64,000 nt of DNA from Paenibacillus sp. 481. Its GTDB lineage: Bacteria > Bacillota > Bacilli > Paenibacillales > Paenibacillaceae. Positions 1 through 64,000 of this stretch are shown here, one piece after another. The DNA is taken from contig NZ_CP075175.1 in the NCBI RefSeq assembly GCF_021223605.1, positions 1,902,001-1,966,000 of the forward strand. The letters are read 5' to 3'. A program made the position numbers and the translations under genes. The notes under the pieces were generated by a model, which saw only the letters and a list, made by a program, of their open reading frames with translations, did no database searches and was not told the DNA's origin. The stretch's first letter is position 1. The number at the start of each line of letters is the position of its first letter.

Positions 1-350
1 GAAATAATAGCCTCATCCTCTTTCGTTAGCCTTCCCTTTGAATAAGGAAAACGTCCAAATCCAGCTAGTTGTCGGACAGTAAGCCTCGTTACAAAATGAT
101 TTTCTTGTCGCAAAATAGTCACGATTTTGGCTAAGTCATTCGATTTAGATGTAGTAACATCCATGTTGGCCACCATAATTTGACCTTCATCCATATCCAG
201 AAGTCTGCCAATCATCAAAAGTGTCGTAGACTTTCCAGCACCATTGGGTCCAATTAAAGAAGTGAATCCAGCTTTTGGTATTTCAATATCCAAAGGCCCT
301 ATTTTAACCTTATCCGTATAAGACTTTCTAACATTATTAATTTTTATCAT
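1..350 (-). CDS. Siderophore ABC transporter ATP-binding protein (partial, N-terminal part)
   Basis: This gene runs off the left edge, so only about 116 N-terminal residues are present. The Walker A motif GPNGAGKST lies at residues 34-42, typical of FecE/FepC-type ATPases that power iron-siderophore import. Its ATG (350-348) overlaps the TGA of the upstream permease gene in an ATGA arrangement, so the two are translationally coupled. It is the last visible gene of an operon ordered binding lipoprotein, permease, permease, ATPase. The family and role are clear from motif and context; the exact siderophore is not. Confidence 0.9.
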   Translation of the reverse strand, partial: MIKINNVRKSYTDKVKIGPLDIEIPKAGFTSLIGPNGAGKSTTLLMIGRLLDMDEGQIMVANMDVTTSKSNDLAKIVTILRQENHFVTRLTVRQLAGFGRFPYSKGRLTKEDEAII

Positions 351-1411
351 AGAGCCCTCTTCCTTAAAATTACAGATAAGAATAAAATTCCACCGAACAG
401 CTCGATAATAACTGAAACTACCCCTTGAGCATTAAATACATGATACATCAGAAAATACGCACTCGTTAATATCAAAAAACCTATCGCAAGAGCCATTGGA
501 AACATATATCTATGGTCATAAGTTGGCGCCGCTTGATAACTCAATGTTGCTACTAAAAATCCATAGAAAGTAAGTGGTCCAATTAAAGCCGTTGAAATTG
601 ACATCAACACAGAAACTAATATAAGCGTATAAATGATACTAGATTGATGTTTAACTCCAAAAGAAGTAGCGGCATCTTTTCCAAGTGACAATACATTTAA
701 TTTCTTCGAATAAGCAAGCAGTAACAATGCGACAACGATTACGATTGGAATTACAATTGGATAATAATCAGCATCTGCATTATTGACAGAACCAAACAAT
801 CTTGCCTGTAAAATATCAAACTCAGACGGTGCAAGAAGTCTTCTCATAAACGTTGATACAGAGTTCAGTCCCGTACCAATAATAATGCCTACCAAAAGCA
901 TAAGTTGTAAGTTACCATACTTTCCAGAAAGCAACCATCCATAAAGGATCAAACTCATCAAGACCATCATAATGACTTGAAATAGAAATGATCCAGTACC
1001 ACTAAAATTGATTAGTGCACCAGCACCAAAGAAAAATACGGTGCTCGTTTGAATGGTTGAGTAAAGTGATTCGAAACCTAAGAGTGAAGGGGTTATAATT
1101 CGATTATTCGTAATCGATTGAAAAGCCACTGTCGCCAAGCTTTGACAAATTGCAGCAATAACCATTGCAATAAGAGCTTCTATCCTTCTCATAACAACTG
1201 GAATAAAAGAAGGTGAATCTATTGGAACCGGATTGTTATAAACTAAAAGTCCATATGAAGAAAGAATGCCCAAAACCATTAATGTAATTAGCAAAATCCA
1301 ATAACGTCTTTCCTCTTTCTTAGAACGAAAAGCTCTAGCTGATCTATTTTTATTAGGAGGGCTAGAATAGATTTTGACATTTTCTTTATTTCTATATTCC
1401 AATGCGTTCAT
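347..1411 (-). CDS. FecCD-family siderophore ABC transporter permease
   Basis: A 354-residue integral membrane protein of the BtuC/FecCD family, which forms half of the membrane channel for iron-siderophore import. After a basic N-terminal tail of about 35 residues it shows a series of hydrophobic helices and the family's internal stretch GPLTFYGFLVA near residue 275, which corresponds to the ATPase-contact region. It is slightly longer than the usual 320-340 residues because of the basic tail. The ATG overlaps the end of the upstream permease gene by 4 bases. Together with that gene it resembles the YclN/YclO or CeuB/CeuC permease pairs used for catecholate or petrobactin-type siderophores; that substrate is an inference. 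Confidence 0.9.
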   Translation of the reverse strand: MNALEYRNKENVKIYSSPPNKNRSARAFRSKKEERRYWILLITLMVLGILSSYGLLVYNNPVPIDSPSFIPVVMRRIEALIAMVIAAICQSLATVAFQSITNNRIITPSLLGFESLYSTIQTSTVFFFGAGALINFSGTGSFLFQVIMMVLMSLILYGWLLSGKYGNLQLMLLVGIIIGTGLNSVSTFMRRLLAPSEFDILQARLFGSVNNADADYYPIVIPIVIVVALLLLAYSKKLNVLSLGKDAATSFGVKHQSSIIYTLILVSVLMSISTALIGPLTFYGFLVATLSYQAAPTYDHRYMFPMALAIGFLILTSAYFLMYHVFNAQGVVSVIIELFGGILFLSVILRKRAL

Positions 1412-2424
1412 CTTAGCCCCCTATGTTTTCTTTGTCTCAATAAAATAGCAATAAATACGGCTGATCCTAATGTTCCTAGTATTAAAGAGACAGGTACTTC
1501 AAAAGGCATGATAATGGTTCGAGAAATGATGTCACAGAACGTTATCGTACCCATGCCTATCACGCATACCCAAGGCAAATTACTTCTAAGATCATCTCCC
1601 CTAAACATGGAAACAATATTAGGGACAATTAAGCCTAAGAAAGGTAAGTTACCAATAACAGCCGCAACAATGCCAACAGCAAAAGAAATAAGACCCGTAG
1701 CAAAAAGAATGAGCCTGCCATAATTTACGCCAAGACTTGTTGCAACATCTTCCCCTAGTCCAGCTAAAGTCAATCTATTAGCAAAAATAAAAATTAAAAT
1801 GGTAACGATAACAATTAGCCATAAGTATTCATATCTTCCAATTTGAACGGCCGCAAAAGAGCCTACGAACCAACTTTCAATACTTTGCGTTCTTTGATAC
1901 AGGAGTCCCAAAAAAGTGGAAACCGCAGATATGACTGCTCCAAGCATCAGCCCAATGATCGGGACAATTAAAGACGAACGAAGCTTAACTCTTCTTAAAA
2001 ATAAAAAGAAAATCATAGTCCCTATGAAAGAAAAAAGGATTGCACCAGTCATTCTTAGAACTAAACTTGGAGCTGGAAATAATAAATAAACCGTAAGGAG
2101 TCCTAAACCTGCCCATTCAATAGTTCCCGTTGTGGTAGGTTCAACTAAACGATTCTGTGTAATCAGTTGCATAACGAGTCCTGCCATTGCCATGGCAGCA
2201 CCAGTAAGCATTAATGCAGCTGTTCTTGGAACACGAGTTATGAGAAACATATCCCATCCATCTGCTTGTCCACGTATATCATAAACTCCAGTAAACAGTG
2301 ATATAATCCCTAAAGTAATAACAACGATAATTGCTAGTATAAAAGATTTTGTCCATATTTTATTGTGGTTATAAAACTGGGGTTGAGAATTAATCTCAAC
2401 CCCAGTTTTAATATTGTTCGGCAC
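1408..2424 (-). CDS. FecCD-family siderophore ABC transporter permease
   Basis: A 338-residue permease of the FecCD family, partner of the permease encoded immediately downstream. It carries the family signature RVPRTAALMLTGAAMAMAGL (about residues 64-83) and the ATPase-contact segment GNLPFLGLIVPNI near residue 258. Nine or ten membrane segments can be seen. It begins 20 bases after the stop of the lipoprotein gene and overlaps the next gene by 4 bases, so all four genes should be on one iron-regulated transcript. Confidence 0.9.
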   Translation of the reverse strand: MPNNIKTGVEINSQPQFYNHNKIWTKSFILAIIVVITLGIISLFTGVYDIRGQADGWDMFLITRVPRTAALMLTGAAMAMAGLVMQLITQNRLVEPTTTGTIEWAGLGLLTVYLLFPAPSLVLRMTGAILFSFIGTMIFFLFLRRVKLRSSLIVPIIGLMLGAVISAVSTFLGLLYQRTQSIESWFVGSFAAVQIGRYEYLWLIVIVTILIFIFANRLTLAGLGEDVATSLGVNYGRLILFATGLISFAVGIVAAVIGNLPFLGLIVPNIVSMFRGDDLRSNLPWVCVIGMGTITFCDIISRTIIMPFEVPVSLILGTLGSAVFIAILLRQRKHRGLR

Positions 2425-2443
2425 TATACTATGCTCCTTTACA

Positions 2444-3457
2444 CTACTTAGCTAATGTGTTCGCAATGTTTTTAAATAATTCTAAGTAAGTTTGGATGGA
2501 TTCATTTACGTAAGTGTCAGCTGGTGCATAAACGATACTTCCTTTAGAAACAGCCGTTGTTTTTTGAAGTGCCGGTGATTTGTCAATAACATCCTTAGCA
2601 GGAACTTTATTTGTTTCACCAGATATTGCAGCATCGCGATCTAGTACGAAAATCCAATCAGGATTACTTTGTGCAATTGCTTCAACAGAAATTTCATCAC
2701 CTTGATGATCGGTAGAACTAGCTTTAACTTCTAATGCCGGAGTCCATCCAAAAATCTCATACATTGGTCCCCAAACACGTCCCGTTTTAGGAGCTGAATA
2801 ACCAATACTTCCACCAGCAACAATAACACTCATCACTTTATCTTTTCCATTATAGGCAGACTTAGCGTCTGCAATAGCTTTATCAAAATCAGCTGTCAAT
2901 TGCTTAGCCTCTTCATTTTTATCAAAGATTTTCCCCAAAGTAATGGTAGACTCTTTAAGTCCATTGACTAAGTTTTCTCCAGGCTTAGCAGCGTCCTTAG
3001 AAACATCAACATTCAGATCAATAACAGCTGCTGTTGGTACTAATTTTTTAATTTCTTCATAATGGCCAGCAAATCTTTGACCAACAATGACAAGTTCAGG
3101 GTTTGCAGCTGCAATAACTTCAAGATTTGGTTCACGGTGATTTCCAACATCTTTAACTTTTTCGTTAGTCACATAGGGTGAATCCGCAGGCATTACAGGC
3201 TTTGGAACAGCCGCTAACTCAATATTCCAAGCAGCTAAAGTTTCAAACGTTCTATTATCCAAAGCAATTACATTTTTAGGGTTTACAGGAACAGTAACCG
3301 TTCCATGTGCATCAGTGATTTGAACAGTTGCAGGTTTAGCAGCATCGTTTGCTTTCCCATTTGTTTCAGGTTTGCTAGTTTCATTACTTGGATTTGTACA
3401 AGCTGCCAACATCACAACCAAAATTGCCATAAGGACAGTAAAATTAAACTTCTTCAT
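2444..3457 (-). CDS. Siderophore-binding lipoprotein (FatB/CeuA/YclQ-like)
   Basis: A 337-residue substrate-binding protein that captures the ferric siderophore outside the membrane and delivers it to the two permeases. The signal peptide ends in the lipobox LAAC with lipidated Cys20, followed by a short linker and a two-lobed periplasmic-binding fold: VTVPVNPKNVIALD opens lobe one, and PNLEVIAAANPELVIVGQR is the typical lobe-one helix and strand. The sequence style fits the FatB/CeuA/YclQ group, which binds catecholate-type siderophores; the ligand is not proven. First gene of the operon, with a GGGGAG ribosome site and a Fur-controlled promoter about 90 bases upstream. Confidence 0.9.
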   Translation of the reverse strand: MKKFNFTVLMAILVVMLAACTNPSNETSKPETNGKANDAAKPATVQITDAHGTVTVPVNPKNVIALDNRTFETLAAWNIELAAVPKPVMPADSPYVTNEKVKDVGNHREPNLEVIAAANPELVIVGQRFAGHYEEIKKLVPTAAVIDLNVDVSKDAAKPGENLVNGLKESTITLGKIFDKNEEAKQLTADFDKAIADAKSAYNGKDKVMSVIVAGGSIGYSAPKTGRVWGPMYEIFGWTPALEVKASSTDHQGDEISVEAIAQSNPDWIFVLDRDAAISGETNKVPAKDVIDKSPALQKTTAVSKGSIVYAPADTYVNESIQTYLELFKNIANTLAK

Positions 3458-3545
3458 TACTTATATCTCTCCCCTTTTCCACTTTCAATAGATTATTGAA
3501 TTGATAATATAGATATCAATTTCACATCGTGCATTGCAATAACTC

Positions 3546-3574
3546 AAATTACTGATAACGATTATCACTTTCAA
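3546..3574 (-). promoter_or_regulatory. Fur-box promoter of the siderophore operon
   Basis: Read on the minus strand, TTGAAA (3574-3569) and TAATTT (3551-3546) are separated by exactly 17 bases. The spacer holds TGATAATCGTTATCA (3567-3553), a 7-1-7 inverted repeat with one mismatch, matching the Bacillus Fur box. Bound Fur would block RNA polymerase directly. A second near-palindrome, TGATATCTATATTATCA, lies at 3516-3500, between this promoter and the gene. Confidence 0.8.
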
Positions 3575-3783
3575 TGACATGACTTAGTATATCAAAGGCT
3601 AAAAAATATATCAATAACATTTAAGGAAAGAGTATCTATAAATAGATCGCTCCAGTTGTGTTTTTAAAGGACTCCATCTTAATCGTGAGGGTTTAGAACC
3701 TGCTTAAGGGCGTGCCTTCAAACTATAACTGTAGATGAGTGTATGATAAACCATTCGCATGAGAAGGCGATGCAAAATCTTCG

Positions 3784-3927
3784 ATGATCAATATTCGCAG
3801 TCTTTCTATTAAGTACTTGAAAAAAATAAACGTGGAGATGAAGAAGAATTTATTGAAGGATGGGAATGTCTACATCGAATTTAAGTTTGATAGAGTGCAT
3901 CAAATCTTATTACCAACAAACGAATAG
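3784..3927 (+). other. Short open frame, possible gene fragment
   Basis: A 47-residue open frame starting MINIRSLSIKYLKK and ending LPTNE. It has no clear ribosome site and I recognise no family. It sits between the siderophore operon and an IS3 remnant, so it may be the tail of a gene broken by the insertion. It may also be chance. The rest of 3600-3945 holds nothing else I can identify. Confidence 0.2.
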
Positions 3928-3945
3928 TGGACTGTCAACATAAAA

Positions 3946-4161
3946 TCAGACAACTTTTATAAGGACTTTTCTTCTGTAGTCAACCGGACTCACGTAGCCT
4001 AACGTCCCATGTATGCGGTATTTGTTATACCAATTGATATAATCATTTAACTCAAGCGTGAGATGTTGTAGGTTATGAAAGTTCATTTGGTTAATAAACT
4101 CTGTCTTCATAATTTTAAAGGTAGCTTCAGCAACGGCGTTGTCATAGGGACAGCCTTTCAT
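3946..4161 (-). pseudogene. IS3-family transposase fragment (C-terminal end of OrfB)
   Basis: About 71 residues match the last part of the integrase core of IS3-family transposases: KGCPYDNAVAEATFKIMKTE contains the final catalytic Glu region, and NWYNKYRIHGTLGYVSPVDY is the usual C-terminal end. The catalytic DD portion and OrfA are missing, and an in-frame TGA lies four codons before the first residue shown here. It is a dead remnant. The bases just downstream, TGGACTGTCAACA at 3928-3940, could be one terminal repeat of the element, but I see no matching end on the other side. Confidence 0.8.
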
Positions 4162-4282
4162 ACTTCATGAGCGACTGATCTGGAATGTAGAAAATGTCAT
4201 TTCTAGATATTCGATTCAAATTATTTCATTCTACCTTCATTGTACAAACTACTTCACACAAAGAAATTATTTCCATATAAAA

Positions 4283-4317
4283 AGTCAGATAGATCAAGGC
4301 CTGATCCATCTGACTTT
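4283..4317 (-). terminator. Hairpin terminator of the ABC/GntR operon
   Basis: A 15-bp stem (AAGTCAGAT and its complement, one mismatch) with a short loop, followed on the minus strand by TTTTTAT. It lies 100 bases beyond the last operon gene. The rest of 4162-4416 is AT-rich and holds no gene I can support. Confidence 0.7.
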
Positions 4318-4416
4318 CATTTTTAGTCACAATTTTAAATATATTAAGTCTCATCTGTTGATAAAATTAGTCTCATTTGTAAGTATTACTCACACATATC
4401 AGACAACGAGGCTAAT

Positions 4417-5691
4417 CTAAATTTTATACGCCTTCATCGCCTTGCGGATTTCTTTCCACGATGGACGTTTTCCGTACATTAACACGCCCGTGCGATAAAT
4501 TTTCGCAGACAACCAACCGAACAATACTACCGCAGCAAGCAGCAGCGCGATCGATATCCAGAACTCCCACCATTCTACAGTTCCCGTACCTACACGCAAC
4601 AGCATCGACACCGGAGTGAAGAACGGGATAAACGATGTTACTTTGACGATCATCGCATTTGGAGTACCGATACAGAAAATACCGATATAGAACGCCGCCA
4701 ACGACAAAATCGTAATCGGAGCAATCGCTTGCGCCAAATCTTCTGTCCGGCTTACAATGGACCCGATAGACGCGTACAGTGTTGCATACAAGAAGAAACC
4801 TAGAATGTACAGCAACAATCCGTAAATGATAACTAGCGGATCAATCGTCGAAATATCGATATCGATAGCTTTCAATGGTTCAATATTGTGCGGTAAAGAC
4901 AAGTTTACGGCAATCACGGCAATAAATACGACGATTTGCAACAAGCCGAGAATGAACATGCCGATAATTTTACCGAACATTTGCGCGAGCGGTGATACGC
5001 TGGAAATTAAAATTTCCATGATGCGCGAGCTTTTTTCCTGTGTGACTTCGGCAGCAATCATATTGCCTGTAATTTGGTTCGTCATGAAAAACAGGAAGAT
5101 GAGTGCAAATACAACGATGAATGAAGCCGCGCCATCTGGCTTCTCTTCTTCTTTCATTTGACCTGTTGCCGTGTCTTTCGCAAGCGTCACAGATTCCAGT
5201 GCTACAGGCACGCTAAGCTGCTTGATCTGTTCCGGCGTTAACAAGTCTTTAACGAGAAACTCCGATTTAATACCGGTTAACACCGTCGCAATTACTCTTT
5301 CATCTCCCATATCAAGTTTGTCCTTACCACGGAAGACGACCTTAGGAAACTCTTTACTGCCCCCAGCACTAGCCTCAAATGTTAAGTAGCCCTCGATCTT
5401 GCCACTCTCAACATCCTTATCCAGTTGATCCTGTGAAGATTTTGGATACGATACCACTTTATAATCGGTGTTCTTGCCAAATTGCTGTTCGAACGACTTC
5501 TCCACATCCGTAACGTTCCCCTGTACAAGTCCAATTACAGTAGGTTCGTTACTTGAAAACAACGAGAATATATAAGGCAAGTTGGTGCCCAAAGCTAGAA
5601 TAAGGGCCAACACTACCGTCGATACGACGAACGCCTTATTCATCATTTTCGTACGCAACGTAAAGCCAACAACGGTCCACATACTACGCAT
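4417..5691 (-). CDS. ABC-2 type transporter permease (NatB/YhaP-like)
   Basis: A roughly 424-residue export permease. One N-terminal membrane helix (about residues 15-35) is followed by a large extracytoplasmic domain of about 150 residues, then five or six helices at the C-terminal half, with the ABC-2 segment EVTQEKSSRIMEILISSVSPLA in the cytoplasmic loop. This layout is that of NatB/YhaP proteins, the membrane part of Na+ or drug and antibiotic exporters. I chose the ATG at 5691 because GGTGGTG stands 6 bases before it; GTG codons at 5703 and 5700 are alternatives. Its start overlaps the end of the upstream ATPase gene. Substrate unknown. Confidence 0.85.
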   Translation of the reverse strand: MRSMWTVVGFTLRTKMMNKAFVVSTVVLALILALGTNLPYIFSLFSSNEPTVIGLVQGNVTDVEKSFEQQFGKNTDYKVVSYPKSSQDQLDKDVESGKIEGYLTFEASAGGSKEFPKVVFRGKDKLDMGDERVIATVLTGIKSEFLVKDLLTPEQIKQLSVPVALESVTLAKDTATGQMKEEEKPDGAASFIVVFALIFLFFMTNQITGNMIAAEVTQEKSSRIMEILISSVSPLAQMFGKIIGMFILGLLQIVVFIAVIAVNLSLPHNIEPLKAIDIDISTIDPLVIIYGLLLYILGFFLYATLYASIGSIVSRTEDLAQAIAPITILSLAAFYIGIFCIGTPNAMIVKVTSFIPFFTPVSMLLRVGTGTVEWWEFWISIALLLAAVVLFGWLSAKIYRTGVLMYGKRPSWKEIRKAMKAYKI

Positions 5692-6589
5692 TCGAATCAC
5701 CACCTACCGCCTTAATAAAGATTTCGTTCATTGTCGGTTCCTTCACTTCAAAATGGTACACATCCGTTTGTGCCATCGCCATTTGCAAAATTTCTTTTGC
5801 AGCTAACTCATTTTGAATCATCAAATGGTAGCCATCTTCGGTACGCTCTACTGCGTTCACCCCAGCTAAGCTTCCCAAGCCATCGATATTTCCACTTGTG
5901 CGCAGAATAACTTTCTCACGTGGGTAGCTGGCTTTAATCTCACGCACAGAACCTTGCACCACCGCATTGCCTTTTTTCAAAATCGTGACGTTGCGGCACA
6001 GTTCTTCCACATGCTCCATGCGATGCGTCGAGAACAGAATCGTCGTTCCCTGGTCGCGCAATTCCTTGACCGTCTCTTTCAACAACTCAACGTTAACCGG
6101 GTCTAGCCCGCTAAACGCCTCGTCCATAATGACGAGCTTCGGATTGTGCACAATGGAGGCAATGAAGCCGATTTTTTGCTGGTTCCCTTTCGACAGCTCT
6201 TCAATCTTCTTATTATAATTTTCGGGCACTTGGAATCTTTCCAGCCAATATTTCAAACTCTTGTCCGCATCCTTGCGGGACATGCCACGCAACTGCGCCA
6301 AGTAAGTCACTTGTTCGCTCACTTTGATCTTCGGGTACATCCCCCGCTCCTCCGGCAAGTAGCCAAACACCGAATGTAGCTCCTTGCTGTACGCCTTGCC
6401 GTTGTACAAGATCTGTCCCTCATCTGGATAAATGAGGCCCAGCACCATGCGCATCGTTGTCGTTTTACCCGCACCATTGGCACCAAGCAAACCGTAAATC
6501 TCTCCTTGTTCCACATCAAAGCTAATGCCGTTAACGGCTCTCTTGTCGCCATACTGCTTAATTACTTCGGTTAATTGTAAAGGCTTCAT
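5684..6589 (-). CDS. ABC transporter ATP-binding protein (NatA/YhcH-like)
   Basis: A 301-residue ATPase with Walker A GANGAGKTT near residue 38, signature LSKGNQQKIGFI near residue 137 and Walker B LVIMDEAFSGLDP near residue 157. A C-terminal extension of about 80 residues is typical of DrrA/NatA-type exporter ATPases. Its ATG overlaps the TGA of the preceding ATPase gene (ATGA), and its own end overlaps the NatB-like permease start, so it most likely pairs with that permease. In order and size it corresponds to YhcH. Confidence 0.88.
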   Translation of the reverse strand: MKPLQLTEVIKQYGDKRAVNGISFDVEQGEIYGLLGANGAGKTTTMRMVLGLIYPDEGQILYNGKAYSKELHSVFGYLPEERGMYPKIKVSEQVTYLAQLRGMSRKDADKSLKYWLERFQVPENYNKKIEELSKGNQQKIGFIASIVHNPKLVIMDEAFSGLDPVNVELLKETVKELRDQGTTILFSTHRMEHVEELCRNVTILKKGNAVVQGSVREIKASYPREKVILRTSGNIDGLGSLAGVNAVERTEDGYHLMIQNELAAKEILQMAMAQTDVYHFEVKEPTMNEIFIKAVGGDSNA

Positions 6590-7497
6590 CTCTCTTTAAC
6601 TCCCCCTTGTTCATAAACACGAATCATGTATAGCAATATATCATCCAACTCCAGCGCTTGTGTGCGGAGAGGTACAATATCATGGGTGTGTAAAAAATGT
6701 TCCAAGCGATTCGCATCCGAAGCTACTAGCCTCACCATTTGACGCTCCTGAATCGCTTCTGCTAAGCCAGGTACCTCGCTGAAATCTTGAGCATCTCCCT
6801 CAACATAGAACTGTTTCCAGCTATCGAACAAAGCATCTTTCTCTGTAAAAGCAAGTACGCGGCCCTTATGCATAAACAATACATAATCGGCGAGACGTTT
6901 AACCTCCTCGATAATGTGCGTTGCAATAATAATAGACCGTCCTTTTTCGCCTTGGTCCATAAATTGTTGCAACTCTTCTATCATCGTGCGCCATGCTAGT
7001 GGATCTAGCCCCGATGAGGGCTCGTCAAGCAGCAGCAGTTCGGGATGATGGGATAAAGCTAAAATAATATCCAGCTTACGCCGCATCCCTTTGGACATTT
7101 TATTGAGCTTCGTCTTAGGTGGCACATCATACTTAGCCATCAAACGCTGATACAATTGCCAGTCCCAGTTCGGTTGCCAGTATGCAATAAACTTAGACAA
7201 CTTTTCAGCCGTCAAATCATCATCATCCGTATTCGGTAATTCTGGTACAAAACCGATTCGCTGCTTAATATGAACATCTTGCTCATCGCAATAACGTTGA
7301 TCGAACAATCTTATTTCGCCTTGTTCTGGATGCAGTAACCCCATGCACATGCCCATAAATGTACTTTTACCAGAACCGTTTTCACCTACAATAGCGGTCA
7401 CAAAGCCTTGCGGAAAATTCAAGCTAAGCGGACCTATTTTCAGCCTATCGCGGCTCTTTTCTACATTCCGTAATTCGATTACGTGTTGCTCAACCAT
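6586..7497 (-). CDS. ABC transporter ATP-binding protein (YhcG/YtrB-like)
   Basis: A 303-residue ATPase: Walker A GENGSGKST near residue 39, signature MSKGMRRKLDIILAL near residue 134, Walker B LLLLDEPSSGLDP near residue 154, H-loop ATHIIEEV. It follows the GntR gene by 34 bases and is coupled to the second ATPase gene by a 4-base overlap. It probably works with the 248-residue membrane protein at the start of the operon. YhcG of B. subtilis is shorter (about 230 residues); the extra C-terminal part here is unassigned. Confidence 0.85.
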   Translation of the reverse strand: MVEQHVIELRNVEKSRDRLKIGPLSLNFPQGFVTAIVGENGSGKSTFMGMCMGLLHPEQGEIRLFDQRYCDEQDVHIKQRIGFVPELPNTDDDDLTAEKLSKFIAYWQPNWDWQLYQRLMAKYDVPPKTKLNKMSKGMRRKLDIILALSHHPELLLLDEPSSGLDPLAWRTMIEELQQFMDQGEKGRSIIIATHIIEEVKRLADYVLFMHKGRVLAFTEKDALFDSWKQFYVEGDAQDFSEVPGLAEAIQERQMVRLVASDANRLEHFLHTHDIVPLRTQALELDDILLYMIRVYEQGGVKER

Positions 7498-7531
7498 GTC
7501 CGTCCCCCCTTATCGAAGCTCGAAACTGTTA

Positions 7532-7915
7532 CTACCACTTTCGTTGAAGCACCTCTACGAATAATTCCTCTAGTTCCGATCGCTTCATCTGTACACGCTG
7601 AGCCGCACTAACGGCTGTCTCAAGCGCTTCCTCTACCGCCTTCCGCTTGAATCGATCACGCTCATCGATTTGAACTTGTGCTACAAATGTTCCCGTCCCT
7701 TGTCTTGTCCGTAGCAACCCTTCCGCCTCCAAGTCCTGATATACACGTCGTACTGTAATGACACTGCACTGTACTTGATTTGCCAGTTCCCGAATGGAAG
7801 GTAGCAATGTTCCTTCTGCTAAGTGACCACTCCATATTAATCCGCGCAATTGGTGCTCAATTTGAGCGTATAGCGGCTCTGCACTATGCTCATTAATTTG
7901 TATCGGAATAAACAC
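7532..7915 (-). CDS. GntR-family transcriptional regulator (YtrA/YhcF subfamily)
   Basis: A short regulator of about 127 residues. The winged helix lies at about residues 10-75 (EPLYAQIEHQLRGLIWSG, then STRELANQ-type recognition helix SIRELANQVQCSVITVRRVY, then the wing RTRQGTGTFVA). Only a short C-terminal tail follows instead of a ligand-binding domain, the mark of the YtrA subfamily that controls ABC exporters. GTG at 7915 sits 8 bases after GGAGGTGG and is preferred; GTG at 7927 is too close to the ribosome site. Being inside the operon, it most likely represses its own promoter through the palindromes at 8782-8833. Confidence 0.88.
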   Translation of the reverse strand: MFIPIQINEHSAEPLYAQIEHQLRGLIWSGHLAEGTLLPSIRELANQVQCSVITVRRVYQDLEAEGLLRTRQGTGTFVAQVQIDERDRFKRKAVEEALETAVSAAQRVQMKRSELEELFVEVLQRKW

Positions 7916-7967
7916 CGCTTGGACCACCTCCCTTACTCTGAATGCTCTACTCTACATTCCACTACAT

Positions 7968-8714
7968 CTATACAAAATCGCGTCTTCTTAACGCTCTAAA
8001 CATCGTCTTATACCCAAGCCCGACGGCTAGCACACTCACGATTAGTGCAATCACTCCACCGATCCAAGCGTATTGATTTGCGACAACCATAATCGAAGCT
8101 AAAATGCTGCCTCCACTATAACTGATAACACCAGTGACGATAGAAATAACAACCATATACCCCCACGTAAACCATGCATACGTTTTACCCTGCTTTGAAA
8201 CTTCCATTGTTATATACATCGTGCCCGTAACAATCGAATATGCCAGCAAAATAAGTAATACGGTCGCGCTATTGTTGAGTGTGAATACAAGCTCATTATT
8301 AAAATAGTCCGCTCCAAGTATTTGTATCGTGTATTGAACACCGAAGAACAAGGTGAAATTCACTGCTAAAGCTAGAAAGAAGTGCATAATTCGCGCCGTT
8401 ACAATTGTCTGCAACGAGATAGGTAGCGTTCTAAGCTTCATATTCCATTTCGTGTACGTATCTTCTTTCATAAAGCGTGTAGATCTACTCGAAAAGAAAA
8501 AACCGAAGCTAGGTAGAGCTAACAACACCGTAAAATCAAATGTCCACTTGATGACGCTAAAGTGTTCCTCGGATCTATTGACTCCGAAAAAACCGATAGC
8601 CGCGATACCACTCATATACAAAGTAAACACTAGCGTTAACAAAAATCCGTACCGAAACCGGGAAATATCTGTACGCACAAGCATCCAAGAATCTTTAACA
8701 AGTTTACTCAACAC
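7968..8714 (-). CDS. Membrane protein, probable ABC transporter permease (YhcE-like)
   Basis: A 248-residue protein with six or seven hydrophobic helices and basic ends. First gene of the five-gene operon, starting with GTG (8714) after GGGAGAGG. In the matching B. subtilis operon the first gene, yhcE, also encodes a membrane protein of about 250 residues. It probably forms the channel for the YhcG-like ATPase, but I see no family motif that proves it. Confidence 0.7.
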   Translation of the reverse strand: MLSKLVKDSWMLVRTDISRFRYGFLLTLVFTLYMSGIAAIGFFGVNRSEEHFSVIKWTFDFTVLLALPSFGFFFSSRSTRFMKEDTYTKWNMKLRTLPISLQTIVTARIMHFFLALAVNFTLFFGVQYTIQILGADYFNNELVFTLNNSATVLLILLAYSIVTGTMYITMEVSKQGKTYAWFTWGYMVVISIVTGVISYSGGSILASIMVVANQYAWIGGVIALIVSVLAVGLGYKTMFRALRRRDFV

Positions 8715-8781
8715 GATCCCTCTCCCCCTATCAGACAGCAGTGTAGCAATACAGTGATCTGACTGTGCTGCCCAGTGTGCT

Positions 8782-8833
8782 TACTGTGTATATCTTTATA
8801 CACAGTATAATGACTGTATATACACGGTGTCAA
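8782..8833 (-). promoter_or_regulatory. Promoter with two GntR-type palindromes
   Basis: On the minus strand TTGACA (8833-8828) and TATACT (8809-8804) are 18 bases apart, a strong sigma-A promoter. The spacer contains the perfect palindrome TGTATATACA (8815-8824). A larger perfect inverted repeat with 11-base arms (TACTGTGTATA, 8782-8792 and 8797-8807) and a 4-base loop overlaps the -10 box and start point. The shared TGTGTATA/TATACACA half-sites suggest two sites for the operon's own GntR protein. Confidence 0.75.
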
Positions 8834-8868
8834 TAGCTGGAATCACAAATTCGTTAGCGGATATAAAA

Positions 8869-8925
8869 AAACAACCCGTTTACAGGAACAAGGCAATAAC
8901 TGCTTGTCCTGAAAACGGATTGTTT
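8869..8925 (-). terminator. Terminator of the cta operon
   Basis: An imperfect stem of about 25 bp (AAACAACCCGTTT pairing with AAACGGATTGTTT, then CAGGAACAAG with CTTGTCCTG), followed on the minus strand by seven T. It lies just past the DUF420 gene, the last gene of the oxidase operon. Confidence 0.8.
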
Positions 8926-8981
8926 AAATACGCGGTTTAGCACTGATTAGCACGATGTAGCACTGGATAGCGCTAGATGTA

Positions 8982-9446
8982 CTATAGCCCAAAAATAGCA
9001 TCAATCATTGGTTTTGTGTGTCCGCCCGGATACAACACATACAACAGCGTATATACTGTCGCGCCTGTGATCGCTGTGGCGAACCAAATAATCGACGTCA
9101 CCCTACCAAGCTTACGATGCGTTTTGTACTTTGCTTTATATCCTGTATACAAAGTCGTTAGGCCGAATACAGCGGCGACTGTTGCCAACACAATATGAAA
9201 CAATAAGAATACTAAATAGTACGGTTTTAAATCGTCTGGCCCGCCCCAGCTTGTGTTTCCTACAAAAATAGTACGGGACACATAAATAATAAAGAAACTT
9301 AGTGCTGCTACAGCTGCATACATCATCGTCTTCTTATGCGCTTCGCGTTTGCCTTTTACGATTTGCGCCCAACCGATTGCAACGAGAATTGCGCTTGTTA
9401 CAATTAGTGTCGTGCTCATTGCAGGCATTAGATTGTGCAGATCCAC
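8982..9446 (-). CDS. DUF420 membrane protein (YozB-like)
   Basis: A 154-residue protein with four hydrophobic helices. Conserved-looking His and polar residues lie between helices (LLFHIVLATVAAVFG, KTHRKLGRVTSIIW), as expected for DUF420 proteins, which are often encoded beside heme-copper oxidase genes. Function unproven; a role in oxidase assembly or haem/copper handling is inferred from place. It starts with GTG, ten bases after AGGAGGG; the TTA-rich gap to ctaG is 82 bases. Confidence 0.8.
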   Translation of the reverse strand: MDLHNLMPAMSTTLIVTSAILVAIGWAQIVKGKREAHKKTMMYAAVAALSFFIIYVSRTIFVGNTSWGGPDDLKPYYLVFLLFHIVLATVAAVFGLTTLYTGYKAKYKTHRKLGRVTSIIWFATAITGATVYTLLYVLYPGGHTKPMIDAIFGL

Positions 9447-9528
9447 GGATTAAACGCCCTCCTCTTAATCTTTAGCAAGGTAGGCTTTCCTATGTAGGGA
9501 AGTCTACGTACGTATCCATTATAAAGCA

Positions 9529-10440
9529 TTAAACTTCATTCAACCGCTCTTTTGGAGTGGATGCCACAAAATCGTCATCATCTTTGCCTTCACGTGTGAA
9601 CCATTGCTTAAACACGTAGGCCAAGATCAGACCATATACGATCTCTTGTACCAACTTCATAATGATTCCGCCGAGCTGTTGGTCTTCCACTACGTTAAAC
9701 CAGTTGAAAAATTGCGGTCCATCAAACGACGCCAGCACTACTGCGGGATCGCCTGTAATACAATACCCCATCGCTTCTATCCAAGCATCCTTGTCGCTAT
9801 AAGTAGCATATAACGGGTCAGATGCAAAAATAATTAACGCACAGGCTGGCGTAATAAGCACGCCATTCAAAAAGATATAGCCCATCTTCTTAACATCCGC
9901 TATTTGAGTCCAAGCCTGAACGGGATTAACGACAGGCCACCACATAAGCAGCGCCGTTACGAACAACAGGACGTAATAGCTAATATGAGCCGCATAATTC
10001 GTCATTAAGAAATCGTGTACATCAGGCACATGATAGATAGAGAAAAATGCGTTAAACATCACTGCACATAAGATCGGATGCGTGAGTGGCAGCAACTTCT
10101 TCAACCATGCCCGTTCCAGCAAGAAGCGCCATAACCAACCCGGTATACCTAACAAAAGTAACGGTGGCACGATAATATACGTAATCGACATGAGTATCAT
10201 ATGAAACGTGAACATCATATGGCTCATCATATAAATAGGTCCACCCTGCGCTAAGTAAAGGAGCAGTATGCCAATGATGAACATAATCTTCCGTTTCAGC
10301 GGTACGGGAGCCGAACCTATAAATTGATTTCGATATATACCCGTAAGCCCTAAATACAAAATGATAACGAGTACCGCAGAAAGGAGAAGTAACGGACTCC
10401 ATAAATCGTATAAACTAAAATATTGCGTTAAACCGAACAT
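9529..10440 (-). CDS. ctaG: CtaG, cytochrome c oxidase assembly factor
   Basis: A 303-residue polytopic membrane protein with about seven helices, of the caa3_CtaG family, needed for assembly (probably copper insertion) of caa3 oxidase in Bacillus. Seen here: repeated His/Met-rich segments in or near helices (IYMMSHMMFTFHMILMS, IYHVPDVHDFLM) that could bind copper. GAAAGGAATG precedes its ATG. It is separated from ctaF by 120 bases containing a hairpin, so it may be expressed at a lower level than the structural subunits. Confidence 0.92.
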   Translation of the reverse strand: MFGLTQYFSLYDLWSPLLLLSAVLVIILYLGLTGIYRNQFIGSAPVPLKRKIMFIIGILLLYLAQGGPIYMMSHMMFTFHMILMSITYIIVPPLLLLGIPGWLWRFLLERAWLKKLLPLTHPILCAVMFNAFFSIYHVPDVHDFLMTNYAAHISYYVLLFVTALLMWWPVVNPVQAWTQIADVKKMGYIFLNGVLITPACALIIFASDPLYATYSDKDAWIEAMGYCITGDPAVVLASFDGPQFFNWFNVVEDQQLGGIIMKLVQEIVYGLILAYVFKQWFTREGKDDDDFVASTPKERLNEV

Positions 10441-10500
10441 ACTAAATCATTCCTTTCAGCCGTTAGTCGCCACCATTTCGCCACATTTTGGGCTATTACG

Positions 10501-10537
10501 GAAAAAGAGGCGACGCTGTCGGCGTCCCCTCTTTTTC
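10501..10537 (-). terminator. Internal hairpin between ctaF and ctaG
   Basis: A 16-bp stem (GAAAAAGAGGCGACGC against its complement, one mismatch) with a 5-base loop. On the minus strand it ends CTCTTTTTCC. Because the gene order continues past it, it probably acts as a partial terminator or RNA-stabilising structure that lowers ctaG and DUF420 expression. Confidence 0.65.
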
Positions 10538-10559
10538 ATTATATCATCGAATAACCTGC

Positions 10560-10883
10560 TTACCACCATACCCAGAACAGAGCCATAATGATACCAGTGA
10601 AGGCGATAAAAGCGCCACCGAACATAAATAATATCGGAAGCATATGCCCTTTATCCTTCATGTGCATCCAATATCCCATTTGAATGCATACTTGTATAAC
10701 AGCCATGACGAGCAAAATGACAATGATAAACGTCGTGTTTACTTCTCCAACAGAACCGACTGCCGCAAATGCGATCAATGTCAGTGCTACGGAGATAATA
10801 AATGCGACAATATGCTTTTGTGGACCTTCGTGCTTATGACGACGCTTTGATTCGTTATCCGAAACCGTATGCTGTGCTGCCAT
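10560..10883 (-). CDS. ctaF: Cytochrome c oxidase subunit IV (caa3 type)
   Basis: A 107-residue small subunit with a charged, His/Lys-rich N-terminus and three membrane helices. It matches the COX4_pro family of caa3 oxidases and contains MGYWMHMKDKGHMLP between helices two and three. Its ATG lies 5 bases after the ctaE stop, with the ribosome site AAAGGTGG inside the end of ctaE. Confidence 0.92.
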   Translation of the reverse strand: MAAQHTVSDNESKRRHKHEGPQKHIVAFIISVALTLIAFAAVGSVGEVNTTFIIVILLVMAVIQVCIQMGYWMHMKDKGHMLPILFMFGGAFIAFTGIIMALFWVWW

Positions 10884-10887
10884 TCAC

Positions 10888-11505
10888 TTACGCCACCTTT
10901 CCCATTAAGTAAACGACGGTAAAGATGAATACCCACACGACGTCAATAAAGTGCCAATACATTGCTGAAATGTACACTTTAGGCGCCGTTACGAAGTTTA
11001 GTCCTTTTTTGTATACTTGCACAATCAAGATCGTAATCCACGCTACCCCGAACGCAACGTGCGCGCCGTGGAAACCAACTAGCGTATAGAACGCGGTACT
11101 AAACGCACTAGTTGTAAACGTGTGTCCTAAATGATAGTACTCTACGAACTCGTAAATCTCTAAGCCTAAGAATCCGAAGCCTAAAATAACGGTTACGATA
11201 AGCCAGTTAAGCATCTTCTTCTTATCGCCTTGATGCAAAGCCTGAACGGCAAACACGCTCGTCAAGGAACTAATCAACAAGATAGCTGTTGCAATAGCAA
11301 CAATCGGAAGCTTAAACAGCTCATCAGCTGTAGGGCCATCACCGATATTGTTGCGTAGGGCGAGGAACGTTGCGAACAACGTACCAAACAATACTGCTTC
11401 ACCGCCAAGGAACAACCAGAAGCCAAGTACCTTGTTACGACCTTCTAAGGTCGCTTTTTCCGGTTCATGGGGCCATTGGCCTTCGTGATGTGCGGGTGCA
11501 CTCAT
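10888..11505 (-). CDS. ctaE: Cytochrome c oxidase subunit III
   Basis: A 205-residue subunit III with five membrane helices, as usual for caa3 oxidases whose subunit I carries the extra helices. The segment GFHGAHVAFG and the final YWHFIDVVWVFIFTVVYL are characteristic. The ATG overlaps the ctaD TGA by 4 bases (ATGA), coupling their translation in a fixed ratio. Confidence 0.95.
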   Translation of the reverse strand: MSAPAHHEGQWPHEPEKATLEGRNKVLGFWLFLGGEAVLFGTLFATFLALRNNIGDGPTADELFKLPIVAIATAILLISSLTSVFAVQALHQGDKKKMLNWLIVTVILGFGFLGLEIYEFVEYYHLGHTFTTSAFSTAFYTLVGFHGAHVAFGVAWITILIVQVYKKGLNFVTAPKVYISAMYWHFIDVVWVFIFTVVYLMGKVA

Positions 11506-13385
11506 TGTTTAACCCCCTTTTCTTCCAACTCTTCCTTGTGAATATGGAAACCATGATCGTCGATAACGGAACGAAGGAACATGCTTCCGAACGTAACAAC
11601 CAAACCGAAGATTGCTACAATATGGTTATTGAACAAGAAGTTCAATGTGCTTTGACCAAAGTCATCTTTTGCAAACATAAAGCCAAATCCGGCAATAAAC
11701 AAGCCGACAGACATAACGAATGGCAAGATAGAAGCGTTTGGCATATGGATGTCACCAAGTGGTTCAGCTGGTGTCATCTCTTTATTGCCGTCCATCTTCT
11801 CTTTCCACCAAGCATCATAACCGCGTACAAGCGGAGTTTGCTTGAAGTTGTACTCTGGCGGTGGAGAAGGAATCGTCCACTCCAATGTACGACCGTCTTC
11901 CCAAGGATCGTCAGCAACAACTTGCTTCTGCATCGTCGTCATGACAACGTTGTACATGAACATCAGTACACCGACACCCATCATAAGAGCACCGATTGTA
12001 CTTACCAAGTTCATCGTATCAAAGCCTTGGTTTGGCAAGTATGTAAATACGCGGCGTGGCATACCTGTCAAGCCGAGGAAATGCTGAACAAAGAACGTCA
12101 ATTGGAAACCGATATTGAACATCCAGAACGTAGCTTTTCCCAAACCTTCATGCAATACTTTACCGAACATTTTCGGCCACCAGTAATGGAGACCGGAGAA
12201 CAAACCGAGTACAAGACCACCAACGATAACGTAGTGGAAATGCGCTACTACAAAATACGTATCATGGAACTGGAAGTCAGCTGGTGCAGACGCAAGCATA
12301 ACGCCCGTCACACCACCCATAACGAATGTAGGTACGAAGCTGATTGCGTACAAGTTCGCTGATGTGAACTTGATTGATCCGCCCCACATGGTGAACAACC
12401 AGTTAAAGATTTTAATACCCGTCGGTACTGCGATAAGCATCGTTGCAATGGAGAACAATGCGTTCGCGACTGGACCTAAGCCAACTGTAAACATGTGGTG
12501 AGCCCATACCATGAAGCCCAAAAAACCAATCAGTACAGTCGCAAATACCATCGAGCTGTAACCGAACAAACGTTTACGTGAGAATGTGCTAATAACGTCC
12601 GAGATAATACCAAATGCTGGCAAAATCAAAATATATACTTCTGGATGACCGAAGATCCAGAAAATGTGCTGCCATAATACGACGCTACCACCGTTCGGAA
12701 CATAGAAGAAGTTTCCGCCGAACAAACGGTCAAACGTCAGCAAAATCAAACCAACTGTAATAGCTGGGAAAGCGAACAAAATCAATGCTGACGTAATGAA
12801 GGATGCCCATGTGAACATTGGCATACGCATATACGTCATACCTGGCGCACGCATGTTAATGATTGTCGCCAAGAAGTTAATACCACCAAGCAATGTACCG
12901 ATACCGGAAATTTGAAGTCCTATCGTATAGAAGTCCATCCCGTGATGCGGGCTGTATTCTGTACTGGACAACGGCACGTAAGCCGTCCAACCTGCGTCAG
13001 GCACACCGCCTACTAACCAGCTCAAGTTCAAGAGCAATCCACCGAAGAAGAATGTCCAGAAGCCTAGAGAGTTAAGAAACGGGAACGCAACGTCGCGCGC
13101 CCCGATTTGCAATGGAACAATCGCATTCATAAGTGCGAAGATGATCGGCATAACACCAAGGAAGATCATCGTTGTACCGTGCATAGTTATCAATTCGTTG
13201 AACGTTTGAGCGTCAACGAAGTCGTTCATAGGTTGAATCAACTGAATACGAATGAGGATGGCCTCAATACCACCAATACCGAAGAAAAACGCCCCGGCAA
13301 TGAGGTACAAAATGCCAATCTTCTTATGGTCGACCGTCGTCAGCCAATCCATCAAGCCGGTATACCGCTTTACCGTATGAGCCAA
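11502..13385 (-). CDS. ctaD: Cytochrome c oxidase subunit I
   Basis: A 627-residue catalytic subunit of the caa3 oxidase. Visible haem and copper ligands: the haem a His in TMHGTTM near residue 70, HPEVYILILPAFG with the Cu-B His and cross-linked Tyr near residue 250, the HH pair in WAHHMFT near residue 300, and HDTYFVVAHFHYVIVGG with haem ligands near residue 385. The length and the additional C-terminal helices (after residue 540) are typical of Bacillus caa3 enzymes. Transcribed after ctaC with a 41-base gap. Confidence 0.97.
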   Translation of the reverse strand: MAHTVKRYTGLMDWLTTVDHKKIGILYLIAGAFFFGIGGIEAILIRIQLIQPMNDFVDAQTFNELITMHGTTMIFLGVMPIIFALMNAIVPLQIGARDVAFPFLNSLGFWTFFFGGLLLNLSWLVGGVPDAGWTAYVPLSSTEYSPHHGMDFYTIGLQISGIGTLLGGINFLATIINMRAPGMTYMRMPMFTWASFITSALILFAFPAITVGLILLTFDRLFGGNFFYVPNGGSVVLWQHIFWIFGHPEVYILILPAFGIISDVISTFSRKRLFGYSSMVFATVLIGFLGFMVWAHHMFTVGLGPVANALFSIATMLIAVPTGIKIFNWLFTMWGGSIKFTSANLYAISFVPTFVMGGVTGVMLASAPADFQFHDTYFVVAHFHYVIVGGLVLGLFSGLHYWWPKMFGKVLHEGLGKATFWMFNIGFQLTFFVQHFLGLTGMPRRVFTYLPNQGFDTMNLVSTIGALMMGVGVLMFMYNVVMTTMQKQVVADDPWEDGRTLEWTIPSPPPEYNFKQTPLVRGYDAWWKEKMDGNKEMTPAEPLGDIHMPNASILPFVMSVGLFIAGFGFMFAKDDFGQSTLNFLFNNHIVAIFGLVVTFGSMFLRSVIDDHGFHIHKEELEEKGVKQ

Positions 13386-13426
13386 GGTCGTTACCTCCCT
13401 AGAAGATGCTAATACTACTATAAATA

Positions 13427-14494
13427 TTACTGCTTATTAATCGCCTTCAAAGAATCCAACTTGTAGTTCGCCAAGTAATCAACGATAGCGTCCATCTCTG
13501 AATCTGTCAGTGGAACAGCTGGCATCTTGTTAGCTGGCTTATGTTTCTCTGGATCTTTGATCCACTCACGCAAGTTCTCTTCCATCTTCGCTTGGTCAAG
13601 TGGTTCGTTCTCGTTATCACGATTTAGCAAAATACCTGCAACCGACTCCCGGCTTCCGATACCCTTCAAGTTAGGACCCATAGAAGGTGCATTATCGATA
13701 GCGTGGCAAGACAAGCAGTTTTGTTTGAACTTTTCATTCAATGCTTCATCGTCAGAAAACGGCTTCGCTTCGCCTTTCATGTCGCTTACCCATGCTGTAA
13801 ATGTCTCGTTGCTGACCGACTTCACTTTGAAGTCCATCAATGCGTGGGAAGGTCCGCACAACTCTGCGCACTTTCCGCGGAATACGCCATCACGATTCGT
13901 CTCGATGTACATTTTGTTCTTATTGCCTTCTGGGTTCGTATCCATCTTACCTGCAATAGAAGGAATCCAGAAAGAGTGAAGAACGTCAGCCGTCTTCAAC
14001 TCAATAGCAACTTTCTTACCTGTAGGAATAACTAAGTCCTGAGCAGTAATAATGCCATACTCTGGGTACTCGAATTCCCACCAGTAAAGGTGTGATGTAA
14101 CTTTGACCTTAACTGCATCTTTGTCTTTACTGTAGTCTTCTGAAAATTCAAATACATACTTAACCGTTGGAACTGCCAAAATAACCAAAAGGATGATCGG
14201 AATAACCGTCCAAATGATCTCCAACTTATGACTTCCCTCAACTTGCTTCGGAATTTCGTTTGATCCCGGCCGTCTACGGTAGCGGATGACGACGTAAATA
14301 GCGATACCGAATACAACTATTACTACAAAAGTCATAATCGTAATCGACAACTGCATCAATCCTAATTGCTTCTCCGCTATAGGGCCTTGCGGGTTGAGAG
14401 TGGATAAATCCTCGCGACCGCAAGCGCTCAGGAGCAAGACGAGTCCGGCGAACAACGGAAGGAGTCGTTTCATAGCATGCCACCGTTTCATCAT
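13427..14494 (-). CDS. ctaC: Cytochrome c oxidase subunit II with fused cytochrome c domain
   Basis: A 355-residue lipoprotein. The signal peptide ends at lipobox LSAC (Cys25), two membrane helices follow (about 42-65 and 88-110), then the cupredoxin domain with the Cu-A site CAELCGPSHALM near residue 215, and a C-terminal cytochrome c domain with haem motif CLSCH near residue 272 and a Met in NKMPAVPL as the likely sixth ligand. This fusion defines caa3 oxidase. First gene of the operon; no ctaA or ctaB (haem A synthesis) is next to it, unlike in B. subtilis. Confidence 0.96.
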   Translation of the reverse strand: MMKRWHAMKRLLPLFAGLVLLLSACGREDLSTLNPQGPIAEKQLGLMQLSITIMTFVVIVVFGIAIYVVIRYRRRPGSNEIPKQVEGSHKLEIIWTVIPIILLVILAVPTVKYVFEFSEDYSKDKDAVKVKVTSHLYWWEFEYPEYGIITAQDLVIPTGKKVAIELKTADVLHSFWIPSIAGKMDTNPEGNKNKMYIETNRDGVFRGKCAELCGPSHALMDFKVKSVSNETFTAWVSDMKGEAKPFSDDEALNEKFKQNCLSCHAIDNAPSMGPNLKGIGSRESVAGILLNRDNENEPLDQAKMEENLREWIKDPEKHKPANKMPAVPLTDSEMDAIVDYLANYKLDSLKAINKQ

Positions 14495-14827
14495 TGATCA
14501 ACCCCACTTTTTACGTTTTCGCAGATTAGCACATCTCTTTGCCCATTCAAAAACTCTGCACCATAAGCATACTGTCCACAGTTAGTGAACATATACGCAA
14601 TTGTTGCAGAAATGAAGGGCTGCTTGACCTATTTCAGTAGACGCGTAAGCCTTTCCAATCCTTGACTGAACAAAGAAAAGCAGGTCGTCATTCAAGCTTC
14701 GATGTCGTAATCCTGTCAATGAAACCAATCACTACCCTTAATATAATTTCCATATATTTATTTGTCAATGATTCCCGCCGAGTTCACAAAGTGTTCAGAA
14801 ACATGGTTTTTCCCATAAAATCAACAC

Positions 14828-14842
14828 TTGCAAACGCTTTCA
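14828..14842. promoter_or_regulatory. Candidate CcpA cre site upstream of ctaC
   Basis: TTGCAAACGCTTTCA fits the catabolite-responsive-element pattern WTGNNARCGNWWWCA at every position. It lies 334 bases before ctaC and 145 before the divergent lipoprotein gene. Carbon repression of caa3 genes is known in Bacillus; here it is an inference. The rest of 14500-14980 is AT-rich control region without a gene. Confidence 0.55.
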
Positions 14843-14986
14843 GGCGGCTTGGTTTCATGCATTGTTCATGTCGAAATAAGTCGTTTTATGTCGGTTAAAA
14901 CACCCTCTTTTCAGCACCAATCACCAATTAGAATAATCTATCTGTTATTTCGGAATAATACACAAATGAAATAAGGGGGGATCTCC

Positions 14987-15757
14987 TTGAATTCGATGTT
15001 TACATCAAAAAGGCATGCGACAGTTCACAAGATTGTCATATTTTCCGCCATATTTATCCTTTGTCTCATGGCAACAGCCTGTGCGGAGTACCGCGCGGAT
15101 AGCGGTAAAGAGCGTGGCGGGCATTCATTGGGCAACTATGGAGACCGCATGACACGCGATTCTCGAATTGCTGAAGAGCGAGCATATTCGGAGCGAGGTG
15201 ATTTAGAGCAATCAGTACCGTGGGCGAATCCCATGTATGATCACTCCACACGGACGAAGTCCATACAGCCCCATTCTGGGCAATCTGGCAGCGTTCGTGC
15301 AGACAAAACGACTAGCACTGCCGTTAGCAAGCTAGCAGGAATTGATGTCGCCCATGTCATCGTCATGGACGGTGATGCATTTGCCTCTGTTACACTAGAG
15401 GCTGGTAGCTTAGGTACGAAAGGTCGCGGTGGACGAGCTTCACGCGAGCAAATAGGCATTACCAGTCAACAAAGTGCACCCTACTCACGGGAGCCTGGCT
15501 TGACTACGCCGCAGATCGTCACCCCGCACAGCGCTCAGCTTAGCTCTAGACAGAGCGACGGTTTGTCACATGAATTAAAGCAAACCGTTAGTGTCTGCGT
15601 GCGCAAATATATACCTGGCGTCCGCCGTGTATACGTGAGCGCCAATGGCACATTGTACAACGAGTTGACGCACTATGTGATGCGTGCGTACCCGCAACAG
15701 CAATTACAAGCTGACCGCGCTGAGATTGAACGGACGCTTCGCGACCATTTTAGGTAG
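14987..15757 (+). CDS. YhcN/YlaJ-family sporulation lipoprotein
   Basis: A 256-residue lipoprotein. The signal peptide ends in lipobox MATAC (Cys32), followed by a long polar Ser/Arg/Gly-rich linker, then two segments typical of the spore YhcN/YlaJ family: SKLAGIDVAHVIVMDGDAFASV (residues about 110-130) and a C-terminal half with KYIPGVRRVYVS. Family members are made in the forespore or germinating spore; their task is not well known. TTG (14987) stands 7 bases after AGGGGGG; the ATG at 14996 is an alternative. The gene is divergent from ctaC. Confidence 0.75.
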   Translation: MNSMFTSKRHATVHKIVIFSAIFILCLMATACAEYRADSGKERGGHSLGNYGDRMTRDSRIAEERAYSERGDLEQSVPWANPMYDHSTRTKSIQPHSGQSGSVRADKTTSTAVSKLAGIDVAHVIVMDGDAFASVTLEAGSLGTKGRGGRASREQIGITSQQSAPYSREPGLTTPQIVTPHSAQLSSRQSDGLSHELKQTVSVCVRKYIPGVRRVYVSANGTLYNELTHYVMRAYPQQQLQADRAEIERTLRDHFR

Positions 15758-15979
15758 CCGAACAGTTGAAACAGGAGCACATGTAGCAAATGCAGCAAGT
15801 AATAAATGAAATAAGTATTTCATTACGTTAATCAATCACATGTATGTATGAACGGAATGGTCTGTATGCATAGCTTGTATGAATAGTCTGTATGTGTGGT
15901 CTATATGAAAAATGATGAGCAAAATCAGTAAATAGTAAGTGAGCTAGACGCGAGCACCCACAAATAAGCGACATACACG

Positions 15980-16007
15980 AGGCGCACTACATCGAAACAG
16001 TGCGCCT
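15980..16007. terminator. Bidirectional terminator
   Basis: Nine-base arms AGGCGCACT and AGTGCGCCT with a 10-base loop between convergent genes, followed by GTATATTTATAT. The preceding stretch 15830-15915 is a loose, degenerate run of GTATG and GTCTGTATG words with no gene. Confidence 0.6.
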
Positions 16008-16037
16008 GTATATTTATATATTGTGTTTACTCCTGAT

Positions 16038-16226
16038 CTACGACACGCTGGAGTCCAATTTCCCCAATTCATTCTCCACTAATTGGGTCAATTCGTCTTC
16101 ATAGCCTCCCATTATCCGATACTTCCGGATATATTCCTTCACAAACTTCCGTGGATTTTTCGGGCGGAAGATGCGAGTCATCTCCAACAAGCTTTCCTTC
16201 ACTTCGTTGTGACCTTTTGTTGCCAT
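16038..16226 (-). CDS. Small conserved-looking protein of unknown function
   Basis: A 62-residue, charged, probably helical protein (KESLLEMTRIFRPKNPRKFV near the N-terminus, YEDELTQLVENELGKLDSS at the end). GGAGGG lies 7 bases before its ATG, which makes it a believable gene. No membrane segment or cofactor motif is visible and I do not recognise the family. Confidence 0.65.
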   Translation of the reverse strand: MATKGHNEVKESLLEMTRIFRPKNPRKFVKEYIRKYRIMGGYEDELTQLVENELGKLDSSVS

Positions 16227-16478
16227 GAAAATTCCCTCCCAAAGCGTTGTAGATCATGCTCCGACTGGAGTACAACTTGAGACTCTTCGCTTCACTTACT
16301 GGAATTTGCAACCTTTTAGCCCTATTATATCATATTCAAACGTACTGCAAAAACACACCAACATCACTCGTCTATTTATACGTTGGACATGATAATTATA
16401 GCAGCAATTGTTGACGCATAGCCCCATTCATATGACATAATTTAAATTCTAATTGTTATGACGAGGTGTCTAATTAAA

Positions 16479-17624
16479 ATGATAAACGCTCAAATACCCC
16501 AAAATGTTTCGTCTACAATATATGTAAACGAGTGGAAACCTAGCTGTCCGACTGAAGTTAATATCGATACGAATCAATTACAGGCTGCAGTTGCATTGCT
16601 TGACCCCTTGTTTCCTCGGCTACGCTGTTTCTTATTAGCTCGGAACGAACGTCTCATTACTGAAATATATCGTAATGATGGTGCCCCAGAAGCGCTAAAC
16701 GACTTGCGGTCTGCAACTAAGAGCTTTATTGCCGCTTTGCTGGGCATCGCCATGCACCAACATCGCATGCATGATGTCGAGATTCCTGTCTTGCCATTAC
16801 TCGAATCCATTCATCACAAACGTTCTGCTGCTGATCCGTTATGGCAGCAATTGACGATACGCCACTTCCTGTCCATGTCCTCTGGACTCATGTGGCACAC
16901 TGGCAAACGACTTGGCGAACAATGGATTCAGCGCTTCCACCAAAGCTCAAGCTGGAGAGGATTTTCTTTTCGTTTACCTGTACGCGCACATTCAATCGGT
17001 CAATTTCAGTACCGCAGTATCGATAGCCATCTTCTATCTGTATTACTCACCCGTATTACAGGTATGCGCGCGGACACATTCGCAGAGCAGCATTTATTCG
17101 GGCCGCTTGGCATTACCAATTATCGCTGGCAGCTATCACCTGACGATGATGCTGCCGGCCATATCGGCCTTGAATTAACAGGCAGAGATATGCTCAAATT
17201 CGGCCAACTCTTCCTAAATCAAGGTCAATGGCACCATGAGCACAATAAAAGCGACAGTAACGGCAACATCAATTGCAGTAGCAACGTCGATTGCAACAGC
17301 ATCGGCAACGTCAATAACAACAATAGCAGCCTAACCTCGACATCTATAATCCCTGCAAACTGGGTGCGCGAGTCTCTCAAGCAACAAATTGAAGGGCTGC
17401 CTGCATACGGGCACTACGGCTATCAATGGTGGATTCAGCGGCTACGCTGTGCCCGTAAAAAGACCTACACACATGCCGCCTACGCACTCGGCCATGGAGG
17501 TCAAATTATTTACGTGATTCCAAAGTACGGGTTGACCCTTGTTTTTGCGTCTAATCCTCATGTAAATAGATATCGTCATCCTAGGCAATGGATTGAAGAA
17601 CATTTGCTGCCTGCTTGTCATTAA
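16479..17624 (+). CDS. Serine hydrolase of the beta-lactamase/class C PBP family
   Basis: A 381-residue protein of the beta-lactamase fold. Visible motifs: S-A-T-K in RSATKSFIAALLG (Ser78-Lys81, nucleophile and base), a Y-R-S tripeptide in FQYRSIDSHLLS replacing the usual Y-S-N, and HGG near the C-terminus replacing KTG. No signal peptide is seen, so it may act in the cytoplasm as an esterase or peptidase. ATG at 16479 is preferred because GAGGTG precedes it by 11 bases. Oddity: an insert of about 37 residues made almost only of Asn, Ser and Gly (about residues 260-296) before the last domain. Confidence 0.8.
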   Translation: MINAQIPQNVSSTIYVNEWKPSCPTEVNIDTNQLQAAVALLDPLFPRLRCFLLARNERLITEIYRNDGAPEALNDLRSATKSFIAALLGIAMHQHRMHDVEIPVLPLLESIHHKRSAADPLWQQLTIRHFLSMSSGLMWHTGKRLGEQWIQRFHQSSSWRGFSFRLPVRAHSIGQFQYRSIDSHLLSVLLTRITGMRADTFAEQHLFGPLGITNYRWQLSPDDDAAGHIGLELTGRDMLKFGQLFLNQGQWHHEHNKSDSNGNINCSSNVDCNSIGNVNNNNSSLTSTSIIPANWVRESLKQQIEGLPAYGHYGYQWWIQRLRCARKKTYTHAAYALGHGGQIIYVIPKYGLTLVFASNPHVNRYRHPRQWIEEHLLPACH

Positions 17625-17640
17625 CAAGCAACTTTTTTTA
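17612..17640 (+). terminator. Terminator overlapping the serine hydrolase stop codon
   Basis: TGCTTGT and ACAAGCA form a 7-bp stem with a 5-base loop, followed by AACTTTTTTTA. The TAA stop codon (17622-17624) lies within the loop and start of the right arm. Confidence 0.7.
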
Positions 17641-17749
17641 TTTTTCTGATTGCTTACAGTAATGTAAGCTGTCAAAAGGCTATGCTTACTGGCAAGTCTT
17701 GTCATCAATCGTTATAATGTTAAACAGCTAGATAAAAGGAGCGTTGACA

Positions 17750-18928
17750 GTGAAAGGTTTACGAGCACTTGGACTAGGCAGAGAAATTGCGCTGTTAGCC
17801 GTCATATTATTTATGGTGGAGTTCGTTAGAGGAGCTACGATCGTCAGCTTTATCCCTATTTACGGAAAAGACGTACTTCATATCAGTTTAGCGATTATCG
17901 GGACTGCGATTACAGCTCATTACTTAACAGATACGATTCTTAAAATTGGTATCGGTTATTTACTTGATCGGCTATCATCTCGGCTCATCATTAACATCGG
18001 GCTACTGATATCCTTAATTGGCGTAAGTCTGTTTTATTTTGGAGAGAATCCATGGGTATTTGTGCTTGCAGCTGCCTTATATGGTGTAGGAATATCTCCC
18101 ATTTGGCTCGTTTGCCTCACCAAGGTCAACGAAGAACAGCGTGCAGCACAGATGGGTTTTTTATATATGATTTGGCTTGTCGGAATGGGTTCAGGACCGG
18201 TCGTATTAAATGTCATTCTTGATCTCAGTCCACGTTCTGCTTTCCTGCTGATCTTGATCTTGTCAGCACTCGCATGGGGCCTTAGCTTTTTCATCTCTGG
18301 AGGTGTGCACACTGGAGCACCTGCTTCCCCTGTTCCATTCAAAGAGCAATGGGTAGCACTACGGGAACGAATCAGTGCAATGAAGCCGCTGCTGCCAGGC
18401 ATGGTGCTGCAAACATTGGGAGCAAGTATGCTCGTCCCTATTTTACCTACGTTTGCCTCAGAAACGTTATCCCTATCAAGTAGCCAATACTCCGTATTGC
18501 TGCTCATAGGTGGAGGCTGTACCGTGTTAGGACTTGTTCCGCTAGGCAAATGGTCGGATCATAAGGGGCGCAAGCCATTTTTAGTGATAGGATTTTCGAT
18601 TTTTGCTATTACACTAGCTTCACTATCATTAACACCGTCGATTCCGTTGGCCTACGCACTGGCGGTTATCCTTGGTATTTCATATGCAGCTGTATTACCT
18701 GCTTGGAATGCGCTACTTGCATTATACGTCCCACCTAAGCAAAAGGGGTTAGGATGGAGTTTATTATCAACGGTTGAAGGGATCGGCGTGCTAATCGGCC
18801 CTGTGCTAGGGGGCGTTATTGCCAGCTATTTTGCCGCTTCAACGGTCGTATGGGTGAGTGCCAGCTTGTTTGCTGTCATCGCCATTATTTATATTTTGTT
18901 CCCTTCACGCTGGTTTGCAGAACGCTAA
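17750..18928 (+). CDS. MFS transporter
   Basis: A 392-residue major facilitator with 12 predicted helices. Motif A-like stretches are visible after helix 2 (IGYLLDRLSSRLIIN) and, in the second half, GKWSDHKGRKPFL. The family exports drugs, sugars or metabolites; no substrate can be named. GTG at 17750 is preferred because AAAGGAG lies 8 bases before it; TTG at 17744 is too close. A TATAAT box is at 17713-17718. Confidence 0.85.
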   Translation: MKGLRALGLGREIALLAVILFMVEFVRGATIVSFIPIYGKDVLHISLAIIGTAITAHYLTDTILKIGIGYLLDRLSSRLIINIGLLISLIGVSLFYFGENPWVFVLAAALYGVGISPIWLVCLTKVNEEQRAAQMGFLYMIWLVGMGSGPVVLNVILDLSPRSAFLLILILSALAWGLSFFISGGVHTGAPASPVPFKEQWVALRERISAMKPLLPGMVLQTLGASMLVPILPTFASETLSLSSSQYSVLLLIGGGCTVLGLVPLGKWSDHKGRKPFLVIGFSIFAITLASLSLTPSIPLAYALAVILGISYAAVLPAWNALLALYVPPKQKGLGWSLLSTVEGIGVLIGPVLGGVIASYFAASTVVWVSASLFAVIAIIYILFPSRWFAER

Positions 18929-18992
18929 CTACATAGAGGAGCAGCCTTAAAATTAAACTTTTCGAAAAAATGGGAGAGGTGAATATGGTTAT

Positions 18993-19598
18993 ATGTGGGA
19001 GTGGATGAGTGAACTTATTACCATGCTTAAACAAATTGATAGGCATCAAGTTGCGGATTGGCTGAAGCAATACTCCGAATTAGGGCCGTTGCCAGGCATT
19101 CTATTCCCTTTTATTGAAGCCTTCCTGCCATTTTTACCGTTGATCGTCTTTGTCATGGCGAATGCGGCTGCGTACGGCTTAGGGCTTGGCTTTTTATATT
19201 CATGGATTGGCTGCTGTGCAGGTGCCTTCGCTATATTCTGGCTTGCCCGCCTATTCGGTGGAAGGTTCGGCGCGTATATCCAAAGGAAGATGCCTGCTTC
19301 ACAAAAGTTATTTAAGTGGATGCAGGAAAAAGGATTTACTCCCCTCTTCCTGCTCTTATGTTTTCCGTTCGTACCGTCATCGATAATTAACGTGGCCGCA
19401 GGGATCAGTACGATTTCGTTCCGCATGTTTATGATTGCCGTAATGGCCGGAAAATCAGTCATGATTTTTATGATGGCGTTTATTGGCCATGATTGGCAGG
19501 GCTTTATTACTCAGCCGTGGAGAATTATAGTGGCCTTAGTCGTGTTGTTGGGCTTGTGGTATGGCGGCAAGAAGCTGGAGGCCCGCTATCACATCTAA
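18993..19598 (+). CDS. TVP38/TMEM64 family membrane protein
   Basis: A 201-residue protein of the DedA/TVP38 (VTT domain) group with five or six membrane segments. Features of the family: FIEAFLPFLPLIVFVMANA with a helical hairpin entering the membrane (about 48-66), FPFVPSSIINVAAG (about 127-140) and MIAVMAGKSVMIFM. Related proteins act as lipid scramblases or transporters; the role here is unknown. The start is uncertain: ATG 18993 or ATG 19005. A 7-codon frame (18985-19008) sits directly behind the ribosome site GGGAGAGG and ends overlapping the second ATG. Confidence 0.8.
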   Translation: MWEWMSELITMLKQIDRHQVADWLKQYSELGPLPGILFPFIEAFLPFLPLIVFVMANAAAYGLGLGFLYSWIGCCAGAFAIFWLARLFGGRFGAYIQRKMPASQKLFKWMQEKGFTPLFLLLCFPFVPSSIINVAAGISTISFRMFMIAVMAGKSVMIFMMAFIGHDWQGFITQPWRIIVALVVLLGLWYGGKKLEARYHI

Positions 19599-19714
19599 GC
19601 CAGAATAGTTTGAAACGGATGCGGGCAAATTATGAACAGCTTATCAGCGTCAACTAAGCCAAGTCGAATGATTTGCAGCTGAACACGCAGTTCATGAAAG
19701 GAGTAAACGCCCGC

Positions 19715-19996
19715 ATGACGAACCAACAATCAGGCATGAACCCGATATCGAAAGAACGGGTGGAAGTTGACGGCATTTACGCAAATGAATGGGGACGCGA
19801 GGAATTGCTTTATCGCGGACAAAAGTATCCGGCCGATCATCAGCTCGGAGCTACGGAATGGGAATTGAAGGAGTTTATTTACGATACCCATGCTGAAGGC
19901 CATACGGATGAGCGGCTTGTGCCGAAGGCAGATAGCAAGATTGAACCACCTAAGCAGATACATCCACGCAAGCACACGGATCGCGGGGACAAGTAG
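19715..19996 (+). CDS. Small hydrophilic protein of unknown function
   Basis: A 93-residue soluble protein with many charged residues: VDGIYANEWGREELLYRGQK and LGATEWELKEFIYD in the middle, then a basic, Pro/His-rich tail. The middle resembles small YjzC-like proteins, but weakly. AAAGGAG lies 11 bases before ATG 19715. No cofactor or membrane feature. Confidence 0.6.
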   Translation: MTNQQSGMNPISKERVEVDGIYANEWGREELLYRGQKYPADHQLGATEWELKEFIYDTHAEGHTDERLVPKADSKIEPPKQIHPRKHTDRGDK

Positions 19997-20121
19997 TATA
20001 GGTTAGGTTGTTACGGGTAGCAGTACAAGCAGCACGGATATTATGGATAGTAATGGAAGTTCAGGCAGTGCAGTAATGAGAGTAATGGCAATAACAACAT
20101 ATAATTCGATTTTAAAAAAGC

Positions 20122-20156
20122 AACAGGGCCTCCGATTTCACATTGGAGGCCCTGTT
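20122..20156 (-). terminator. Terminator of spo0M
   Basis: Perfect 12-bp stem AACAGGGCCTCC with its complement and an 11-base loop; the minus strand continues into GCTTTTTTAAAA. It lies 19 bases beyond the spo0M stop. The stretch 19997-20120 holds no gene. Confidence 0.85.
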
Positions 20157-20174
20157 CAACAGTAACTTCTTATC

Positions 20175-20951
20175 TTATAGGTGACGGCGAATAATATCAG
20201 CCAATTCTTGTGAAAATCCTTCTGCTCCGAGCTCACGCAACTCCTTTAAGCTGCGACGATAACGGACAAATGTTTCGTCCATATCCATTGCCTCTGCAAA
20301 CAGACCCGCGAAACCACGCGCGCGACGGTCAATTTGGATAAGCAATTCAATGCCCTGTTCCGTTGTGAAGAACATAATTTCCAATTCGTCCAGATCACCA
20401 CGGAAATGAGATGTTGGCACGAATTCAAACTCTTGGACAAACGGTAAAGAGCCGCCTAAGCGAGCTGCATATTCGCATTCTGCCTTGCGAAGACGAAATC
20501 CGAGTCGATTTACACCATCGATGATGATGCTTTGCTCAACAGTCGGTACGACTTCGATACGGTCATTGTCAGTCGGATCTATGGCGCTAGGGATGTCCAG
20601 CTCTGTTTTCAACCATACAGGGGCCGTTCCAATCGTTAATGGCACATTCGACGGCAAAATAAAGGAGAACGGGATTTCACGCGCTTCACTCGCTTGGATG
20701 GAGAAAGCATCGCTTACACGAAAACGAGCAAGTTCGTGCTGATATGTCGTCTTCCTGTCGTCCACTTCTTTCACATATTGTGACATTAACTGTAAGCGGA
20801 TACCGTCAATTTGCTGCGCAACTTGTCCACCGTTTAGCTTCACAACACCGCGTACTTCTTCACCTGGCGCATAACGTGCTTTTTCTAACAACGTATCTAC
20901 CTTGGCAGACCCAATTCCGATGCTAGCTAACATACGATTGAACATAGACAT
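20175..20951 (-). CDS. spo0M: Spo0M, sporulation-control protein
   Basis: A 258-residue protein with the arrestin-like beta-sandwich fold of Spo0M: IGIGSAKVDTLLEKARYAPG at residues 10-29 is the family's opening, and DLDELEIMFFTTEQGIELLIQIDRR lies in the second half. In B. subtilis it affects entry into sporulation and links to the cell envelope and cytokinesis. An AGGAGG-like site precedes the ATG. A sigma-W-type promoter about 100 bases upstream agrees with the known sigma-W control of spo0M. Confidence 0.92.
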   Translation of the reverse strand: MSMFNRMLASIGIGSAKVDTLLEKARYAPGEEVRGVVKLNGGQVAQQIDGIRLQLMSQYVKEVDDRKTTYQHELARFRVSDAFSIQASEAREIPFSFILPSNVPLTIGTAPVWLKTELDIPSAIDPTDNDRIEVVPTVEQSIIIDGVNRLGFRLRKAECEYAARLGGSLPFVQEFEFVPTSHFRGDLDELEIMFFTTEQGIELLIQIDRRARGFAGLFAEAMDMDETFVRYRRSLKELRELGAEGFSQELADIIRRHL

Positions 20952-21051
20952 AGCATAAACCTCCTGTTATCGGTTGAAATTTTCCATTTCATGTAACGCC
21001 AAGTCAATAAGCACTGCAAATGGAATGTTGTCTACATATTTATGATACTAT

Positions 21052-21078
21052 TACGGTCGATTATCAGCAATTGTTTCA
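21052..21078 (-). promoter_or_regulatory. Candidate sigma-W promoter of spo0M
   Basis: On the minus strand TGAAAC (21078-21073) and CGTA (21055-21052) are 17 bases apart, the hallmark spacing of ECF sigma-W promoters for envelope stress. A sigma-A-like pair, TTGACT and GAAAAT with 17 bases between, lies nearer the gene (about 21005-20977). Confidence 0.65.
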
Positions 21079-21281
21079 AGCATTAACCCTTAAGCTGATA
21101 GTTAAATAATGGGTACGACCCATTCAAACCCGCGTCAGGCTTACTATGAGCAAGCACGTGCTACCATAGCACCATTGACAGTTTGTCCAAAACGGCGTAG
21201 CATACAATTTCTCGTCCTTCTTTGCATGAAGACGTGATGAGAAGGTAAATGTAATGAAGAGATGGAAAGGAGGAGCCAACT

Positions 21282-21779
21282 ATGGCCGATTCCAAAATTA
21301 AAGGCTTTTTGAATGAGTTTAAACAGTTTGCAATGCGCGGTAACGTAATCGACTTAGCGGTCGGTGTTATCATCGGTGGTGCATTCAACAAAATCGTCAC
21401 GTCGATCGTGAACGACTTAGTTATGCCTCCGATCGGAAAAGTCTTGGGTGGAGTAAACTTCAAAGATTTGTTCCTTCCTTTAGGAGCAAGTAAAACAGGT
21501 GAACCTATCAACTCCCTTGCCCAAGCCCAACAAGCAGGCGTGCCTGTTATTGCATACGGACAATTTATTAACGTCGTAATCGACTTCCTTATCGTTGCAC
21601 TTTGCGTGTTTCTCGTCGTTAAAGGCATGAACATGTGGCATAGCAAAAAGGGCAAAGAAGAAGCACCAGCCGAGCCAACGACAAAGACATGCCCATACTG
21701 TGTGTCTGAAATTCCTCTAGCGGCAACACGCTGCGGACATTGTACATCTGTGCTTACTGAAGCAGAAGCAAAAGCATAA
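21282..21779 (+). CDS. mscL: MscL, large-conductance mechanosensitive channel, with zinc-ribbon tail
   Basis: A 165-residue channel subunit that opens on hypo-osmotic shock. The N-terminal amphipathic helix and pore helix TM1 ([20 protein letters not shown], residues 17-36) and TM2 (about 93-115) are intact. After the cytoplasmic basic cluster, where most MscL proteins end, residues 137-154 form a zinc ribbon: CPYC, ten residues, CGHC. That is about 30 residues longer than B. subtilis MscL. A strong AAAGGAGGAG site precedes the ATG. Confidence 0.95.
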
Positions 21780-21794
21780 TAAGCGAACATATAT

Positions 21795-21840
21795 AAGCCC
21801 CTCCGTCCACTGCTTGGCAGTGAATAGAGGGGCTTTGTTC
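21795..21840. terminator. Bidirectional terminator between mscL and the downstream gene
   Basis: AAGCCCCTC pairs with GAGGGGCTT, enclosing a second hairpin CACTGC-TTG-GCAGTG (21808-21822). It serves two convergent genes. Confidence 0.75.
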
Positions 21841-21857
21841 GTTACATTGTATTTAAA

Positions 21858-22169
21858 TTACATCGGGCGATTCGGCTTATTCACCAACAGATCAACCATC
21901 ATTTTTAAATGTGGGTCAATGACGAACTCTTCTTCGCCGTTGTCCATTTTTTTAATATGAATTTCTGTATAGTCTGTGTCTGCCGCGTTCGGCACGAACG
22001 TATAAGTTGCTTCGTCCTCGCAACGCACATCATAGCCCATTGCGCTAAACATCGCTACCAAATCGCTAACGCTCGGGCGCTCCCCTTTAGGAACCATTAC
22101 AAGTCCCCTCAGCTTAGATACCTCTTTCGTGCCTTTATGTTCAACGTCAAAATGAACGATGTATTCCAT
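21858..22169 (-). CDS. Conserved hypothetical protein
   Basis: A 103-residue soluble protein with an alpha/beta pattern: MEYIVHFDVEHKGTKEVSKL, then SVSDLVAMFSAMGYDVRCE and YTEIHIKKMDNGEEEFVIDP. I do not recognise a family. ATG 22169 is preferred because AGGAGG lies 8 bases before it; an ATG at 22202 lacks a ribosome site. Confidence 0.65.
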   Translation of the reverse strand: MEYIVHFDVEHKGTKEVSKLRGLVMVPKGERPSVSDLVAMFSAMGYDVRCEDEATYTFVPNAADTDYTEIHIKKMDNGEEEFVIDPHLKMMVDLLVNKPNRPM

Positions 22170-22373
22170 GATGAAGTCCTCCTGGTACGAATTGCATTTC
22201 ACACCTATACGATTAGTTTACCGTTAACATTATGCTGGCTCTTTAATCGTGAAACTATGCACATAAGACGTGAATAATCGCGTGCAACGCATTCGTTATT
22301 GTCGATATCATTTATATGGAATACGTTACATAGTCATAAGCGTTGCAGGAACATGTTGTAAACGAAACGATCA

Positions 22374-23315
22374 TTAACGTTCTGAATCATTTTCACCAAA
22401 ATCGAAATAACGTTTTAACGTTCGCTCGTACCGTTCACCGCACACTTGCTCTAGATCTGGGCCCCACTGCTGCTCTAGTTCATACAAGATAAGTTCCTGC
22501 GCAAAATGACCCATCACTAAATCAGTTACCGCTTCATGGCTAGTTACGAGCGCCTTAGCCATACGGCCTTCACCACGAGTTCCGATTATCGCTCGCTTGC
22601 GGTCGATGACGATTGAAAATTTACGCTGTTGAGGTTGTGACATACCTTGAAGTGCCGCTTGGGACGAACCTTGAACTTCTTCAGTAGTAGCACTAGATTC
22701 ATCTTGAATCAAACTTCCAAGATCGGCTTGCTCTTCTCCCTCACCCTTAACATTGGGGTTCCGCCAATGCGCCGTTTGCTTCAGTAACGCAACGCTCCGT
22801 TTCACCCCATGCTTATGTTCTTCTATGTCTGCAATCGACCATAGCACGCGCACACCGCGCGCTTCCGCTTGCTCTAAGTCAGTTCTTAGTGCCGTCGCTT
22901 CCTCCGGCCAAACATCTGCAATAATCTCAAATTGCGCTTCATGCAGCGCCCGTCTTAACGCATCAGTGACCGCCCGCTCTCCTTCAATGGAGAAGAAGTC
23001 CGTGTCATCTGCTTGTGTGGCAGGCATATGCTGCTCCACATAGCGAAGCGATGCTTCCAACCGTGAATTGATCGTTCGTGTTAATTCCTCTGGCTGAATC
23101 GATGTATAATAAGACGGCTCACCTTGTCGATGGAGGACGAATCCATGGTCAACAAGCCGTTGCAGGGCTGCATATACATTTGAACGGGATACGCCTAGCT
23201 TTTTGGCTGCTTCGTACCCCGTCATTGGCCCCTGCTCGGACAAGCTAACGACGATTCTAGCTTCCATTTCTGTCAATCCGAGTGCTCGTAGATGTTGCAC
23301 CAGGCTGTCTATCAC
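22374..23315 (-). CDS. TrmB-family transcriptional regulator
   Basis: About 313 residues. The N-terminal winged helix (about residues 1-75) contains LGLTEMEARIVVSLSEQGPM and a recognition helix LGVSRSNVYAALQRLVD, the typical TrmB opening. A coiled region (80-100) and a phospholipase-D-like ligand domain follow, with an acidic/Ser insert around residue 210 and RAIIGTRGEGRMAKALV in the last third. TrmB proteins usually sense sugars or envelope signals. GTG 23315 stands 7 bases after AAGGAGG; an upstream ATG at 23393 has no ribosome site. No obvious target is adjacent. Confidence 0.8.
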   Translation of the reverse strand: MIDSLVQHLRALGLTEMEARIVVSLSEQGPMTGYEAAKKLGVSRSNVYAALQRLVDHGFVLHRQGEPSYYTSIQPEELTRTINSRLEASLRYVEQHMPATQADDTDFFSIEGERAVTDALRRALHEAQFEIIADVWPEEATALRTDLEQAEARGVRVLWSIADIEEHKHGVKRSVALLKQTAHWRNPNVKGEGEEQADLGSLIQDESSATTEEVQGSSQAALQGMSQPQQRKFSIVIDRKRAIIGTRGEGRMAKALVTSHEAVTDLVMGHFAQELILYELEQQWGPDLEQVCGERYERTLKRYFDFGENDSER

Positions 23316-23402
23316 ACGAAATCCTCCTTCGACCTTCCCGTATATGCTAAGTAGACTACCTTCTATTGTAGCGTATCGTACGTTTGTTCGCACTTAAAAA
23401 AA

Positions 23403-23421
23403 GCAGGGGACAAGCCCCTGC
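23403..23421 (-). terminator. Terminator between TrmB and zinc-ribbon genes
   Basis: GCAGGGG-ACAAG-CCCCTGC. The perfect 7-bp stem stands on the TrmB side of the gap, 64 bases past the stop of the zinc-ribbon gene transcribed toward it. On the minus strand seven T follow, so it ends that gene's transcript before the TrmB gene. Confidence 0.8.
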
Positions 23422-23484
23422 CCTTCGCACGTCACGTATATGCTCTGCGCCTATCTATGCTATCTACTCTTTCTACCCAGTCTG

Positions 23485-24168
23485 CTAAATAAACGGTGTA
23501 CCGCAGCGCTCGCACCATTTCGCATCAAGCTCCGAGTAAGCTGCACAGTTCGGGCAGCAGCGCGCCGAAAGTTCCGGTTCAGATTTCACATCGATCCGAT
23601 TACCACCTAGTCGTGTTTGATAGGGCTGAACCGGCTCATCGTCCTCTTCATCGAACTTGTTGTAGCTTGACGGTGTATTCGACTTATTCAAAGTAACATA
23701 CTTAGGTTCAGCATCTTTTACCTCTTGTTCGTCAAAAATCGTCGTTGACGAGGAGAAGTCGTTATCTGTATCTTCCATTGTAAACGTAGTCTTCGTTAAT
23801 GCAGTAGGCGGCGGCTCGGGGAGCTTACTGCCGCAAGCTGGACAAAACTTAGAGCTCCATGCGGCAATTTCACCGCATTCGCAGCGCTTCTCATTTTTCA
23901 ATAAGCTTTGACGCCATTCTAAATCACGAATTTCCCGCTCCAATAACAGATTGGCCTCCACTAGCTGACTAACGTCTGCCTCTGCCTTCACCAAGTTTTC
24001 CTTTTTATAAGCTTCGTATACGATTTCACCGATATTAAAAATGTTATGATCAATATCTTTTTGCCGTGTCGAAATCTGCGTCTCAATACGGTTAATTTCG
24101 ATAACAACTTGAGCTTTTTCGGATGCCTTGGACGCTCCATCCTTTATTTTTTGCAACCAACGGTTCAT
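23485..24168 (-). CDS. Zinc-ribbon protein with N-terminal coiled coil
   Basis: A 227-residue soluble protein. Residues 1-100 are a charged coiled coil (EKAQVVIEINRIETQISTRQ, LLLEREIRDLEWRQ). Two zinc ribbons follow: C-E-C...CPACGSK near residues 95-120 and a C-terminal one, CCPNC...CERCGTPF. The linker is acidic and Ser-rich. No enzyme motif; it may be an adaptor. ATG 24168 is chosen for GGAGGAG 6 bases before it. Family not known to me beyond 'zinc ribbon domain-containing protein'. Confidence 0.7.
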   Translation of the reverse strand: MNRWLQKIKDGASKASEKAQVVIEINRIETQISTRQKDIDHNIFNIGEIVYEAYKKENLVKAEADVSQLVEANLLLEREIRDLEWRQSLLKNEKRCECGEIAAWSSKFCPACGSKLPEPPPTALTKTTFTMEDTDNDFSSSTTIFDEQEVKDAEPKYVTLNKSNTPSSYNKFDEEDDEPVQPYQTRLGGNRIDVKSEPELSARCCPNCAAYSELDAKWCERCGTPFI

Positions 24169-24467
24169 CCCGGCTCCTCCATTCGCATCTTTCATTAATA
24201 AACACATCCTTATTTCAAACATTTAAACGTGATTCTAACAGACGAAACGCCTAATAGTGTGCATCTATGTGAACATATGCTTGACCATTACTAATAATGA
24301 GGAAAAACATGTATTCCATCTTTGATTCACCAAAAGTTATAATTAAACCTATTATGCCTTGTCTATTTTAACGCAGATTTGTGTCGAAAGTTGCTGTCGA
24401 AAAATCGAACAGATATTAACATAGATATACTAAATGGGTGATTATAACAAGAGGGAGCACAGAGGCA

Positions 24468-26942
24468 ATGACAGAATTACCACGTTCTGAACGTGCAAAA
24501 GGCGATCAAGGCTCTAAAAATGATAAGCACGTTAAATATAATGGCACTGGTTATGGTAAACATACGACGGACGGTAAATCTAATGGTACGTCAAACACGC
24601 CGCCGGCACAGGCATTATGGGATAATCGCCCGCGCGGCATAGCAAAGTATTGGCCCGCTCCAATGGCCGATGAAATAACGAACCCGCTCACTGAGCCGCG
24701 ACAGTCAAGCTTGTCACGCCAGAGTGTGCTGCGTGAGCAGCGGCATGAGCTAGGGCATGGTCAGCAGAGCGAGCAGTTGCGTGGGCAGCGCCACGAGTTG
24801 GGGCACGGGCAGCAGAGTGGGCAACATAGCGAGCAGCACGAAGCGGATTTGCTGTTTTTCGCATCCCTTGAAAAGCAGGGGATGCGCTTGCACAGCGCAC
24901 AGCGCGATGCTGTACGCCATCATGCAGGCCCGCTGCTCTGCCTTGCAGGAGCAGGCTCTGGCAAGACGTCGGTGCTTACAACCCGCGCAGCCTACTTAAT
25001 GGCCGTTCACGGTGTGGCGCCAGAAGCACTGTGGCTAGTCACCTTTACGAACAAGGCTGCTGCGGAAATGCGTGCGCGCCTTGGCCGCCTGCCTGGCGTG
25101 ACCTACAAAATGGCACGCAACGTTCAGGCACGCACATTCCATTCCTTCGCGCTCGCCTTGCTGCAAGCCTATGCACCACCATTCACACTGCTCGCGGAAG
25201 AACGCGCTCGACACGGGTTTATGAAACGTGTGCTGCGTGAGTTGCGCTTGCATGATTCGCTGCAAGCAGAGACCGTATTGGCGGCACTTTCTGCCCTAAA
25301 GGCACGTATGCTGTCACCCGGGGAATGGAAGCCGACGGATATGACGGAACGTGACATGCAGCGGGCTATGCTTCGCTTTGAGGAGCAAAAAGCAGAGCGT
25401 TCGTTGAAAGATTTTGATGATTTGCTCGTTGATATCGTTCGCATGCTGCAAGAAGATGAGGCACTTCTGATGCGGCTGCGTCGTCGTTTTCGGTACGTTA
25501 TGGTTGACGAGTTTCAAGATACGACGCCTGTGCAATATGAATTGATAAGACTCGTTACGAAGGACAGCCGCAATCTGGCTGTATTCGGGGATGATGATCA
25601 GACGATTTACACGTTTAATGGCGCTTGCCATAAATATATAACGGAATTTAAAGCTCGTTACACCGATGCAGTGCAAGTGACGCTAAGCTGGAATTTTCGC
25701 TCAACAAAGCCGATTGTCGGACTAGGGAACGCGATTATTCGTCATAACAACGAACGGCTTGCGAAGACGATGGTTGCTGTAGCACAAGATGCTAATTCTA
25801 GCACCGTCCCAGCGGCTCCGCTCTACGTTAACCCACGTGATGCGGACGATGAAGCGCGATTCGTCGCAGAACGAATTCAAACACGCGTCGCGAACGGCGC
25901 AAGGCCGTGGAGTGACTTCGCGGTATTATACCGCACCGCGCAGGCAAGCCGCGCTGTGGTGGAGTATTTCACCATGCACGAGATCCCGTTCCGGCAATTC
26001 GGAGCTGAGCCGTTGTTCTACGATCACGGGCTTGTTAGACCGCTTATCGATCATTTGCGGTTGGCGCTTCAGCCGCGGAACTTCAACGCCTTAGAGAGCG
26101 CCGTTGCCGCGCTGTACGTTTCCCGTGATGCGGGAATGACGTATATACGCGATGCGGATCAGCAACAGGCCAAAAAGTACCCGCTCGTCCATCTACAATC
26201 ATGGACGCAGCTGGCCGACTTTCAGCGCGAGGCGGTTAAACCGCGCATTCGTTATATAAAAAAGCTGGCCGCAATGAAGCCAGCGCTAGCTATTCGCGAT
26301 ATGCGGCGTGAATTTTACGACAAGTATACGACGGCTCTTTCCGGTGAGCAGGCGACCGCTCATCAGGACAGCGCCGCTGAAACGCTGGAAGAGCTAGAAG
26401 CGTCCGCTAAGCGCTTTGACACAGTTGAAGCTTTTTTGAATCATATTGACCGCTTAGCCGCAGCGTACGCGGAAGTTCGCAAGCATAACGATGAAGATGC
26501 TGTCACGCTAATGACAATTCATCGTGCCAAAGGATTAGAGTTCCCAGAAGTATTTATGATCGGAGTCTCAGAAGGCATTCTGCCTCACCGGACGGCACTG
26601 CGTGACAAAGCGCCCGCCGATAAGCAAGCAGCGGCGAGCTTGTCCGCCAACGGCAATGAGCGTATTGAGCGCAGTGAGCTCAATGCGCAAACCAAGCGTC
26701 TCAACCACGTGCAGCACAGGCAAGGTGCAGGCTCCATCTCTAAAGGCAGCATGGCACCGTCAGGAGCATTAGAATCCGCATCTACTTCAGACAACTTATT
26801 GGAAGAAGAGCGGAGGCTTGCCTATGTAGCCGTAACGAGAGCTCGTGAGCAGCTTTATATTAGCTCGCCTGCACTTGTACACGGACAGAAAGCTGAAATT
26901 AGCCGCTTTATCCGAGAAGCTTGGACGTTATCAGCACAGTAA
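24468..26942 (+). CDS. UvrD/Rep-type ATP-dependent DNA helicase (YjcD-like)
   Basis: An 824-residue superfamily 1A helicase. Walker A AGAGSGKTS is at about residues 160-168, motif Ia TFTNKAAAEMRAR follows, motif II VDEFQDTTPVQ, motif III FGDDDQTIYTFNG, motif IV SWNFRSTKPIV, motif V TIHRAKGLEFPEVFMIG and motif VI YVAVTRAREQLYIS. It likely unwinds DNA in repair or recombination. Two oddities: a low-complexity N-terminal extension of about 130 residues with a duplicated 16-residue unit, and a poorly conserved Ser/Ala/Gln-rich insert of about 60 residues between motifs V and VI. ATG 24468 follows AGAGGGAG. Confidence 0.9.
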   Translation: MTELPRSERAKGDQGSKNDKHVKYNGTGYGKHTTDGKSNGTSNTPPAQALWDNRPRGIAKYWPAPMADEITNPLTEPRQSSLSRQSVLREQRHELGHGQQSEQLRGQRHELGHGQQSGQHSEQHEADLLFFASLEKQGMRLHSAQRDAVRHHAGPLLCLAGAGSGKTSVLTTRAAYLMAVHGVAPEALWLVTFTNKAAAEMRARLGRLPGVTYKMARNVQARTFHSFALALLQAYAPPFTLLAEERARHGFMKRVLRELRLHDSLQAETVLAALSALKARMLSPGEWKPTDMTERDMQRAMLRFEEQKAERSLKDFDDLLVDIVRMLQEDEALLMRLRRRFRYVMVDEFQDTTPVQYELIRLVTKDSRNLAVFGDDDQTIYTFNGACHKYITEFKARYTDAVQVTLSWNFRSTKPIVGLGNAIIRHNNERLAKTMVAVAQDANSSTVPAAPLYVNPRDADDEARFVAERIQTRVANGARPWSDFAVLYRTAQASRAVVEYFTMHEIPFRQFGAEPLFYDHGLVRPLIDHLRLALQPRNFNALESAVAALYVSRDAGMTYIRDADQQQAKKYPLVHLQSWTQLADFQREAVKPRIRYIKKLAAMKPALAIRDMRREFYDKYTTALSGEQATAHQDSAAETLEELEASAKRFDTVEAFLNHIDRLAAAYAEVRKHNDEDAVTLMTIHRAKGLEFPEVFMIGVSEGILPHRTALRDKAPADKQAAASLSANGNERIERSELNAQTKRLNHVQHRQGAGSISKGSMAPSGALESASTSDNLLEEERRLAYVAVTRAREQLYISSPALVHGQKAEISRFIREAWTLSAQ
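24732..24827 (+). repeat. Two 48-bp tandem units inside the helicase gene
   Basis: Two adjacent 48-base units encode 16 residues each, sharing QRHELGHGQQS. They keep the reading frame and lie in the non-catalytic N-terminal extension. Confidence 0.8.
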
Positions 26943-27070
26943 ATGGAAAATAAGCGTATGACACAGATCATTAGTTTTGAAATGAAGGCAACTTTTCCGT
27001 TACAATAGAATAGTCGCAGAGATGTGATGCATCTGTTACCTGCACAATACGTTTGTTTGAGGGGATGCAT

Positions 27071-27808
27071 ATGTCTAAACAGTCTGAATTGATCCTGAAT
27101 CAATATGAACAAGTAAAAGAGTTGCCTACTCTTTATCAATTGGCTCTAGAGCAGTTGGAGACCAAGATGAAAGTTATTCAAGCTGAATGGAAATTACGCA
27201 ATGGCTATGCCCCATTTGAGCATATAAAAACTCGTTTGAAAGAGCCGAACAGCATTTTCAACAAATTGCAGCGTAAAGGTTTTCCTTTAACACTCGATTC
27301 GATTGTGAACAAAATTTATGATGTAGCTGGCATGCGCATCGTTTACGCATTTGTTAAAGATATTTATTTAATACTAGAGCATCTACAGACGCGGAACGAC
27401 ATTCGTATCGTCGAGATTAAAGACTATATCGCAGAGCCGAAGCCAAATGGCTACCAAAGCTTGCACGTTATTGTCCAAGTTCCACTCGTATTGTTCGAAG
27501 ACGTACGATGGATTCATGTTGAAGTACAAATGCGTACGTTGGCGATGGATTTTTGGGCTAGTCTAGAGCACATTATATTTTATAAATTCGAACAGCAAGT
27601 ACCTGCACATGTAACGAAAGAATTGACTGACGCTGCCAATGCCGTCGGTGAGCTCGATCGCAAAATGTTGGAGCTACGCAAAGAAATATTGTCCTATAAC
27701 AATGAAGAGTGGGCCGAAGGTGTTCGCAGCATAGCGGTAAGCAATGGGGCTGATCATAACGAAACGAACAAGGAAAAGGATAGCAACAGCTTTTCTTGGA
27801 CATCTTAA
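27071..27808 (+). CDS. Small alarmone synthetase, (p)ppGpp synthetase (RelP/RelQ type)
   Basis: A 245-residue protein of the RelA/SpoT synthetase domain without HD hydrolase, TGS or ACT domains, so a single-domain alarmone synthetase that transfers pyrophosphate from ATP to GDP or GTP. Visible: YDVAGMRIVYAFVKDIY near residue 84, the G-loop region KPNGYQSLHVIV near residue 122 and VQMRTLAMDFWASLEH near residue 150. Its C-terminal 40 residues exceed the roughly 210 residues of YwaC or YjbM. I cannot decide between the RelP and RelQ types. AGGGG precedes the ATG by 6 bases. Confidence 0.85.
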   Translation: MSKQSELILNQYEQVKELPTLYQLALEQLETKMKVIQAEWKLRNGYAPFEHIKTRLKEPNSIFNKLQRKGFPLTLDSIVNKIYDVAGMRIVYAFVKDIYLILEHLQTRNDIRIVEIKDYIAEPKPNGYQSLHVIVQVPLVLFEDVRWIHVEVQMRTLAMDFWASLEHIIFYKFEQQVPAHVTKELTDAANAVGELDRKMLELRKEILSYNNEEWAEGVRSIAVSNGADHNETNKEKDSNSFSWTS

Positions 27809-27945
27809 GCGTGATGCAAAAGGGTGTCGTAACAGACATCTCTCGCCGGAACAACACGGATTCCGTTAGTGCACGAATGAAGTAACGAGCAAGCAAATGC
27901 TAACTCGTCGTTCACATCGTTAATTAATAAGCTTGTTACAACATA

Positions 27946-27993
27946 AAGAGAGCCTGATGCGGAACGTAAGCTGTCCGCCAATCAGGCTCTCTT
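27946..27993. terminator. Bidirectional terminator
   Basis: Thirteen-base arms AAGAGAGCCTGAT and ATCAGGCTCTCTT with an inner GCGGA/TCCGC pairing, between two convergent genes. Confidence 0.8.
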
Positions 27994-28014
27994 GTCTATA
28001 TATTAATAAACGTA

Positions 28015-28854
28015 TTATTGCAAAAACTGCTCCAACGTTGTTTGCTGCTCATAAATGGCAGCAGCAGCTGTCTTGCCAACGTAGCGAATATGCCACGGCT
28101 CATATATATAGCCAGTAATACTCTCCCCTTGTTGTGGATATCGGATAATGAATCCAAACTCATGGGCATGTTCAGCCAGCCACTTACCTTCTACTGTATC
28201 TCCAAAATGCTGTTCCAATTCGTTGTTCGCACTCGGGCTCGATACGTCCATCGCCAAGCCCGTCTGATGCTCGCTTGATCCTGGAACGGCACTCACACGC
28301 GATGCATACTGCTCGCCTTTCGTGTTCACGTAGTGATTATAGAGCGACTGCTGACGCTTATAAGAGCGATAGCCGGACACAGCATTTAGCTTCATGCCGT
28401 CTTCTTTGGCTTTCGCAAACAGCTCCTCAAGCGCTGTTGCCGCTACTTGTCGCAGCTGGCGCTTCTCATGCGGCCCTTTGAATGAAAATGGCACCTTAGG
28501 CTCTACTAAATCACTTGGCGTGTATCCATCTGGTAAGAAACGCTTTTTATTGACGACAACAAGCTCGGATTCTGCGTTTGTGACGACAGCTTTGCCGACC
28601 TTATTTTCAGTCGTACTGGCCAATGTATGCTTCGCTTTCAAACGCTCCACCTCTCCTTGTCCATTACTAGCCGCGTTATCCTTAGCTAAATCTCCCGTTT
28701 GCGATGTAAGAACTGGATCTATTTGTTCTTGGCCGGCTTGTCCAGCTGCCTTCACTTCCTTAGATGGTATTTGTTCACTCTGACATCCACTCAACACAAT
28801 CGCTGTACCAAGCGCAAAAGCAAGGCATTTTGCTGCCATTCCGTTGTTGCTCAT
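28015..28854 (-). CDS. VanY-type D,D- or L,D-carboxypeptidase lipoprotein (M15B)
   Basis: A 279-residue lipoprotein: lipobox LSGC (Cys24), a polar linker to about residue 110, then the M15 peptidase domain. Zinc and catalytic residues are visible in SGYRSYKRQQSLYN, SSEHQTGLAMDVSS (His and Asp) and EPWHIRYVG (His). It trims stem peptides of peptidoglycan outside the membrane. B. subtilis LdcB/YodJ has the same layout. No neighbouring regulator of the VanRS kind is present, so vancomycin resistance is not implied. Confidence 0.88.
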   Translation of the reverse strand: MSNNGMAAKCLAFALGTAIVLSGCQSEQIPSKEVKAAGQAGQEQIDPVLTSQTGDLAKDNAASNGQGEVERLKAKHTLASTTENKVGKAVVTNAESELVVVNKKRFLPDGYTPSDLVEPKVPFSFKGPHEKRQLRQVAATALEELFAKAKEDGMKLNAVSGYRSYKRQQSLYNHYVNTKGEQYASRVSAVPGSSEHQTGLAMDVSSPSANNELEQHFGDTVEGKWLAEHAHEFGFIIRYPQQGESITGYIYEPWHIRYVGKTAAAAIYEQQTTLEQFLQ

Positions 28855-29188
28855 GCTAGCATCCCCTCTCCCAGTCTAGTCATTAGTAGATTAGACTAAG
28901 AGTCTATTATATCATTTTCTCCCTCTCTATTAGAACTATCACTAGACTTAATAAGTCGTTCGCCTATTAACAAAATAATAGAACCTCTCCCATCATAGCT
29001 ACACGTTTCACATTTATACGGTTATACGGCCATCTGATTATACGTTTATATGACTACGCGGTTATGCGGTCATATGCCCTAGCACCTTTGACCATACAAT
29101 GATATATGCTATTACATCATCCCCCCTATATAAACCTCGCCTTAACTCCTCACTCGCATGCGCAGCATCTATTAAAAGGAGGCGCAAA

Positions 29189-30277
29189 ATGAGCACAAAG
29201 CAAACCGTGATCGGCATTCTCTCCTACCGCAATGGTACTCGATTTTTTGAGCCAAAGATGTTCCGTGAATGGATAGCTGCCGGAAAATCGTTAGGAGTGA
29301 GCGTGTATATATTTGACTCTTACGATGTACGCGAGAAATCACGCCAAATTTATGGCTTTACCCATAACGGCAAGGGCTGGGTAGGCAAGCTGCAACCTTG
29401 GCCAGATATCGTTATTGATCGACGACGCAGTAAAATTACACCTCACTACCGCGCCTTACGGCGCAAGAAGCTATTTCCCTTTATCAATGGACCTTTTATT
29501 TCAAAATTGCCCGCGACTAAGATGTTCGCCGCAGACGACCGCACGGCTCGGTGGGTGCCAGAAACAGCCCCGTATACTGCGAACAACCTCAAGCAGTTGG
29601 CCGCAAAATATGCAACGATATATGCGAAACCGAGCAACGGTACAGGGGGCTATGGTGTCGTGCGTATTAAGCGTACGAGTACGGGATCGTACTTAGTGTG
29701 GGGGCGACAACGTAATGCTCGTTTGCAGGAAATCAAGTTTAAAAATATAGCTGGAGTTAACGGATGGTTGCTCCATTGGTCGCGCAATCAGCGTAGAGGT
29801 ACAGGAGGGTTTATGCTCCAGCAAGGCATTAATACGGAACATATTCCCAATCGCTCTATTGATGCCAGACTTATGTATCAGCGGGATGCGGAAGGAAAAT
29901 GGCAAACGACAGGTATTGGCATGCGCATTAGCGCTGAGCGCAGTCCGAATTCCAACTTGATTAATCGCAACAGTTATGGCGCTAAATTCCGCCCCTTTTT
30001 AATTGAACGGTTTGGCGAAGCTCGCACGGACGAAATTGAAAAAGATTGTGAAGAACTAGCTAAGCAGTTAGCCGCCGTTATAGATAGTCGTGGGTTTAAA
30101 TTATATGAAATCGGAATCGATCTCGCAGTCGATGTTGATGGGCGTGTCTGGCTAATTGAGGTTAACCCCAAACCAAGCAGAGATATATTAATTACGGTTG
30201 GCGATCATGCGGCACATCAAAGAGGACTTGAACTTCCGCTGGAGTATGCGATGTTTAAGGCTCGCCAACACCAATAA
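29189..30277 (+). CDS. YheC/YheD-family endospore coat-associated protein (ATP-grasp)
   Basis: A 362-residue protein whose second half is an ATP-grasp fold: YAKPSNGTGGYGVVRIK (about residues 145-161) is the ATP-binding loop, and YEIGIDLAVDVDGRVWLIEVNPKPSR (about 310-335) holds the metal-binding Glu and Asn. Homologues are found on spore coats; the ligation reaction is unknown. AAAGGAGG lies 6 bases before ATG 29189; the longer frame from 29099 has no ribosome site. The upstream stretch 28930-29090 consists of loosely repeated CGGTTATACGG-like words. Confidence 0.88.
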   Translation: MSTKQTVIGILSYRNGTRFFEPKMFREWIAAGKSLGVSVYIFDSYDVREKSRQIYGFTHNGKGWVGKLQPWPDIVIDRRRSKITPHYRALRRKKLFPFINGPFISKLPATKMFAADDRTARWVPETAPYTANNLKQLAAKYATIYAKPSNGTGGYGVVRIKRTSTGSYLVWGRQRNARLQEIKFKNIAGVNGWLLHWSRNQRRGTGGFMLQQGINTEHIPNRSIDARLMYQRDAEGKWQTTGIGMRISAERSPNSNLINRNSYGAKFRPFLIERFGEARTDEIEKDCEELAKQLAAVIDSRGFKLYEIGIDLAVDVDGRVWLIEVNPKPSRDILITVGDHAAHQRGLELPLEYAMFKARQHQ

Positions 30278-30370
30278 GAAGCATGGGACGACGCAAAATG
30301 AGAAGCATAACGCAATCCATCATTTTTGAAGCATACGTTCATTAAGCCAGTTAGCAAAAAGAAGCCAAAA

Positions 30371-30410
30371 AAGAAGCCCGTTCACTCCTACGCGGAGAAA
30401 CGGGCTTCTT
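30371..30410 (-). terminator. Terminator of the tcyP-like gene
   Basis: AAGAAGCCCGTT and AACGGGCTTCTT (12 bp) enclose an inner CTCC/GGAG pair; on the minus strand CTTCTTTTTTGG follows. It also ends the convergent YheC/YheD transcript. Confidence 0.85.
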
Positions 30411-30423
30411 CATTCTTTAAACT

Positions 30424-31809
30424 TTAAACAGCAACTGTCTTCTTGCCGTGACCTGCTTCGTTACCGAAGTCAATATCATCGTCTTGCTCACTATTAAACG
30501 CCGCGCGATCAAATTCACCTTCGCTGTTGCCCACTAAGAGTGCAGCAACCGTCGTTCCAGTCGCATTGACCGCTGTCCGCGCCATATCGACAATCGCATC
30601 AACTGCCAGCACGAGGGCAAAGCCTTCGATCGGCAAGCCTGCTTGCACGAGGACAACTGTCGTCGAAATGGAGGCCGGGCCTGGTACACCAGCTACCCCA
30701 ACCGACGCCAATGTTGCTGCGCCGATAATTAACAAGTAATCCGCGATGTTCAAGTCTATGCCGTACACACGAGCAACGAACACCGCTACGATTGCTGGAT
30801 AAATACCACCGCAACCGTTCATATTAATCGTTGCCCCAAGTGGAGCAACGAAGCTCGCAACTCGATCAGACACTTTCATCCGTTTCGTAATCACTTCCAA
30901 GTTAACTGGCAGCGTCGCATAGCTGCTGCGTGTCGTAAAGGCAACCGCAATCGTCGGATACGCCTTCTTGAAGAAACGAATCGGGTTCACGCGCGCTACA
31001 AACGTAACGAGTACACCGTATGTGACGAGCATATGAATCAAGCACGCTACGTACACCGCTACAATAAACCATGCAAGCTCCTGTATTGTAGCTAACCCAT
31101 ATCGAGCTGCCATGGCTGTCATTAAGCCGAATACACCGTACGGCGTCAATTTAATCACAATCTTCGTCACGCGGAACATAATTTGCGACAGCGATTCGAA
31201 AAATGCTCTTACCGGCTGCACACGCTCCGGATTTCGTGATCCTTCAATAATAATAGCGATAGCGATAAACACCGCAAAAATGATAACTGGAACGACTTTA
31301 CCCTCTGCCATTTCGTTAATCGGATTCGATGGCACCAGATCAAGCACTACTTCTTTAAATGTCGGAATTTCACGCTGCTCGAACTTCTGCAACGCTTCTG
31401 CACTTTGACCAATTCCTGCACCTGGGTCAATCACAAGTGCCGTACCTAAGCCAATCGCAGCTGCAATTGCTGTTGTAGCAAGGAAGATCGCGATTGTCTT
31501 TGTGCCTAGCTTTTTTAACACACTCGCATCTTTAACCGATGTAATGCTCGTAATAATGGCCGCAAAAACGAGCGGAATAACGACCATTTTAATTAAGCTT
31601 ACATACACAGAGCCAATGATACCGATATCTGCCGAAGCTTTACCAAAGACCGCACCTACGGTTAAACCGAACGCCATCGCGAGTAGTACGCGCGTTCCAA
31701 AGCCGACCTTTTTCTTAGCTAACCACCATAGCACTATAACTAATAGAAACGCAGCGCCCCAACTTGCATATGTGGACCAATCCTGCGTTGAAATCCATGA
31801 TTGATTCAT
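30424..31809 (-). CDS. tcyP: Dicarboxylate/amino acid:cation symporter, probable L-cystine symporter
   Basis: A 461-residue DAACS-family symporter with about eight membrane helices and two re-entrant loops. Characteristic: TTRSSYATLPVN (about residue 291) where the family has its Ser-rich hairpin, NMNGCGGIYPAIVAVFVA (about 330) for the Na+ and substrate site, and VGVAGVPGPASIST. Its length and sequence style match TcyP (about 463 residues) of B. subtilis, a cystine importer, better than glutamate carriers. That assignment is supported, not proved, by a CymR-like site at the promoter. Confidence 0.82.
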   Translation of the reverse strand: MNQSWISTQDWSTYASWGAAFLLVIVLWWLAKKKVGFGTRVLLAMAFGLTVGAVFGKASADIGIIGSVYVSLIKMVVIPLVFAAIITSITSVKDASVLKKLGTKTIAIFLATTAIAAAIGLGTALVIDPGAGIGQSAEALQKFEQREIPTFKEVVLDLVPSNPINEMAEGKVVPVIIFAVFIAIAIIIEGSRNPERVQPVRAFFESLSQIMFRVTKIVIKLTPYGVFGLMTAMAARYGLATIQELAWFIVAVYVACLIHMLVTYGVLVTFVARVNPIRFFKKAYPTIAVAFTTRSSYATLPVNLEVITKRMKVSDRVASFVAPLGATINMNGCGGIYPAIVAVFVARVYGIDLNIADYLLIIGAATLASVGVAGVPGPASISTTVVLVQAGLPIEGFALVLAVDAIVDMARTAVNATGTTVAALLVGNSEGEFDRAAFNSEQDDDIDFGNEAGHGKKTVAV

Positions 31810-31864
31810 CTTTATTTTACCCCCTTAAATACCTTCAGCCTTTGAACAAGATGCTAATATTAAT

Positions 31865-31916
31865 AATTCCTACCTGTTTAATAGGTATTATAAAAAACAA
31901 GTGGCCCTTACGTCAA
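31865..31916 (-). promoter_or_regulatory. tcyP promoter with a CymR-like site
   Basis: On the minus strand TTGACG (31916-31911) and TATAAT (31892-31887) are 18 bases apart. Overlapping the -10 box and running into the transcript are TAATAC and, 14 bases later, GGAATT (31890-31865), the two conserved parts of the CymR box for cysteine-controlled genes, but spaced about 3 bases wider than I remember the consensus. Confidence 0.5.
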
Positions 31917-31929
31917 TAACTTTTTTATA

Positions 31930-32316
31930 GTGCATATATTTTCCTGAATAGAGTGGTTTAAAAAATCTAGATGTTCGCTGATGTTCGCTATATAACGTTA
32001 CATGTAGGGTATGGATACTTGAACAAATTTAGAAGTGTAACGAAAACGATGAACATGGTAGATCGAGTTATGAGTGGGACAAACATACACTGCTATACGC
32101 TGATCATAAAGTCATTTGATAGGATGGCTAAGCTTCATAAGCATAGCTTGTACAAGTCAGACTTCCTTATTAGGCAAGGCAGCAACAGAGGATGGTAACG
32201 CACAAACCAATAGCAAGCAGCAATAGTCTAGAATAAGGGCAGAAACTTCTGCCCCTCTTCTTCACACCGTACCTAGTTAGAAAAGACCACTGGTTCCTAG
32301 AGGCGCAAATTACTCT
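31930..32316. other. Intergenic stretch without a supported gene
   Basis: AT-rich sequence between the tcyP-like promoter and the broken gene at 32.3 kb. A small hairpin GGGCAGAA/TTCTGCCC stands at 32237-32254 and could terminate transcription on the plus strand (CTCTTCTTC follows). One 75-codon open frame at 31971-32198 has no ribosome site and no family look. Confidence 0.4.
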
Positions 32317-32895
32317 TTAATGCTCTTTAATAAACACAACTCGATCATGATATAAAAAATACTGTCTCCACTCTGGCCCAGGTCTGCGATACCTTTCCCG
32401 CTCAATAAGGCCTCCAAGCGGTACGGTAAGAAAGTCGCCTTTAATAAACCCCCTATTTCCATCAATTTTTAAAATATGCTTCCAGCCGCCCTCTTCTTTT
32501 TCAACAATCCAGCCTTCAGGAAGAGGATAATCATACTGAATCACTTTTTTTTCCACAAAGACAATTCTTCTCTTCTCACCCAATTCTCTGGCAATGACCC
32601 AACCATCTGGAAGTCGCTCCCTAGTCGCAATCACTTCTTTTTGATCTTCAGGTTGTGCCCCTATGATCCAAATAAGGCCCGTTCTCGTACTATTACGAGT
32701 AAATATGGCCCATCCAAAAGGTGGATTATCCATATAGTAGTGAGCCCATGCTATTGTTCCGTAATGAGGCAATCGTTCAGAGACTACATTCGCATTAATA
32801 GACTTGGGTGCAGATTTAAAATCTTATGCCTGAACACCAACAGTTGAAGCTAATAAGCCTACCGATACGAGGCAGCCTACTAAAGCTTTTTTCAT
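32317..32895 (-). pseudogene. Exported protein gene broken by a stop codon right after its signal peptide
   Basis: Reading from ATG 32895 (ribosome site AAGGTG 9 bases before it), codons 1-23 give a textbook signal peptide: MKKALVGCLVSVGLLAST followed by VGVQA, an AXA-type cleavage site. Codon 24 is TAA (32826-32824). The same frame then stays open for 168 more codons to 32317, giving a hydrophilic domain with repeated W/Y/G pieces (PEGWIVEKEEGGWKHILKID, GPEWRQYFLYHDRVVFI). So one base change appears to have cut mature protein from export signal. Restart at TTG 32772 is possible but would give an unexported product. Family not recognised. Confidence 0.75.
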
Positions 32896-33330
32896 TACGC
32901 AATGCACCTTCCCTAAAATAGAATGAGATAAAACACAACCTATACTATGTCCAGTACTCATGAGGTATTACTTCTAAATTTGGAGGATGGCTTGCGTCTA
33001 TTATGTTCGGTGACATGTGTGGACGTTCCAAAAGTCAAAGGACCGAGAAGCATTTCTTTTGACTATAGTATGCGGGACATTTGAGGCGACTAGATGGCTG
33101 TATGGAGGCGTTATTCATGGTGCACAAGTGGTTCGGGATTACAATTTCATCATTTGTTTAATCGGGATTGGCGTATGTGCACAGGGAGGGCTCCAAAAAT
33201 TGGAGATACATCGAGCATGGTTCGGCTATCTTATTGCATCTCGCATTGCCACCGCTTCGCTTACACGCAGATACGAAAATGGGTGTAGCCTAACAGCTGT
33301 GGGCTGTCGGGTTGTTGGGCTGTTGGGCTG

Positions 33331-33489
33331 TTGGGCGGGCTGCCCAGCTGTGGGCTGTCGGGCAGCTACATAGCTGTTGGGCGGGCTGCCCAGCTGTGGG
33401 CTGTCGGGCAGCTACACAGCTGTTGGGCTGTCGGGCGGCTACATAGCTGTTGGGCGGGCTGCCCAGCTGTGGGTTGTCGGGCAGCTACA
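33331..33489. repeat. GC-rich 40-bp repeat, three copies, in a repetitive stretch
   Basis: Three nearly identical 40-bp units begin at 33331, 33377 and 33450. Around them (33293-33535) the sequence is composed of GCTGTTGGGC, GGGCTGCCCAGCTG and GTCGGGCAGCTACA words, with many CAGCTG palindromes. Several chance open frames run through it. No gene is supported between 32896 and 34600. Confidence 0.75.
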
Positions 33490-33540
33490 CAGCTGTTGGG
33501 CTGTTGGGATGCCCGGCTGCTCAGCTGTGGGCTGATCGCC

Positions 33541-33727
33541 TCTAATGGCTGCCACAGGTGCTATTTGCCCAAATTTACACGGTTTCGATTTCTAACGGAT
33601 GCCAGAGAGCTTATTTGATGATCTGACATGTTAATTCAGCCATTTTCATAGTAATAAGCGCTACGATAACCGTTAGATTTCAAATAGGTTCTCATTAGTA
33701 GAAATAACGACTGTGGCAACCGTTAGA
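33541..33727. repeat. Four-copy 27-bp repeat in two inverted pairs
   Basis: Copies at 33541-33567 and 33591-33617 (plus) and at 33651-33677 and 33701-33727 (minus) share TCTAACGGTTGCCACAG-like starts and end TTATT. Copy-to-copy distances are 50 bases in each pair, so the whole block is a symmetrical inverted structure around about 33634. Confidence 0.75.
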
Positions 33728-34040
33728 ATCGAAAGGGACATTGCGACTGCCCTCAAAAGTCATACCTCACTGAGGGCAGAGTGTTTTTGCAATGGATTTA
33801 GAAAAAGATACGGCACAGACTGTACTATGAAATGAGAGTGTACAAAGACTACGGAGAATCAGGAAATCTGTATGAGAATTAGGAGTTCTGTATGAGCATC
33901 AAGAGCTCTATATGAGCATCAGGCATCCGGGTCAATATCAGCAAGCCAAAGAATGGCTTTAGAATTAACGAAGGCTGCAAGCTTCTTGATTCGCCACATG
34001 GTGGAGCCAGAGTGTGTCTTAGGACAAGCGAGAAACAACC

Positions 34041-34282
34041 GAGGTTCTTGGGGTGCTTGAGGTGCTTGAGGTGCTTGAGGCGCTTGAGGCACTTGAGGTA
34101 CTTGAGGTGCTTGAGGCGCTTGAGGCGCTTGAGGCACTTGAGGCACTTGAGGCACTTGAGGCACTTGAGGCGCTTGGGCGCTTGGGGCGCTTGAGGCGCT
34201 TGAGGCGCTTGAGGCGCTTGAGGCGCTTGAGGCGCTTGAGGCGCTTGGGGCGCTTGGGGCGCTTGGGGCGCTTGAAGCTCTT
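34041..34282. repeat. 9-bp minisatellite (GAGGCGCTT), 27 units
   Basis: Twenty-seven head-to-tail units of GAGGCGCTT and variants (GAGGTGCTT, GAGGCACTT, GGGGCGCTT). One unit at 34176-34183 has only 8 bases, which shifts all reading frames. The plus strand would give Leu-Glu-Ala and then Leu-Arg-Arg runs, the minus strand Pro-Gln-Ala runs. Confidence 0.9.
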
Positions 34283-34384
34283 GAGATTTTCAGTGTCTAC
34301 TGCTTCGCTGCTTAGCCAAAGTAAATTTGGAGGTTGGGCAGCTTTCGCTCGCCCACAATATGCTCAAGTCGGGCACGATGACAC

Positions 34385-34455
34385 AAAAAGCGCAAGTTCT
34401 GGGGCTGATATAGGGAACTGGAATGACCCTATAGCCTCAGGACCTGCGCTTTTTT
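34385..34455. terminator. Very long hairpin, likely bidirectional terminator
   Basis: A stem of about 30 bp with few mismatches: AAAAAGCGCA pairs with TGCGCTTTTT and the pairing continues through GGGGCT/AGCCTC and TATAGGG/CCCTATA to an 11-base loop. Six T follow on the plus strand and five on the minus strand. It lies about 150 bases beyond the GH31 gene and may end its operon. Confidence 0.65.
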
Positions 34456-34600
34456 CATCTAATACCGATGTAGATTTGGTGGTAGGTCTGTCTCACAGCA
34501 ATAAAATCTACTGTAGAGTCAGACCCAGTTAGCACTATAAAGTAAGTCATAACGAATACTGACCATATTAATGGTTAGAATTCATCTTGAGTAGCTTGAG

Positions 34601-37078
34601 TTAGCCTTGAATACGAAGGCTGCGGCTCTCGACATCATCGGATACCGTGATGTTGAGTGTATCGCTAGCTGCTTCGTACGTCCAAGAAGCAGCGCCTTCA
34701 ACGGCTGTCGGCTCAAAGCCGAGGTGCTTCATCTGGAACGTAAGCTGCGTACGACGCGCTGCGAAGCCATGGTTTGCGTAGCTGTAGCTAAGCGCAGCTC
34801 CATTTGCTTCACGGGAAGCCGTTACGCGCAGCACGTTGTAGCTGCCTTGCTCGAAGGCAAACGTTACGCCGTCATCCTCATACAACGTGTATGCGGATTC
34901 GCCTTCAGCTGCCAAGCCGTAGCTCGTAAACGTGATCGCATCGCGCTCAGCGTCGTCTTTACGATCGTCTGCATGCAACTTCGCCAAGCCCTCTGTGATG
35001 ATGCCGCCTTCCTTCACGTAAATCGGCATCTTCTCAAGCGGTGCATCCGCCAAAATCGCACGACCACCTTCGTGACGCTCGCCTGTCCAGAAGTCGTACC
35101 ATACGCCTTCTGGCAAGTATACGCCACGGAACGTTGTGCCTGGACGCAAGATCGGCGCAACGAGCATATCGCTACCGAACAAGAACTGGTCGCACATGTT
35201 CGTTACGTTCGGATCGTGCGGATATTCCAGCACGAGCGGACGAATAACAGGCATGCCTGTCTCTGACGCTTCACGGAACAACGTATACAAGTGCGGCATC
35301 AAGCGGTAGCGCAGCTCGATATAGCGACGGTTGATGTCCTCAACCTGCTCACCGAATGACCACGGCTCTTGACGAATCGTACCGATGTTCGAGTGGTTGC
35401 GGAAGTACGGGAAGAATACGCCCATCTGCATCCAACGCGTAAGCAATTCTGGTGATGTATCGTGCGCGAAGCCGCCAACGTCCGGACCTGCGAACGCCAA
35501 ACCGGACATCCCCATGTTAAGCACCATCGGAATCGCCATCGACATATGCTCCCAGAAGCTGCGGTTGTCGCCTGTCCATACTGCTGCATAGCGCTGAATT
35601 CCGCTATAGCCAGCGCGCGTCAATACGAATGGACGCTCGCCGTCGATTTGCTCTTTCAAGCCCAGATACGTTGCACGCGACATCAGCATACCGTACAAGT
35701 TGTGCAACTCTTCATGCGTCATCGGTTTGCCGTTATTTTTGTGCATAACGTCCAGATCCATCGTCTTCGACTCGTTAAACACAGCTGGCTCGTTCATGTC
35801 GTTCCATACGCCACGAATACCGAGCTCTGTGTAGAAGCGGTGCTTCTCGCCCCACCAATGGCTTGCTGCATCATCTGTAAAGTCAGGGAACGCACTGTCG
35901 CCCGGCCATACTTTGCCGATAAACAGGTCGCCTTCTAGCTTCGCACAGAAATGACCAGCACGTACGCCTTCTTGGTAAATCGGGTAACGCGCATCCTGCT
36001 TCACACCTGGGTCCACGATCGGAACGATGCGAATACCCATTTCAGCTAGCTCGTTCATCATTGCTTCTGGATCTGGGAAGCGGTCTTGATCAAACGTAAA
36101 TACACGGTACTCATCCATATAATGAATGTCGAGATATATAACATCACATGCAATTCCTTTTTCACGGAATGTGCGTGCTAGTTCCAACACTTCTTGTTGT
36201 GTCACATAGCTGTAACGGGATTGATGGTAGCCAAGCGCCCATTTTGGCGGCAAGGATACACGTCCTGTCAACGCTGTGTAACGTTGGATAACGTCTTTCA
36301 TGTCTGGTCCAACCATCAGGTAAAGATCGAATGCACCGACATGGGAAGCGACGCGATATTGGTCGCCGTGATGGCGCATATCGAAGTCAGTCCGACCTGG
36401 GTTGTCCAAGAACAACCCGTAGACGCTGCCTTGATTCATATGCAACATAAACGGAATCGACTCATACAACGCCTCGATTTCTGGCACGTGCGGATCGAAG
36501 ATGTCTGAGTTCCACATCGTGTAACGCTCACCGCGCTTATCAAGGAAGCTCGTCTTTTCACCCAAGCCGTACACATGCGACGTTTGCGGCATATCAAGCC
36601 AAGCTGCCGTTTCGCCGCGCTTCGTCCAGTTCAGCTTGCGCGATTGCGCCAAAGCCTTACCTGTCGCATCTTCCAAGCGCCAAGTCAAATCGGACTTCAC
36701 AATAACGAGACGTGCATCGCTTGTTGCGCAAACGATTTCACAATCGGTTTCAGTAACCGATACGGCTACATTACCATCGATTTCTGTCGCCTCGTTGCGG
36801 AAAGCGCCAGACTTCAAGTTCTGCTTGCGCTCCTCTTCACCAAGTACGCCCGCAGACGTCGTCCAATCGATCGCTTCGCCGCGTTTGAACAAACGAATGC
36901 GTACCATACCTGTATTCAACCAGCGAACGCCCCACACTGCACGTTCACCATGAACAAGTGTAACTCCCTCTGTCTGCTCCAAGCGCACAAACGCGCCCGG
37001 CTTCATCGCCGTGTTGTCTCCACCCTCATTATTCCCGTCAGCATGCTGGTCCGGATGAATTGCTTCACTTGTCAACAT
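34601..37078 (-). CDS. Glycoside hydrolase family 31, probable alpha-glucosidase
   Basis: An 825-residue cytoplasmic GH31 enzyme (no signal peptide). After an N-terminal beta-sandwich (to about residue 240) the TIM barrel begins at LPPKWALGYHQSRYSYVTQQ. The catalytic nucleophile is the Asp of GVWNDMNEPAVF (about residue 425) and the acid/base is probably the Asp of WTGDNRSFWEHM (about residue 500); C-terminal beta-domains follow (VYLPEGVWYDFWTGERHEGG). It hydrolyses terminal alpha-linked glucose from imported oligosaccharides. ATG 37078 follows GGAGAG by 6 bases. Last gene of the sugar operon; alpha-xylosidase is a less likely alternative. Confidence 0.9.
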   Translation of the reverse strand: MLTSEAIHPDQHADGNNEGGDNTAMKPGAFVRLEQTEGVTLVHGERAVWGVRWLNTGMVRIRLFKRGEAIDWTTSAGVLGEEERKQNLKSGAFRNEATEIDGNVAVSVTETDCEIVCATSDARLVIVKSDLTWRLEDATGKALAQSRKLNWTKRGETAAWLDMPQTSHVYGLGEKTSFLDKRGERYTMWNSDIFDPHVPEIEALYESIPFMLHMNQGSVYGLFLDNPGRTDFDMRHHGDQYRVASHVGAFDLYLMVGPDMKDVIQRYTALTGRVSLPPKWALGYHQSRYSYVTQQEVLELARTFREKGIACDVIYLDIHYMDEYRVFTFDQDRFPDPEAMMNELAEMGIRIVPIVDPGVKQDARYPIYQEGVRAGHFCAKLEGDLFIGKVWPGDSAFPDFTDDAASHWWGEKHRFYTELGIRGVWNDMNEPAVFNESKTMDLDVMHKNNGKPMTHEELHNLYGMLMSRATYLGLKEQIDGERPFVLTRAGYSGIQRYAAVWTGDNRSFWEHMSMAIPMVLNMGMSGLAFAGPDVGGFAHDTSPELLTRWMQMGVFFPYFRNHSNIGTIRQEPWSFGEQVEDINRRYIELRYRLMPHLYTLFREASETGMPVIRPLVLEYPHDPNVTNMCDQFLFGSDMLVAPILRPGTTFRGVYLPEGVWYDFWTGERHEGGRAILADAPLEKMPIYVKEGGIITEGLAKLHADDRKDDAERDAITFTSYGLAAEGESAYTLYEDDGVTFAFEQGSYNVLRVTASREANGAALSYSYANHGFAARRTQLTFQMKHLGFEPTAVEGAASWTYEAASDTLNITVSDDVESRSLRIQG

Positions 37079-37205
37079 ATGCCTCTCTCCTTCTTTATCC
37101 ATAGTGCTTCTATCTCTATTTATATGTGGTTAACACCTATTTTACCTAATGATACCACTGTGTTCCTATGACATGTTTAACGTCACAGCATAACTAATAC
37201 AGCAT

Positions 37206-37230
37206 CGGCCTCTACACGTTGTAGAGGCCG
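37206..37230 (-). terminator. Hairpin after the sugar-binding protein gene
   Basis: Perfect 10-bp stem CGGCCTCTAC with its complement and a 5-base loop, but no T run on the minus strand. It may be an RNA-stabilising hairpin that keeps the binding-protein message abundant relative to the glucosidase. Confidence 0.55.
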
Positions 37231-37242
37231 AAAGCCGCTTCA

Positions 37243-38529
37243 TTATTTTTTCAAGTTGTCCCAAGCCTTGTGGAAGTCTGCGAACATTTTGTTAGCATCG
37301 GACTTGCCAGCAACATAAGCTTGAATCGCGTTACCGAACTCTTGTGTTGCGCCGTCTGGATATTTAAACCAGTTCCAACCCAATACTTTGTTCTCTTTGC
37401 TGTACTTCGTAATTTCCGTTGCAAGGTCGCCCAAATCTTCCGGAGAAGGATTAATTGTCGACATTGCAGGGATGAATTTGAAGTGCTTCGAAATATATTC
37501 TTTACCGATATCAGAAGAAACCATCCAGTTCAAGAACGTTTTTGCTTCTTCTTTCACTTTAGAGTTCTTGTTTACAACCCAGTTGTTAGGAACGCCGACA
37601 AGCAACTTGTCGTTTTTCGCTACATCATCGTTCAATGGCATTGGGAGCATACCCAAGTTCAAATTCGGGTTGATGCCGTCGATTTGTACTTGCGTCCAGT
37701 TTCCTTGCTGCATCATTGCTGCTTCACCGTTAGCAAACAACGTAACTTGCGTATTGTAGTCTGTCGTCAACGGATTTTTGTTGCCGTATTTCATTGTAAG
37801 GTCAAGCAGCTTCACCCAGTTCTCAAACTCAGGGTTACCTGCAAATTTAGATGTACCATCGTTCAAGCCTTTAATGAAAGCATTAGCGTCTGTTTGGTGA
37901 GCAAACGGTACGTTCAAGTTATGAATACCGAGAATCCACCATTCTTGATAGCCGTTCGCAAATGGCGTAATGCCAGCTGCTTGCAACTTCTTCGCTGCTT
38001 CTTCCAATTGTGGCAACGTTTTTGGTGCTTCTGTAATGCCCGCTTTAGCGAACAAATCTTTATTGTACACGAAGCCGTAGCCTTCCAAGTTCATCGGCAT
38101 ACCGTACAACTTGCCGTCTTTCGTCATTGGCTCTTTTGTAAATGGAATCACGTCTTTAACCCAAGGCTCATTCGACATGTCTTCCAAGTGCTCCATCCAA
38201 GTGTTCATCTCTGTGTAGCCGCCGTTGTTGAAAATGTCAGGTGCATCGTTAGCCGCGAACTTCGCTTTCAATGCAGCACCGTAGTCAGCGCCGCCGCCAA
38301 CCGTTTGAATATCTAAGTTAATGTTCGGGTGAGCTTTTTCGAACTCTTTTTCCAAGCGTCCCAAAGCTTCCGCAATTTCTACTTTAATTTGAAACACCTT
38401 AACTGTCTTCACATCACCACTGCCGCCCTCTGTTGCGCCAGTCGTGCTATCTGATTTTGATCCGCAGCCTGCAACCATAACGGATACAGCCAACAACATC
38501 AGTAAGGACCATTTTGCCATTCGTTTCAT
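37243..38529 (-). CDS. Carbohydrate ABC transporter substrate-binding lipoprotein
   Basis: A 428-residue extracellular solute-binding protein (family 1). The signal peptide ends VAGC (Cys22), then a Ser/Thr/Gly linker, then the two-lobed fold: LEKEFEKAHPNINLDIQTV, YGMPMNLEGYGFVYNKDLFAKAGI (typical family-1 segment), and GEAAMMQQGNWTQVQ. AAGGAGG stands 8 bases before ATG 38529; the longer frame to 38631 has no ribosome site. It serves the permeases encoded upstream and likely binds the oligosaccharide cut by the GH31 enzyme. It has its own control region with cre and direct repeats. Confidence 0.9.
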   Translation of the reverse strand: MKRMAKWSLLMLLAVSVMVAGCGSKSDSTTGATEGGSGDVKTVKVFQIKVEIAEALGRLEKEFEKAHPNINLDIQTVGGGADYGAALKAKFAANDAPDIFNNGGYTEMNTWMEHLEDMSNEPWVKDVIPFTKEPMTKDGKLYGMPMNLEGYGFVYNKDLFAKAGITEAPKTLPQLEEAAKKLQAAGITPFANGYQEWWILGIHNLNVPFAHQTDANAFIKGLNDGTSKFAGNPEFENWVKLLDLTMKYGNKNPLTTDYNTQVTLFANGEAAMMQQGNWTQVQIDGINPNLNLGMLPMPLNDDVAKNDKLLVGVPNNWVVNKNSKVKEEAKTFLNWMVSSDIGKEYISKHFKFIPAMSTINPSPEDLGDLATEITKYSKENKVLGWNWFKYPDGATQEFGNAIQAYVAGKSDANKMFADFHKAWDNLKK

Positions 38530-38633
38530 CCGAAAGACCTCCTTTATATACAAACCTTTTGAACTCTCTTTTATGAAAAAAGATGTTTTGTTTTGCAGTT
38601 TTTCCTGTTTATAGATTGAGTATAGCTCCATTT

Positions 38634-38648
38634 GTGCAAACGTTTACA
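38634..38648. promoter_or_regulatory. Candidate cre site before the binding-protein gene
   Basis: GTGCAAACGTTTACA matches the CcpA cre pattern at 14 of 15 positions. A TATACT box on the minus strand lies just downstream, so binding would hinder transcription during growth on a preferred sugar. Confidence 0.6.
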
Positions 38649-38656
38649 CCGAAACT

Positions 38657-38695
38657 ATTGACCGATCAGGTGTAATTCATTGACCGACTTAGGTG
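38657..38695. promoter_or_regulatory. Two direct repeats, likely sites for the YesN-type regulator
   Basis: ATTGACCGATCAGGTG at 38657-38672 and ATTGACCGACTTAGGTG at 38679-38695 begin 22 bases apart, two helical turns. They stand 10-60 bases upstream of the cre site and the -10 box of the binding-protein gene, as expected for an AraC-type activator. Confidence 0.6.
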
Positions 38696-38717
38696 ACGAT
38701 GTTGACAATGTACACAT

Positions 38718-38772
38718 AAGACTCGTCCAACACCTTTCAAGCTAACGCTTGTACAAGTGTTGGACGAGTCTT
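38718..38772 (-). terminator. Hairpin between permease and binding-protein genes
   Basis: A 16-bp perfect stem (AAGACTCGTCCAACAC and complement) with an inner CAAGC-TAAC-GCTTG hairpin. No strong T run follows on the minus strand. It probably separates the permease transcript from that of the binding protein. Confidence 0.65.
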
Positions 38773-38785
38773 CGTCAATTACATA

Positions 38786-39622
38786 TTAACCTTTTACCGA
38801 GCCAGCTGTAATGCCCTCGATAATATATTTTTGCATCGACAGGAAGAAGACTAAGACAGGCGTAATACCGAGCACAAGTGCTGGCAATGCCAAGTCCCAC
38901 TGCTTCGTGAATTGTCCGAAGAACGAGAAAGTCGCGAGCGGAATCGTACGCAATTCCGGGCTTTGCAACATCAAGAACGGAAGCAAGTAGTCATTCCAGA
39001 TCCACAAGCTGTTCAAAATGATGACCGTTACGAACATCGGCTTCAACAACGGGAATACGATTGTCCAGAACGTGCGGTACGGAGAGCATCCATCCACTGT
39101 TGCTGCCTCTTCAATTTCCAACGGAACCGATTTAATGAAGCCGTGGAACAAGAAGATGGACAACGGGCCACCAAAACCGAGATAAGCAACGATAAGTCCA
39201 AACATGCTGTCCGACAAGCCTACCATTCCCATGACCTTTACGAGTGGAATCATAATGGACTGGAACGGAATAACCATCGCCGCAACAAAGACGAGAAACA
39301 GTACATTGTTAAAGCGGCTGTTGTGACGCACCATCCGGTACGCTGCCATCGCGCTCATAAATGCAATCAATAAGTTACTTACGACAGTAATAAACAACGA
39401 GTTCATAAACGCTTGCGGGAATTTAGTAATTTCCCATGCACGCTTGTAGTTCTCCCACACAAACACTTCTGGCCAGCTCGCCGAGTTAGATAACAAATCG
39501 CCGAACGACTTAACCGAGTTAACTAATAAGAAGTAGAACGGGACGAGAAACAGCAATCCGAGAATAATCATGACGATCTCTACCGCTAATGTACGTCCAC
39601 CATATTTTTTCATAATGTCCAT
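38786..39622 (-). CDS. Carbohydrate ABC transporter permease (MalG type)
   Basis: A 278-residue permease with six helices. The ATPase-contact EAA loop reads EIEEAATVDGCSPYRTFWTIVFPLLKP (about residues 180-205). Its ATG overlaps the TAA of the MalF-type gene (TAATG), with AAGGAGG ten bases upstream. No ATPase gene is present in this locus; a shared MsmK/MsmX-like ATPase elsewhere is the usual solution. Confidence 0.9.
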   Translation of the reverse strand: MDIMKKYGGRTLAVEIVMIILGLLFLVPFYFLLVNSVKSFGDLLSNSASWPEVFVWENYKRAWEITKFPQAFMNSLFITVVSNLLIAFMSAMAAYRMVRHNSRFNNVLFLVFVAAMVIPFQSIMIPLVKVMGMVGLSDSMFGLIVAYLGFGGPLSIFLFHGFIKSVPLEIEEAATVDGCSPYRTFWTIVFPLLKPMFVTVIILNSLWIWNDYLLPFLMLQSPELRTIPLATFSFFGQFTKQWDLALPALVLGITPVLVFFLSMQKYIIEGITAGSVKG

Positions 39623-40503
39623 TATACTTCAACCTCCTTGCTCTTCGTAACGCGAACTTGGACGAGCGTGATAATGGATACGACCACGAAGAATATCATT
39701 GCTTTCGCAGTACCGAGACCAAAACGGTTATTTTGGAAAGCTTCATTGTAAATATTCATTGCGACGGATTCCGTCGATTTGAATGGTCCACCCTTCGTAA
39801 GTGACAAGTTCAGGTCGAACATTTTGAACGCCCACGAAATCGCCAAGAACAAACATACCGTAACTGCTGGCATAATGAGTGGAACGATGACACTACGCAA
39901 AATTTGAAGCTTGGATGCGCCGTCAATTTCAGCAGCTTCCAATACGTCTTTCGGCACGTTCGTCATCGCAGCGATGTAAATAACCATCAAATAACCAGCT
40001 GTCTGCCAAACGAATACGATAATGATTCCCCAAAATGCAGTAACCTCATCACCAAGCCATGGCAAGTTGAAAAATCCGATGCCTGTCGCTTCACCAATAG
40101 CGGCGAAACCTCTAACAAAGATAAACTGCCAGATGAAACCGAGCAACAAACCGCCGATTACGTTCGGCATAAAGAATACGGTACGAAGCACATTCCGCAT
40201 TTTAAGCGGCTTCGACAACAAGTAAGCAAGTCCGAAACCAACCAAGTTCGTTAAGATGATCCCGATAACCGTAAATTTAGTTGTAAACATAAAAGCATTT
40301 AAAAAATCAGAATCTGATGAGAATATTTGTTTAAAATTGTCCAATCCTACCCAATTAACCGTTCCTGCAACACCGTTCCAATCCGTGAACGAGTAGTAAA
40401 CACCTAGCAAGAACGGGATAACAACGATCAATGTGAAAAAGAACGTCGCTGGGCCGATGAAGAACAACTGTTGTCCTAGTTGAGACAAGCTTTTGCGAGA
40501 CAT
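39622..40503 (-). CDS. Carbohydrate ABC transporter permease (MalF type)
   Basis: A 293-residue permease with six helices and the EAA-type loop DVLEAAEIDGASKLQILRSVIVPLI (about residues 185-210). It is the first gene transcribed leftwards from the divergent control region, so the order is permease, permease, binding protein, glucosidase; most such operons start with the binding protein. Confidence 0.9.
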   Translation of the reverse strand: MSRKSLSQLGQQLFFIGPATFFFTLIVVIPFLLGVYYSFTDWNGVAGTVNWVGLDNFKQIFSSDSDFLNAFMFTTKFTVIGIILTNLVGFGLAYLLSKPLKMRNVLRTVFFMPNVIGGLLLGFIWQFIFVRGFAAIGEATGIGFFNLPWLGDEVTAFWGIIIVFVWQTAGYLMVIYIAAMTNVPKDVLEAAEIDGASKLQILRSVIVPLIMPAVTVCLFLAISWAFKMFDLNLSLTKGGPFKSTESVAMNIYNEAFQNNRFGLGTAKAMIFFVVVSIITLVQVRVTKSKEVEV

Positions 40504-40665
40504 CCGCCTCTCCCCTTTACGATAAAAGATGTTGTGCGTTATTATCCTCAGTATGAACGTTCATGAAAGCGGTTGACACTGATGTTAATGAACGAAATGG
40601 TGTAAAATATTGATCAGGCCTAATTAAGTCAGCACGATGATCGTTACAAGAGGAGGTCATATGCG
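40504..40665. promoter_or_regulatory. Divergent control region between permease operon and sensor kinase
   Basis: This 162-base gap must hold promoters for both directions. Visible are the 12-base perfect palindrome ATGAACGTTCAT (40553-40564), a repeated AATGAACGA (40588-40596), TTGACA at 40573-40578, and GATCAGGCCTAATT, which resembles part of the direct repeats at 38657. Individual promoters are not certain. Confidence 0.45.
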
Positions 40666-42660
40666 ATGCGTTGGAACAGCATTCGTACTAAATTGATTTT
40701 ATTTATGCTTATCGCAACGATAGTTCCTACCTTCGCCACGATGGCGATTTCATATAACTACACGACGGAAACGTTAAAGAAGCGAGCCATTCAGGAAAAT
40801 AAGCAGCTTATTTTTCAAGGGCGACATAACTTAATGAACTTCTTGGAAAATATAAATCGAGCTTCGCTTACCGTATATACGGACTTTGAATTTATGCGAT
40901 TACTCGAACGAGGCTATGATGATCCGAACGTCGAAGCTCACGTCTATACGACGTTGCAAAATATATCATCCTCGATGCGCGATATTTGGCAAGTGTATTT
41001 GTACCGGAATGAACATCAACGCGCCACACTTGTGACGCAAAATGTGCCCCGCCGCTCCTACGGCGTGGACCCGTATGGCGGAACAGTCACCCATACGGAA
41101 TATGGCGTTCGCATGCAGCCGACGCATCAAAGTCATTCGTATGGCTTTGGTGATACGACTTATTATTTTCCGAGCGAGCAAGTATTTACCCTACATCGCC
41201 CTATATATCGGATTCCTTCTACGGAACAACTAGGCCTGCTCTCTATTGATGTGAAGTTAGAAGCATTAGCGGCCATTACAGAGCAATTGTTCGCGCAAGG
41301 AGAAGAAGATCTATACGTTGTCGATGATGATGGATATGTGTTCTATTCCAGTGACCAAGCGGTACAAGGCAAACGTTTGCACGAGGAGTGGTATGTAAAC
41401 GGATTTGCGAATCGTGGCAACAGCGGCCATTTTGAACAGGATAACGCCCTATTTATTCATGAGCGCATTGAGGCACCTTTAGCGACGTGGACTTTAGTAA
41501 AAAAAATACCGAAGCCCTACTTGCTTCGTGACGCCAACCGTGCAGCCGTATTTAATATCGTGCTCTTAGGCGTATCGCTGCTCGTCATTATTGCGGCAAC
41601 GGTCATCGTCTCGCTACGCATTACGAAACCGATCGCACAACTTGTCCATTATATGAACCAAGTGCAATCAGGCAAGCTAGACGTCGACATTCGCCCTGTA
41701 AGCAATGATGAGATCGGCGTTGTATCCAAACGATTCCGCAGCATGATGGATACGATTAACAATTTAATTTTGCGAGAATATAAGTTAGAGTTAGCCAACA
41801 AGACGAATCAATTAAAAGCGCTACAGGCGCAAATTAATCCGCATTTTATGAACAATGCGCTTCAATCTATTGGGACGTTGGCGTTGCAGCACAATGCGCC
41901 GCGTATTTATGGACTTATTTCGGCGTTGGCGCGCATGATGCGATACAGTATGTACAATGAAGAGAGCACGGCTACACTGCGTGAAGAGCTGGATCATGTG
42001 AAAGCTTACTTACAGCTGCAAGGGCAGCGGTTCGAAGATACGTTTACGGTTCACTACGATACCGAGCAAACGACGATGCATGTTCGACTGCCAAAGATGA
42101 CGCTGCAACCTTTGGTAGAAAATTATTTTAAGCACGGCCTTAACCGCAGCGGATCGTTCGGAGAGTTGAGTATTACTAGCCGTTGGGTGAGCGCAGGTTC
42201 TAGTGTCGAGCAGGAGGCGGATCCTGAGGTGGATCTTGAAATGGATCTGGAAACGGATCGTCCTTTGCTGTTAGAGCTTGTCGTTGAAGATAATGGGACC
42301 GGTATGGAGGCTGCACGTTTAACCGCATTAAATGAACGGTTAGGTTCATTAGAGCCCTTTCATACGAATACGGCAGCGCACGGAGCTGCGAATAGTCGTT
42401 TGTCCGTGTTGCAACAAGCCGTTACCCCTTATGAGGTCGTTCATTATTCAGATGGCTCAGGGCACGCTGTTCAACAAATAAATAACGGCATGTCTGCCGA
42501 TAAATATGATACAGAGTCTTTATCACGTATCGGTCTTGTGAACGTACTGACAAGGCTGATGCTGTTTAATCAGGGAGAAGCACACATGCGAGTCGAGGCG
42601 GTCCAGCCTCACGGCACTCGCGTCGTTATACATTTACAGGTGGAGCGTGATGGGGAATGA
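40666..42660 (+). CDS. Sensor histidine kinase, YesM-like
   Basis: A 664-residue membrane kinase. TM1 about 10-30, extracellular sensing domain about 31-290, TM2 about 293-317, HAMP about 318-370, then the His_kinase domain with phosphorylated His393 in ALQAQINPHFMNNALQ and the N box LQPLVENYFKHGL. The ATPase domain has an acidic insert (EADPEVDLEMDLETD) before the G1 box VEDNGTGM, and the second glycine box is weak. It likely senses the oligosaccharide or its binding protein. AGAGGAGG precedes the start, with a false ATG in another frame between. Confidence 0.92.
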   Translation: MRWNSIRTKLILFMLIATIVPTFATMAISYNYTTETLKKRAIQENKQLIFQGRHNLMNFLENINRASLTVYTDFEFMRLLERGYDDPNVEAHVYTTLQNISSSMRDIWQVYLYRNEHQRATLVTQNVPRRSYGVDPYGGTVTHTEYGVRMQPTHQSHSYGFGDTTYYFPSEQVFTLHRPIYRIPSTEQLGLLSIDVKLEALAAITEQLFAQGEEDLYVVDDDGYVFYSSDQAVQGKRLHEEWYVNGFANRGNSGHFEQDNALFIHERIEAPLATWTLVKKIPKPYLLRDANRAAVFNIVLLGVSLLVIIAATVIVSLRITKPIAQLVHYMNQVQSGKLDVDIRPVSNDEIGVVSKRFRSMMDTINNLILREYKLELANKTNQLKALQAQINPHFMNNALQSIGTLALQHNAPRIYGLISALARMMRYSMYNEESTATLREELDHVKAYLQLQGQRFEDTFTVHYDTEQTTMHVRLPKMTLQPLVENYFKHGLNRSGSFGELSITSRWVSAGSSVEQEADPEVDLEMDLETDRPLLLELVVEDNGTGMEAARLTALNERLGSLEPFHTNTAAHGAANSRLSVLQQAVTPYEVVHYSDGSGHAVQQINNGMSADKYDTESLSRIGLVNVLTRLMLFNQGEAHMRVEAVQPHGTRVVIHLQVERDGE

Positions 42661-44507
42661 AGGCAATCATTGTAGACGACGAGAAACACGTCCGCGAAGC
42701 CATTCGCCTGCTCGTACAGTGGGAAGAGCTAGGCATTGATACGATATATGAAGCTGTTGATGGTCAGCAAGCGATCGAACTTATCCAAGCCAATAAGCCG
42801 CAAATTGTCATGACAGATATGATGATGCCGAATGTGAACGGCACCGCGCTCTTGGAGTGGATTAGCCGCTTTGCTCCGACTAGTAAGCTAATCGTTATTA
42901 GTGGTCATGACGATTTTTCTCTAGTTCGCCATACGATGCAGCATGGCGGCATGGATTATATATTGAAGCCCATTGACCCAGATACGGTCAATGAGGCGGT
43001 CGCTAAAGCCGTATCGGCTTGGCGCAATGAAGAAGAGGAGCGCAGCGCACGCCAGAAGCAAAATATGCAAGTCAACGAGTTCAAGCCACTTGTGTCTGAG
43101 AAGCTCTGGTCTGCGCTGCTGGACGATAAATCTGCTCATGAGACGCCCGTGCGCAGGCTGCGCGAGGAATTCGGTCTACCTGCGAATATCAGATTCGTTC
43201 GCTTGGCTCTACTTCAGGTGGACGCTTCGGATGCCGCTTTCAAAGCTAAGTTCCGCGAGAATAGTGACTTGGTGTACTACTCGTTAGTCAATATTGCGAA
43301 CGAGTTTATTAATCGGCACGGTCAGAAGCGCGGAGCCGCGTTCCGCAATTGGAACGCTCCCGGTGAAATCGGAATCGTGATGTGGAAGCAGGCCGATAGT
43401 ATCGAGCGACTGCTGCAAGAGATGAACGAAGGCTTGCAGCTAACACTGCGCCGCAAAGTGCATATCGGCGTCAGCGGTGAGCTCGCCTTCCCAACATGCT
43501 TGCCCGCTGCCTATGCGGCAGCAAAAGGAGCGCTGTTGCGTCGCAATTTGCTAGAGCGCAATGTGTATGTGCACGTTGCTCCAACGGATATCCATGTACT
43601 CGGCAGTGCCGCAGGTATAATGGGTAGTACAGGCTCTAGCTTTGGTTCTGGTTCCAGTTCTGGTTCTGGATCGCTCGGCACTTCTGATGCGAGCGCAAGC
43701 GCAAGTAAAAGCTCAAGTTCCCAAGCAGGGAGCTTAAATATGGACTACAGTATGGATTACGCCGTGGAACACCACGCGCCGACGTCCAACGCAACGACTG
43801 GAACCCATGTGCAGCCATCGCAAGCTACATCTAAATTGCTTCGCCTGTCCGCCTATGAGGAAGTGTGGAAGCTTGCCGTATTAAGCGGACACGCCGATTC
43901 GATTGCGGCCGCCATTGAGCGCTGGGTCAATGATGTAAGCAAGCAGGAGCGCATTACGCCAGAGCAGCTTGAGCTATGGAGTCGAGATTGGGAAGTGCTT
44001 CGCGCGCGTATTACGCATGAAGCCGTTGGTGATGCAGCAGAAGAGCTGCTTGCACGCCACAATGAGCAGAGCGAGCTTGCTGCGGCTAATGCCGCCGAGC
44101 CTTTCTCGCTAGACAATTGGCGTCAAGCATGGCTGGGTTCGCTGACGCGACTTTCGCAGTTACTGCTCACGCATCAAGGCCAAGAGCAGCATATCATTTT
44201 CGATATCGCCAAATATGTCGAGCAGCACTATCACGAGGACTTGTCCTTGCAGGATATGGCGCAGCGTTTTTTTGTGAGCCGCGAATACATATCACGCAAG
44301 TTCAAACAACAATTTAACATTAATTTATCCGACTATATGGCTAACATACGGATCGAAAAAGCTAAAATGCTGCTATTCAATCCGCATCTACGCATCTCGC
44401 AAGTCGCGAACATGGTCGGCTACCATGACGAGAAATATTTTAGCAAAGTGTTTAAAAAGCAAACCGGAGTCTCACCAAACGAGTTCCGCAAACAACAAAA
44501 AGTGTAA
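42657..44507 (+). CDS. AraC-type response regulator, YesN-like
   Basis: A 616-residue regulator: receiver domain 1-120 with acidic pocket Asp7/Asp8, phosphoacceptor Asp54 in VMTDMMMPN and Lys in YILKPID; a long middle region; and two AraC helix-turn-helix motifs at the end (LSLQDMAQRFFVSREYISRK and ISQVANMVGYHDEKYFSKVF). It overlaps the kinase gene by 4 bases (ATGA). It is expected to switch on the divergent ABC/GH31 operon. Oddity: a Ser/Gly-rich insert of about 60 residues (about 320-380). Confidence 0.92.
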   Translation: MKAIIVDDEKHVREAIRLLVQWEELGIDTIYEAVDGQQAIELIQANKPQIVMTDMMMPNVNGTALLEWISRFAPTSKLIVISGHDDFSLVRHTMQHGGMDYILKPIDPDTVNEAVAKAVSAWRNEEEERSARQKQNMQVNEFKPLVSEKLWSALLDDKSAHETPVRRLREEFGLPANIRFVRLALLQVDASDAAFKAKFRENSDLVYYSLVNIANEFINRHGQKRGAAFRNWNAPGEIGIVMWKQADSIERLLQEMNEGLQLTLRRKVHIGVSGELAFPTCLPAAYAAAKGALLRRNLLERNVYVHVAPTDIHVLGSAAGIMGSTGSSFGSGSSSGSGSLGTSDASASASKSSSSQAGSLNMDYSMDYAVEHHAPTSNATTGTHVQPSQATSKLLRLSAYEEVWKLAVLSGHADSIAAAIERWVNDVSKQERITPEQLELWSRDWEVLRARITHEAVGDAAEELLARHNEQSELAAANAAEPFSLDNWRQAWLGSLTRLSQLLLTHQGQEQHIIFDIAKYVEQHYHEDLSLQDMAQRFFVSREYISRKFKQQFNINLSDYMANIRIEKAKMLLFNPHLRISQVANMVGYHDEKYFSKVFKKQTGVSPNEFRKQQKV

Positions 44508-44516
44508 CGATACGAG

Positions 44517-44562
44517 CAGCTTTATGACCAAGCGAGAAGCAAACGGTCATAAGGCTGTTTTT
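44517..44562 (+). terminator. Terminator of the kinase/regulator operon
   Basis: A 13-bp stem (CAGCTTTATGACC with GGTCATAAGGCTG, one G-T pair), 15-base loop, followed by TTTTT. Confidence 0.8.
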
Positions 44563-44666
44563 GCATTCACTAAACAGGAACATTTCACACGGATGACTCG
44601 AATGCGTTATTTTTGGCCAAGTAGGTTTATATTGTGTATTATAGACGATTTGAGGAGGAACACTTT

Positions 44667-45422
44667 ATGCAACAGTCCAACTGGAAGTGGCCGAACGTCA
44701 TTGCCCTCATGAGTGTGCTCATTGTAAATGGACTTGCCAACTTTTTACCTTTTAACGGGAAAACAACTGGGGAAATATCTAATCTATTTCCCGTACTTAT
44801 GACTCCAGCAGCCTACACATTTTCCATCTGGTTTCTTATCTACGCCCTCCTTATCGCTTTCGTTATTTATCAGGCACGGCCAAAAAATGAATCCCTGCCA
44901 TCTGTACGGGCAATCGGCCCTTTATTCGTGTTAAGTTCGCTATTTAATATAGCTTGGATACTCATGTGGCATTTTTTGTACAACCAAGTGTGGGTGTCGT
45001 TAGTGGGTATGCTCGGATTGTTAGTGAGCTTAATATTTATCTACATGAATGTTCGTCGGGGTTCAACACCTAGTAAGGGGGAGCGTTGGTTCGTTTGGCT
45101 GCCATTCAGCATTTATTTAGCTTGGATTTGCGTTGCTACGCTAGTCAATATAGCCGTTGTGCTTTATGACCTGCAATGGGACAGCTTCTTAACTGCTGAA
45201 ATTGCATGGACAGTCGCCATGCTCGCATGTGGAGCATTTATCGCATGGACAGTAGGAGGCCCGAATCGCGATGCTGCATTCTTGCTCGTATTTGTATGGG
45301 CATACGTTGGGATTGCCGTGAAACACCATTTCGTCACCGGTGTATTTTATACCGCGCTTGGACTGGCAGCACTGTTAGTTCTCCTGTCCCTCTCTTTGAC
45401 GTTGAGACGTCGTCCCAAATAA
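44667..45422 (+). CDS. TspO/MBR-related tryptophan-rich membrane protein
   Basis: A 251-residue protein with seven or more helices. TPAAYTFSIWFLIYALLIAF near residue 45 and the Trp-rich helices (FNIAWILMWHFLYNQVWVS) are the marks of this longer TspO/MBR-like group. Proposed ligands are tetrapyrroles or other hydrophobic molecules; not shown here. GAGGAGG lies 8 bases before ATG 44667. Confidence 0.75.
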   Translation: MQQSNWKWPNVIALMSVLIVNGLANFLPFNGKTTGEISNLFPVLMTPAAYTFSIWFLIYALLIAFVIYQARPKNESLPSVRAIGPLFVLSSLFNIAWILMWHFLYNQVWVSLVGMLGLLVSLIFIYMNVRRGSTPSKGERWFVWLPFSIYLAWICVATLVNIAVVLYDLQWDSFLTAEIAWTVAMLACGAFIAWTVGGPNRDAAFLLVFVWAYVGIAVKHHFVTGVFYTALGLAALLVLLSLSLTLRRRPK

Positions 45423-45502
45423 ACCATAAACGAGGCCCTGCTCGAATCGATTCTCGCACATCTATATGCAAGCTGATGCTCAAGCCGGACCTCGTTAACA
45501 TA

Positions 45503-45838
45503 CTACAATCGATCGCAGCGCTTACCCTCAATATAATATTGATCAGCGCTGTAAGTTGTAAACGCAACTTCAATTTCGGTTATACCGAGTGCTTGAATAT
45601 GCTTCGTCACTGCCTGCGCAAATTGATCCCGCGCATTGTCTCCCCGCTCGAACCAAGCCACTTCCACAAATGGGAATGAAGGAACGACTTCACCTGCAAA
45701 TACACCTACTGTTTGCAAACATTCGATTGTAAAATTATCTGTACCACATTGACATATCGCGGCCAGCTCGTCCACTAAGGGTTGGCTCACTCTCGCCAGC
45801 TGCTCTGGTTTAACTCCACGCACTAATAAATGGGGCAT
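45503..45838 (-). CDS. DUF1904 protein, tautomerase-like
   Basis: A 111-residue protein of the DUF1904 group. After removal of Met it starts with Pro (PHLLVRGVKPEQLARVS), the position of the catalytic proline in 4-oxalocrotonate tautomerase-like enzymes, and later has FVEVAWFERG and IEVAFTTYSADQYYIEGK. A keto-enol tautomerase activity is possible but untested. AGGAGGT is 5 bases before ATG 45838. Confidence 0.78.
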   Translation of the reverse strand: MPHLLVRGVKPEQLARVSQPLVDELAAICQCGTDNFTIECLQTVGVFAGEVVPSFPFVEVAWFERGDNARDQFAQAVTKHIQALGITEIEVAFTTYSADQYYIEGKRCDRL

Positions 45839-45985
45839 GTTGTACCTCCTGCCTCTTCTTTTTATTTCCCTCATCCTAGCACATCAAAAAAAGTGTTGTC
45901 TACCTAGGCATATACCGTGAACGGCTTACTTGTTACTGCATAGCATGCAACAACATGATTAAGGTGGAAAGGCGGTATTTGGGAT

Positions 45986-47068
45986 ATGGAAAGGTGGCAA
46001 GCAGGTGGGAAAAGCCGACGACAACGATCGAGTACTTCTTCCCGAAAAGTTGTAAAGCTCAAATCCAGTTCAAAGCAGCGACCTCAATCTCCACGAAAAC
46101 ATTCGCCTCAAAACCACGTCACTTTGTTTTTTTCATCCAATCTAAAAGAACAGACCACAGCAAACAAACCAGCAAGCAGTCCCAATCGACAGAGCCCAAA
46201 ATCGCTTCCCATCCATAAGCAGACACCTCATTCACGCACAAAACGTGTACGCAGTAATAGTTACACGAATAGCAAACACTCCCGCCGTAATCGAGCACAC
46301 GGGATCTTATTGTTTCCTGTTATTAAAAAAAGGACGCCCTCTCGTGTGCAAAAGGACCATACACAGCAGCTTCGTGTTGCGGGAGTCGTCAAGAGACTAC
46401 TAGCAAGGGAATTGAGCACACATCATATTATTCCTTTTAATAAGGCGAACGTTCACGATCTTCGACTGCATATGAGCAGAGCGAAAAAAAACAATCGGCA
46501 CAAACGTAAGGGCGCTAAAATTCACAATGCGCTCAAAAGTATGATTCAGTTGCGACCTCATCGGAAACGATTCTCTAAAAAAAGGAGAAGATGTCACTCG
46601 CAGCGACGCAACTGCTTCATACGCCCACCTTCTCCTCGCCGCCCCATTTTTCCACCCAAACGTCCGCCTGAATGTTGTCCACCACCATGCGGGAAAGGAG
46701 AACCGATTGTAGTTCCTGGTTCTCAAACGGTTTTTGGGGAGCAACGATTTCTGAATTTAAGCTTCGATCAGGCTCTGACGCTGCCATATCAAGACACGTC
46801 CGTAACGAGCACACTTTCATATGCGATTATTAATCGAGGCTCTTCGCCGCTTGTTATTCAATTGGAGATTAGCCCGAATGCACAAGACTTTGTGGTGGAT
46901 AGCAGTGAAAGTATTCCGAGTGGGGCGATGAGGGTTATTACACCAAATCGATTTTTACGCTTTACGCGCTTAACACTAGCTCCAATTGAAGAAGGTGATG
47001 CCGGATACGCCGATGTGTACTATCAGAAGCAGACGTGGGGGTTAGCTCCTTGCTCACAAGCAAGCTAA
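45986..47068 (+). CDS. Basic coat-like protein with C-terminal DUF6385-type domain
   Basis: A 360-residue protein in two parts. Residues 1-225 are extremely rich in Arg, Lys, Ser and His (for example RHKRKGAKIH, RPHRKRFSKKRRR), like CotG-type coat proteins. A Cys/Pro knot (PPECCPPPCGKG, about 227-238) joins it to a globular C-terminal domain (about 244-360) with YAIINRGSSPLVIQLEIS and NRFLRFTRLTLAP. This domain aligns with the C-terminus of the next gene. I believe it is the one listed as DUF6385. No signal peptide. AAAGGCGG stands 10 bases before the ATG. The start could lie further in, but no later ATG has a ribosome site. Confidence 0.7.
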   Translation: MERWQAGGKSRRQRSSTSSRKVVKLKSSSKQRPQSPRKHSPQNHVTLFFSSNLKEQTTANKPASSPNRQSPKSLPIHKQTPHSRTKRVRSNSYTNSKHSRRNRAHGILLFPVIKKRTPSRVQKDHTQQLRVAGVVKRLLARELSTHHIIPFNKANVHDLRLHMSRAKKNNRHKRKGAKIHNALKSMIQLRPHRKRFSKKRRRCHSQRRNCFIRPPSPRRPIFPPKRPPECCPPPCGKGEPIVVPGSQTVFGEQRFLNLSFDQALTLPYQDTSVTSTLSYAIINRGSSPLVIQLEISPNAQDFVVDSSESIPSGAMRVITPNRFLRFTRLTLAPIEEGDAGYADVYYQKQTWGLAPCSQAS

Positions 47069-47110
47069 CAAAATAAGCTACCAATAACTGTCGAAGGAGG
47101 AAGGAAAGCG

Positions 47111-49159
47111 ATGCCGAACTACAATGTGTTTCAAACGGACCCCAACAATTTACGCACGCTTATTTTCGGCAGTGACAGTACGGGGACGCCTCAAACGATT
47201 CTCACGGATACAAGCGGCCATATTTTGAATATACCGGTAGACGGTACGATTACTAGCGTGCTGGGGGCTACCATCACTGCGGGTACCCTTACTTCCGCAG
47301 GTACAGTTACGAACCTCCTTAACGGTACCATCACTAGCGTGCTGGGCGCTACGATCACCGCGGGGACTTTAACTTCCGCAGGCACAGTTACGAACCTGCT
47401 GAACGGTACCATCACTAGTGTACTTGGTGCCACCATCACTGCGGGGACTTTGACTTCCGCAGGCACAGTTACGAACCTGCTTAACGGCACCATCACTAGC
47501 GTGCTGGGGGCTACCATCACCGCAGGGACTTTAACTTCCGCGGGCACAGTTACGAACCTCCTTAACGGTACCATTACTAGCGTGCTGGGGGCCACCATCA
47601 CCGCGGGGACTTTAACTTCCGCGGGCACAGTTACGAACCTCCTTAACGGTACCATCACTAGCGTGCTGGGGGCTACCATCACTGCGGGGACTTTGACTTC
47701 CGCGGGCACAGTTACGAACCTCCTTAATGGTACCATCACTAGCGTGCTGGGCGCCACCATCACTGCGGGGACTTTAACTTCCGCGGGCACAGTTACGAAC
47801 CTCCTTAACGGTACCATTACTAGCGTGCTCGGCGCCACTATCACTGCGGGTACCCTTACTTCCGCAGGTACTATCACCAACCTGCTTAACGGCACCATCA
47901 CTAGCGTACTCGGGGCCACCATCACTGCGGGTACCCTTACTTCCGCAGGCACTATCACCAACCTGCTCAACGGCACCATCACTAGTGTACTCGGCGCCAC
48001 CATCACTGCGGGTACCCTTACTTCCGCAGGTACCGTCACCAACCTACTCAACGGCACCATCACTAGTGTACTCGGCGCCACCATCACTGCGGGTACGCTC
48101 ACTTCCGCGGGCACTATCACCAACCTACTCAACGGCACCATCACTAGCGTGCTCGGCGCCACCATCACTGCAGGTACCCTTACTTCCGCAGGTACCATCA
48201 CCAACCTGCTCAACGGTACCATTACTAGCGTACTCGGCGCCACCATCACTGCGGGTACCCTTACTTCCGCTGGTACCGTCACCAACCTGCTTAACGGCAC
48301 CATCACTAGCGTGCTCGGCGCTACCATCACCGCAGGTACACTCACTTCCGCGGGAACCGTTACCAACCTGCTCAACGGCACCATCACTAGTGTACTCGGC
48401 GCCACCATCACCGCGGGGACTATCACCAACCTGCTTAACGGTACCATCACTAGTGTGCTCGGGGCCACCATCACCGCAGGTACCCTCACTTCCGCGGGCA
48501 CCGTCACCAACCTGCTTAACGGCACCATCACTAGTGTGCTCGGTGCCACCATCACAGCAGGTACCCTTACTTCCGCGGGCACTATCACCAACCTGCTCAA
48601 CGGTACCATCACTAGCGTGCTTGGCGCTACTATCACAGCGGGTACGCTCACTTCCGCGGGTACCGTCACCAACCTACTCAACGGCACCATCACTAGTGTA
48701 CTCGGCGCCACCATCACCGCAGGTACCCTTACTTCCGCAGGTACTATCACCAACCTGCTTAACGGTACTATCACCAGCATACTCGGGGCCACCATCACTG
48801 CCGGAACTTTAAGCAGCGTTACTTCCATCTCACAAAAAAGCTTTGTCGAACAATCAACACTCGCTATTCAATCCAACACAACAGCATTCACCCCGTTACC
48901 AGCCGTAACGACCAGCGTCTTGGGGACCTACTCCTTTTTTGTCTACAATCGACAAGGCGGATCAATAACTACTCGCGCAGAAGTTAGCGCGGACGGGGTT
49001 CACTATTTAGTAGATACCACAGGCAGCACGATAGCTGCCGGTGCAACCGACGTAGTTGTGCCTGCTCGATTTTTGAAGTATACGCGTTTGTCATATGCCT
49101 CAGCACTACTGGCCGCACCTGCAACGATTGATGTCATTTTTAACGCACAAGGAACGTAG
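47111..49159 (+). CDS. Repeat fibre protein with C-terminal DUF6385-type domain
   Basis: A 682-residue protein. Residues 1-43 form a short N-terminal region (NVFQTDPNNLRTLIFGSD). Residues 44-550 are 19 repeats of 27 residues, with unit 15 shortened to 21, and a degenerate twentieth follows from 551. Each unit has four Gly-started turns with Thr at fixed places (GTITS, GATIT, GTLTS, GTVTN). Residues 575-682 match the last domain of the upstream protein (YNRQGGSITTRAEVS, PARFLKYTRLSYA). No signal peptide, no Cys, no charged residues in the repeats. Likely a surface or spore fibre, and with so many Thr/Ser a good glycosylation target for the three transferases downstream. Strong GAAGGAGGAAGG site. 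Confidence 0.85.
   Translation: MPNYNVFQTDPNNLRTLIFGSDSTGTPQTILTDTSGHILNIPVDGTITSVLGATITAGTLTSAGTVTNLLNGTITSVLGATITAGTLTSAGTVTNLLNGTITSVLGATITAGTLTSAGTVTNLLNGTITSVLGATITAGTLTSAGTVTNLLNGTITSVLGATITAGTLTSAGTVTNLLNGTITSVLGATITAGTLTSAGTVTNLLNGTITSVLGATITAGTLTSAGTVTNLLNGTITSVLGATITAGTLTSAGTITNLLNGTITSVLGATITAGTLTSAGTITNLLNGTITSVLGATITAGTLTSAGTVTNLLNGTITSVLGATITAGTLTSAGTITNLLNGTITSVLGATITAGTLTSAGTITNLLNGTITSVLGATITAGTLTSAGTVTNLLNGTITSVLGATITAGTLTSAGTVTNLLNGTITSVLGATITAGTITNLLNGTITSVLGATITAGTLTSAGTVTNLLNGTITSVLGATITAGTLTSAGTITNLLNGTITSVLGATITAGTLTSAGTVTNLLNGTITSVLGATITAGTLTSAGTITNLLNGTITSILGATITAGTLSSVTSISQKSFVEQSTLAIQSNTTAFTPLPAVTTSVLGTYSFFVYNRQGGSITTRAEVSADGVHYLVDTTGSTIAAGATDVVVPARFLKYTRLSYASALLAAPATIDVIFNAQGT
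47240..48760 (+). repeat. Array of 81-bp coding repeats (19 units)
   Basis: Nineteen in-frame units of 81 bases, except the fifteenth, which has 63. Units 1-7 share ACAGTTACGAACCT and mostly CTG/GGGACTTTA codons; units 8-19 share ATCACCAACCT or GTCACCAACCT and CTC/GGTACCCTT codons. Differences are nearly all synonymous. Confidence 0.95.
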
Positions 49160-49284
49160 CCCGTATAGGCTTCATACAATACAATATAATCAATCGATGC
49201 ATACGAAGCACATGGATTCCATGTGCTTCTCTGTTTTATTCGACCACTTCTTAACGCTACTACTTATCACTTGGAGGAACGCAT

Positions 49285-51528
49285 ATGAACAAGGTGCCCA
49301 CACTCGGCATACTTATTCTCGCCCGTAACGAAGCGGAACAAATAGGAGCCTGCCTAGCTAGCGTCTCTGGTGCTGACGTTTGTCTTGTAGCCGACACTGG
49401 CTCAACAGATGGCACAGCTCAAATCGCACGCGACTGTCAAGCAACCGTTATTCATTTGGCATGGGAAGACCACTTTTCCACAGCTCGAAACAATGCTTTA
49501 ATGCAACTTCACACAGACTGGGTGCTCGTATTAGATGCAGATGAACGCTGCCTTACATCTATATCCGACATTCGCACGCTTATTTATACGGCGCGGCATG
49601 AAGCCTTTACCGTGCAAATAGAAAGTCGCATTCACGATGAAGATGTTTATCTTAGCGTTACTCATCACACCGTACGCTTATTTCGTCGACGTGCCGAATA
49701 TGAATACCGAGGAATCATTCACGAAGACATCGCCCCCTCCATTATTGAGCACGCAGGCAACGACTCTGTTTCTGCCAGCTTTATACGATTTGCCCATAAC
49801 GGTCTGTTACCCTCCATCATGCAACGAAAAGATAAGCTAATCCGCAATGCTCGCTTACTCCGAGCTGCCTTGCTACTCAATCAGCATGATCCTTTCATCT
49901 TATATGGATTAGGTGTCACCGCCTGTCAACTCCAGCATCCCGATCAAGCCATAGACTGGTTTCAACTAGCCCTGCTACATGCCCCCAAAGATGCCTCCTA
50001 CCGTTCAACGCTCATTCGTGACACAGCCAAAGCCCATTTTGCAATAGGCGAGCTTTCAGCAGCGGAACAATTCACGATGACAGGTATCGCAGACTACCCC
50101 GACTATCCCGACTTGCACTTGCTTCTAGCATCTATTCTGGAACAGCAAGGCCTATTAGTTGAAGCGCTCGCTTCCTGTCAGACCGCATTAAGCGCAGAAG
50201 CTAATCAATTTGCCACCGAGACAGGTACGTCAAGCTTTCTCGTACACACGAAAATGGGAGCCCTTTGCTGCGCATTAGGACGATATCAAGAAAGCGCACA
50301 ACATTACTACACGGCACTGAAGCAGCACCCGCGTTACGAGCCAGCTCTCCACGGCGTTGTAGAAGCATTTTGCGAAAAAGGTATTGTAGAAGAAGAAATT
50401 GCATACTTTGTTGAAAATTTATGGGGAAGCGTGCAGCTTCCAGAGGCCGCCCCCTTAATTCGAGTATACCGTCAGGCTGGATTCGCAAGTTCCCTTTCCC
50501 GTATCTGTTCTCCGCAGCTGCAACATCCCCAAGCGCTATTTGGCATCGCTTCTGCTTGGATGATGACGAACCGCCATAAAGAAGCCGCCAGTTTGCTGCA
50601 ATCGTTACTGGAACGACATCTACTGCCTGAGCATGAACGCACCTTATTAGAAGGGTTGCACGCCCTTAGCCTTTGGCAGACAAATATACAAGACCCATTA
50701 CTGCGCTCACAACCTCATCCAAGCTGGAGTTCGTCCACACAAGCAGCGTGGCATTGGCTCATTGGACAGACTGAACACGTACAGGCACAGACAGAACAAC
50801 CAAACACGAACGTAGCCTATTCACCAATAGTGACCGAACTTGATCAACAGGAACACCATGCGGGCGAGAACGATAAATCCAACGCTCAACTTGCAGACTC
50901 TAATGACAACAGCAGCGACCATGATCAGTCTAAACGTGTGGAACCTCCCATTTCAGAAGCCTTATTCGATACATTGTGTACATGGATACGACTCCTAGAG
51001 GAGCATGCAATCGTGCACCCTTTAACATTTTGGGCACGCTTCGGTACGCCGTGGGATGCTCGCTGTATGAAGGCGCTTTTTCACGCGGGTCATACGAACG
51101 AAGCAGCCAACTATTTTTTGGCGGCCATGTCTAAGCAGCAACTTGATGCGGAAGGAGCAATTATGCTGGCAGAATTGCTCCTCGAAAAAGGGCATTGGAG
51201 CGAAGCCGTCGACTTATTGGAAGGTGCGCAAAAACTCACACAATCCGACGTTGAATCGCAAGGGCATTCCAACAAGCACCTACGAGAACAAGCCATACGG
51301 CTGAATTCAATGCTGTCCCTTGCCTACGTCCAGCTCGCCATCCGTCATCTAACAACCGCCATCGAACTGCAACCAGACATTCCCGAATGGAAAAATCACC
51401 TTCAGTCCTTGAATCTAGCAGTTTCCCGTGTGAATCAGCTTCCTTGGCGCACAAAGCGTTCAACGATACAAAGGAGGGTTCAGCACCTTGTCCAATCCAC
51501 TTCTATCGGTCTGTCTCATCGTTCGTGA
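49285..51528 (+). CDS. Family 2 glycosyltransferase with TPR-like C-terminal region
   Basis: A 747-residue cytoplasmic protein. The GT-A domain (about 1-230) opens with LGILILARNEAEQIGACLAS, has ADTGSTDGT for nucleotide-sugar binding and the metal-binding DADE of VLVLDADERC, and the acceptor-side LFRRRAEYEYRGIIHEDI. From about residue 230 helical repeats follow (LYGLGVTACQLQHPDQAIDWF, YQESAQHYYTALKQHPRYEP), as in SunS-like peptide glycosyltransferases. Between about 500 and 550 there is a polar insert. GGAGG stands before ATG 49285. First of three related genes behind the repeat protein. Confidence 0.85.
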   Translation: MNKVPTLGILILARNEAEQIGACLASVSGADVCLVADTGSTDGTAQIARDCQATVIHLAWEDHFSTARNNALMQLHTDWVLVLDADERCLTSISDIRTLIYTARHEAFTVQIESRIHDEDVYLSVTHHTVRLFRRRAEYEYRGIIHEDIAPSIIEHAGNDSVSASFIRFAHNGLLPSIMQRKDKLIRNARLLRAALLLNQHDPFILYGLGVTACQLQHPDQAIDWFQLALLHAPKDASYRSTLIRDTAKAHFAIGELSAAEQFTMTGIADYPDYPDLHLLLASILEQQGLLVEALASCQTALSAEANQFATETGTSSFLVHTKMGALCCALGRYQESAQHYYTALKQHPRYEPALHGVVEAFCEKGIVEEEIAYFVENLWGSVQLPEAAPLIRVYRQAGFASSLSRICSPQLQHPQALFGIASAWMMTNRHKEAASLLQSLLERHLLPEHERTLLEGLHALSLWQTNIQDPLLRSQPHPSWSSSTQAAWHWLIGQTEHVQAQTEQPNTNVAYSPIVTELDQQEHHAGENDKSNAQLADSNDNSSDHDQSKRVEPPISEALFDTLCTWIRLLEEHAIVHPLTFWARFGTPWDARCMKALFHAGHTNEAANYFLAAMSKQQLDAEGAIMLAELLLEKGHWSEAVDLLEGAQKLTQSDVESQGHSNKHLREQAIRLNSMLSLAYVQLAIRHLTTAIELQPDIPEWKNHLQSLNLAVSRVNQLPWRTKRSTIQRRVQHLVQSTSIGLSHRS

Positions 51529-53059
51529 CGAAGAAAAAATGCTACCCGCATGTCTTAATAGCGTTAAACATATCGCCGATGAAATCGTAGTCGTGGACAC
51601 AGGCTCTGTCGATCACTCGGTGGACATTGCGAAGCAGTACGGGGCTAAAGTGCTGCACCACGTGTGGAAAAATGATTTTGCTGCTGCGCGCAACGTTGGA
51701 CTAGAGGCTGCGACAGGTAGTTGGATACTCACACTTGATGCTGACGAAACCCTACATTGTGCAGATGCAGGGTTATTACGTGACACGATATTGCAAACAG
51801 AAGAGCACGTAGAAGGGCTACTGCTGCAAGTGGAACATGTCGTTTCCAACGATGTGCTCGCCGAGCCTATGAACGTGAATCCGATCTTGCGATTATTTCG
51901 CAATCGACCAGCCTACCGCTTCGAAGGCCAGATCCATGAACAAATCGCGGCAGCTATACTGCGCAGCCAGCCACAGGCTGCGCTGACCTTTTCTCGTCTG
52001 CGGATACGCCATTATGGCTACTGTCCAGAAATTGTACACGATAAGCGAAAGGTGGATCGCAATGTAACAATGCTGCTCGATATGCTGGAACGAACCCCCC
52101 ATGATCCGTTCCACTTATTTAATTTGGCGGTAGAGCGAATTCGCGAAGGAGCGCACGAGAAGGCGCTGAACTTATTGCGCGAGGCTCGCCAGCATACACC
52201 TGTAACGGCTACTTTTGGCCCGCTCATTATTAAGTATGAAGCGTGGGCTTTAGCCGCACTGGGACGTTATGAAGAAGCGGCCAACGTGTGTACGGAAGGA
52301 CAACAATGGTATGAGGGCTATACCGACTTATACTTTTCAGAAGCGATTGCGGCAGACGCAGCAGGACTTCGAAGTCGTGCCTTACAAGCCATGCAACGCG
52401 CCATTGATATTGGTATACCAGAATCTCACTACCATACCGAAAGCGGCATTGGCACGTATCGTGCCCAGCAACAACTAGCTATATGGGCAGTAGAATCACG
52501 ATTATGGAATGAGGCATGCACAGCTTATACAGCAGCCCTTCACGCTGACGGTTGTACCGAACCCATTTGGCTTGAAGCCTCTCGTCTATACACCGTATTA
52601 CGCTGTTCTTGTGTGCAGCATGCAGGAAGTGACACAGGAAATGACACGGGAAATGAGGCGGAAAGTACAACTTTTTTCACAATTAACATCGTGAGTCAAA
52701 GCAAACTGGATCAACTGCAACATGCGCTCGATAAATGGACACATTCGCCGCAAGCAGAACGCCGTAGATCGGCTTGGCCTCCATCTAATAGTAGTTCTGC
52801 ATACAAGTCGCTAACCGATTCATTAACCTATATGCAAGCGGCAGAACGTACACTTATCCGGTTGCAACAGCTATCTCCCATACTTAACAACGCAGCAATT
52901 GCAAGTCGACTGTCTATTCCACTACTCCCGCTTGGCCTTGTGGTTCGCAGTGAGATTCACAATAAGACTCATACCGATAGAGGTAGCAAAGTTAATATAG
53001 AAGCTCATAGCGAGAGCGAAACGGACAACAGGGCTGAAAAAAATGTATACAGCACCTAA
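51488..53059 (+). CDS. Family 2 glycosyltransferase with TPR-like region
   Basis: A 523-residue paralogue of the genes on either side: LSVCLIVRDEEKMLPACLNS, VVDTGSVDHSVDIA, WILTLDADETLH (DXD motif) and LRLFRNRPAYRFEGQIHEQI, then helical repeats (FHLFNLAVERIREGAHEKALN). It starts with TTG, nine bases after AAAGGAGGG, and overlaps the preceding gene by 41 bases, so the two are coupled. No membrane segment. Sugar donor unknown. Confidence 0.85.
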   Translation: MSNPLLSVCLIVRDEEKMLPACLNSVKHIADEIVVVDTGSVDHSVDIAKQYGAKVLHHVWKNDFAAARNVGLEAATGSWILTLDADETLHCADAGLLRDTILQTEEHVEGLLLQVEHVVSNDVLAEPMNVNPILRLFRNRPAYRFEGQIHEQIAAAILRSQPQAALTFSRLRIRHYGYCPEIVHDKRKVDRNVTMLLDMLERTPHDPFHLFNLAVERIREGAHEKALNLLREARQHTPVTATFGPLIIKYEAWALAALGRYEEAANVCTEGQQWYEGYTDLYFSEAIAADAAGLRSRALQAMQRAIDIGIPESHYHTESGIGTYRAQQQLAIWAVESRLWNEACTAYTAALHADGCTEPIWLEASRLYTVLRCSCVQHAGSDTGNDTGNEAESTTFFTINIVSQSKLDQLQHALDKWTHSPQAERRRSAWPPSNSSSAYKSLTDSLTYMQAAERTLIRLQQLSPILNNAAIASRLSIPLLPLGLVVRSEIHNKTHTDRGSKVNIEAHSESETDNRAEKNVYST

Positions 53060-54584
53060 CACCTCCCTACCGTTCGGCGCATCTTCCTATCCCATCTCAC
53101 TTTGCATGATTGTGCGTGATGAGCAGCATGTCTTGGCCCGCTGTTTGCAAGCAGCATCTTCTGTCGTAAGCGAAATCATTATTGTCGACACAGGCTCTGT
53201 CGATGACACCCTTCATATCGCAGCCAAATACGGCGCACTCGTTCATCATCATGCCTGGGCAGATGACTTTGCAACTGCGCGTAATCTAAGTATCGAAATG
53301 GCTACGCAGCCTTGGATTCTTGTATTAGACGCCGACGAAGTGCTCGACTTCGACAGTTGGCAGCCTCAACTGCTGTTGCCACTGCTAGCTGATGAACAAG
53401 CATTTGGCTATTACGTTACTTGCGCGCATTTGAGCGAACCATGGTTCACAGATAAGGAGCGCCCAGCCACTATCGCCACGGATATGGTGTGTCGTCTCTT
53501 TCGCAATGACAAGCGAATTCGTTTTCAAGGACGAATTCACGAGGAAGCCGCTACAGCGGTTGCTGCCATCGCACCGCATGCATTAGGTTGGTCACAGTTG
53601 TGCATTTGGCACGACGGATATACCGATATAGAAATTAAACGCAAACGGAAATCGGAGCGCAATTTCCGGCTCATTCAGTTGATGCTCATAGAAGAAGCTG
53701 CTAATCCTGTATGGCCGTATGCCTACGGGACGGAGCATTTTCAGTTGCAGCAATATGATCAGGCCTTGCCTTGGCTGCTGCAAGCCATTGAAATGATTTG
53801 TGCCGAGCCTGAACCACACCCAGGCTATGCTTCGGATATATGGTTAAAAACGGTGTATGCCATGCAGGCTTCAGGCCGCAGTGATACGGCGTTGCAATTA
53901 GCCAATCAGGCACTCACCTATTACCCCGATTATCCGGATTTACTTGAATTGAACGCTTCATTGTTGCTTGGCAAGCAGCAATACGCGGAAGCCCGTACAG
54001 CGGCACTAAACGCTGTGCAATATGAAGCTACATCGCAGCACTATCAGCGCTACACGTCAACCGCAGGTGCGGGCAAATGGCGCTCCTATTGGTTAGCAGG
54101 ATATGCGTCAGAACATTTGCACGATTATGCGACTGCTTATCAGTGCTATAAACGCGCATGCCACACTTTTCCGTTCACACTCGGACAGTTAGCATTAACG
54201 TGTGCATCCTGCTGGATGGCATGCTGCATTACCCGACATCCGGCTTCAGCACATAGAGCCGAAGTGCCTGAAATTGAAGCGGAATTCAACAAACTGAAAC
54301 AGATTATTCATGTATTAGAATCTGCTGTAGATCAGAATAAAACTTCACCTAGCTGCCAAAAAATAAAGACAGATTCAGATCCAACACTTGAAGCAATCAC
54401 TCGAAAGCTCTCAAGCGAGCTTCACATGACCGAACACGAACGCCACTTTCTATTGGGCACTTGCTATACGACATTAGCTAAGCGACAGATGCGGTTGCTT
54501 AATCAACCTTGTTTCTCACCGCCTGACAACAAAAATACAAAGGTCGGACAATGGGTACTCCCTTTTTTATTGCGCACCCTCTAA
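53043..54584 (+). CDS. Family 2 glycosyltransferase with TPR-like region
   Basis: A 513-residue third paralogue: ISLCMIVRDEQHVLARCLQA, IIVDTGSVDDTLHIA, WILVLDADEVLDF and CRLFRNDKRIRFQGRIHEEA, followed by helical repeats (GTEHFQLQQYDQALPWLLQA). It overlaps the previous gene by 17 bases and has only a weak ribosome site, so it depends on translational coupling. Overlaps among all three imply a fixed-ratio set acting on one substrate. Confidence 0.85.
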   Translation: MYTAPNTSLPFGASSYPISLCMIVRDEQHVLARCLQAASSVVSEIIIVDTGSVDDTLHIAAKYGALVHHHAWADDFATARNLSIEMATQPWILVLDADEVLDFDSWQPQLLLPLLADEQAFGYYVTCAHLSEPWFTDKERPATIATDMVCRLFRNDKRIRFQGRIHEEAATAVAAIAPHALGWSQLCIWHDGYTDIEIKRKRKSERNFRLIQLMLIEEAANPVWPYAYGTEHFQLQQYDQALPWLLQAIEMICAEPEPHPGYASDIWLKTVYAMQASGRSDTALQLANQALTYYPDYPDLLELNASLLLGKQQYAEARTAALNAVQYEATSQHYQRYTSTAGAGKWRSYWLAGYASEHLHDYATAYQCYKRACHTFPFTLGQLALTCASCWMACCITRHPASAHRAEVPEIEAEFNKLKQIIHVLESAVDQNKTSPSCQKIKTDSDPTLEAITRKLSSELHMTEHERHFLLGTCYTTLAKRQMRLLNQPCFSPPDNKNTKVGQWVLPFLLRTL

Positions 54585-54639
54585 ATCCTCCTCACCCTTG
54601 TTCTCGTTATAACTCGACAACAATTACGCCCCCTTTTTC

Positions 54640-54686
54640 TTGACAATGTGATTTCGACCTGATATATTTGTCTCAAGTTCAAGATA
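54640..54686 (+). promoter_or_regulatory. Promoter and MhqR-like operator of the MarR gene
   Basis: TTGACA (54640-54645), 17 bases, TATATT (54663-54668). Directly after the -10 box is TGTCTCAAGTTCAAGATA (54669-54686), matching the MhqR inverted-repeat consensus, as I remember it, at 14 of 18 positions. This predicts autorepression. Confidence 0.65.
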
Positions 54687-54718
54687 TTATTGTTCGAGAA
54701 TAACAGGGTGGTGAGCTT

Positions 54719-55186
54719 ATGACTGATACAAGCCGATTAGAGAACTTTTCTCCTGAAATACAAGAGTCATTAAAACTTTTCGTCGTCTTGACCCGTGCAT
54801 CAAGAGCCATTATGGATGCTGCACAGCAAGACATTAAACGCTATGGACTAAACTCTTCCGAATTTGCTGTACTGGAGCTTCTGTACCATAAAGGTGCAAC
54901 GCCCATTCAACAAATTGGCGGAAAAATATTGTTGGCCAGCGGCACGATGACGTATGTCGTCGACAAATTGGTGAATAAACAATTAATAGCCCGCGTCTCT
55001 TGCCAAAAAGACCGACGTGTTATATATGCAGAATTGACAGCCGAAGGCGAAGAGCTTATGCAGCGTATTTTCCCGCAGCACGCTGAAGCGCTTCACGAGG
55101 CGATGAGCAATCTTGCAGCAGAAGATCGGGCAGAACTGACACGCATGCTCAAGCAGTTAGGTCGTAGTGAATCAACGTCATTGTAG
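54719..55186 (+). CDS. MarR-family regulator (MhqR-like)
   Basis: A 155-residue MarR protein. The winged helix spans about residues 45-105: EFAVLELLYHKGATPIQQIG, recognition helix SGTMTYVVDKLVNKQLI, wing RVSCQKDRRVIYAELT. Helices at both ends form the dimer interface. The sequence style resembles MhqR of B. subtilis, which represses quinone-detoxifying genes including a DoxX-type membrane protein; a doxX gene stands directly downstream. The role as quinone/electrophile sensor is an inference from the two operators and gene order. GGTGGTG precedes the ATG. Confidence 0.85.
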   Translation: MTDTSRLENFSPEIQESLKLFVVLTRASRAIMDAAQQDIKRYGLNSSEFAVLELLYHKGATPIQQIGGKILLASGTMTYVVDKLVNKQLIARVSCQKDRRVIYAELTAEGEELMQRIFPQHAEALHEAMSNLAAEDRAELTRMLKQLGRSESTSL

Positions 55187-55341
55187 CTTTAAGGTGTGAG
55201 TCCAGTTGTGTGGCTCTAGATTGGTTAGATTGATAAATCTAACTTGTCTGTTCTACCTTGGTAGTTCAAGCCTTATTGTTCCGCTTGGTAGTTCTGCTCA
55301 GTAGCCCTATCGCAAAGATATGGGCTCCTATTTTTGTTATA

Positions 55342-55359
55342 TATCTCGAATTAGAGAAT
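55342..55359. promoter_or_regulatory. MhqR-like operator upstream of doxX
   Basis: TATCTCGAATTAGAGAAT matches the MhqR box at 15 of 18 positions and includes the palindromic arms TCTC/GAGA. It lies 50 bases before the doxX start codon. Confidence 0.65.
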
Positions 55360-55409
55360 ATCAATATAGAAGTATTAAAATTCAAAATCATTTTAAGGAG
55401 TGTTTACAC

Positions 55410-55811
55410 ATGTGGGCAGATTACGGTTTATTACTAATTCGTGCTGTTATTGGATTGACGATGATTGGTCATGGTGCGCAAAAATTGTTCGGTTGGTTCG
55501 GCGGATACGGGTTGCAAGGAACGGGTGGCTGGATGGAGTCGATCGGGCTACGTCCAGGCGTTCAAATGGCCCTTTTGGCAGGTTTAACGGAGTTAACAGG
55601 AGGCTTGCTCTTCGGGCTAGGCATGTTTACTTGGATCGGTGCTTTGCTAATTGTAGGTACGATGCTTATGGCTATTGTTAAAGTTCACGGACCGAACGGC
55701 TATTGGGTGACACAAAATGGTTTCGAGTATAACCTGATGCTGCTCGTCACTGTAATCGGGGTCGCTCTCATAGGTGCAGGTGCATTCTCAATAGATGCGC
55801 TGATGTCCTAA
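55410..55811 (+). CDS. DoxX-family membrane protein (MhqP/CatD-like)
   Basis: A 133-residue protein with four helices. LLLIRAVIGLTMIGHGAQKLFGWFGGYG is the family's opening, followed by MALLAGLTELTGGLLFGLGM. DoxX proteins of this size in Bacillus (MhqP, CatD) belong to quinone and thiol-stress regulons; their activity is not settled. ATG 55410 follows AAGGAG by 9 bases; the longer frame to 55320 reads through the operator and is not used. Confidence 0.85.
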   Translation: MWADYGLLLIRAVIGLTMIGHGAQKLFGWFGGYGLQGTGGWMESIGLRPGVQMALLAGLTELTGGLLFGLGMFTWIGALLIVGTMLMAIVKVHGPNGYWVTQNGFEYNLMLLVTVIGVALIGAGAFSIDALMS

Positions 55812-55851
55812 GTGTGTAATGCCCTAAATTAAAAAAGTAAGCCAGAAAATA

Positions 55852-55904
55852 AGGTTGCCCCTAAAGTTCGCTAGATGCGAGCTTTAGGGGCAACCTATTT
55901 TTTA
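55852..55904 (+). terminator. Terminator after doxX
   Basis: Perfect 15-bp stem AGGTTGCCCCTAAAG and complement, with extra pairing TTCGC/GCGAG inside, then ATTTTTTACTTTTTG. Confidence 0.9.
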
Positions 55905-56084
55905 CTTTTTGTACGTGCAGTCATATCGGACAAGAGTGTACGTAAATATGAAATGAACAGCCCCTTGCTACGTGCGCATCCATGAAAGCGAACAGCATTT
56001 AGGGCATGCATCGCCAGTCTATTTCCAGTACAATAGGTAAATAAACGAAAACAAGCAACAACCGAAGCCGGAGGAGGACAAAAG

Positions 56085-57812
56085 ATGGAAACAGCACTTC
56101 GTGCTAAACAATTGTATGAAACATGGTTGAACGATCCACTCGTGGATGAGCAGACTAAGCTGGAACTAAGCCATATTGCGGACCAAGAGCGTGACATTGT
56201 GGACCGCTTCTATAAAGAATTGGAGTTCGGTACAGGCGGCCTGCGCGGTGTTATCGGTGCCGGTAGCAACCGAATGAACGTATATACGGTCGGCAAGGCT
56301 ACACAAGGCTTGGCTCAATTTTTAAAGCAAACGGCAACTGCACCGTCTGTTGCCATTGCTTACGATTCTCGCCACTTCTCGCCTGAATTTGCGTTGGAAG
56401 CGGCGCTTGTACTCGCAGGTAACGGCGTCAAGGCCTACGTATTCGAGAATTTACGTCCGACACCAGAGCTATCTTTCGCGGTGCGTCGCTTGCAAGCGAC
56501 CGCGGGCATTGTCGTAACCGCCAGCCACAATCCGCCAGAATATAATGGCTACAAAGTATACGGCAGTGACGGCGGCCAAATCACGCCGGACACAGCCGCG
56601 CGCGTCATCGGAGAAATTCGTGCGATCTCATCGTTCGCAAGCATTCGCAAGTTGACACGCGAAGAAGCAGAGGCACAAGGGCTGCTCGTCTGGCTCGGCG
56701 CTGAAATAGACGACGCGTACATTGATGCGCTAGCCGCAGTAAGCCAGAACGCTGACGTTGTACGTGCTACGAGCGACTCGTTCCGCGTGCTGTTCACGCC
56801 GCTGCACGGCACTGGGAATATTCCAGTACGCCGTATATTGGAGCGTGTCGGATTCCAGCAAGTACGCGTAGTAGCTGAACAAGAGTTGCCTGACGCTAAT
56901 TTTTCAACTGTAAAATCCCCGAATCCAGAGGAACGCGAAGCGTTTACGATCGCGATCGAACAGGCACAAGCGTGGGAAGCAGATATTATTATGGGAACCG
57001 ATCCTGACGCCGACCGCATGGGCGCTGTGGTGAAAGATGCTAACGGAGAATACGTCGTACTGTCAGGTAACCAAGCAGGTGCTCTGATGGTTCATTACTT
57101 ACTTAACGCGATGAAATTAAAAGGTACACTACCTGCTAACGGCGCGGTCATTAAAACGATCGTAACGAGTGAACTCGGCGCCGCGATTGCAGAGTCGTTC
57201 GGCATGAAGGTGCTGAATACACTAACAGGCTTTAAATACATTGGGGAAGTCATGACCCAATTTGACGAGACAGGTGAGCATACGTTCCTCTTCGGCTACG
57301 AGGAGAGCTATGGTTATTTGGCGGGCAACTACGCACGCGATAAAGATGCCATTATTGCAGCCATGCTCATTTGTGAAGCTGGGGCATACTACAAAGCACA
57401 GGGCAAGACATTATATGAGGTGCTGCAAGAGTTGTACACGCAACATGGCTACTACTTGGAAGGTTTGCAATCCCGTACCCTGAAAGGTGTTGAAGGGGTC
57501 GCGATTATTGGTAGCATTATGGACGAGTGGCGTAAACATGCACCAGCGATTGCTGGCGGCGAGCGCATTACGTTAGCAGAAGATTACGCACTAGGACTGC
57601 ACGGCTATCCGAAAGAAAACGTGCTGAAGTTCTATCTGGCGGATGGAAGCTGGTTCTGCTTGCGCCCATCGGGCACAGAACCCAAAATCAAAATGTACTT
57701 CGCGGTCAAGGGAGACTCCAGCGCAGATGCTCAAGCTCGCTTGCAGCGCTTGACAGATGATGTGATGGCTCGTATCGACGATTTCATTCACACTGCACAA
57801 GGAACGAAATAG
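56085..57812 (+). CDS. pgcA: Phosphoglucomutase/phosphomannomutase
   Basis: A 575-residue alpha-D-phosphohexomutase, close in length to PgcA of B. subtilis. Catalytic phosphoserine is Ser147 in TASHNPPEYNG; the metal loop is DPDADRMG near residue 305; the sugar loop GYEESYGYL near residue 405; the phosphate-binding loop RPSGTEPKIKMY near residue 525. It interconverts glucose-6-phosphate and glucose-1-phosphate for UDP-glucose, teichoic acid and glycolipid synthesis, and could supply donors for the glycosyltransferases upstream. Preceded by GGAGGAGG. Confidence 0.95.
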   Translation: METALRAKQLYETWLNDPLVDEQTKLELSHIADQERDIVDRFYKELEFGTGGLRGVIGAGSNRMNVYTVGKATQGLAQFLKQTATAPSVAIAYDSRHFSPEFALEAALVLAGNGVKAYVFENLRPTPELSFAVRRLQATAGIVVTASHNPPEYNGYKVYGSDGGQITPDTAARVIGEIRAISSFASIRKLTREEAEAQGLLVWLGAEIDDAYIDALAAVSQNADVVRATSDSFRVLFTPLHGTGNIPVRRILERVGFQQVRVVAEQELPDANFSTVKSPNPEEREAFTIAIEQAQAWEADIIMGTDPDADRMGAVVKDANGEYVVLSGNQAGALMVHYLLNAMKLKGTLPANGAVIKTIVTSELGAAIAESFGMKVLNTLTGFKYIGEVMTQFDETGEHTFLFGYEESYGYLAGNYARDKDAIIAAMLICEAGAYYKAQGKTLYEVLQELYTQHGYYLEGLQSRTLKGVEGVAIIGSIMDEWRKHAPAIAGGERITLAEDYALGLHGYPKENVLKFYLADGSWFCLRPSGTEPKIKMYFAVKGDSSADAQARLQRLTDDVMARIDDFIHTAQGTK

Positions 57813-57916
57813 CAGATCCATTGTCCGCATTAAGAGGGTAACAAATGAGGGGGTACATCTTACATCCTCAGACCTCCGCCACACAACAATAAAACTTGGG
57901 TGCGCCAACATGGAGA

Positions 57917-57960
57917 GGGGGTGTCTCGCTGTCATTTTCACTGACTGTGAGACATCCCCC
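57917..57960. terminator. Hairpin after pgcA
   Basis: About 11 bp of stem (GGGGTGTCTC with GAGACATCCCC, one G-T pair) plus inner GTCA/TGAC. Only a weak T run follows, so termination is likely but not certain. The rest of 57813-58121 is non-coding. Confidence 0.5.
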
Positions 57961-58121
57961 TTATACATCAGCCCGTTCCGCATCTTAACAATAAGCGCTT
58001 GCTTTTGGAGCATAGGGCGATTCATACTATAACTTAGTTAGTATCATCAACAACTATCATCAACAACACAGCAGCGGGGTTCCGAATTCCCGCGCGTGCT
58101 TTCGTGGAAGGAGCAATTTAA

Positions 58122-59201
58122 ATGCAACAAGAGACACTGGACTTATTTCGCATGTTAACTGAATTCCCGGCAGCACCAGGCTTTGAGCGCGAACTGCGCG
58201 CAGTTGTCAAAAATGAATTGTCCAAGTATACGGACGAGTTTGTGCAGGATGCGCTTGGCGGTATTTTTGGCGTCGTTCGTGGCGACGAGCAAGGCCCGCG
58301 CGTCATGGTTGCCGGTCATTTAGACGAAGTTGGCTTTATGACGACGCAAATTACTGCAAACGGCATGATTAAATTCCAACCCCTCGGTGGCTGGTGGGGT
58401 CAAGTTGTTCTCGCACAGCAGGTAGAGATCGTAACCCCTAATGGGCGCATTCCTGGGGTAGTTGGCTCGATCCCGAAGCACTTGCTTGATGAAGCAACGG
58501 CTAACAAACCAGTCGACGTCAAGCATATGTATATTGATGTTGGCGCCGATAGCCGTGAGGAGATTGAACGCGCAGGCATTCGTCCAGGGCAGCAAATTGT
58601 ACCCGTATGCCCATTTACACCGCTGTTGAATCCGAAAAAGATTATGGCGAAGGCATGGGATAATCGTTATGGTGTAGGACTAGCTATCGAGTTGATGAAG
58701 CAATTGCACCTCGAGCAAGCGAAGCTACCTAACGTGCTTTATTGCGGCGCGACCGTGCAAGAGGAGTTGGGCTTGCGTGGTGCGCGGACGGCTGCTAACT
58801 TGATTCAGCCGGACATCTTCTACGCGCTGGATTGCAGCGCAGCTAACGACATGATGGGCGACGCTAATGCATATGGTCAGCTCGGCAAAGGTGCGCTGCT
58901 GCGCATTTACGACCCGGGCATGCTGACACATCGCGGCTTAGTCGAATTCGTGCAGGATATCGCGGACACGCATCGTATCCCGTATCAATACTTCGTGTCG
59001 CCAGGAAACACAGACGCGAGCCAAGTACACTTGAGCGGCAAAGGTGTACCTTCGACTGTTATCGGTGTATGCGGACGGTATATTCATACGCCAGCTTCCA
59101 TCGTGCATACAGACGACATCGATGCTGCTAAGGAGCTGCTCGTGCAGCTTGTTAAGCATACCGATCGCACGACGTACAACACGATTGTGGAGCGCGCTTA
59201 A
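58122..59201 (+). CDS. M42-family aminopeptidase (YsdC-like)
   Basis: A 359-residue di-zinc metallopeptidase. Metal ligands and catalytic Glu can be seen: His in [11 protein letters not shown] (about 66), Asp in AWDNRYGVG (about 179), Glu pair in [10 protein letters not shown] (about 212), Asp in ALDCSAAND (about 234) and His in [10 protein letters not shown] (about 320). These tetrahedral enzymes trim short peptides in the cytoplasm. Length equals B. subtilis YsdC (361). GGAAGGAG precedes the ATG. Confidence 0.92.
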
Positions 59202-59298
59202 CCGAAACTGCAATCGCAATCGCATTAAGGGTAATGAAAATTACGCCATTATTAATCATCGATTATTGATGCTTAACTAGCAAATCGTTACAACGTAT

Positions 59299-59362
59299 AG
59301 AGGCGTGCATCCCCCACCCTACCACAGCAAACAGCGGGTAGTTCGGGAAGTTGCACGCCTCT
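59299..59362. terminator. Bidirectional terminator
   Basis: AGAGGCGTGCA and TGCACGCCTCT with an inner loop of about 40 bases, between the convergent aminopeptidase and phzF-like genes; TTATTTTTA follows on the plus strand. Confidence 0.75.
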
Positions 59363-59367
59363 TATTT

Positions 59368-60323
59368 TTAATCCAAATACAATTCACCTTTACCAACTGG
59401 AACAACCTTACCACCAATATGTACGGACATACGCCCTTCACTCTTTGCAGCACGCAGCGCAATAACAGACGGTCGCCCCATCTCATAACCTTGCTCAACC
59501 TCAATGTCTATCTCCTCTGTCTCACTTTCGTCACTGCCGAAATACTGATGCTGAACGAGATACGCAGCTAACGCACCGTTCGCACTTCCTGTCGCCGCAT
59601 CTTCGTCGCTGCCATAGTAAGGCCCAAAATTACGCGTGTTAAGCTGGTGGCCCTGCTCATATGGCTCTGGACAAAATAAATGAAGCTGCTTCGCTTCTGT
59701 GCGTGCAATGAGTTTATTATATTTTTCTAGATTCACGTTACACGCTTTAATCGCAGCTAAACTTTTTATAGGAACAATAAGTGCAGCTAACCCCGTAGAC
59801 ACTTCTTGAATGGGAAAGCGCTCGTCAATAAGAGAAACATCAATACGTAACACATCCGCCAACTCTTGTGGAGCGAACGTTGATCCGAACGTAGGCTCTC
59901 CTTGCTCCATCCATACGACCAGTGACGGAGCTTGTGTAAATTCAACCTCGATTTGACCCACCTGCAAAGACAGTGTGAGCGCATCCACGGACCTTATGCC
60001 TTGCTGCAATAATTGCTCACGAATGATGTAAGCCGTCCCTATGGTCGGATGCCCAGCAAATGGAACCTCTTCGGTAGGCGTAAAAATACGAACGGAATAC
60101 GGATGTGACATATGTTCATCCCCCTCGCGCCCCTCATGCCCGCTCCATGCATGAGCATCCACACTGGACATTAAAAAGTCGTCTCCGCGTAGCCGATCTC
60201 CTTCGTAATGTTAAGCATTTCTGCACTTGTGAGCTGATCTCCATCTTCAAACACAGCCAATTGATTTCCAGCAAATCTACGCTCTGCAAAAACGTCTACG
60301 ATGTAGTAAGAAACGGTTCTCAT
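59368..60323 (-). pseudogene. PhzF-family isomerase gene with a -1 frameshift in a T run
   Basis: From ATG 60323 the frame gives MRTVSYYIVDVFAERRFAGN, the normal PhzF N-terminus, up to EIGYAETTF, which contains the family's catalytic Glu, and then hits TAA (60173-60171) after 50 residues. The rest of the enzyme follows in the next frame from ATG 60171 (YSVRIFTPTEEVPFAGHPTIG, then the second domain with GSDEDAATGSANGALAAYL). The break is ACTTTTTAATG: one more T would restore a single reading frame. Stop and start overlap as TAATG, so restart of translation could give two pieces. It stands 9 bases after the AAA ATPase gene. Confidence 0.85.
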
Positions 60324-60332
60324 CTTTCTCCC

Positions 60333-61109
60333 CTAGCCCCCATTTTCACGTTCTTCTTCGGTAAGCAACTGCCTCAGCATTCCCTGTCTATCGTTCATAA
60401 AGCTCTTTGTGATGACATAATGGTCCGTCTCTTCAAGCTCAACTTGCCGTAGTCCGTCTTCGTTCAGCTGCCATATTTCCGCCCCTGGATATGACATCAA
60501 TATCGGCGAGTGCGTCGCAACGATGAATTGTGATTGCTGCTGAACAAGCTCATGCATGCGCACGAGCAAAGACATTTGCCGCAGTGGGGACAAGGCCGCT
60601 TCGGGCTCGTCCATAAAATAAATACCGTGACCGCCAAAGCGATATATAAAAGCAGAAAAAAAGGACTCCCCATGCGATTGCTCATGCAAGGACTTACCAC
60701 CATACGACATTTTAATGGGCCTCCCTGCCGATCCCTCTTCATCAAGCTTATCAATGTAAGAAGCTACATTATAATAACTTTCTGCGCGCATAAAAAAACC
60801 GTCCTTCGGACGTTTAATTCCCCGTGATAAATGAAGAAACTGATGCAAGGGCGAATGCGTGCTGCGCGTCTCGAACGAAAAGTTCAACGTCCCGCCTTCA
60901 GGATTAAAGCCCCACGCCACGGCCATCCCCTCTAGCAGCGTTGATTTTCCGGTACCGTTCTCACCAACAATAAACGTTACTGGCGCACGAAACGTCAGCT
61001 CGGTGAGCGGACGCACCGCAGCAAGATTGAATGGATATTGCTCAAACGACGGAACCGCATCCCGCTTCAATGTTAGATTACGTAAATATAATTGATTTTG
61101 CTCCATCAT
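60333..61109 (-). CDS. AAA/ABC-type ATPase (predicted ATP-binding protein)
   Basis: A 258-residue soluble ATPase with Walker A GENGTGKST (about residues 49-57), Walker B IYFMDEPEAALSP (about 168) and switch His in VATHSPILMSYPGAEIW. SMC/ABC-like head without a long coiled coil or membrane partner; such stand-alone proteins are often called 'predicted ATPase'. Function unknown. GGAG precedes the ATG; the phzF-like gene follows 9 bases later, suggesting a transcript of two. Confidence 0.8.
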   Translation of the reverse strand: MMEQNQLYLRNLTLKRDAVPSFEQYPFNLAAVRPLTELTFRAPVTFIVGENGTGKSTLLEGMAVAWGFNPEGGTLNFSFETRSTHSPLHQFLHLSRGIKRPKDGFFMRAESYYNVASYIDKLDEEGSAGRPIKMSYGGKSLHEQSHGESFFSAFIYRFGGHGIYFMDEPEAALSPLRQMSLLVRMHELVQQQSQFIVATHSPILMSYPGAEIWQLNEDGLRQVELEETDHYVITKSFMNDRQGMLRQLLTEEERENGG

Positions 61110-61150
61110 ATATGCTCCTACTACTTATGTTTAGGTTCGTAAATCCCTTA

Positions 61151-61186
61151 AGGGGTGATTGAGAAAGTGTCCACCCCTCCTTTTTT
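61151..61186 (+). terminator. Terminator-like hairpin pointing right
   Basis: AGGGGTG and CACCCCT (7 bp) followed by CCTTTTTT on the plus strand. The T run is on the strand that has no gene here, so it may stop antisense transcription into the gene at 61185, or act weakly on the minus strand. Confidence 0.4.
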
Positions 61187-61649
61187 AAACACTACGGAAC
61201 ATATCCCAATATTCCAGCCATGCCAACAAGGCAACATACGATACCGCTGCAACTGCTGACAGGTTTCGTTCCATTGTATTCAACTGTACCCAACCACTAG
61301 CCAATTTAATACAAAATAACACAATGAGCAAAGCAATAAAATAAGACACCAAGGTCAGAACCTGTCGCAGCAGAAAAATCCCTGTATTCATGATTGAAAA
61401 AAAAGTCTGATATTCACCAAAAATAGTGGTAAAGGATATTCCTGCTATGAGTAATAGTCCGAAAAGACTCGTCATCGTGATATAAGCTACCATTTTACTT
61501 TTTTGCTTCAGGTACATGCATGTTCCTGCGATGATCGTCGTGGTAAATAAAGCGGATAACAGCAAAATCCAACCTAATTGCAACATCGTTTGTCCGTACC
61601 ACGGAATAGAGCGGCTCATCATAAACGCGATGAATTCCATACTTCCCAT
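61185..61649 (-). CDS. Four-helix membrane protein of unknown function
   Basis: A 154-residue protein with four hydrophobic helices (about 20-44, 52-72, 83-112 and 130-148) and short polar loops. I recognise no family motif. GGGGAG lies 7 bases before ATG 61649. It stands alone between the AAA ATPase gene and the divergent msrA. Confidence 0.7.
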   Translation of the reverse strand: MGSMEFIAFMMSRSIPWYGQTMLQLGWILLLSALFTTTIIAGTCMYLKQKSKMVAYITMTSLFGLLLIAGISFTTIFGEYQTFFSIMNTGIFLLRQVLTLVSYFIALLIVLFCIKLASGWVQLNTMERNLSAVAAVSYVALLAWLEYWDMFRSV

Positions 61650-61894
61650 TTTAAGTCTCCCCTATATATTTCTCTACATCTCCTATACATAATTTCATTA
61701 TATCGCTGCCTTTTGTCCACAAAGAACGACCGAAGGTCTAATCTGCTCCCAGACTTTTGGCTAGTAGCGTGTATGCCTGTTGTGTGAACAATCAACTCGA
61801 TATCGACATGAAAGACTTGGCATACGTTGGACTGCACGCTACACTAATTGAAAAAGATTGTTGATACCTTAGAGTCAAGAAGGAGGCATTTCAT

Positions 61895-62449
61895 ATGATC
61901 GCATCTGAGCATAAAAAGGAAGATCAACAACTGGAATTGGCAACTTTCGCTGGAGGTTGCTTTTGGTGTATGGTCAAGCCTTTCGACCAGTGGGATGGCG
62001 TACATCGTGTCTTGTCGGGGTATACAGGTGGACACGTTTCGAATCCAACCTATGAGCAGGTTAAGACACAAACGACCGGCCATTTGGAAGCCGTTCAGAT
62101 TACGTTTAATCCGGCCATTATATCTTATGAACAAATAGTCGAATTGTTCTGGGTCCAAATCGATCCTACTGACGATGGGGGCCAATTTCAAGACCGTGGC
62201 GAATCGTATACGACGGCTATATTTGTGCATAATGAGGAGCAAAGGAAGATTGCAGAAGCTACTAAGGCAGCTTTGGCAGCGAGCGGACGTTTCGCGGAGC
62301 CGATCGTGACGCCAATTCGAGATGCGGCCGTGTTCTACTGCGCCGAAGATTATCATCAAGATTTTTACCGCAAAGAGCCGGAACATTATAAACAGGATAG
62401 AGCCCAATCGGGACGGGATGAGTTTATTGCGGAGAACTGGGAAAAATAA
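61895..62449 (+). CDS. msrA: Peptide methionine sulfoxide reductase A
   Basis: A 184-residue MsrA that repairs Met-S-sulfoxide. The catalytic Cys22 is in [31 protein letters not shown] (about residues 42-59) and the long segment with [16 protein letters not shown] are typical. The family usually has Glu after GCFWCM-V; here it is Lys (MVKPF). No resolving-Cys tail is obvious, and no msrB is fused or adjacent. AAGGAGG is 8 bases before the ATG. Confidence 0.93.
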
Positions 62450-62506
62450 GTGAAGTGATTGAAATGAGTGAAATCATAACCGCCCTTCTATCAGCGTGAT
62501 AATAAA

Positions 62507-62540
62507 AACGCAGAACCGTATGATACACCGGTTCTGCGTT
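62507..62540. terminator. Bidirectional terminator between msrA and ddh
   Basis: AACGCAGAACCG and CGGTTCTGCGTT, a perfect 12-bp stem with a 10-base loop. T-rich flanks stand on both strands. Confidence 0.85.
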
Positions 62541-62550
62541 TCGTTTAAGA

Positions 62551-63528
62551 TTATAATAATTCCTTACGCAATTGCTCTGGTGACTTCGGTGACAATAGTC
62601 CAAATGGAATATCGAACACAGTACGTGCGCCAGACTCTCCACGCTGAGCAAGCTTGTACGCTGCACGTGCATAAGCGACAAGAACACTTGCCGTAAATTC
62701 AGGATTACTGCCCAAGTTAAGGCCGAATTCCATAATTTGCGATGTTCCTGCACCTGTAGTACCACTGCGGAATACGAGGCCACCATGCGGCATCGCGGAG
62801 TGATTCGCCTTCAATTCTGCTTCAGAAATAAAATGTACGATGGTGTCATAGTCTGCGAAGTAATTCGGCATTGATTTAATCTCTTGCTCGATGCTTGCTT
62901 GATCAGCGCCTTCTTCAGCCACGACATAACATTCACGCAAATGTTTCTCACGTGTGGACAAGGTAGGATTTTCGCCACCGCGTACTTTTGCGATAGCTTC
63001 GTCAGTAGGAATCGTGTACTGGACTCCATTTTTCACGCCTGCGATGCGGCGAATAGCGTCCGAGTGTCCTTGACTGACACCTTTACCCCAGAATGTATAC
63101 TCATTGCCTTCAGGAAGTACAGCTTCAAACAACAAACGGTTCAGTGAAAACACGCCTGGATCCCAACCTGTTGAAATAACAGCCACCCGATTATTGGCTT
63201 GCGCCGCTTCATTGACTGTCTCAAAGTACTCAGGAATACGAGCATGTGTATCAAAGCTGTCTACTGCATTAAACATACGCGCAAAATAAGGTCCTTGCTC
63301 AGGCAAATCTGTAGCGGAACCTCCGCAAAGAATCATAACGTCTACTTTCTCTTTGTACGCCTCTGCCTCGTCGATGGATACGACTGGAACACCCGCTTGT
63401 ACAGATGATGGATCACGGCGTGTAAATACCGCCACAAGTTCCATATCCTCATTTTGCTGAATAGATTGTTCTACACCTTTGCCTAAATTACCGTAACCAA
63501 CAATACCAATACGAATCGGTGCTGTCAT
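62551..63528 (-). CDS. ddh: meso-Diaminopimelate D-dehydrogenase
   Basis: A 325-residue NADPH enzyme that makes meso-diaminopimelate in one step from tetrahydrodipicolinate, for lysine and peptidoglycan. The Rossmann motif GIVGYGNLGKGVEQ is at residues 8-21; family segments ISTGWDPGVFSLNRLL (about 118), FWGKGVSQGHSDAIRRI (about 145) and MPHGGLVFRSGTTG (about 245) match C. glutamicum Ddh. GAGGAGGAGAG precedes the ATG. Confidence 0.93.
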   Translation of the reverse strand: MTAPIRIGIVGYGNLGKGVEQSIQQNEDMELVAVFTRRDPSSVQAGVPVVSIDEAEAYKEKVDVMILCGGSATDLPEQGPYFARMFNAVDSFDTHARIPEYFETVNEAAQANNRVAVISTGWDPGVFSLNRLLFEAVLPEGNEYTFWGKGVSQGHSDAIRRIAGVKNGVQYTIPTDEAIAKVRGGENPTLSTREKHLRECYVVAEEGADQASIEQEIKSMPNYFADYDTIVHFISEAELKANHSAMPHGGLVFRSGTTGAGTSQIMEFGLNLGSNPEFTASVLVAYARAAYKLAQRGESGARTVFDIPFGLLSPKSPEQLRKELL

Positions 63529-63632
63529 ATGTCTCTCCTCCTCATTTTCCCAAATTCTACTTTATTATATACGAATCGTCACGATAAGACAGTTAATAGT
63601 CGGTTTTAGTACCTTATATTTTAAGTTGATAC

Positions 63633-64000
63633 TTATGTTCGCTGCTCTAGCGCCACTTTTAATCCAAAACCTATTAAAATGACACCTGTAATACGTTCAA
63701 TAACGAGCTGCACTTGCGGTTTCTGAAACCACGTCTTCATGACATGAATGAACCAGATGAAAACGAGCAGCCAGACGATAAGCAGTACCGCATAAGTGAC
63801 ACCCATAATCATATATGGATAAAATGAAGCTTCGTTCGCGTCCACAAACTGAGGTAAAAAAGTTAGAAAAAATAGAGCTACTTTCGGGTTCAGCACATTT
63901 GTAATGACACCTTGCATATAACATTTGCGCAATTGACTGTAGTCCGTTGAAGGGCGAAGCGCGGTAATCGTTTGCTCTTCTTCATTCTCTTGCTGTTTAT
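63633..64000 (-). CDS. LysE/RhtB-family amino acid exporter (partial, C-terminal part)
   Basis: The gene enters from the right edge; about 122 C-terminal residues are present. GVITNVLNPKVALFFLTFLPQFV is the conserved central segment of LysE/RhtB exporters, followed by two helices and a short basic tail (RITGVILIGFGLKVALEQ). A charged loop (KQQENEEEQT) comes before. The frame is open to the window edge, so the start is not visible. It may export lysine or a related amino acid, in keeping with ddh next to it. Confidence 0.85.
   Translation of the reverse strand, partial: KQQENEEEQTITALRPSTDYSQLRKCYMQGVITNVLNPKVALFFLTFLPQFVDANEASFYPYMIMGVTYAVLLIVWLLVFIWFIHVMKTWFQKPQVQLVIERITGVILIGFGLKVALEQRT

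Follow-up and report, generated by a model that had tools for sequence, protein, structure and literature searches.

Organization of the locus

The window analyzed here, a 64,000-nucleotide stretch of the Paenibacillus sp. 481 genome (contig NZ_CP075175.1), contains five genes in a row, preceded by a predicted promoter (Table 1). All five open reading frames that the initial annotation had placed here were confirmed on the + strand. As it had also claimed, the first two products end in a common domain, identified as DUF6385 (PF19912), and the last three genes, GTA, GTB and GTC, each encode a GT2 domain and overlap by 41 bases (GTA/GTB) and 17 bases (GTB/GTC). Inspection by eye revealed no N-terminal hydrophobic signal in any of the five proteins, in agreement with the claimed absence of signal peptides; no cell-wall anchor was visible in them either.

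Table 1. Coordinates of the genes and features of the locus (positions within the window)
Feature	Position	Strand	Description
Predicted sigma-K-type promoter	45915..45947	+	CCGT-N20-CATAGCATG
Basic partner gene	45986-47068	+	open reading frame
DUF6385 of basic protein	46793..47035	+	residues 270-350; Pfam PF19912, 83.7 bits
Repeat-protein gene	47111-49159	+	open reading frame
N-terminal signature	47111..47176	+	MPN[FY]xxFxxDPxNLRTLIFGxD; same motif in relatives across genera
Tandem array	47241..48812	+	18 full 27-aa units and one 21-aa unit; predicted all-beta rod
DUF6385 of repeat protein	48911..49150	+	residues 601-680; Pfam PF19912, 86.8 bits; predicted beta-jellyroll
GTA gene	49285-51528	+	GT2 with TPR repeats, 747 aa
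GTB gene	51488-53059	+	GT2 with TPR repeats below cut-off, 523 aa, TTG start codon
GTC gene	53043-54584	+	GT2 with TPR repeats, 513 aa

The repeat protein and its basic partner

The repeat protein (682 aa, pI 5.0, 26% Thr, 8% Ser, no Cys) is a candidate for a spore-surface rod and glycosyl acceptor. Its conserved N-terminal signature is a possible docking motif. The array has a period of 81 bp, and its 27-aa unit, GTITSVLGATITAGTLTSAGT[VI]TNLLN, opens with GTITSVLGATITAG; the full copies are identical except for V or I at one site. Per pair of copies, 11.0 codon differences fall in third positions, 0.94 in first and 0 in second positions. Since third-position differences dwarf the others while the protein stays nearly identical, strong purifying selection acts on the amino-acid sequence of the repeats. 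Hydroxyl positions of the unit remain S or T, even where S and T swap. N-glycosylation at the NGT sequon of the unit was considered and rejected, because its Asn is kept in only 42%. No collagen Pfam match was found in the repeat protein, which is built of the 27-aa unit instead of G-X-Y repeats.

The repeats were modelled as beta structure (pLDDT about 85-91, pTM 0.77), and a fold search of the PDB with the rod model returned nothing significant (best E 0.01). Perfect repeats can mislead structure prediction, and it is on such prediction alone that the fibre proposed in the initial annotation is supported. The proposed glycosylation rests solely on enzyme homology and the S/T pattern, and neither property has been measured.

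Both DUF6385 domains exceed the curated PF19912 cut-off of 26.8 bits and are the only two in the whole genome. A literature search limited to open-access papers retrieved no paper on DUF6385. The jellyroll predicted by AlphaFold2 for the domain of the repeat protein (pLDDT mostly 90+) was matched by Foldseek to the spore-surface proteins that make up endospore appendages, the subunits Ena3A, Ena1B, Ena2A and Ena1C (structures 8pdz, 7a02, 9i0y and 9t3p; E 1.9e-4 to 1.2e-3). These matches are moderate (TM about 0.6), and since the jellyroll is a common fold, its prediction here is only a weak argument for the Ena type. The Ena Pfam domains (DUF3992; F-ENA DUF4183) gave no match in Pfam-A at E 0.1. 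Unlike Ena subunits, the repeat protein has no cysteine connector, and it has a long repeat stalk and dedicated glycosyltransferases. With C1q (structure 5hba) the DUF6385 model gave a poorer match (E 4.9e-3) than with Ena and some other structures; proteins of the BclA type differ in carrying a C1q/TNF-like domain at the C-terminus, where the repeat protein carries DUF6385.

The partner protein (360 aa, pI 11.6), present in most relatives, has a low-complexity N-terminal part rich in Lys, Arg and Ser. The label "CotG-like" given to it earlier holds for this very basic, Ser/Lys/Arg-rich composition, as in basic coat proteins of the CotG type, but not beyond: there was no CotG family match and no tandem repeat in the gene, and the protein carries DUF6385. 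In Clostridia, the DUF6385 partner can bear a carbohydrate-binding module, CBM96; rod and partner may therefore also bind through sugar.

Three glycosyltransferases

Each of the GTA, GTB and GTC groups is monophyletic, with bootstrap support of 100%, and keeps its DxD motif intact; the motif reads DADE in 71/71 GTA sequences and D[AG]DE in all GTB sequences. GTA has TPR repeats that pass the Pfam cut-off, those of GTB stay below it (19-21 bits), and in GTC one TPR model passes. The closest solved relatives of GTC in the PDB are GmaR and SunS, GmaR being the best match of its GT2 domain (E 1.9e-27). GmaR of Listeria, likewise of the GT2-TPR type, works in the cytoplasm, where it modifies flagellin with O-GlcNAc. 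It differs from GTC in substrate and regulation. GmaR acts also as a flagellar antirepressor (PMC9638930).

The initial annotation had called the three enzymes SunS-like, and one could imagine a system that S-glycosylates a bacteriocin-like peptide, since the enzymes do score on the SunS model TIGR04195, match SunS structures and share the GT-A fold and a homologous catalytic domain with the peptide S-glycosyltransferases SunS and ThuS. The label is good for the fold only: scores of 57.8, 85.2 and 99.7 bits for the three enzymes do not approach the family cut-off of 350 bits. The would-be acceptor has no cysteine, and no bacteriocin export or immunity genes were found among the neighbouring genes read. 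We give such a system almost no credence.

Conservation of the gene set

The three glycosyltransferase genes are present, in order, in all 9 genomes of the genus in which DUF6385 is over the cut-off; the remaining 10 lack full-length GTA. Among 80 named genomes of Paenibacillaceae and relatives, short loci being left out, 69 of the 70 loci with enough downstream sequence show the repeat gene with exactly three glycosyltransferase genes behind it, so that the anticipated conservation of the set is borne out. The locus of Cohnella AR92, at first sight an exception with two enzymes, was discounted as such: it has a ~4.4 kb insertion, and the sequence ends at the place where a third gene would be expected. 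In other families, unrelated S/T-rich repeats keep the same ends and have GT2 neighbours in 29/40 loci. No more than roughly one Paenibacillaceae genome in three has DUF6385, which makes the system an accessory spore feature. The initial annotation had stated no described system with this exact set, and searches for Paenibacillus spore or exosporium glycoproteins, limited to open-access papers, likewise turned up no description of it.

It is conceivable that the proteins reside on the spore surface while the three enzymes modify another target, or that not all of them act on the repeat protein. The genome holds further GT2-TPR genes, the number of glycosyltransferase genes at distant DUF6385 loci ranges from 0 to 4, and a clear GT2 is missing nearby in 11 of the 40 (some of which end at contig ends). 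Against this speak the position of the repeat gene directly before the trio in nearly all loci of Paenibacillaceae and relatives, the co-occurrence of GT2 genes even with unrelated repeats and the conserved S/T positions of the 27-aa unit, and we consider such a division of targets rather unlikely.

Promoters and link to sporulation

The predicted promoter of the window can also be read as AC-N16-CATAGCATG; its -10 element, at 45939-45947, fits five of the six consensus bases of CATANNNTA, and its -35 match is AC only. CCGT-N20-CATA was found upstream of the first gene in 40/55 loci. In 28 dissimilar upstream sequences, CATANNNTA occurred in 12 (1.3 expected) and TATAAT was absent. In distant families, AC-N15-17-CATANNNTA was found 15 times versus 0.72 expected, none of 200 shuffles reaching as high, and the spacing peaked at exactly 17; a published set of sigma-K elements is spaced by 14-16 nt (PMC517825). 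Few matches to this full pattern were obtained in Paenibacillaceae; what is conserved in that family is the -10 element preceded by CCGT. The initial annotation had left sigma-E and sigma-K both possible: the sigma-K-type -10 is strongly enriched, with full AC-N17-CATANNNTA promoters in distant families, and neither sigma-E nor sigma-A elements are comparably enriched. A scan of the organism's own genome with CCGT-N20-CATANNNTR for a wider regulon was uninformative, since it gave 31 matches versus 23 for the reversed pattern, many of them within genes. Control by sigma-K is predicted from promoter elements among relatives, without expression data.

Numerous spore formers, and hardly any other bacteria, share this gene set, and DUF6385 is restricted to endospore formers as judged by SpoIVA. 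The domain was found in 54/398 genomes sampled from the phylum (about 14%). In the Bacilli sample, SpoIVA was present in 48/48 DUF6385 carriers and in 265/399 genomes overall (hypergeometric 6e-10, kinship ignored), and elsewhere in the phylum in 40/40 near-complete carriers tested; the only carriers without SpoIVA are two incomplete assemblies. The role in spores, an inference in the initial annotation, is strengthened by this distribution together with the sigma-K-type promoters. Growing cells commonly display glycoproteins with Thr/Ser-rich repeats, and the locus might accordingly be thought to encode an S-layer protein or adhesin of vegetative cells. The lack of a visible signal peptide or cell-wall anchor, the near-complete confinement to SpoIVA-positive genomes and the enrichment of sigma-K-type promoters in the absence of TATAAT make this very unlikely.

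Discussion

We infer that the locus is probably a sigma-K operon for a spore-surface rod that is O-glycosylated by its own three enzymes; no expression, localisation or glycan data are available. What computation establishes is the genes themselves, the conservation of the set, its restriction to endospore formers, the sigma-K-type promoter elements, the family of the enzymes and the selection on the repeat; placement on the spore and O-glycosylation of the repeat protein are inferences. In the proposed scheme, the repeat protein would be made late in sporulation in the mother-cell cytoplasm, together with GTA, GTB and GTC, and would form a beta-rod along which the Thr/Ser side chains line up in register, ending C-terminally in the DUF6385 jellyroll. 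The TPR arm of each enzyme could hold the repeats while the GT-A domain attaches sugar to the Thr/Ser hydroxyls. The order of the enzymes can only be inferred; that they belong to three distinct, ancient lineages suggests that one initiates and the other two extend or differ in specificity. The basic protein would most likely co-assemble with the rod through the common DUF6385, and its positively charged tail is inferred to tie the assembly to the spore coat or to the exosporium. Rods would be exposed by mother-cell lysis and would therefore need no secretion signal.

The proposed system would operate in the manner of BclA3 and SgtA of C. difficile. SgtA, a GT-A enzyme with TPRs, modifies Thr residues of BclA3, the spore protein encoded next to it, with O-GlcNAc (PMC7157674), and bclA1-3 are under sigma-K control (PMC3789822). 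Both systems pair a Thr-rich repeat protein, known in the case of BclA3 to be glycosylated and on the spore surface, with an adjacent enzyme of this type. The SgtA architecture, an N-terminal GT-A (GT2) domain and C-terminal TPRs, is found here, the TPRs of GTB being below cut-off, as is the placement, a glycosyltransferase gene lying beside the gene of the putative Thr-rich acceptor in 69/70 loci. The differences are a collagen-free scaffold without sequence relation to BclA3, three enzymes versus one and the presence of a DUF6385 partner.

It is about as likely as not that the locus represents an unrecognised phylum-wide class of spore-surface glycoproteins. Such proteins would be beta-rods with an Ena-like jellyroll at the end and S/T-rich repeats that can be exchanged, would be modified by O-glycosyltransferases of their own in the mother cell, and would play in many Bacilli and Clostridia the role of the collagen-like BclA nap of the B. 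cereus group. The sugars on a spore's surface control how it adheres, disperses and is recognised by the immune system, and to our knowledge the proteins that bear them are little known except in the B. cereus group and C. difficile. The analysis provides a testable function for DUF6385, a domain of hitherto unknown function in about 14% of sampled phylum genomes, and links it to sporulation. The compact operon of an acceptor, a partner and three enzymes would be handy for cytoplasmic protein O-glycosylation and for spore display.

The Locus and Its Conservation

The window corresponds to positions 1902001-1966000 of a complete 5.69-Mb genome, and all five genes lie where the initial annotation had placed them. 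Pfam searches detected DUF6385 at the C-terminus of both the basic protein and the repeat protein, a GT2 domain in each of the downstream glycosyltransferases (GTA, GTB and GTC), and TPR repeats, which pass the cut-off in GTA and GTC but score below it in GTB. No further DUF6385 protein was found in the whole 5.69-Mb genome. The locus is one of DUF6385 proteins and GT2-TPR enzymes; membership in the BclA, SunS, CotG and Ena families was excluded by the defining features of those families. Other GT2-TPR genes of this genome are listed in the table below.

DUF6385 exceeds the cut-off in nine of 19 genomes of the genus, and full-length GTA is present in exactly these nine. The order basic protein-repeat protein-GTA-GTB-GTC is retained in all carriers (9/9), in one of which the cluster is divided at contig ends. 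Family-wide, 93 of 297 genomes have DUF6385 over the cut-off. A scan of named genomes retrieved 80 loci from Paenibacillus (species of which are the closest named relatives possessing the locus), Cohnella, Alicyclobacillus, Kyrpidia, Fictibacillus and Bacillus methanolicus. Exactly three glycosyltransferases were found in 69 of the 70 loci with 7.5 kb of downstream sequence; the sequence of the remaining one probably merely ends early. The co-occurrence with a glycosyltransferase trio, proposed earlier as a check, was confirmed for the DUF6385 pair in the genus and for the repeat protein among the named loci. Several genomes of the genus, some without the pair, encode proteins of 805-1012 aa with weak, sub-cut-off DUF6385-like matches (loci L011-L013 and L022-L024).

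In a tree of 78 glycosyltransferases, all of which retain D[AG]DE, each of the three gene positions forms a clade of its own at 100% bootstrap support. The Paenibacillus species with which B. methanolicus and Fictibacillus group do not change from clade to clade, so the locus may move as one unit.

The same architecture with other repeats was observed beyond these groups, in 40 distant loci drawn from elsewhere in the phylum as well as from other Bacilli families. In these, repeat proteins often start with MPN or MAN, end with DUF6385 and carry S/T-rich units (e.g., NLTAASLLTTAQ or FQTAQSNLQARV); GT2 genes are located within ~10 kb in 29 of the 40 loci. The DUF6385 partner is non-basic in Clostridia, and two of four Clostridia proteins scanned contain CBM96, which suggests, from domain content alone, sugar binding by the partner.

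The Repeat Protein

The 682-aa repeat protein comprises a 44-residue N-terminal part, the repeats and the C-terminal domain. The array contains 18 full copies of GTITSVLGATITAGTLTSAGT[VI]TNLLN followed by one 21-aa copy. Since the copies are near-identical as protein yet differ at ~11 third codon positions per pair, they are inferred to be old and kept constant by selection on the protein rather than freshly duplicated. An open frame opposite the array, similar to one opposite the repeats of the Cohnella AR92 locus (L151), merely results from the repeat's 81-bp period. Two other repetitive stretches of the window are included in the table.

AlphaFold2 predicted a regular three-strand beta repeat (pLDDT ~85-91 over most repeats of residues 1-300), residues 1-45 being predicted poorly. 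A PDB fold search with this rod model returned nothing significant; the nominal top match was TibA, a hyper-glycosylated beta-helix (E 0.01, not significant). DUF6385 was predicted to be a jellyroll (pLDDT mostly 90+), and four different Ena appendage subunits were within its first 13 Foldseek matches in the PDB. As the matches also include PirA and XepA, which are likewise jellyroll-like, the Ena matches support the predicted fold, not kinship.

Predicted Promoter and Link to Sporulation

Upstream of the first gene, CATANNNTR is present in 42 of 55 loci (5.2 expected) and TATAAT in none (4.5 expected); CCGT-N20-CATA is found in 40 of the 55, starting 33-83 bases upstream of the annotated start. 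The σK promoter consensus is AC / CATANNNTA. In a thinned set of 28 dissimilar upstream sequences, CATANNNTA occurs in 12 (1.3 expected), and in distant loci AC-N15-17-CATANNNTA was found in 15 of 77 (0.72 expected). Of the two sporulation promoter types that the initial annotation had named, σK-type elements are enriched; neither σE nor σA elements are clearly so in the distant loci. The AC-CATA spacing in distant loci has its maximum at 17 (11/28 sites); σK promoter elements are 14-16 nt apart (PMC517825). The conserved upstream element, as a sequence, matches a σK promoter. An inverted repeat, AACGGC-N4-GCCGT, is strongly conserved ~20 bases upstream of the -10 element of the first gene in the L116-L142 group of loci, and is possibly an activator site.

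Coordinates of features in the window and in other sequences
Feature	Sequence	Location	Remark
Window's own predicted -10	CATAGCATG	45939-45947	AC 16 bases upstream; one base off consensus
545-aa open frame		47191-48828	minus strand
9-bp unit repeated ~27 times	CTTGAGGCG	34047-34285	just past 3' end of glycoside hydrolase-like gene
Glycoside hydrolase-like gene		34601-37102	minus strand
46-bp and 73-bp tandem repeats		33296-33508	GC-rich; stretch without convincing gene
Other GT2-TPR genes, own genome		G000:C1:4350312-4353770 and 2816507-2817556	acceptors unknown
DUF6385 partner with CBM96 carbohydrate-binding module		L237 9459-10448; L238 9464-10282	loci outside Bacilli

SpoIVA, a marker of endospore formation, is present in 265 genomes of a 399-genome Bacilli sample and in all 48 of those with DUF6385 over the cut-off (chance of such overlap 6e-10, kinship ignored). 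In the rest of the phylum, it was found in 47 of 49 carriers tested, including 40/40 near-complete ones; the two lacking it are assemblies 75-80% complete. Within the same family, five genomes from a single genus (G024, G042, G055, G066 and G076) have neither a SpoIVA match nor DUF6385.

Inferred Glycosylation

GmaR and SunS are the closest solved relatives of GTC. Hydroxyl positions are retained across 186 copies of the 27-aa unit while S and T swap, and the Asn preceding GT is not conserved; the acceptor repeat protein contains no Cys. Together, these features point to O-glycosylation of the repeat protein without proving it, the sugars being unmeasured. In C. difficile, SgtA (GT-A + TPR) transfers O-GlcNAc onto Thr of the adjacently encoded BclA3 (PMC7157674). 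By analogy, and with localisation also unmeasured, the locus would work like BclA3/SgtA, in which an acceptor on the spore surface has a dedicated glycosyltransferase in the cytoplasm.
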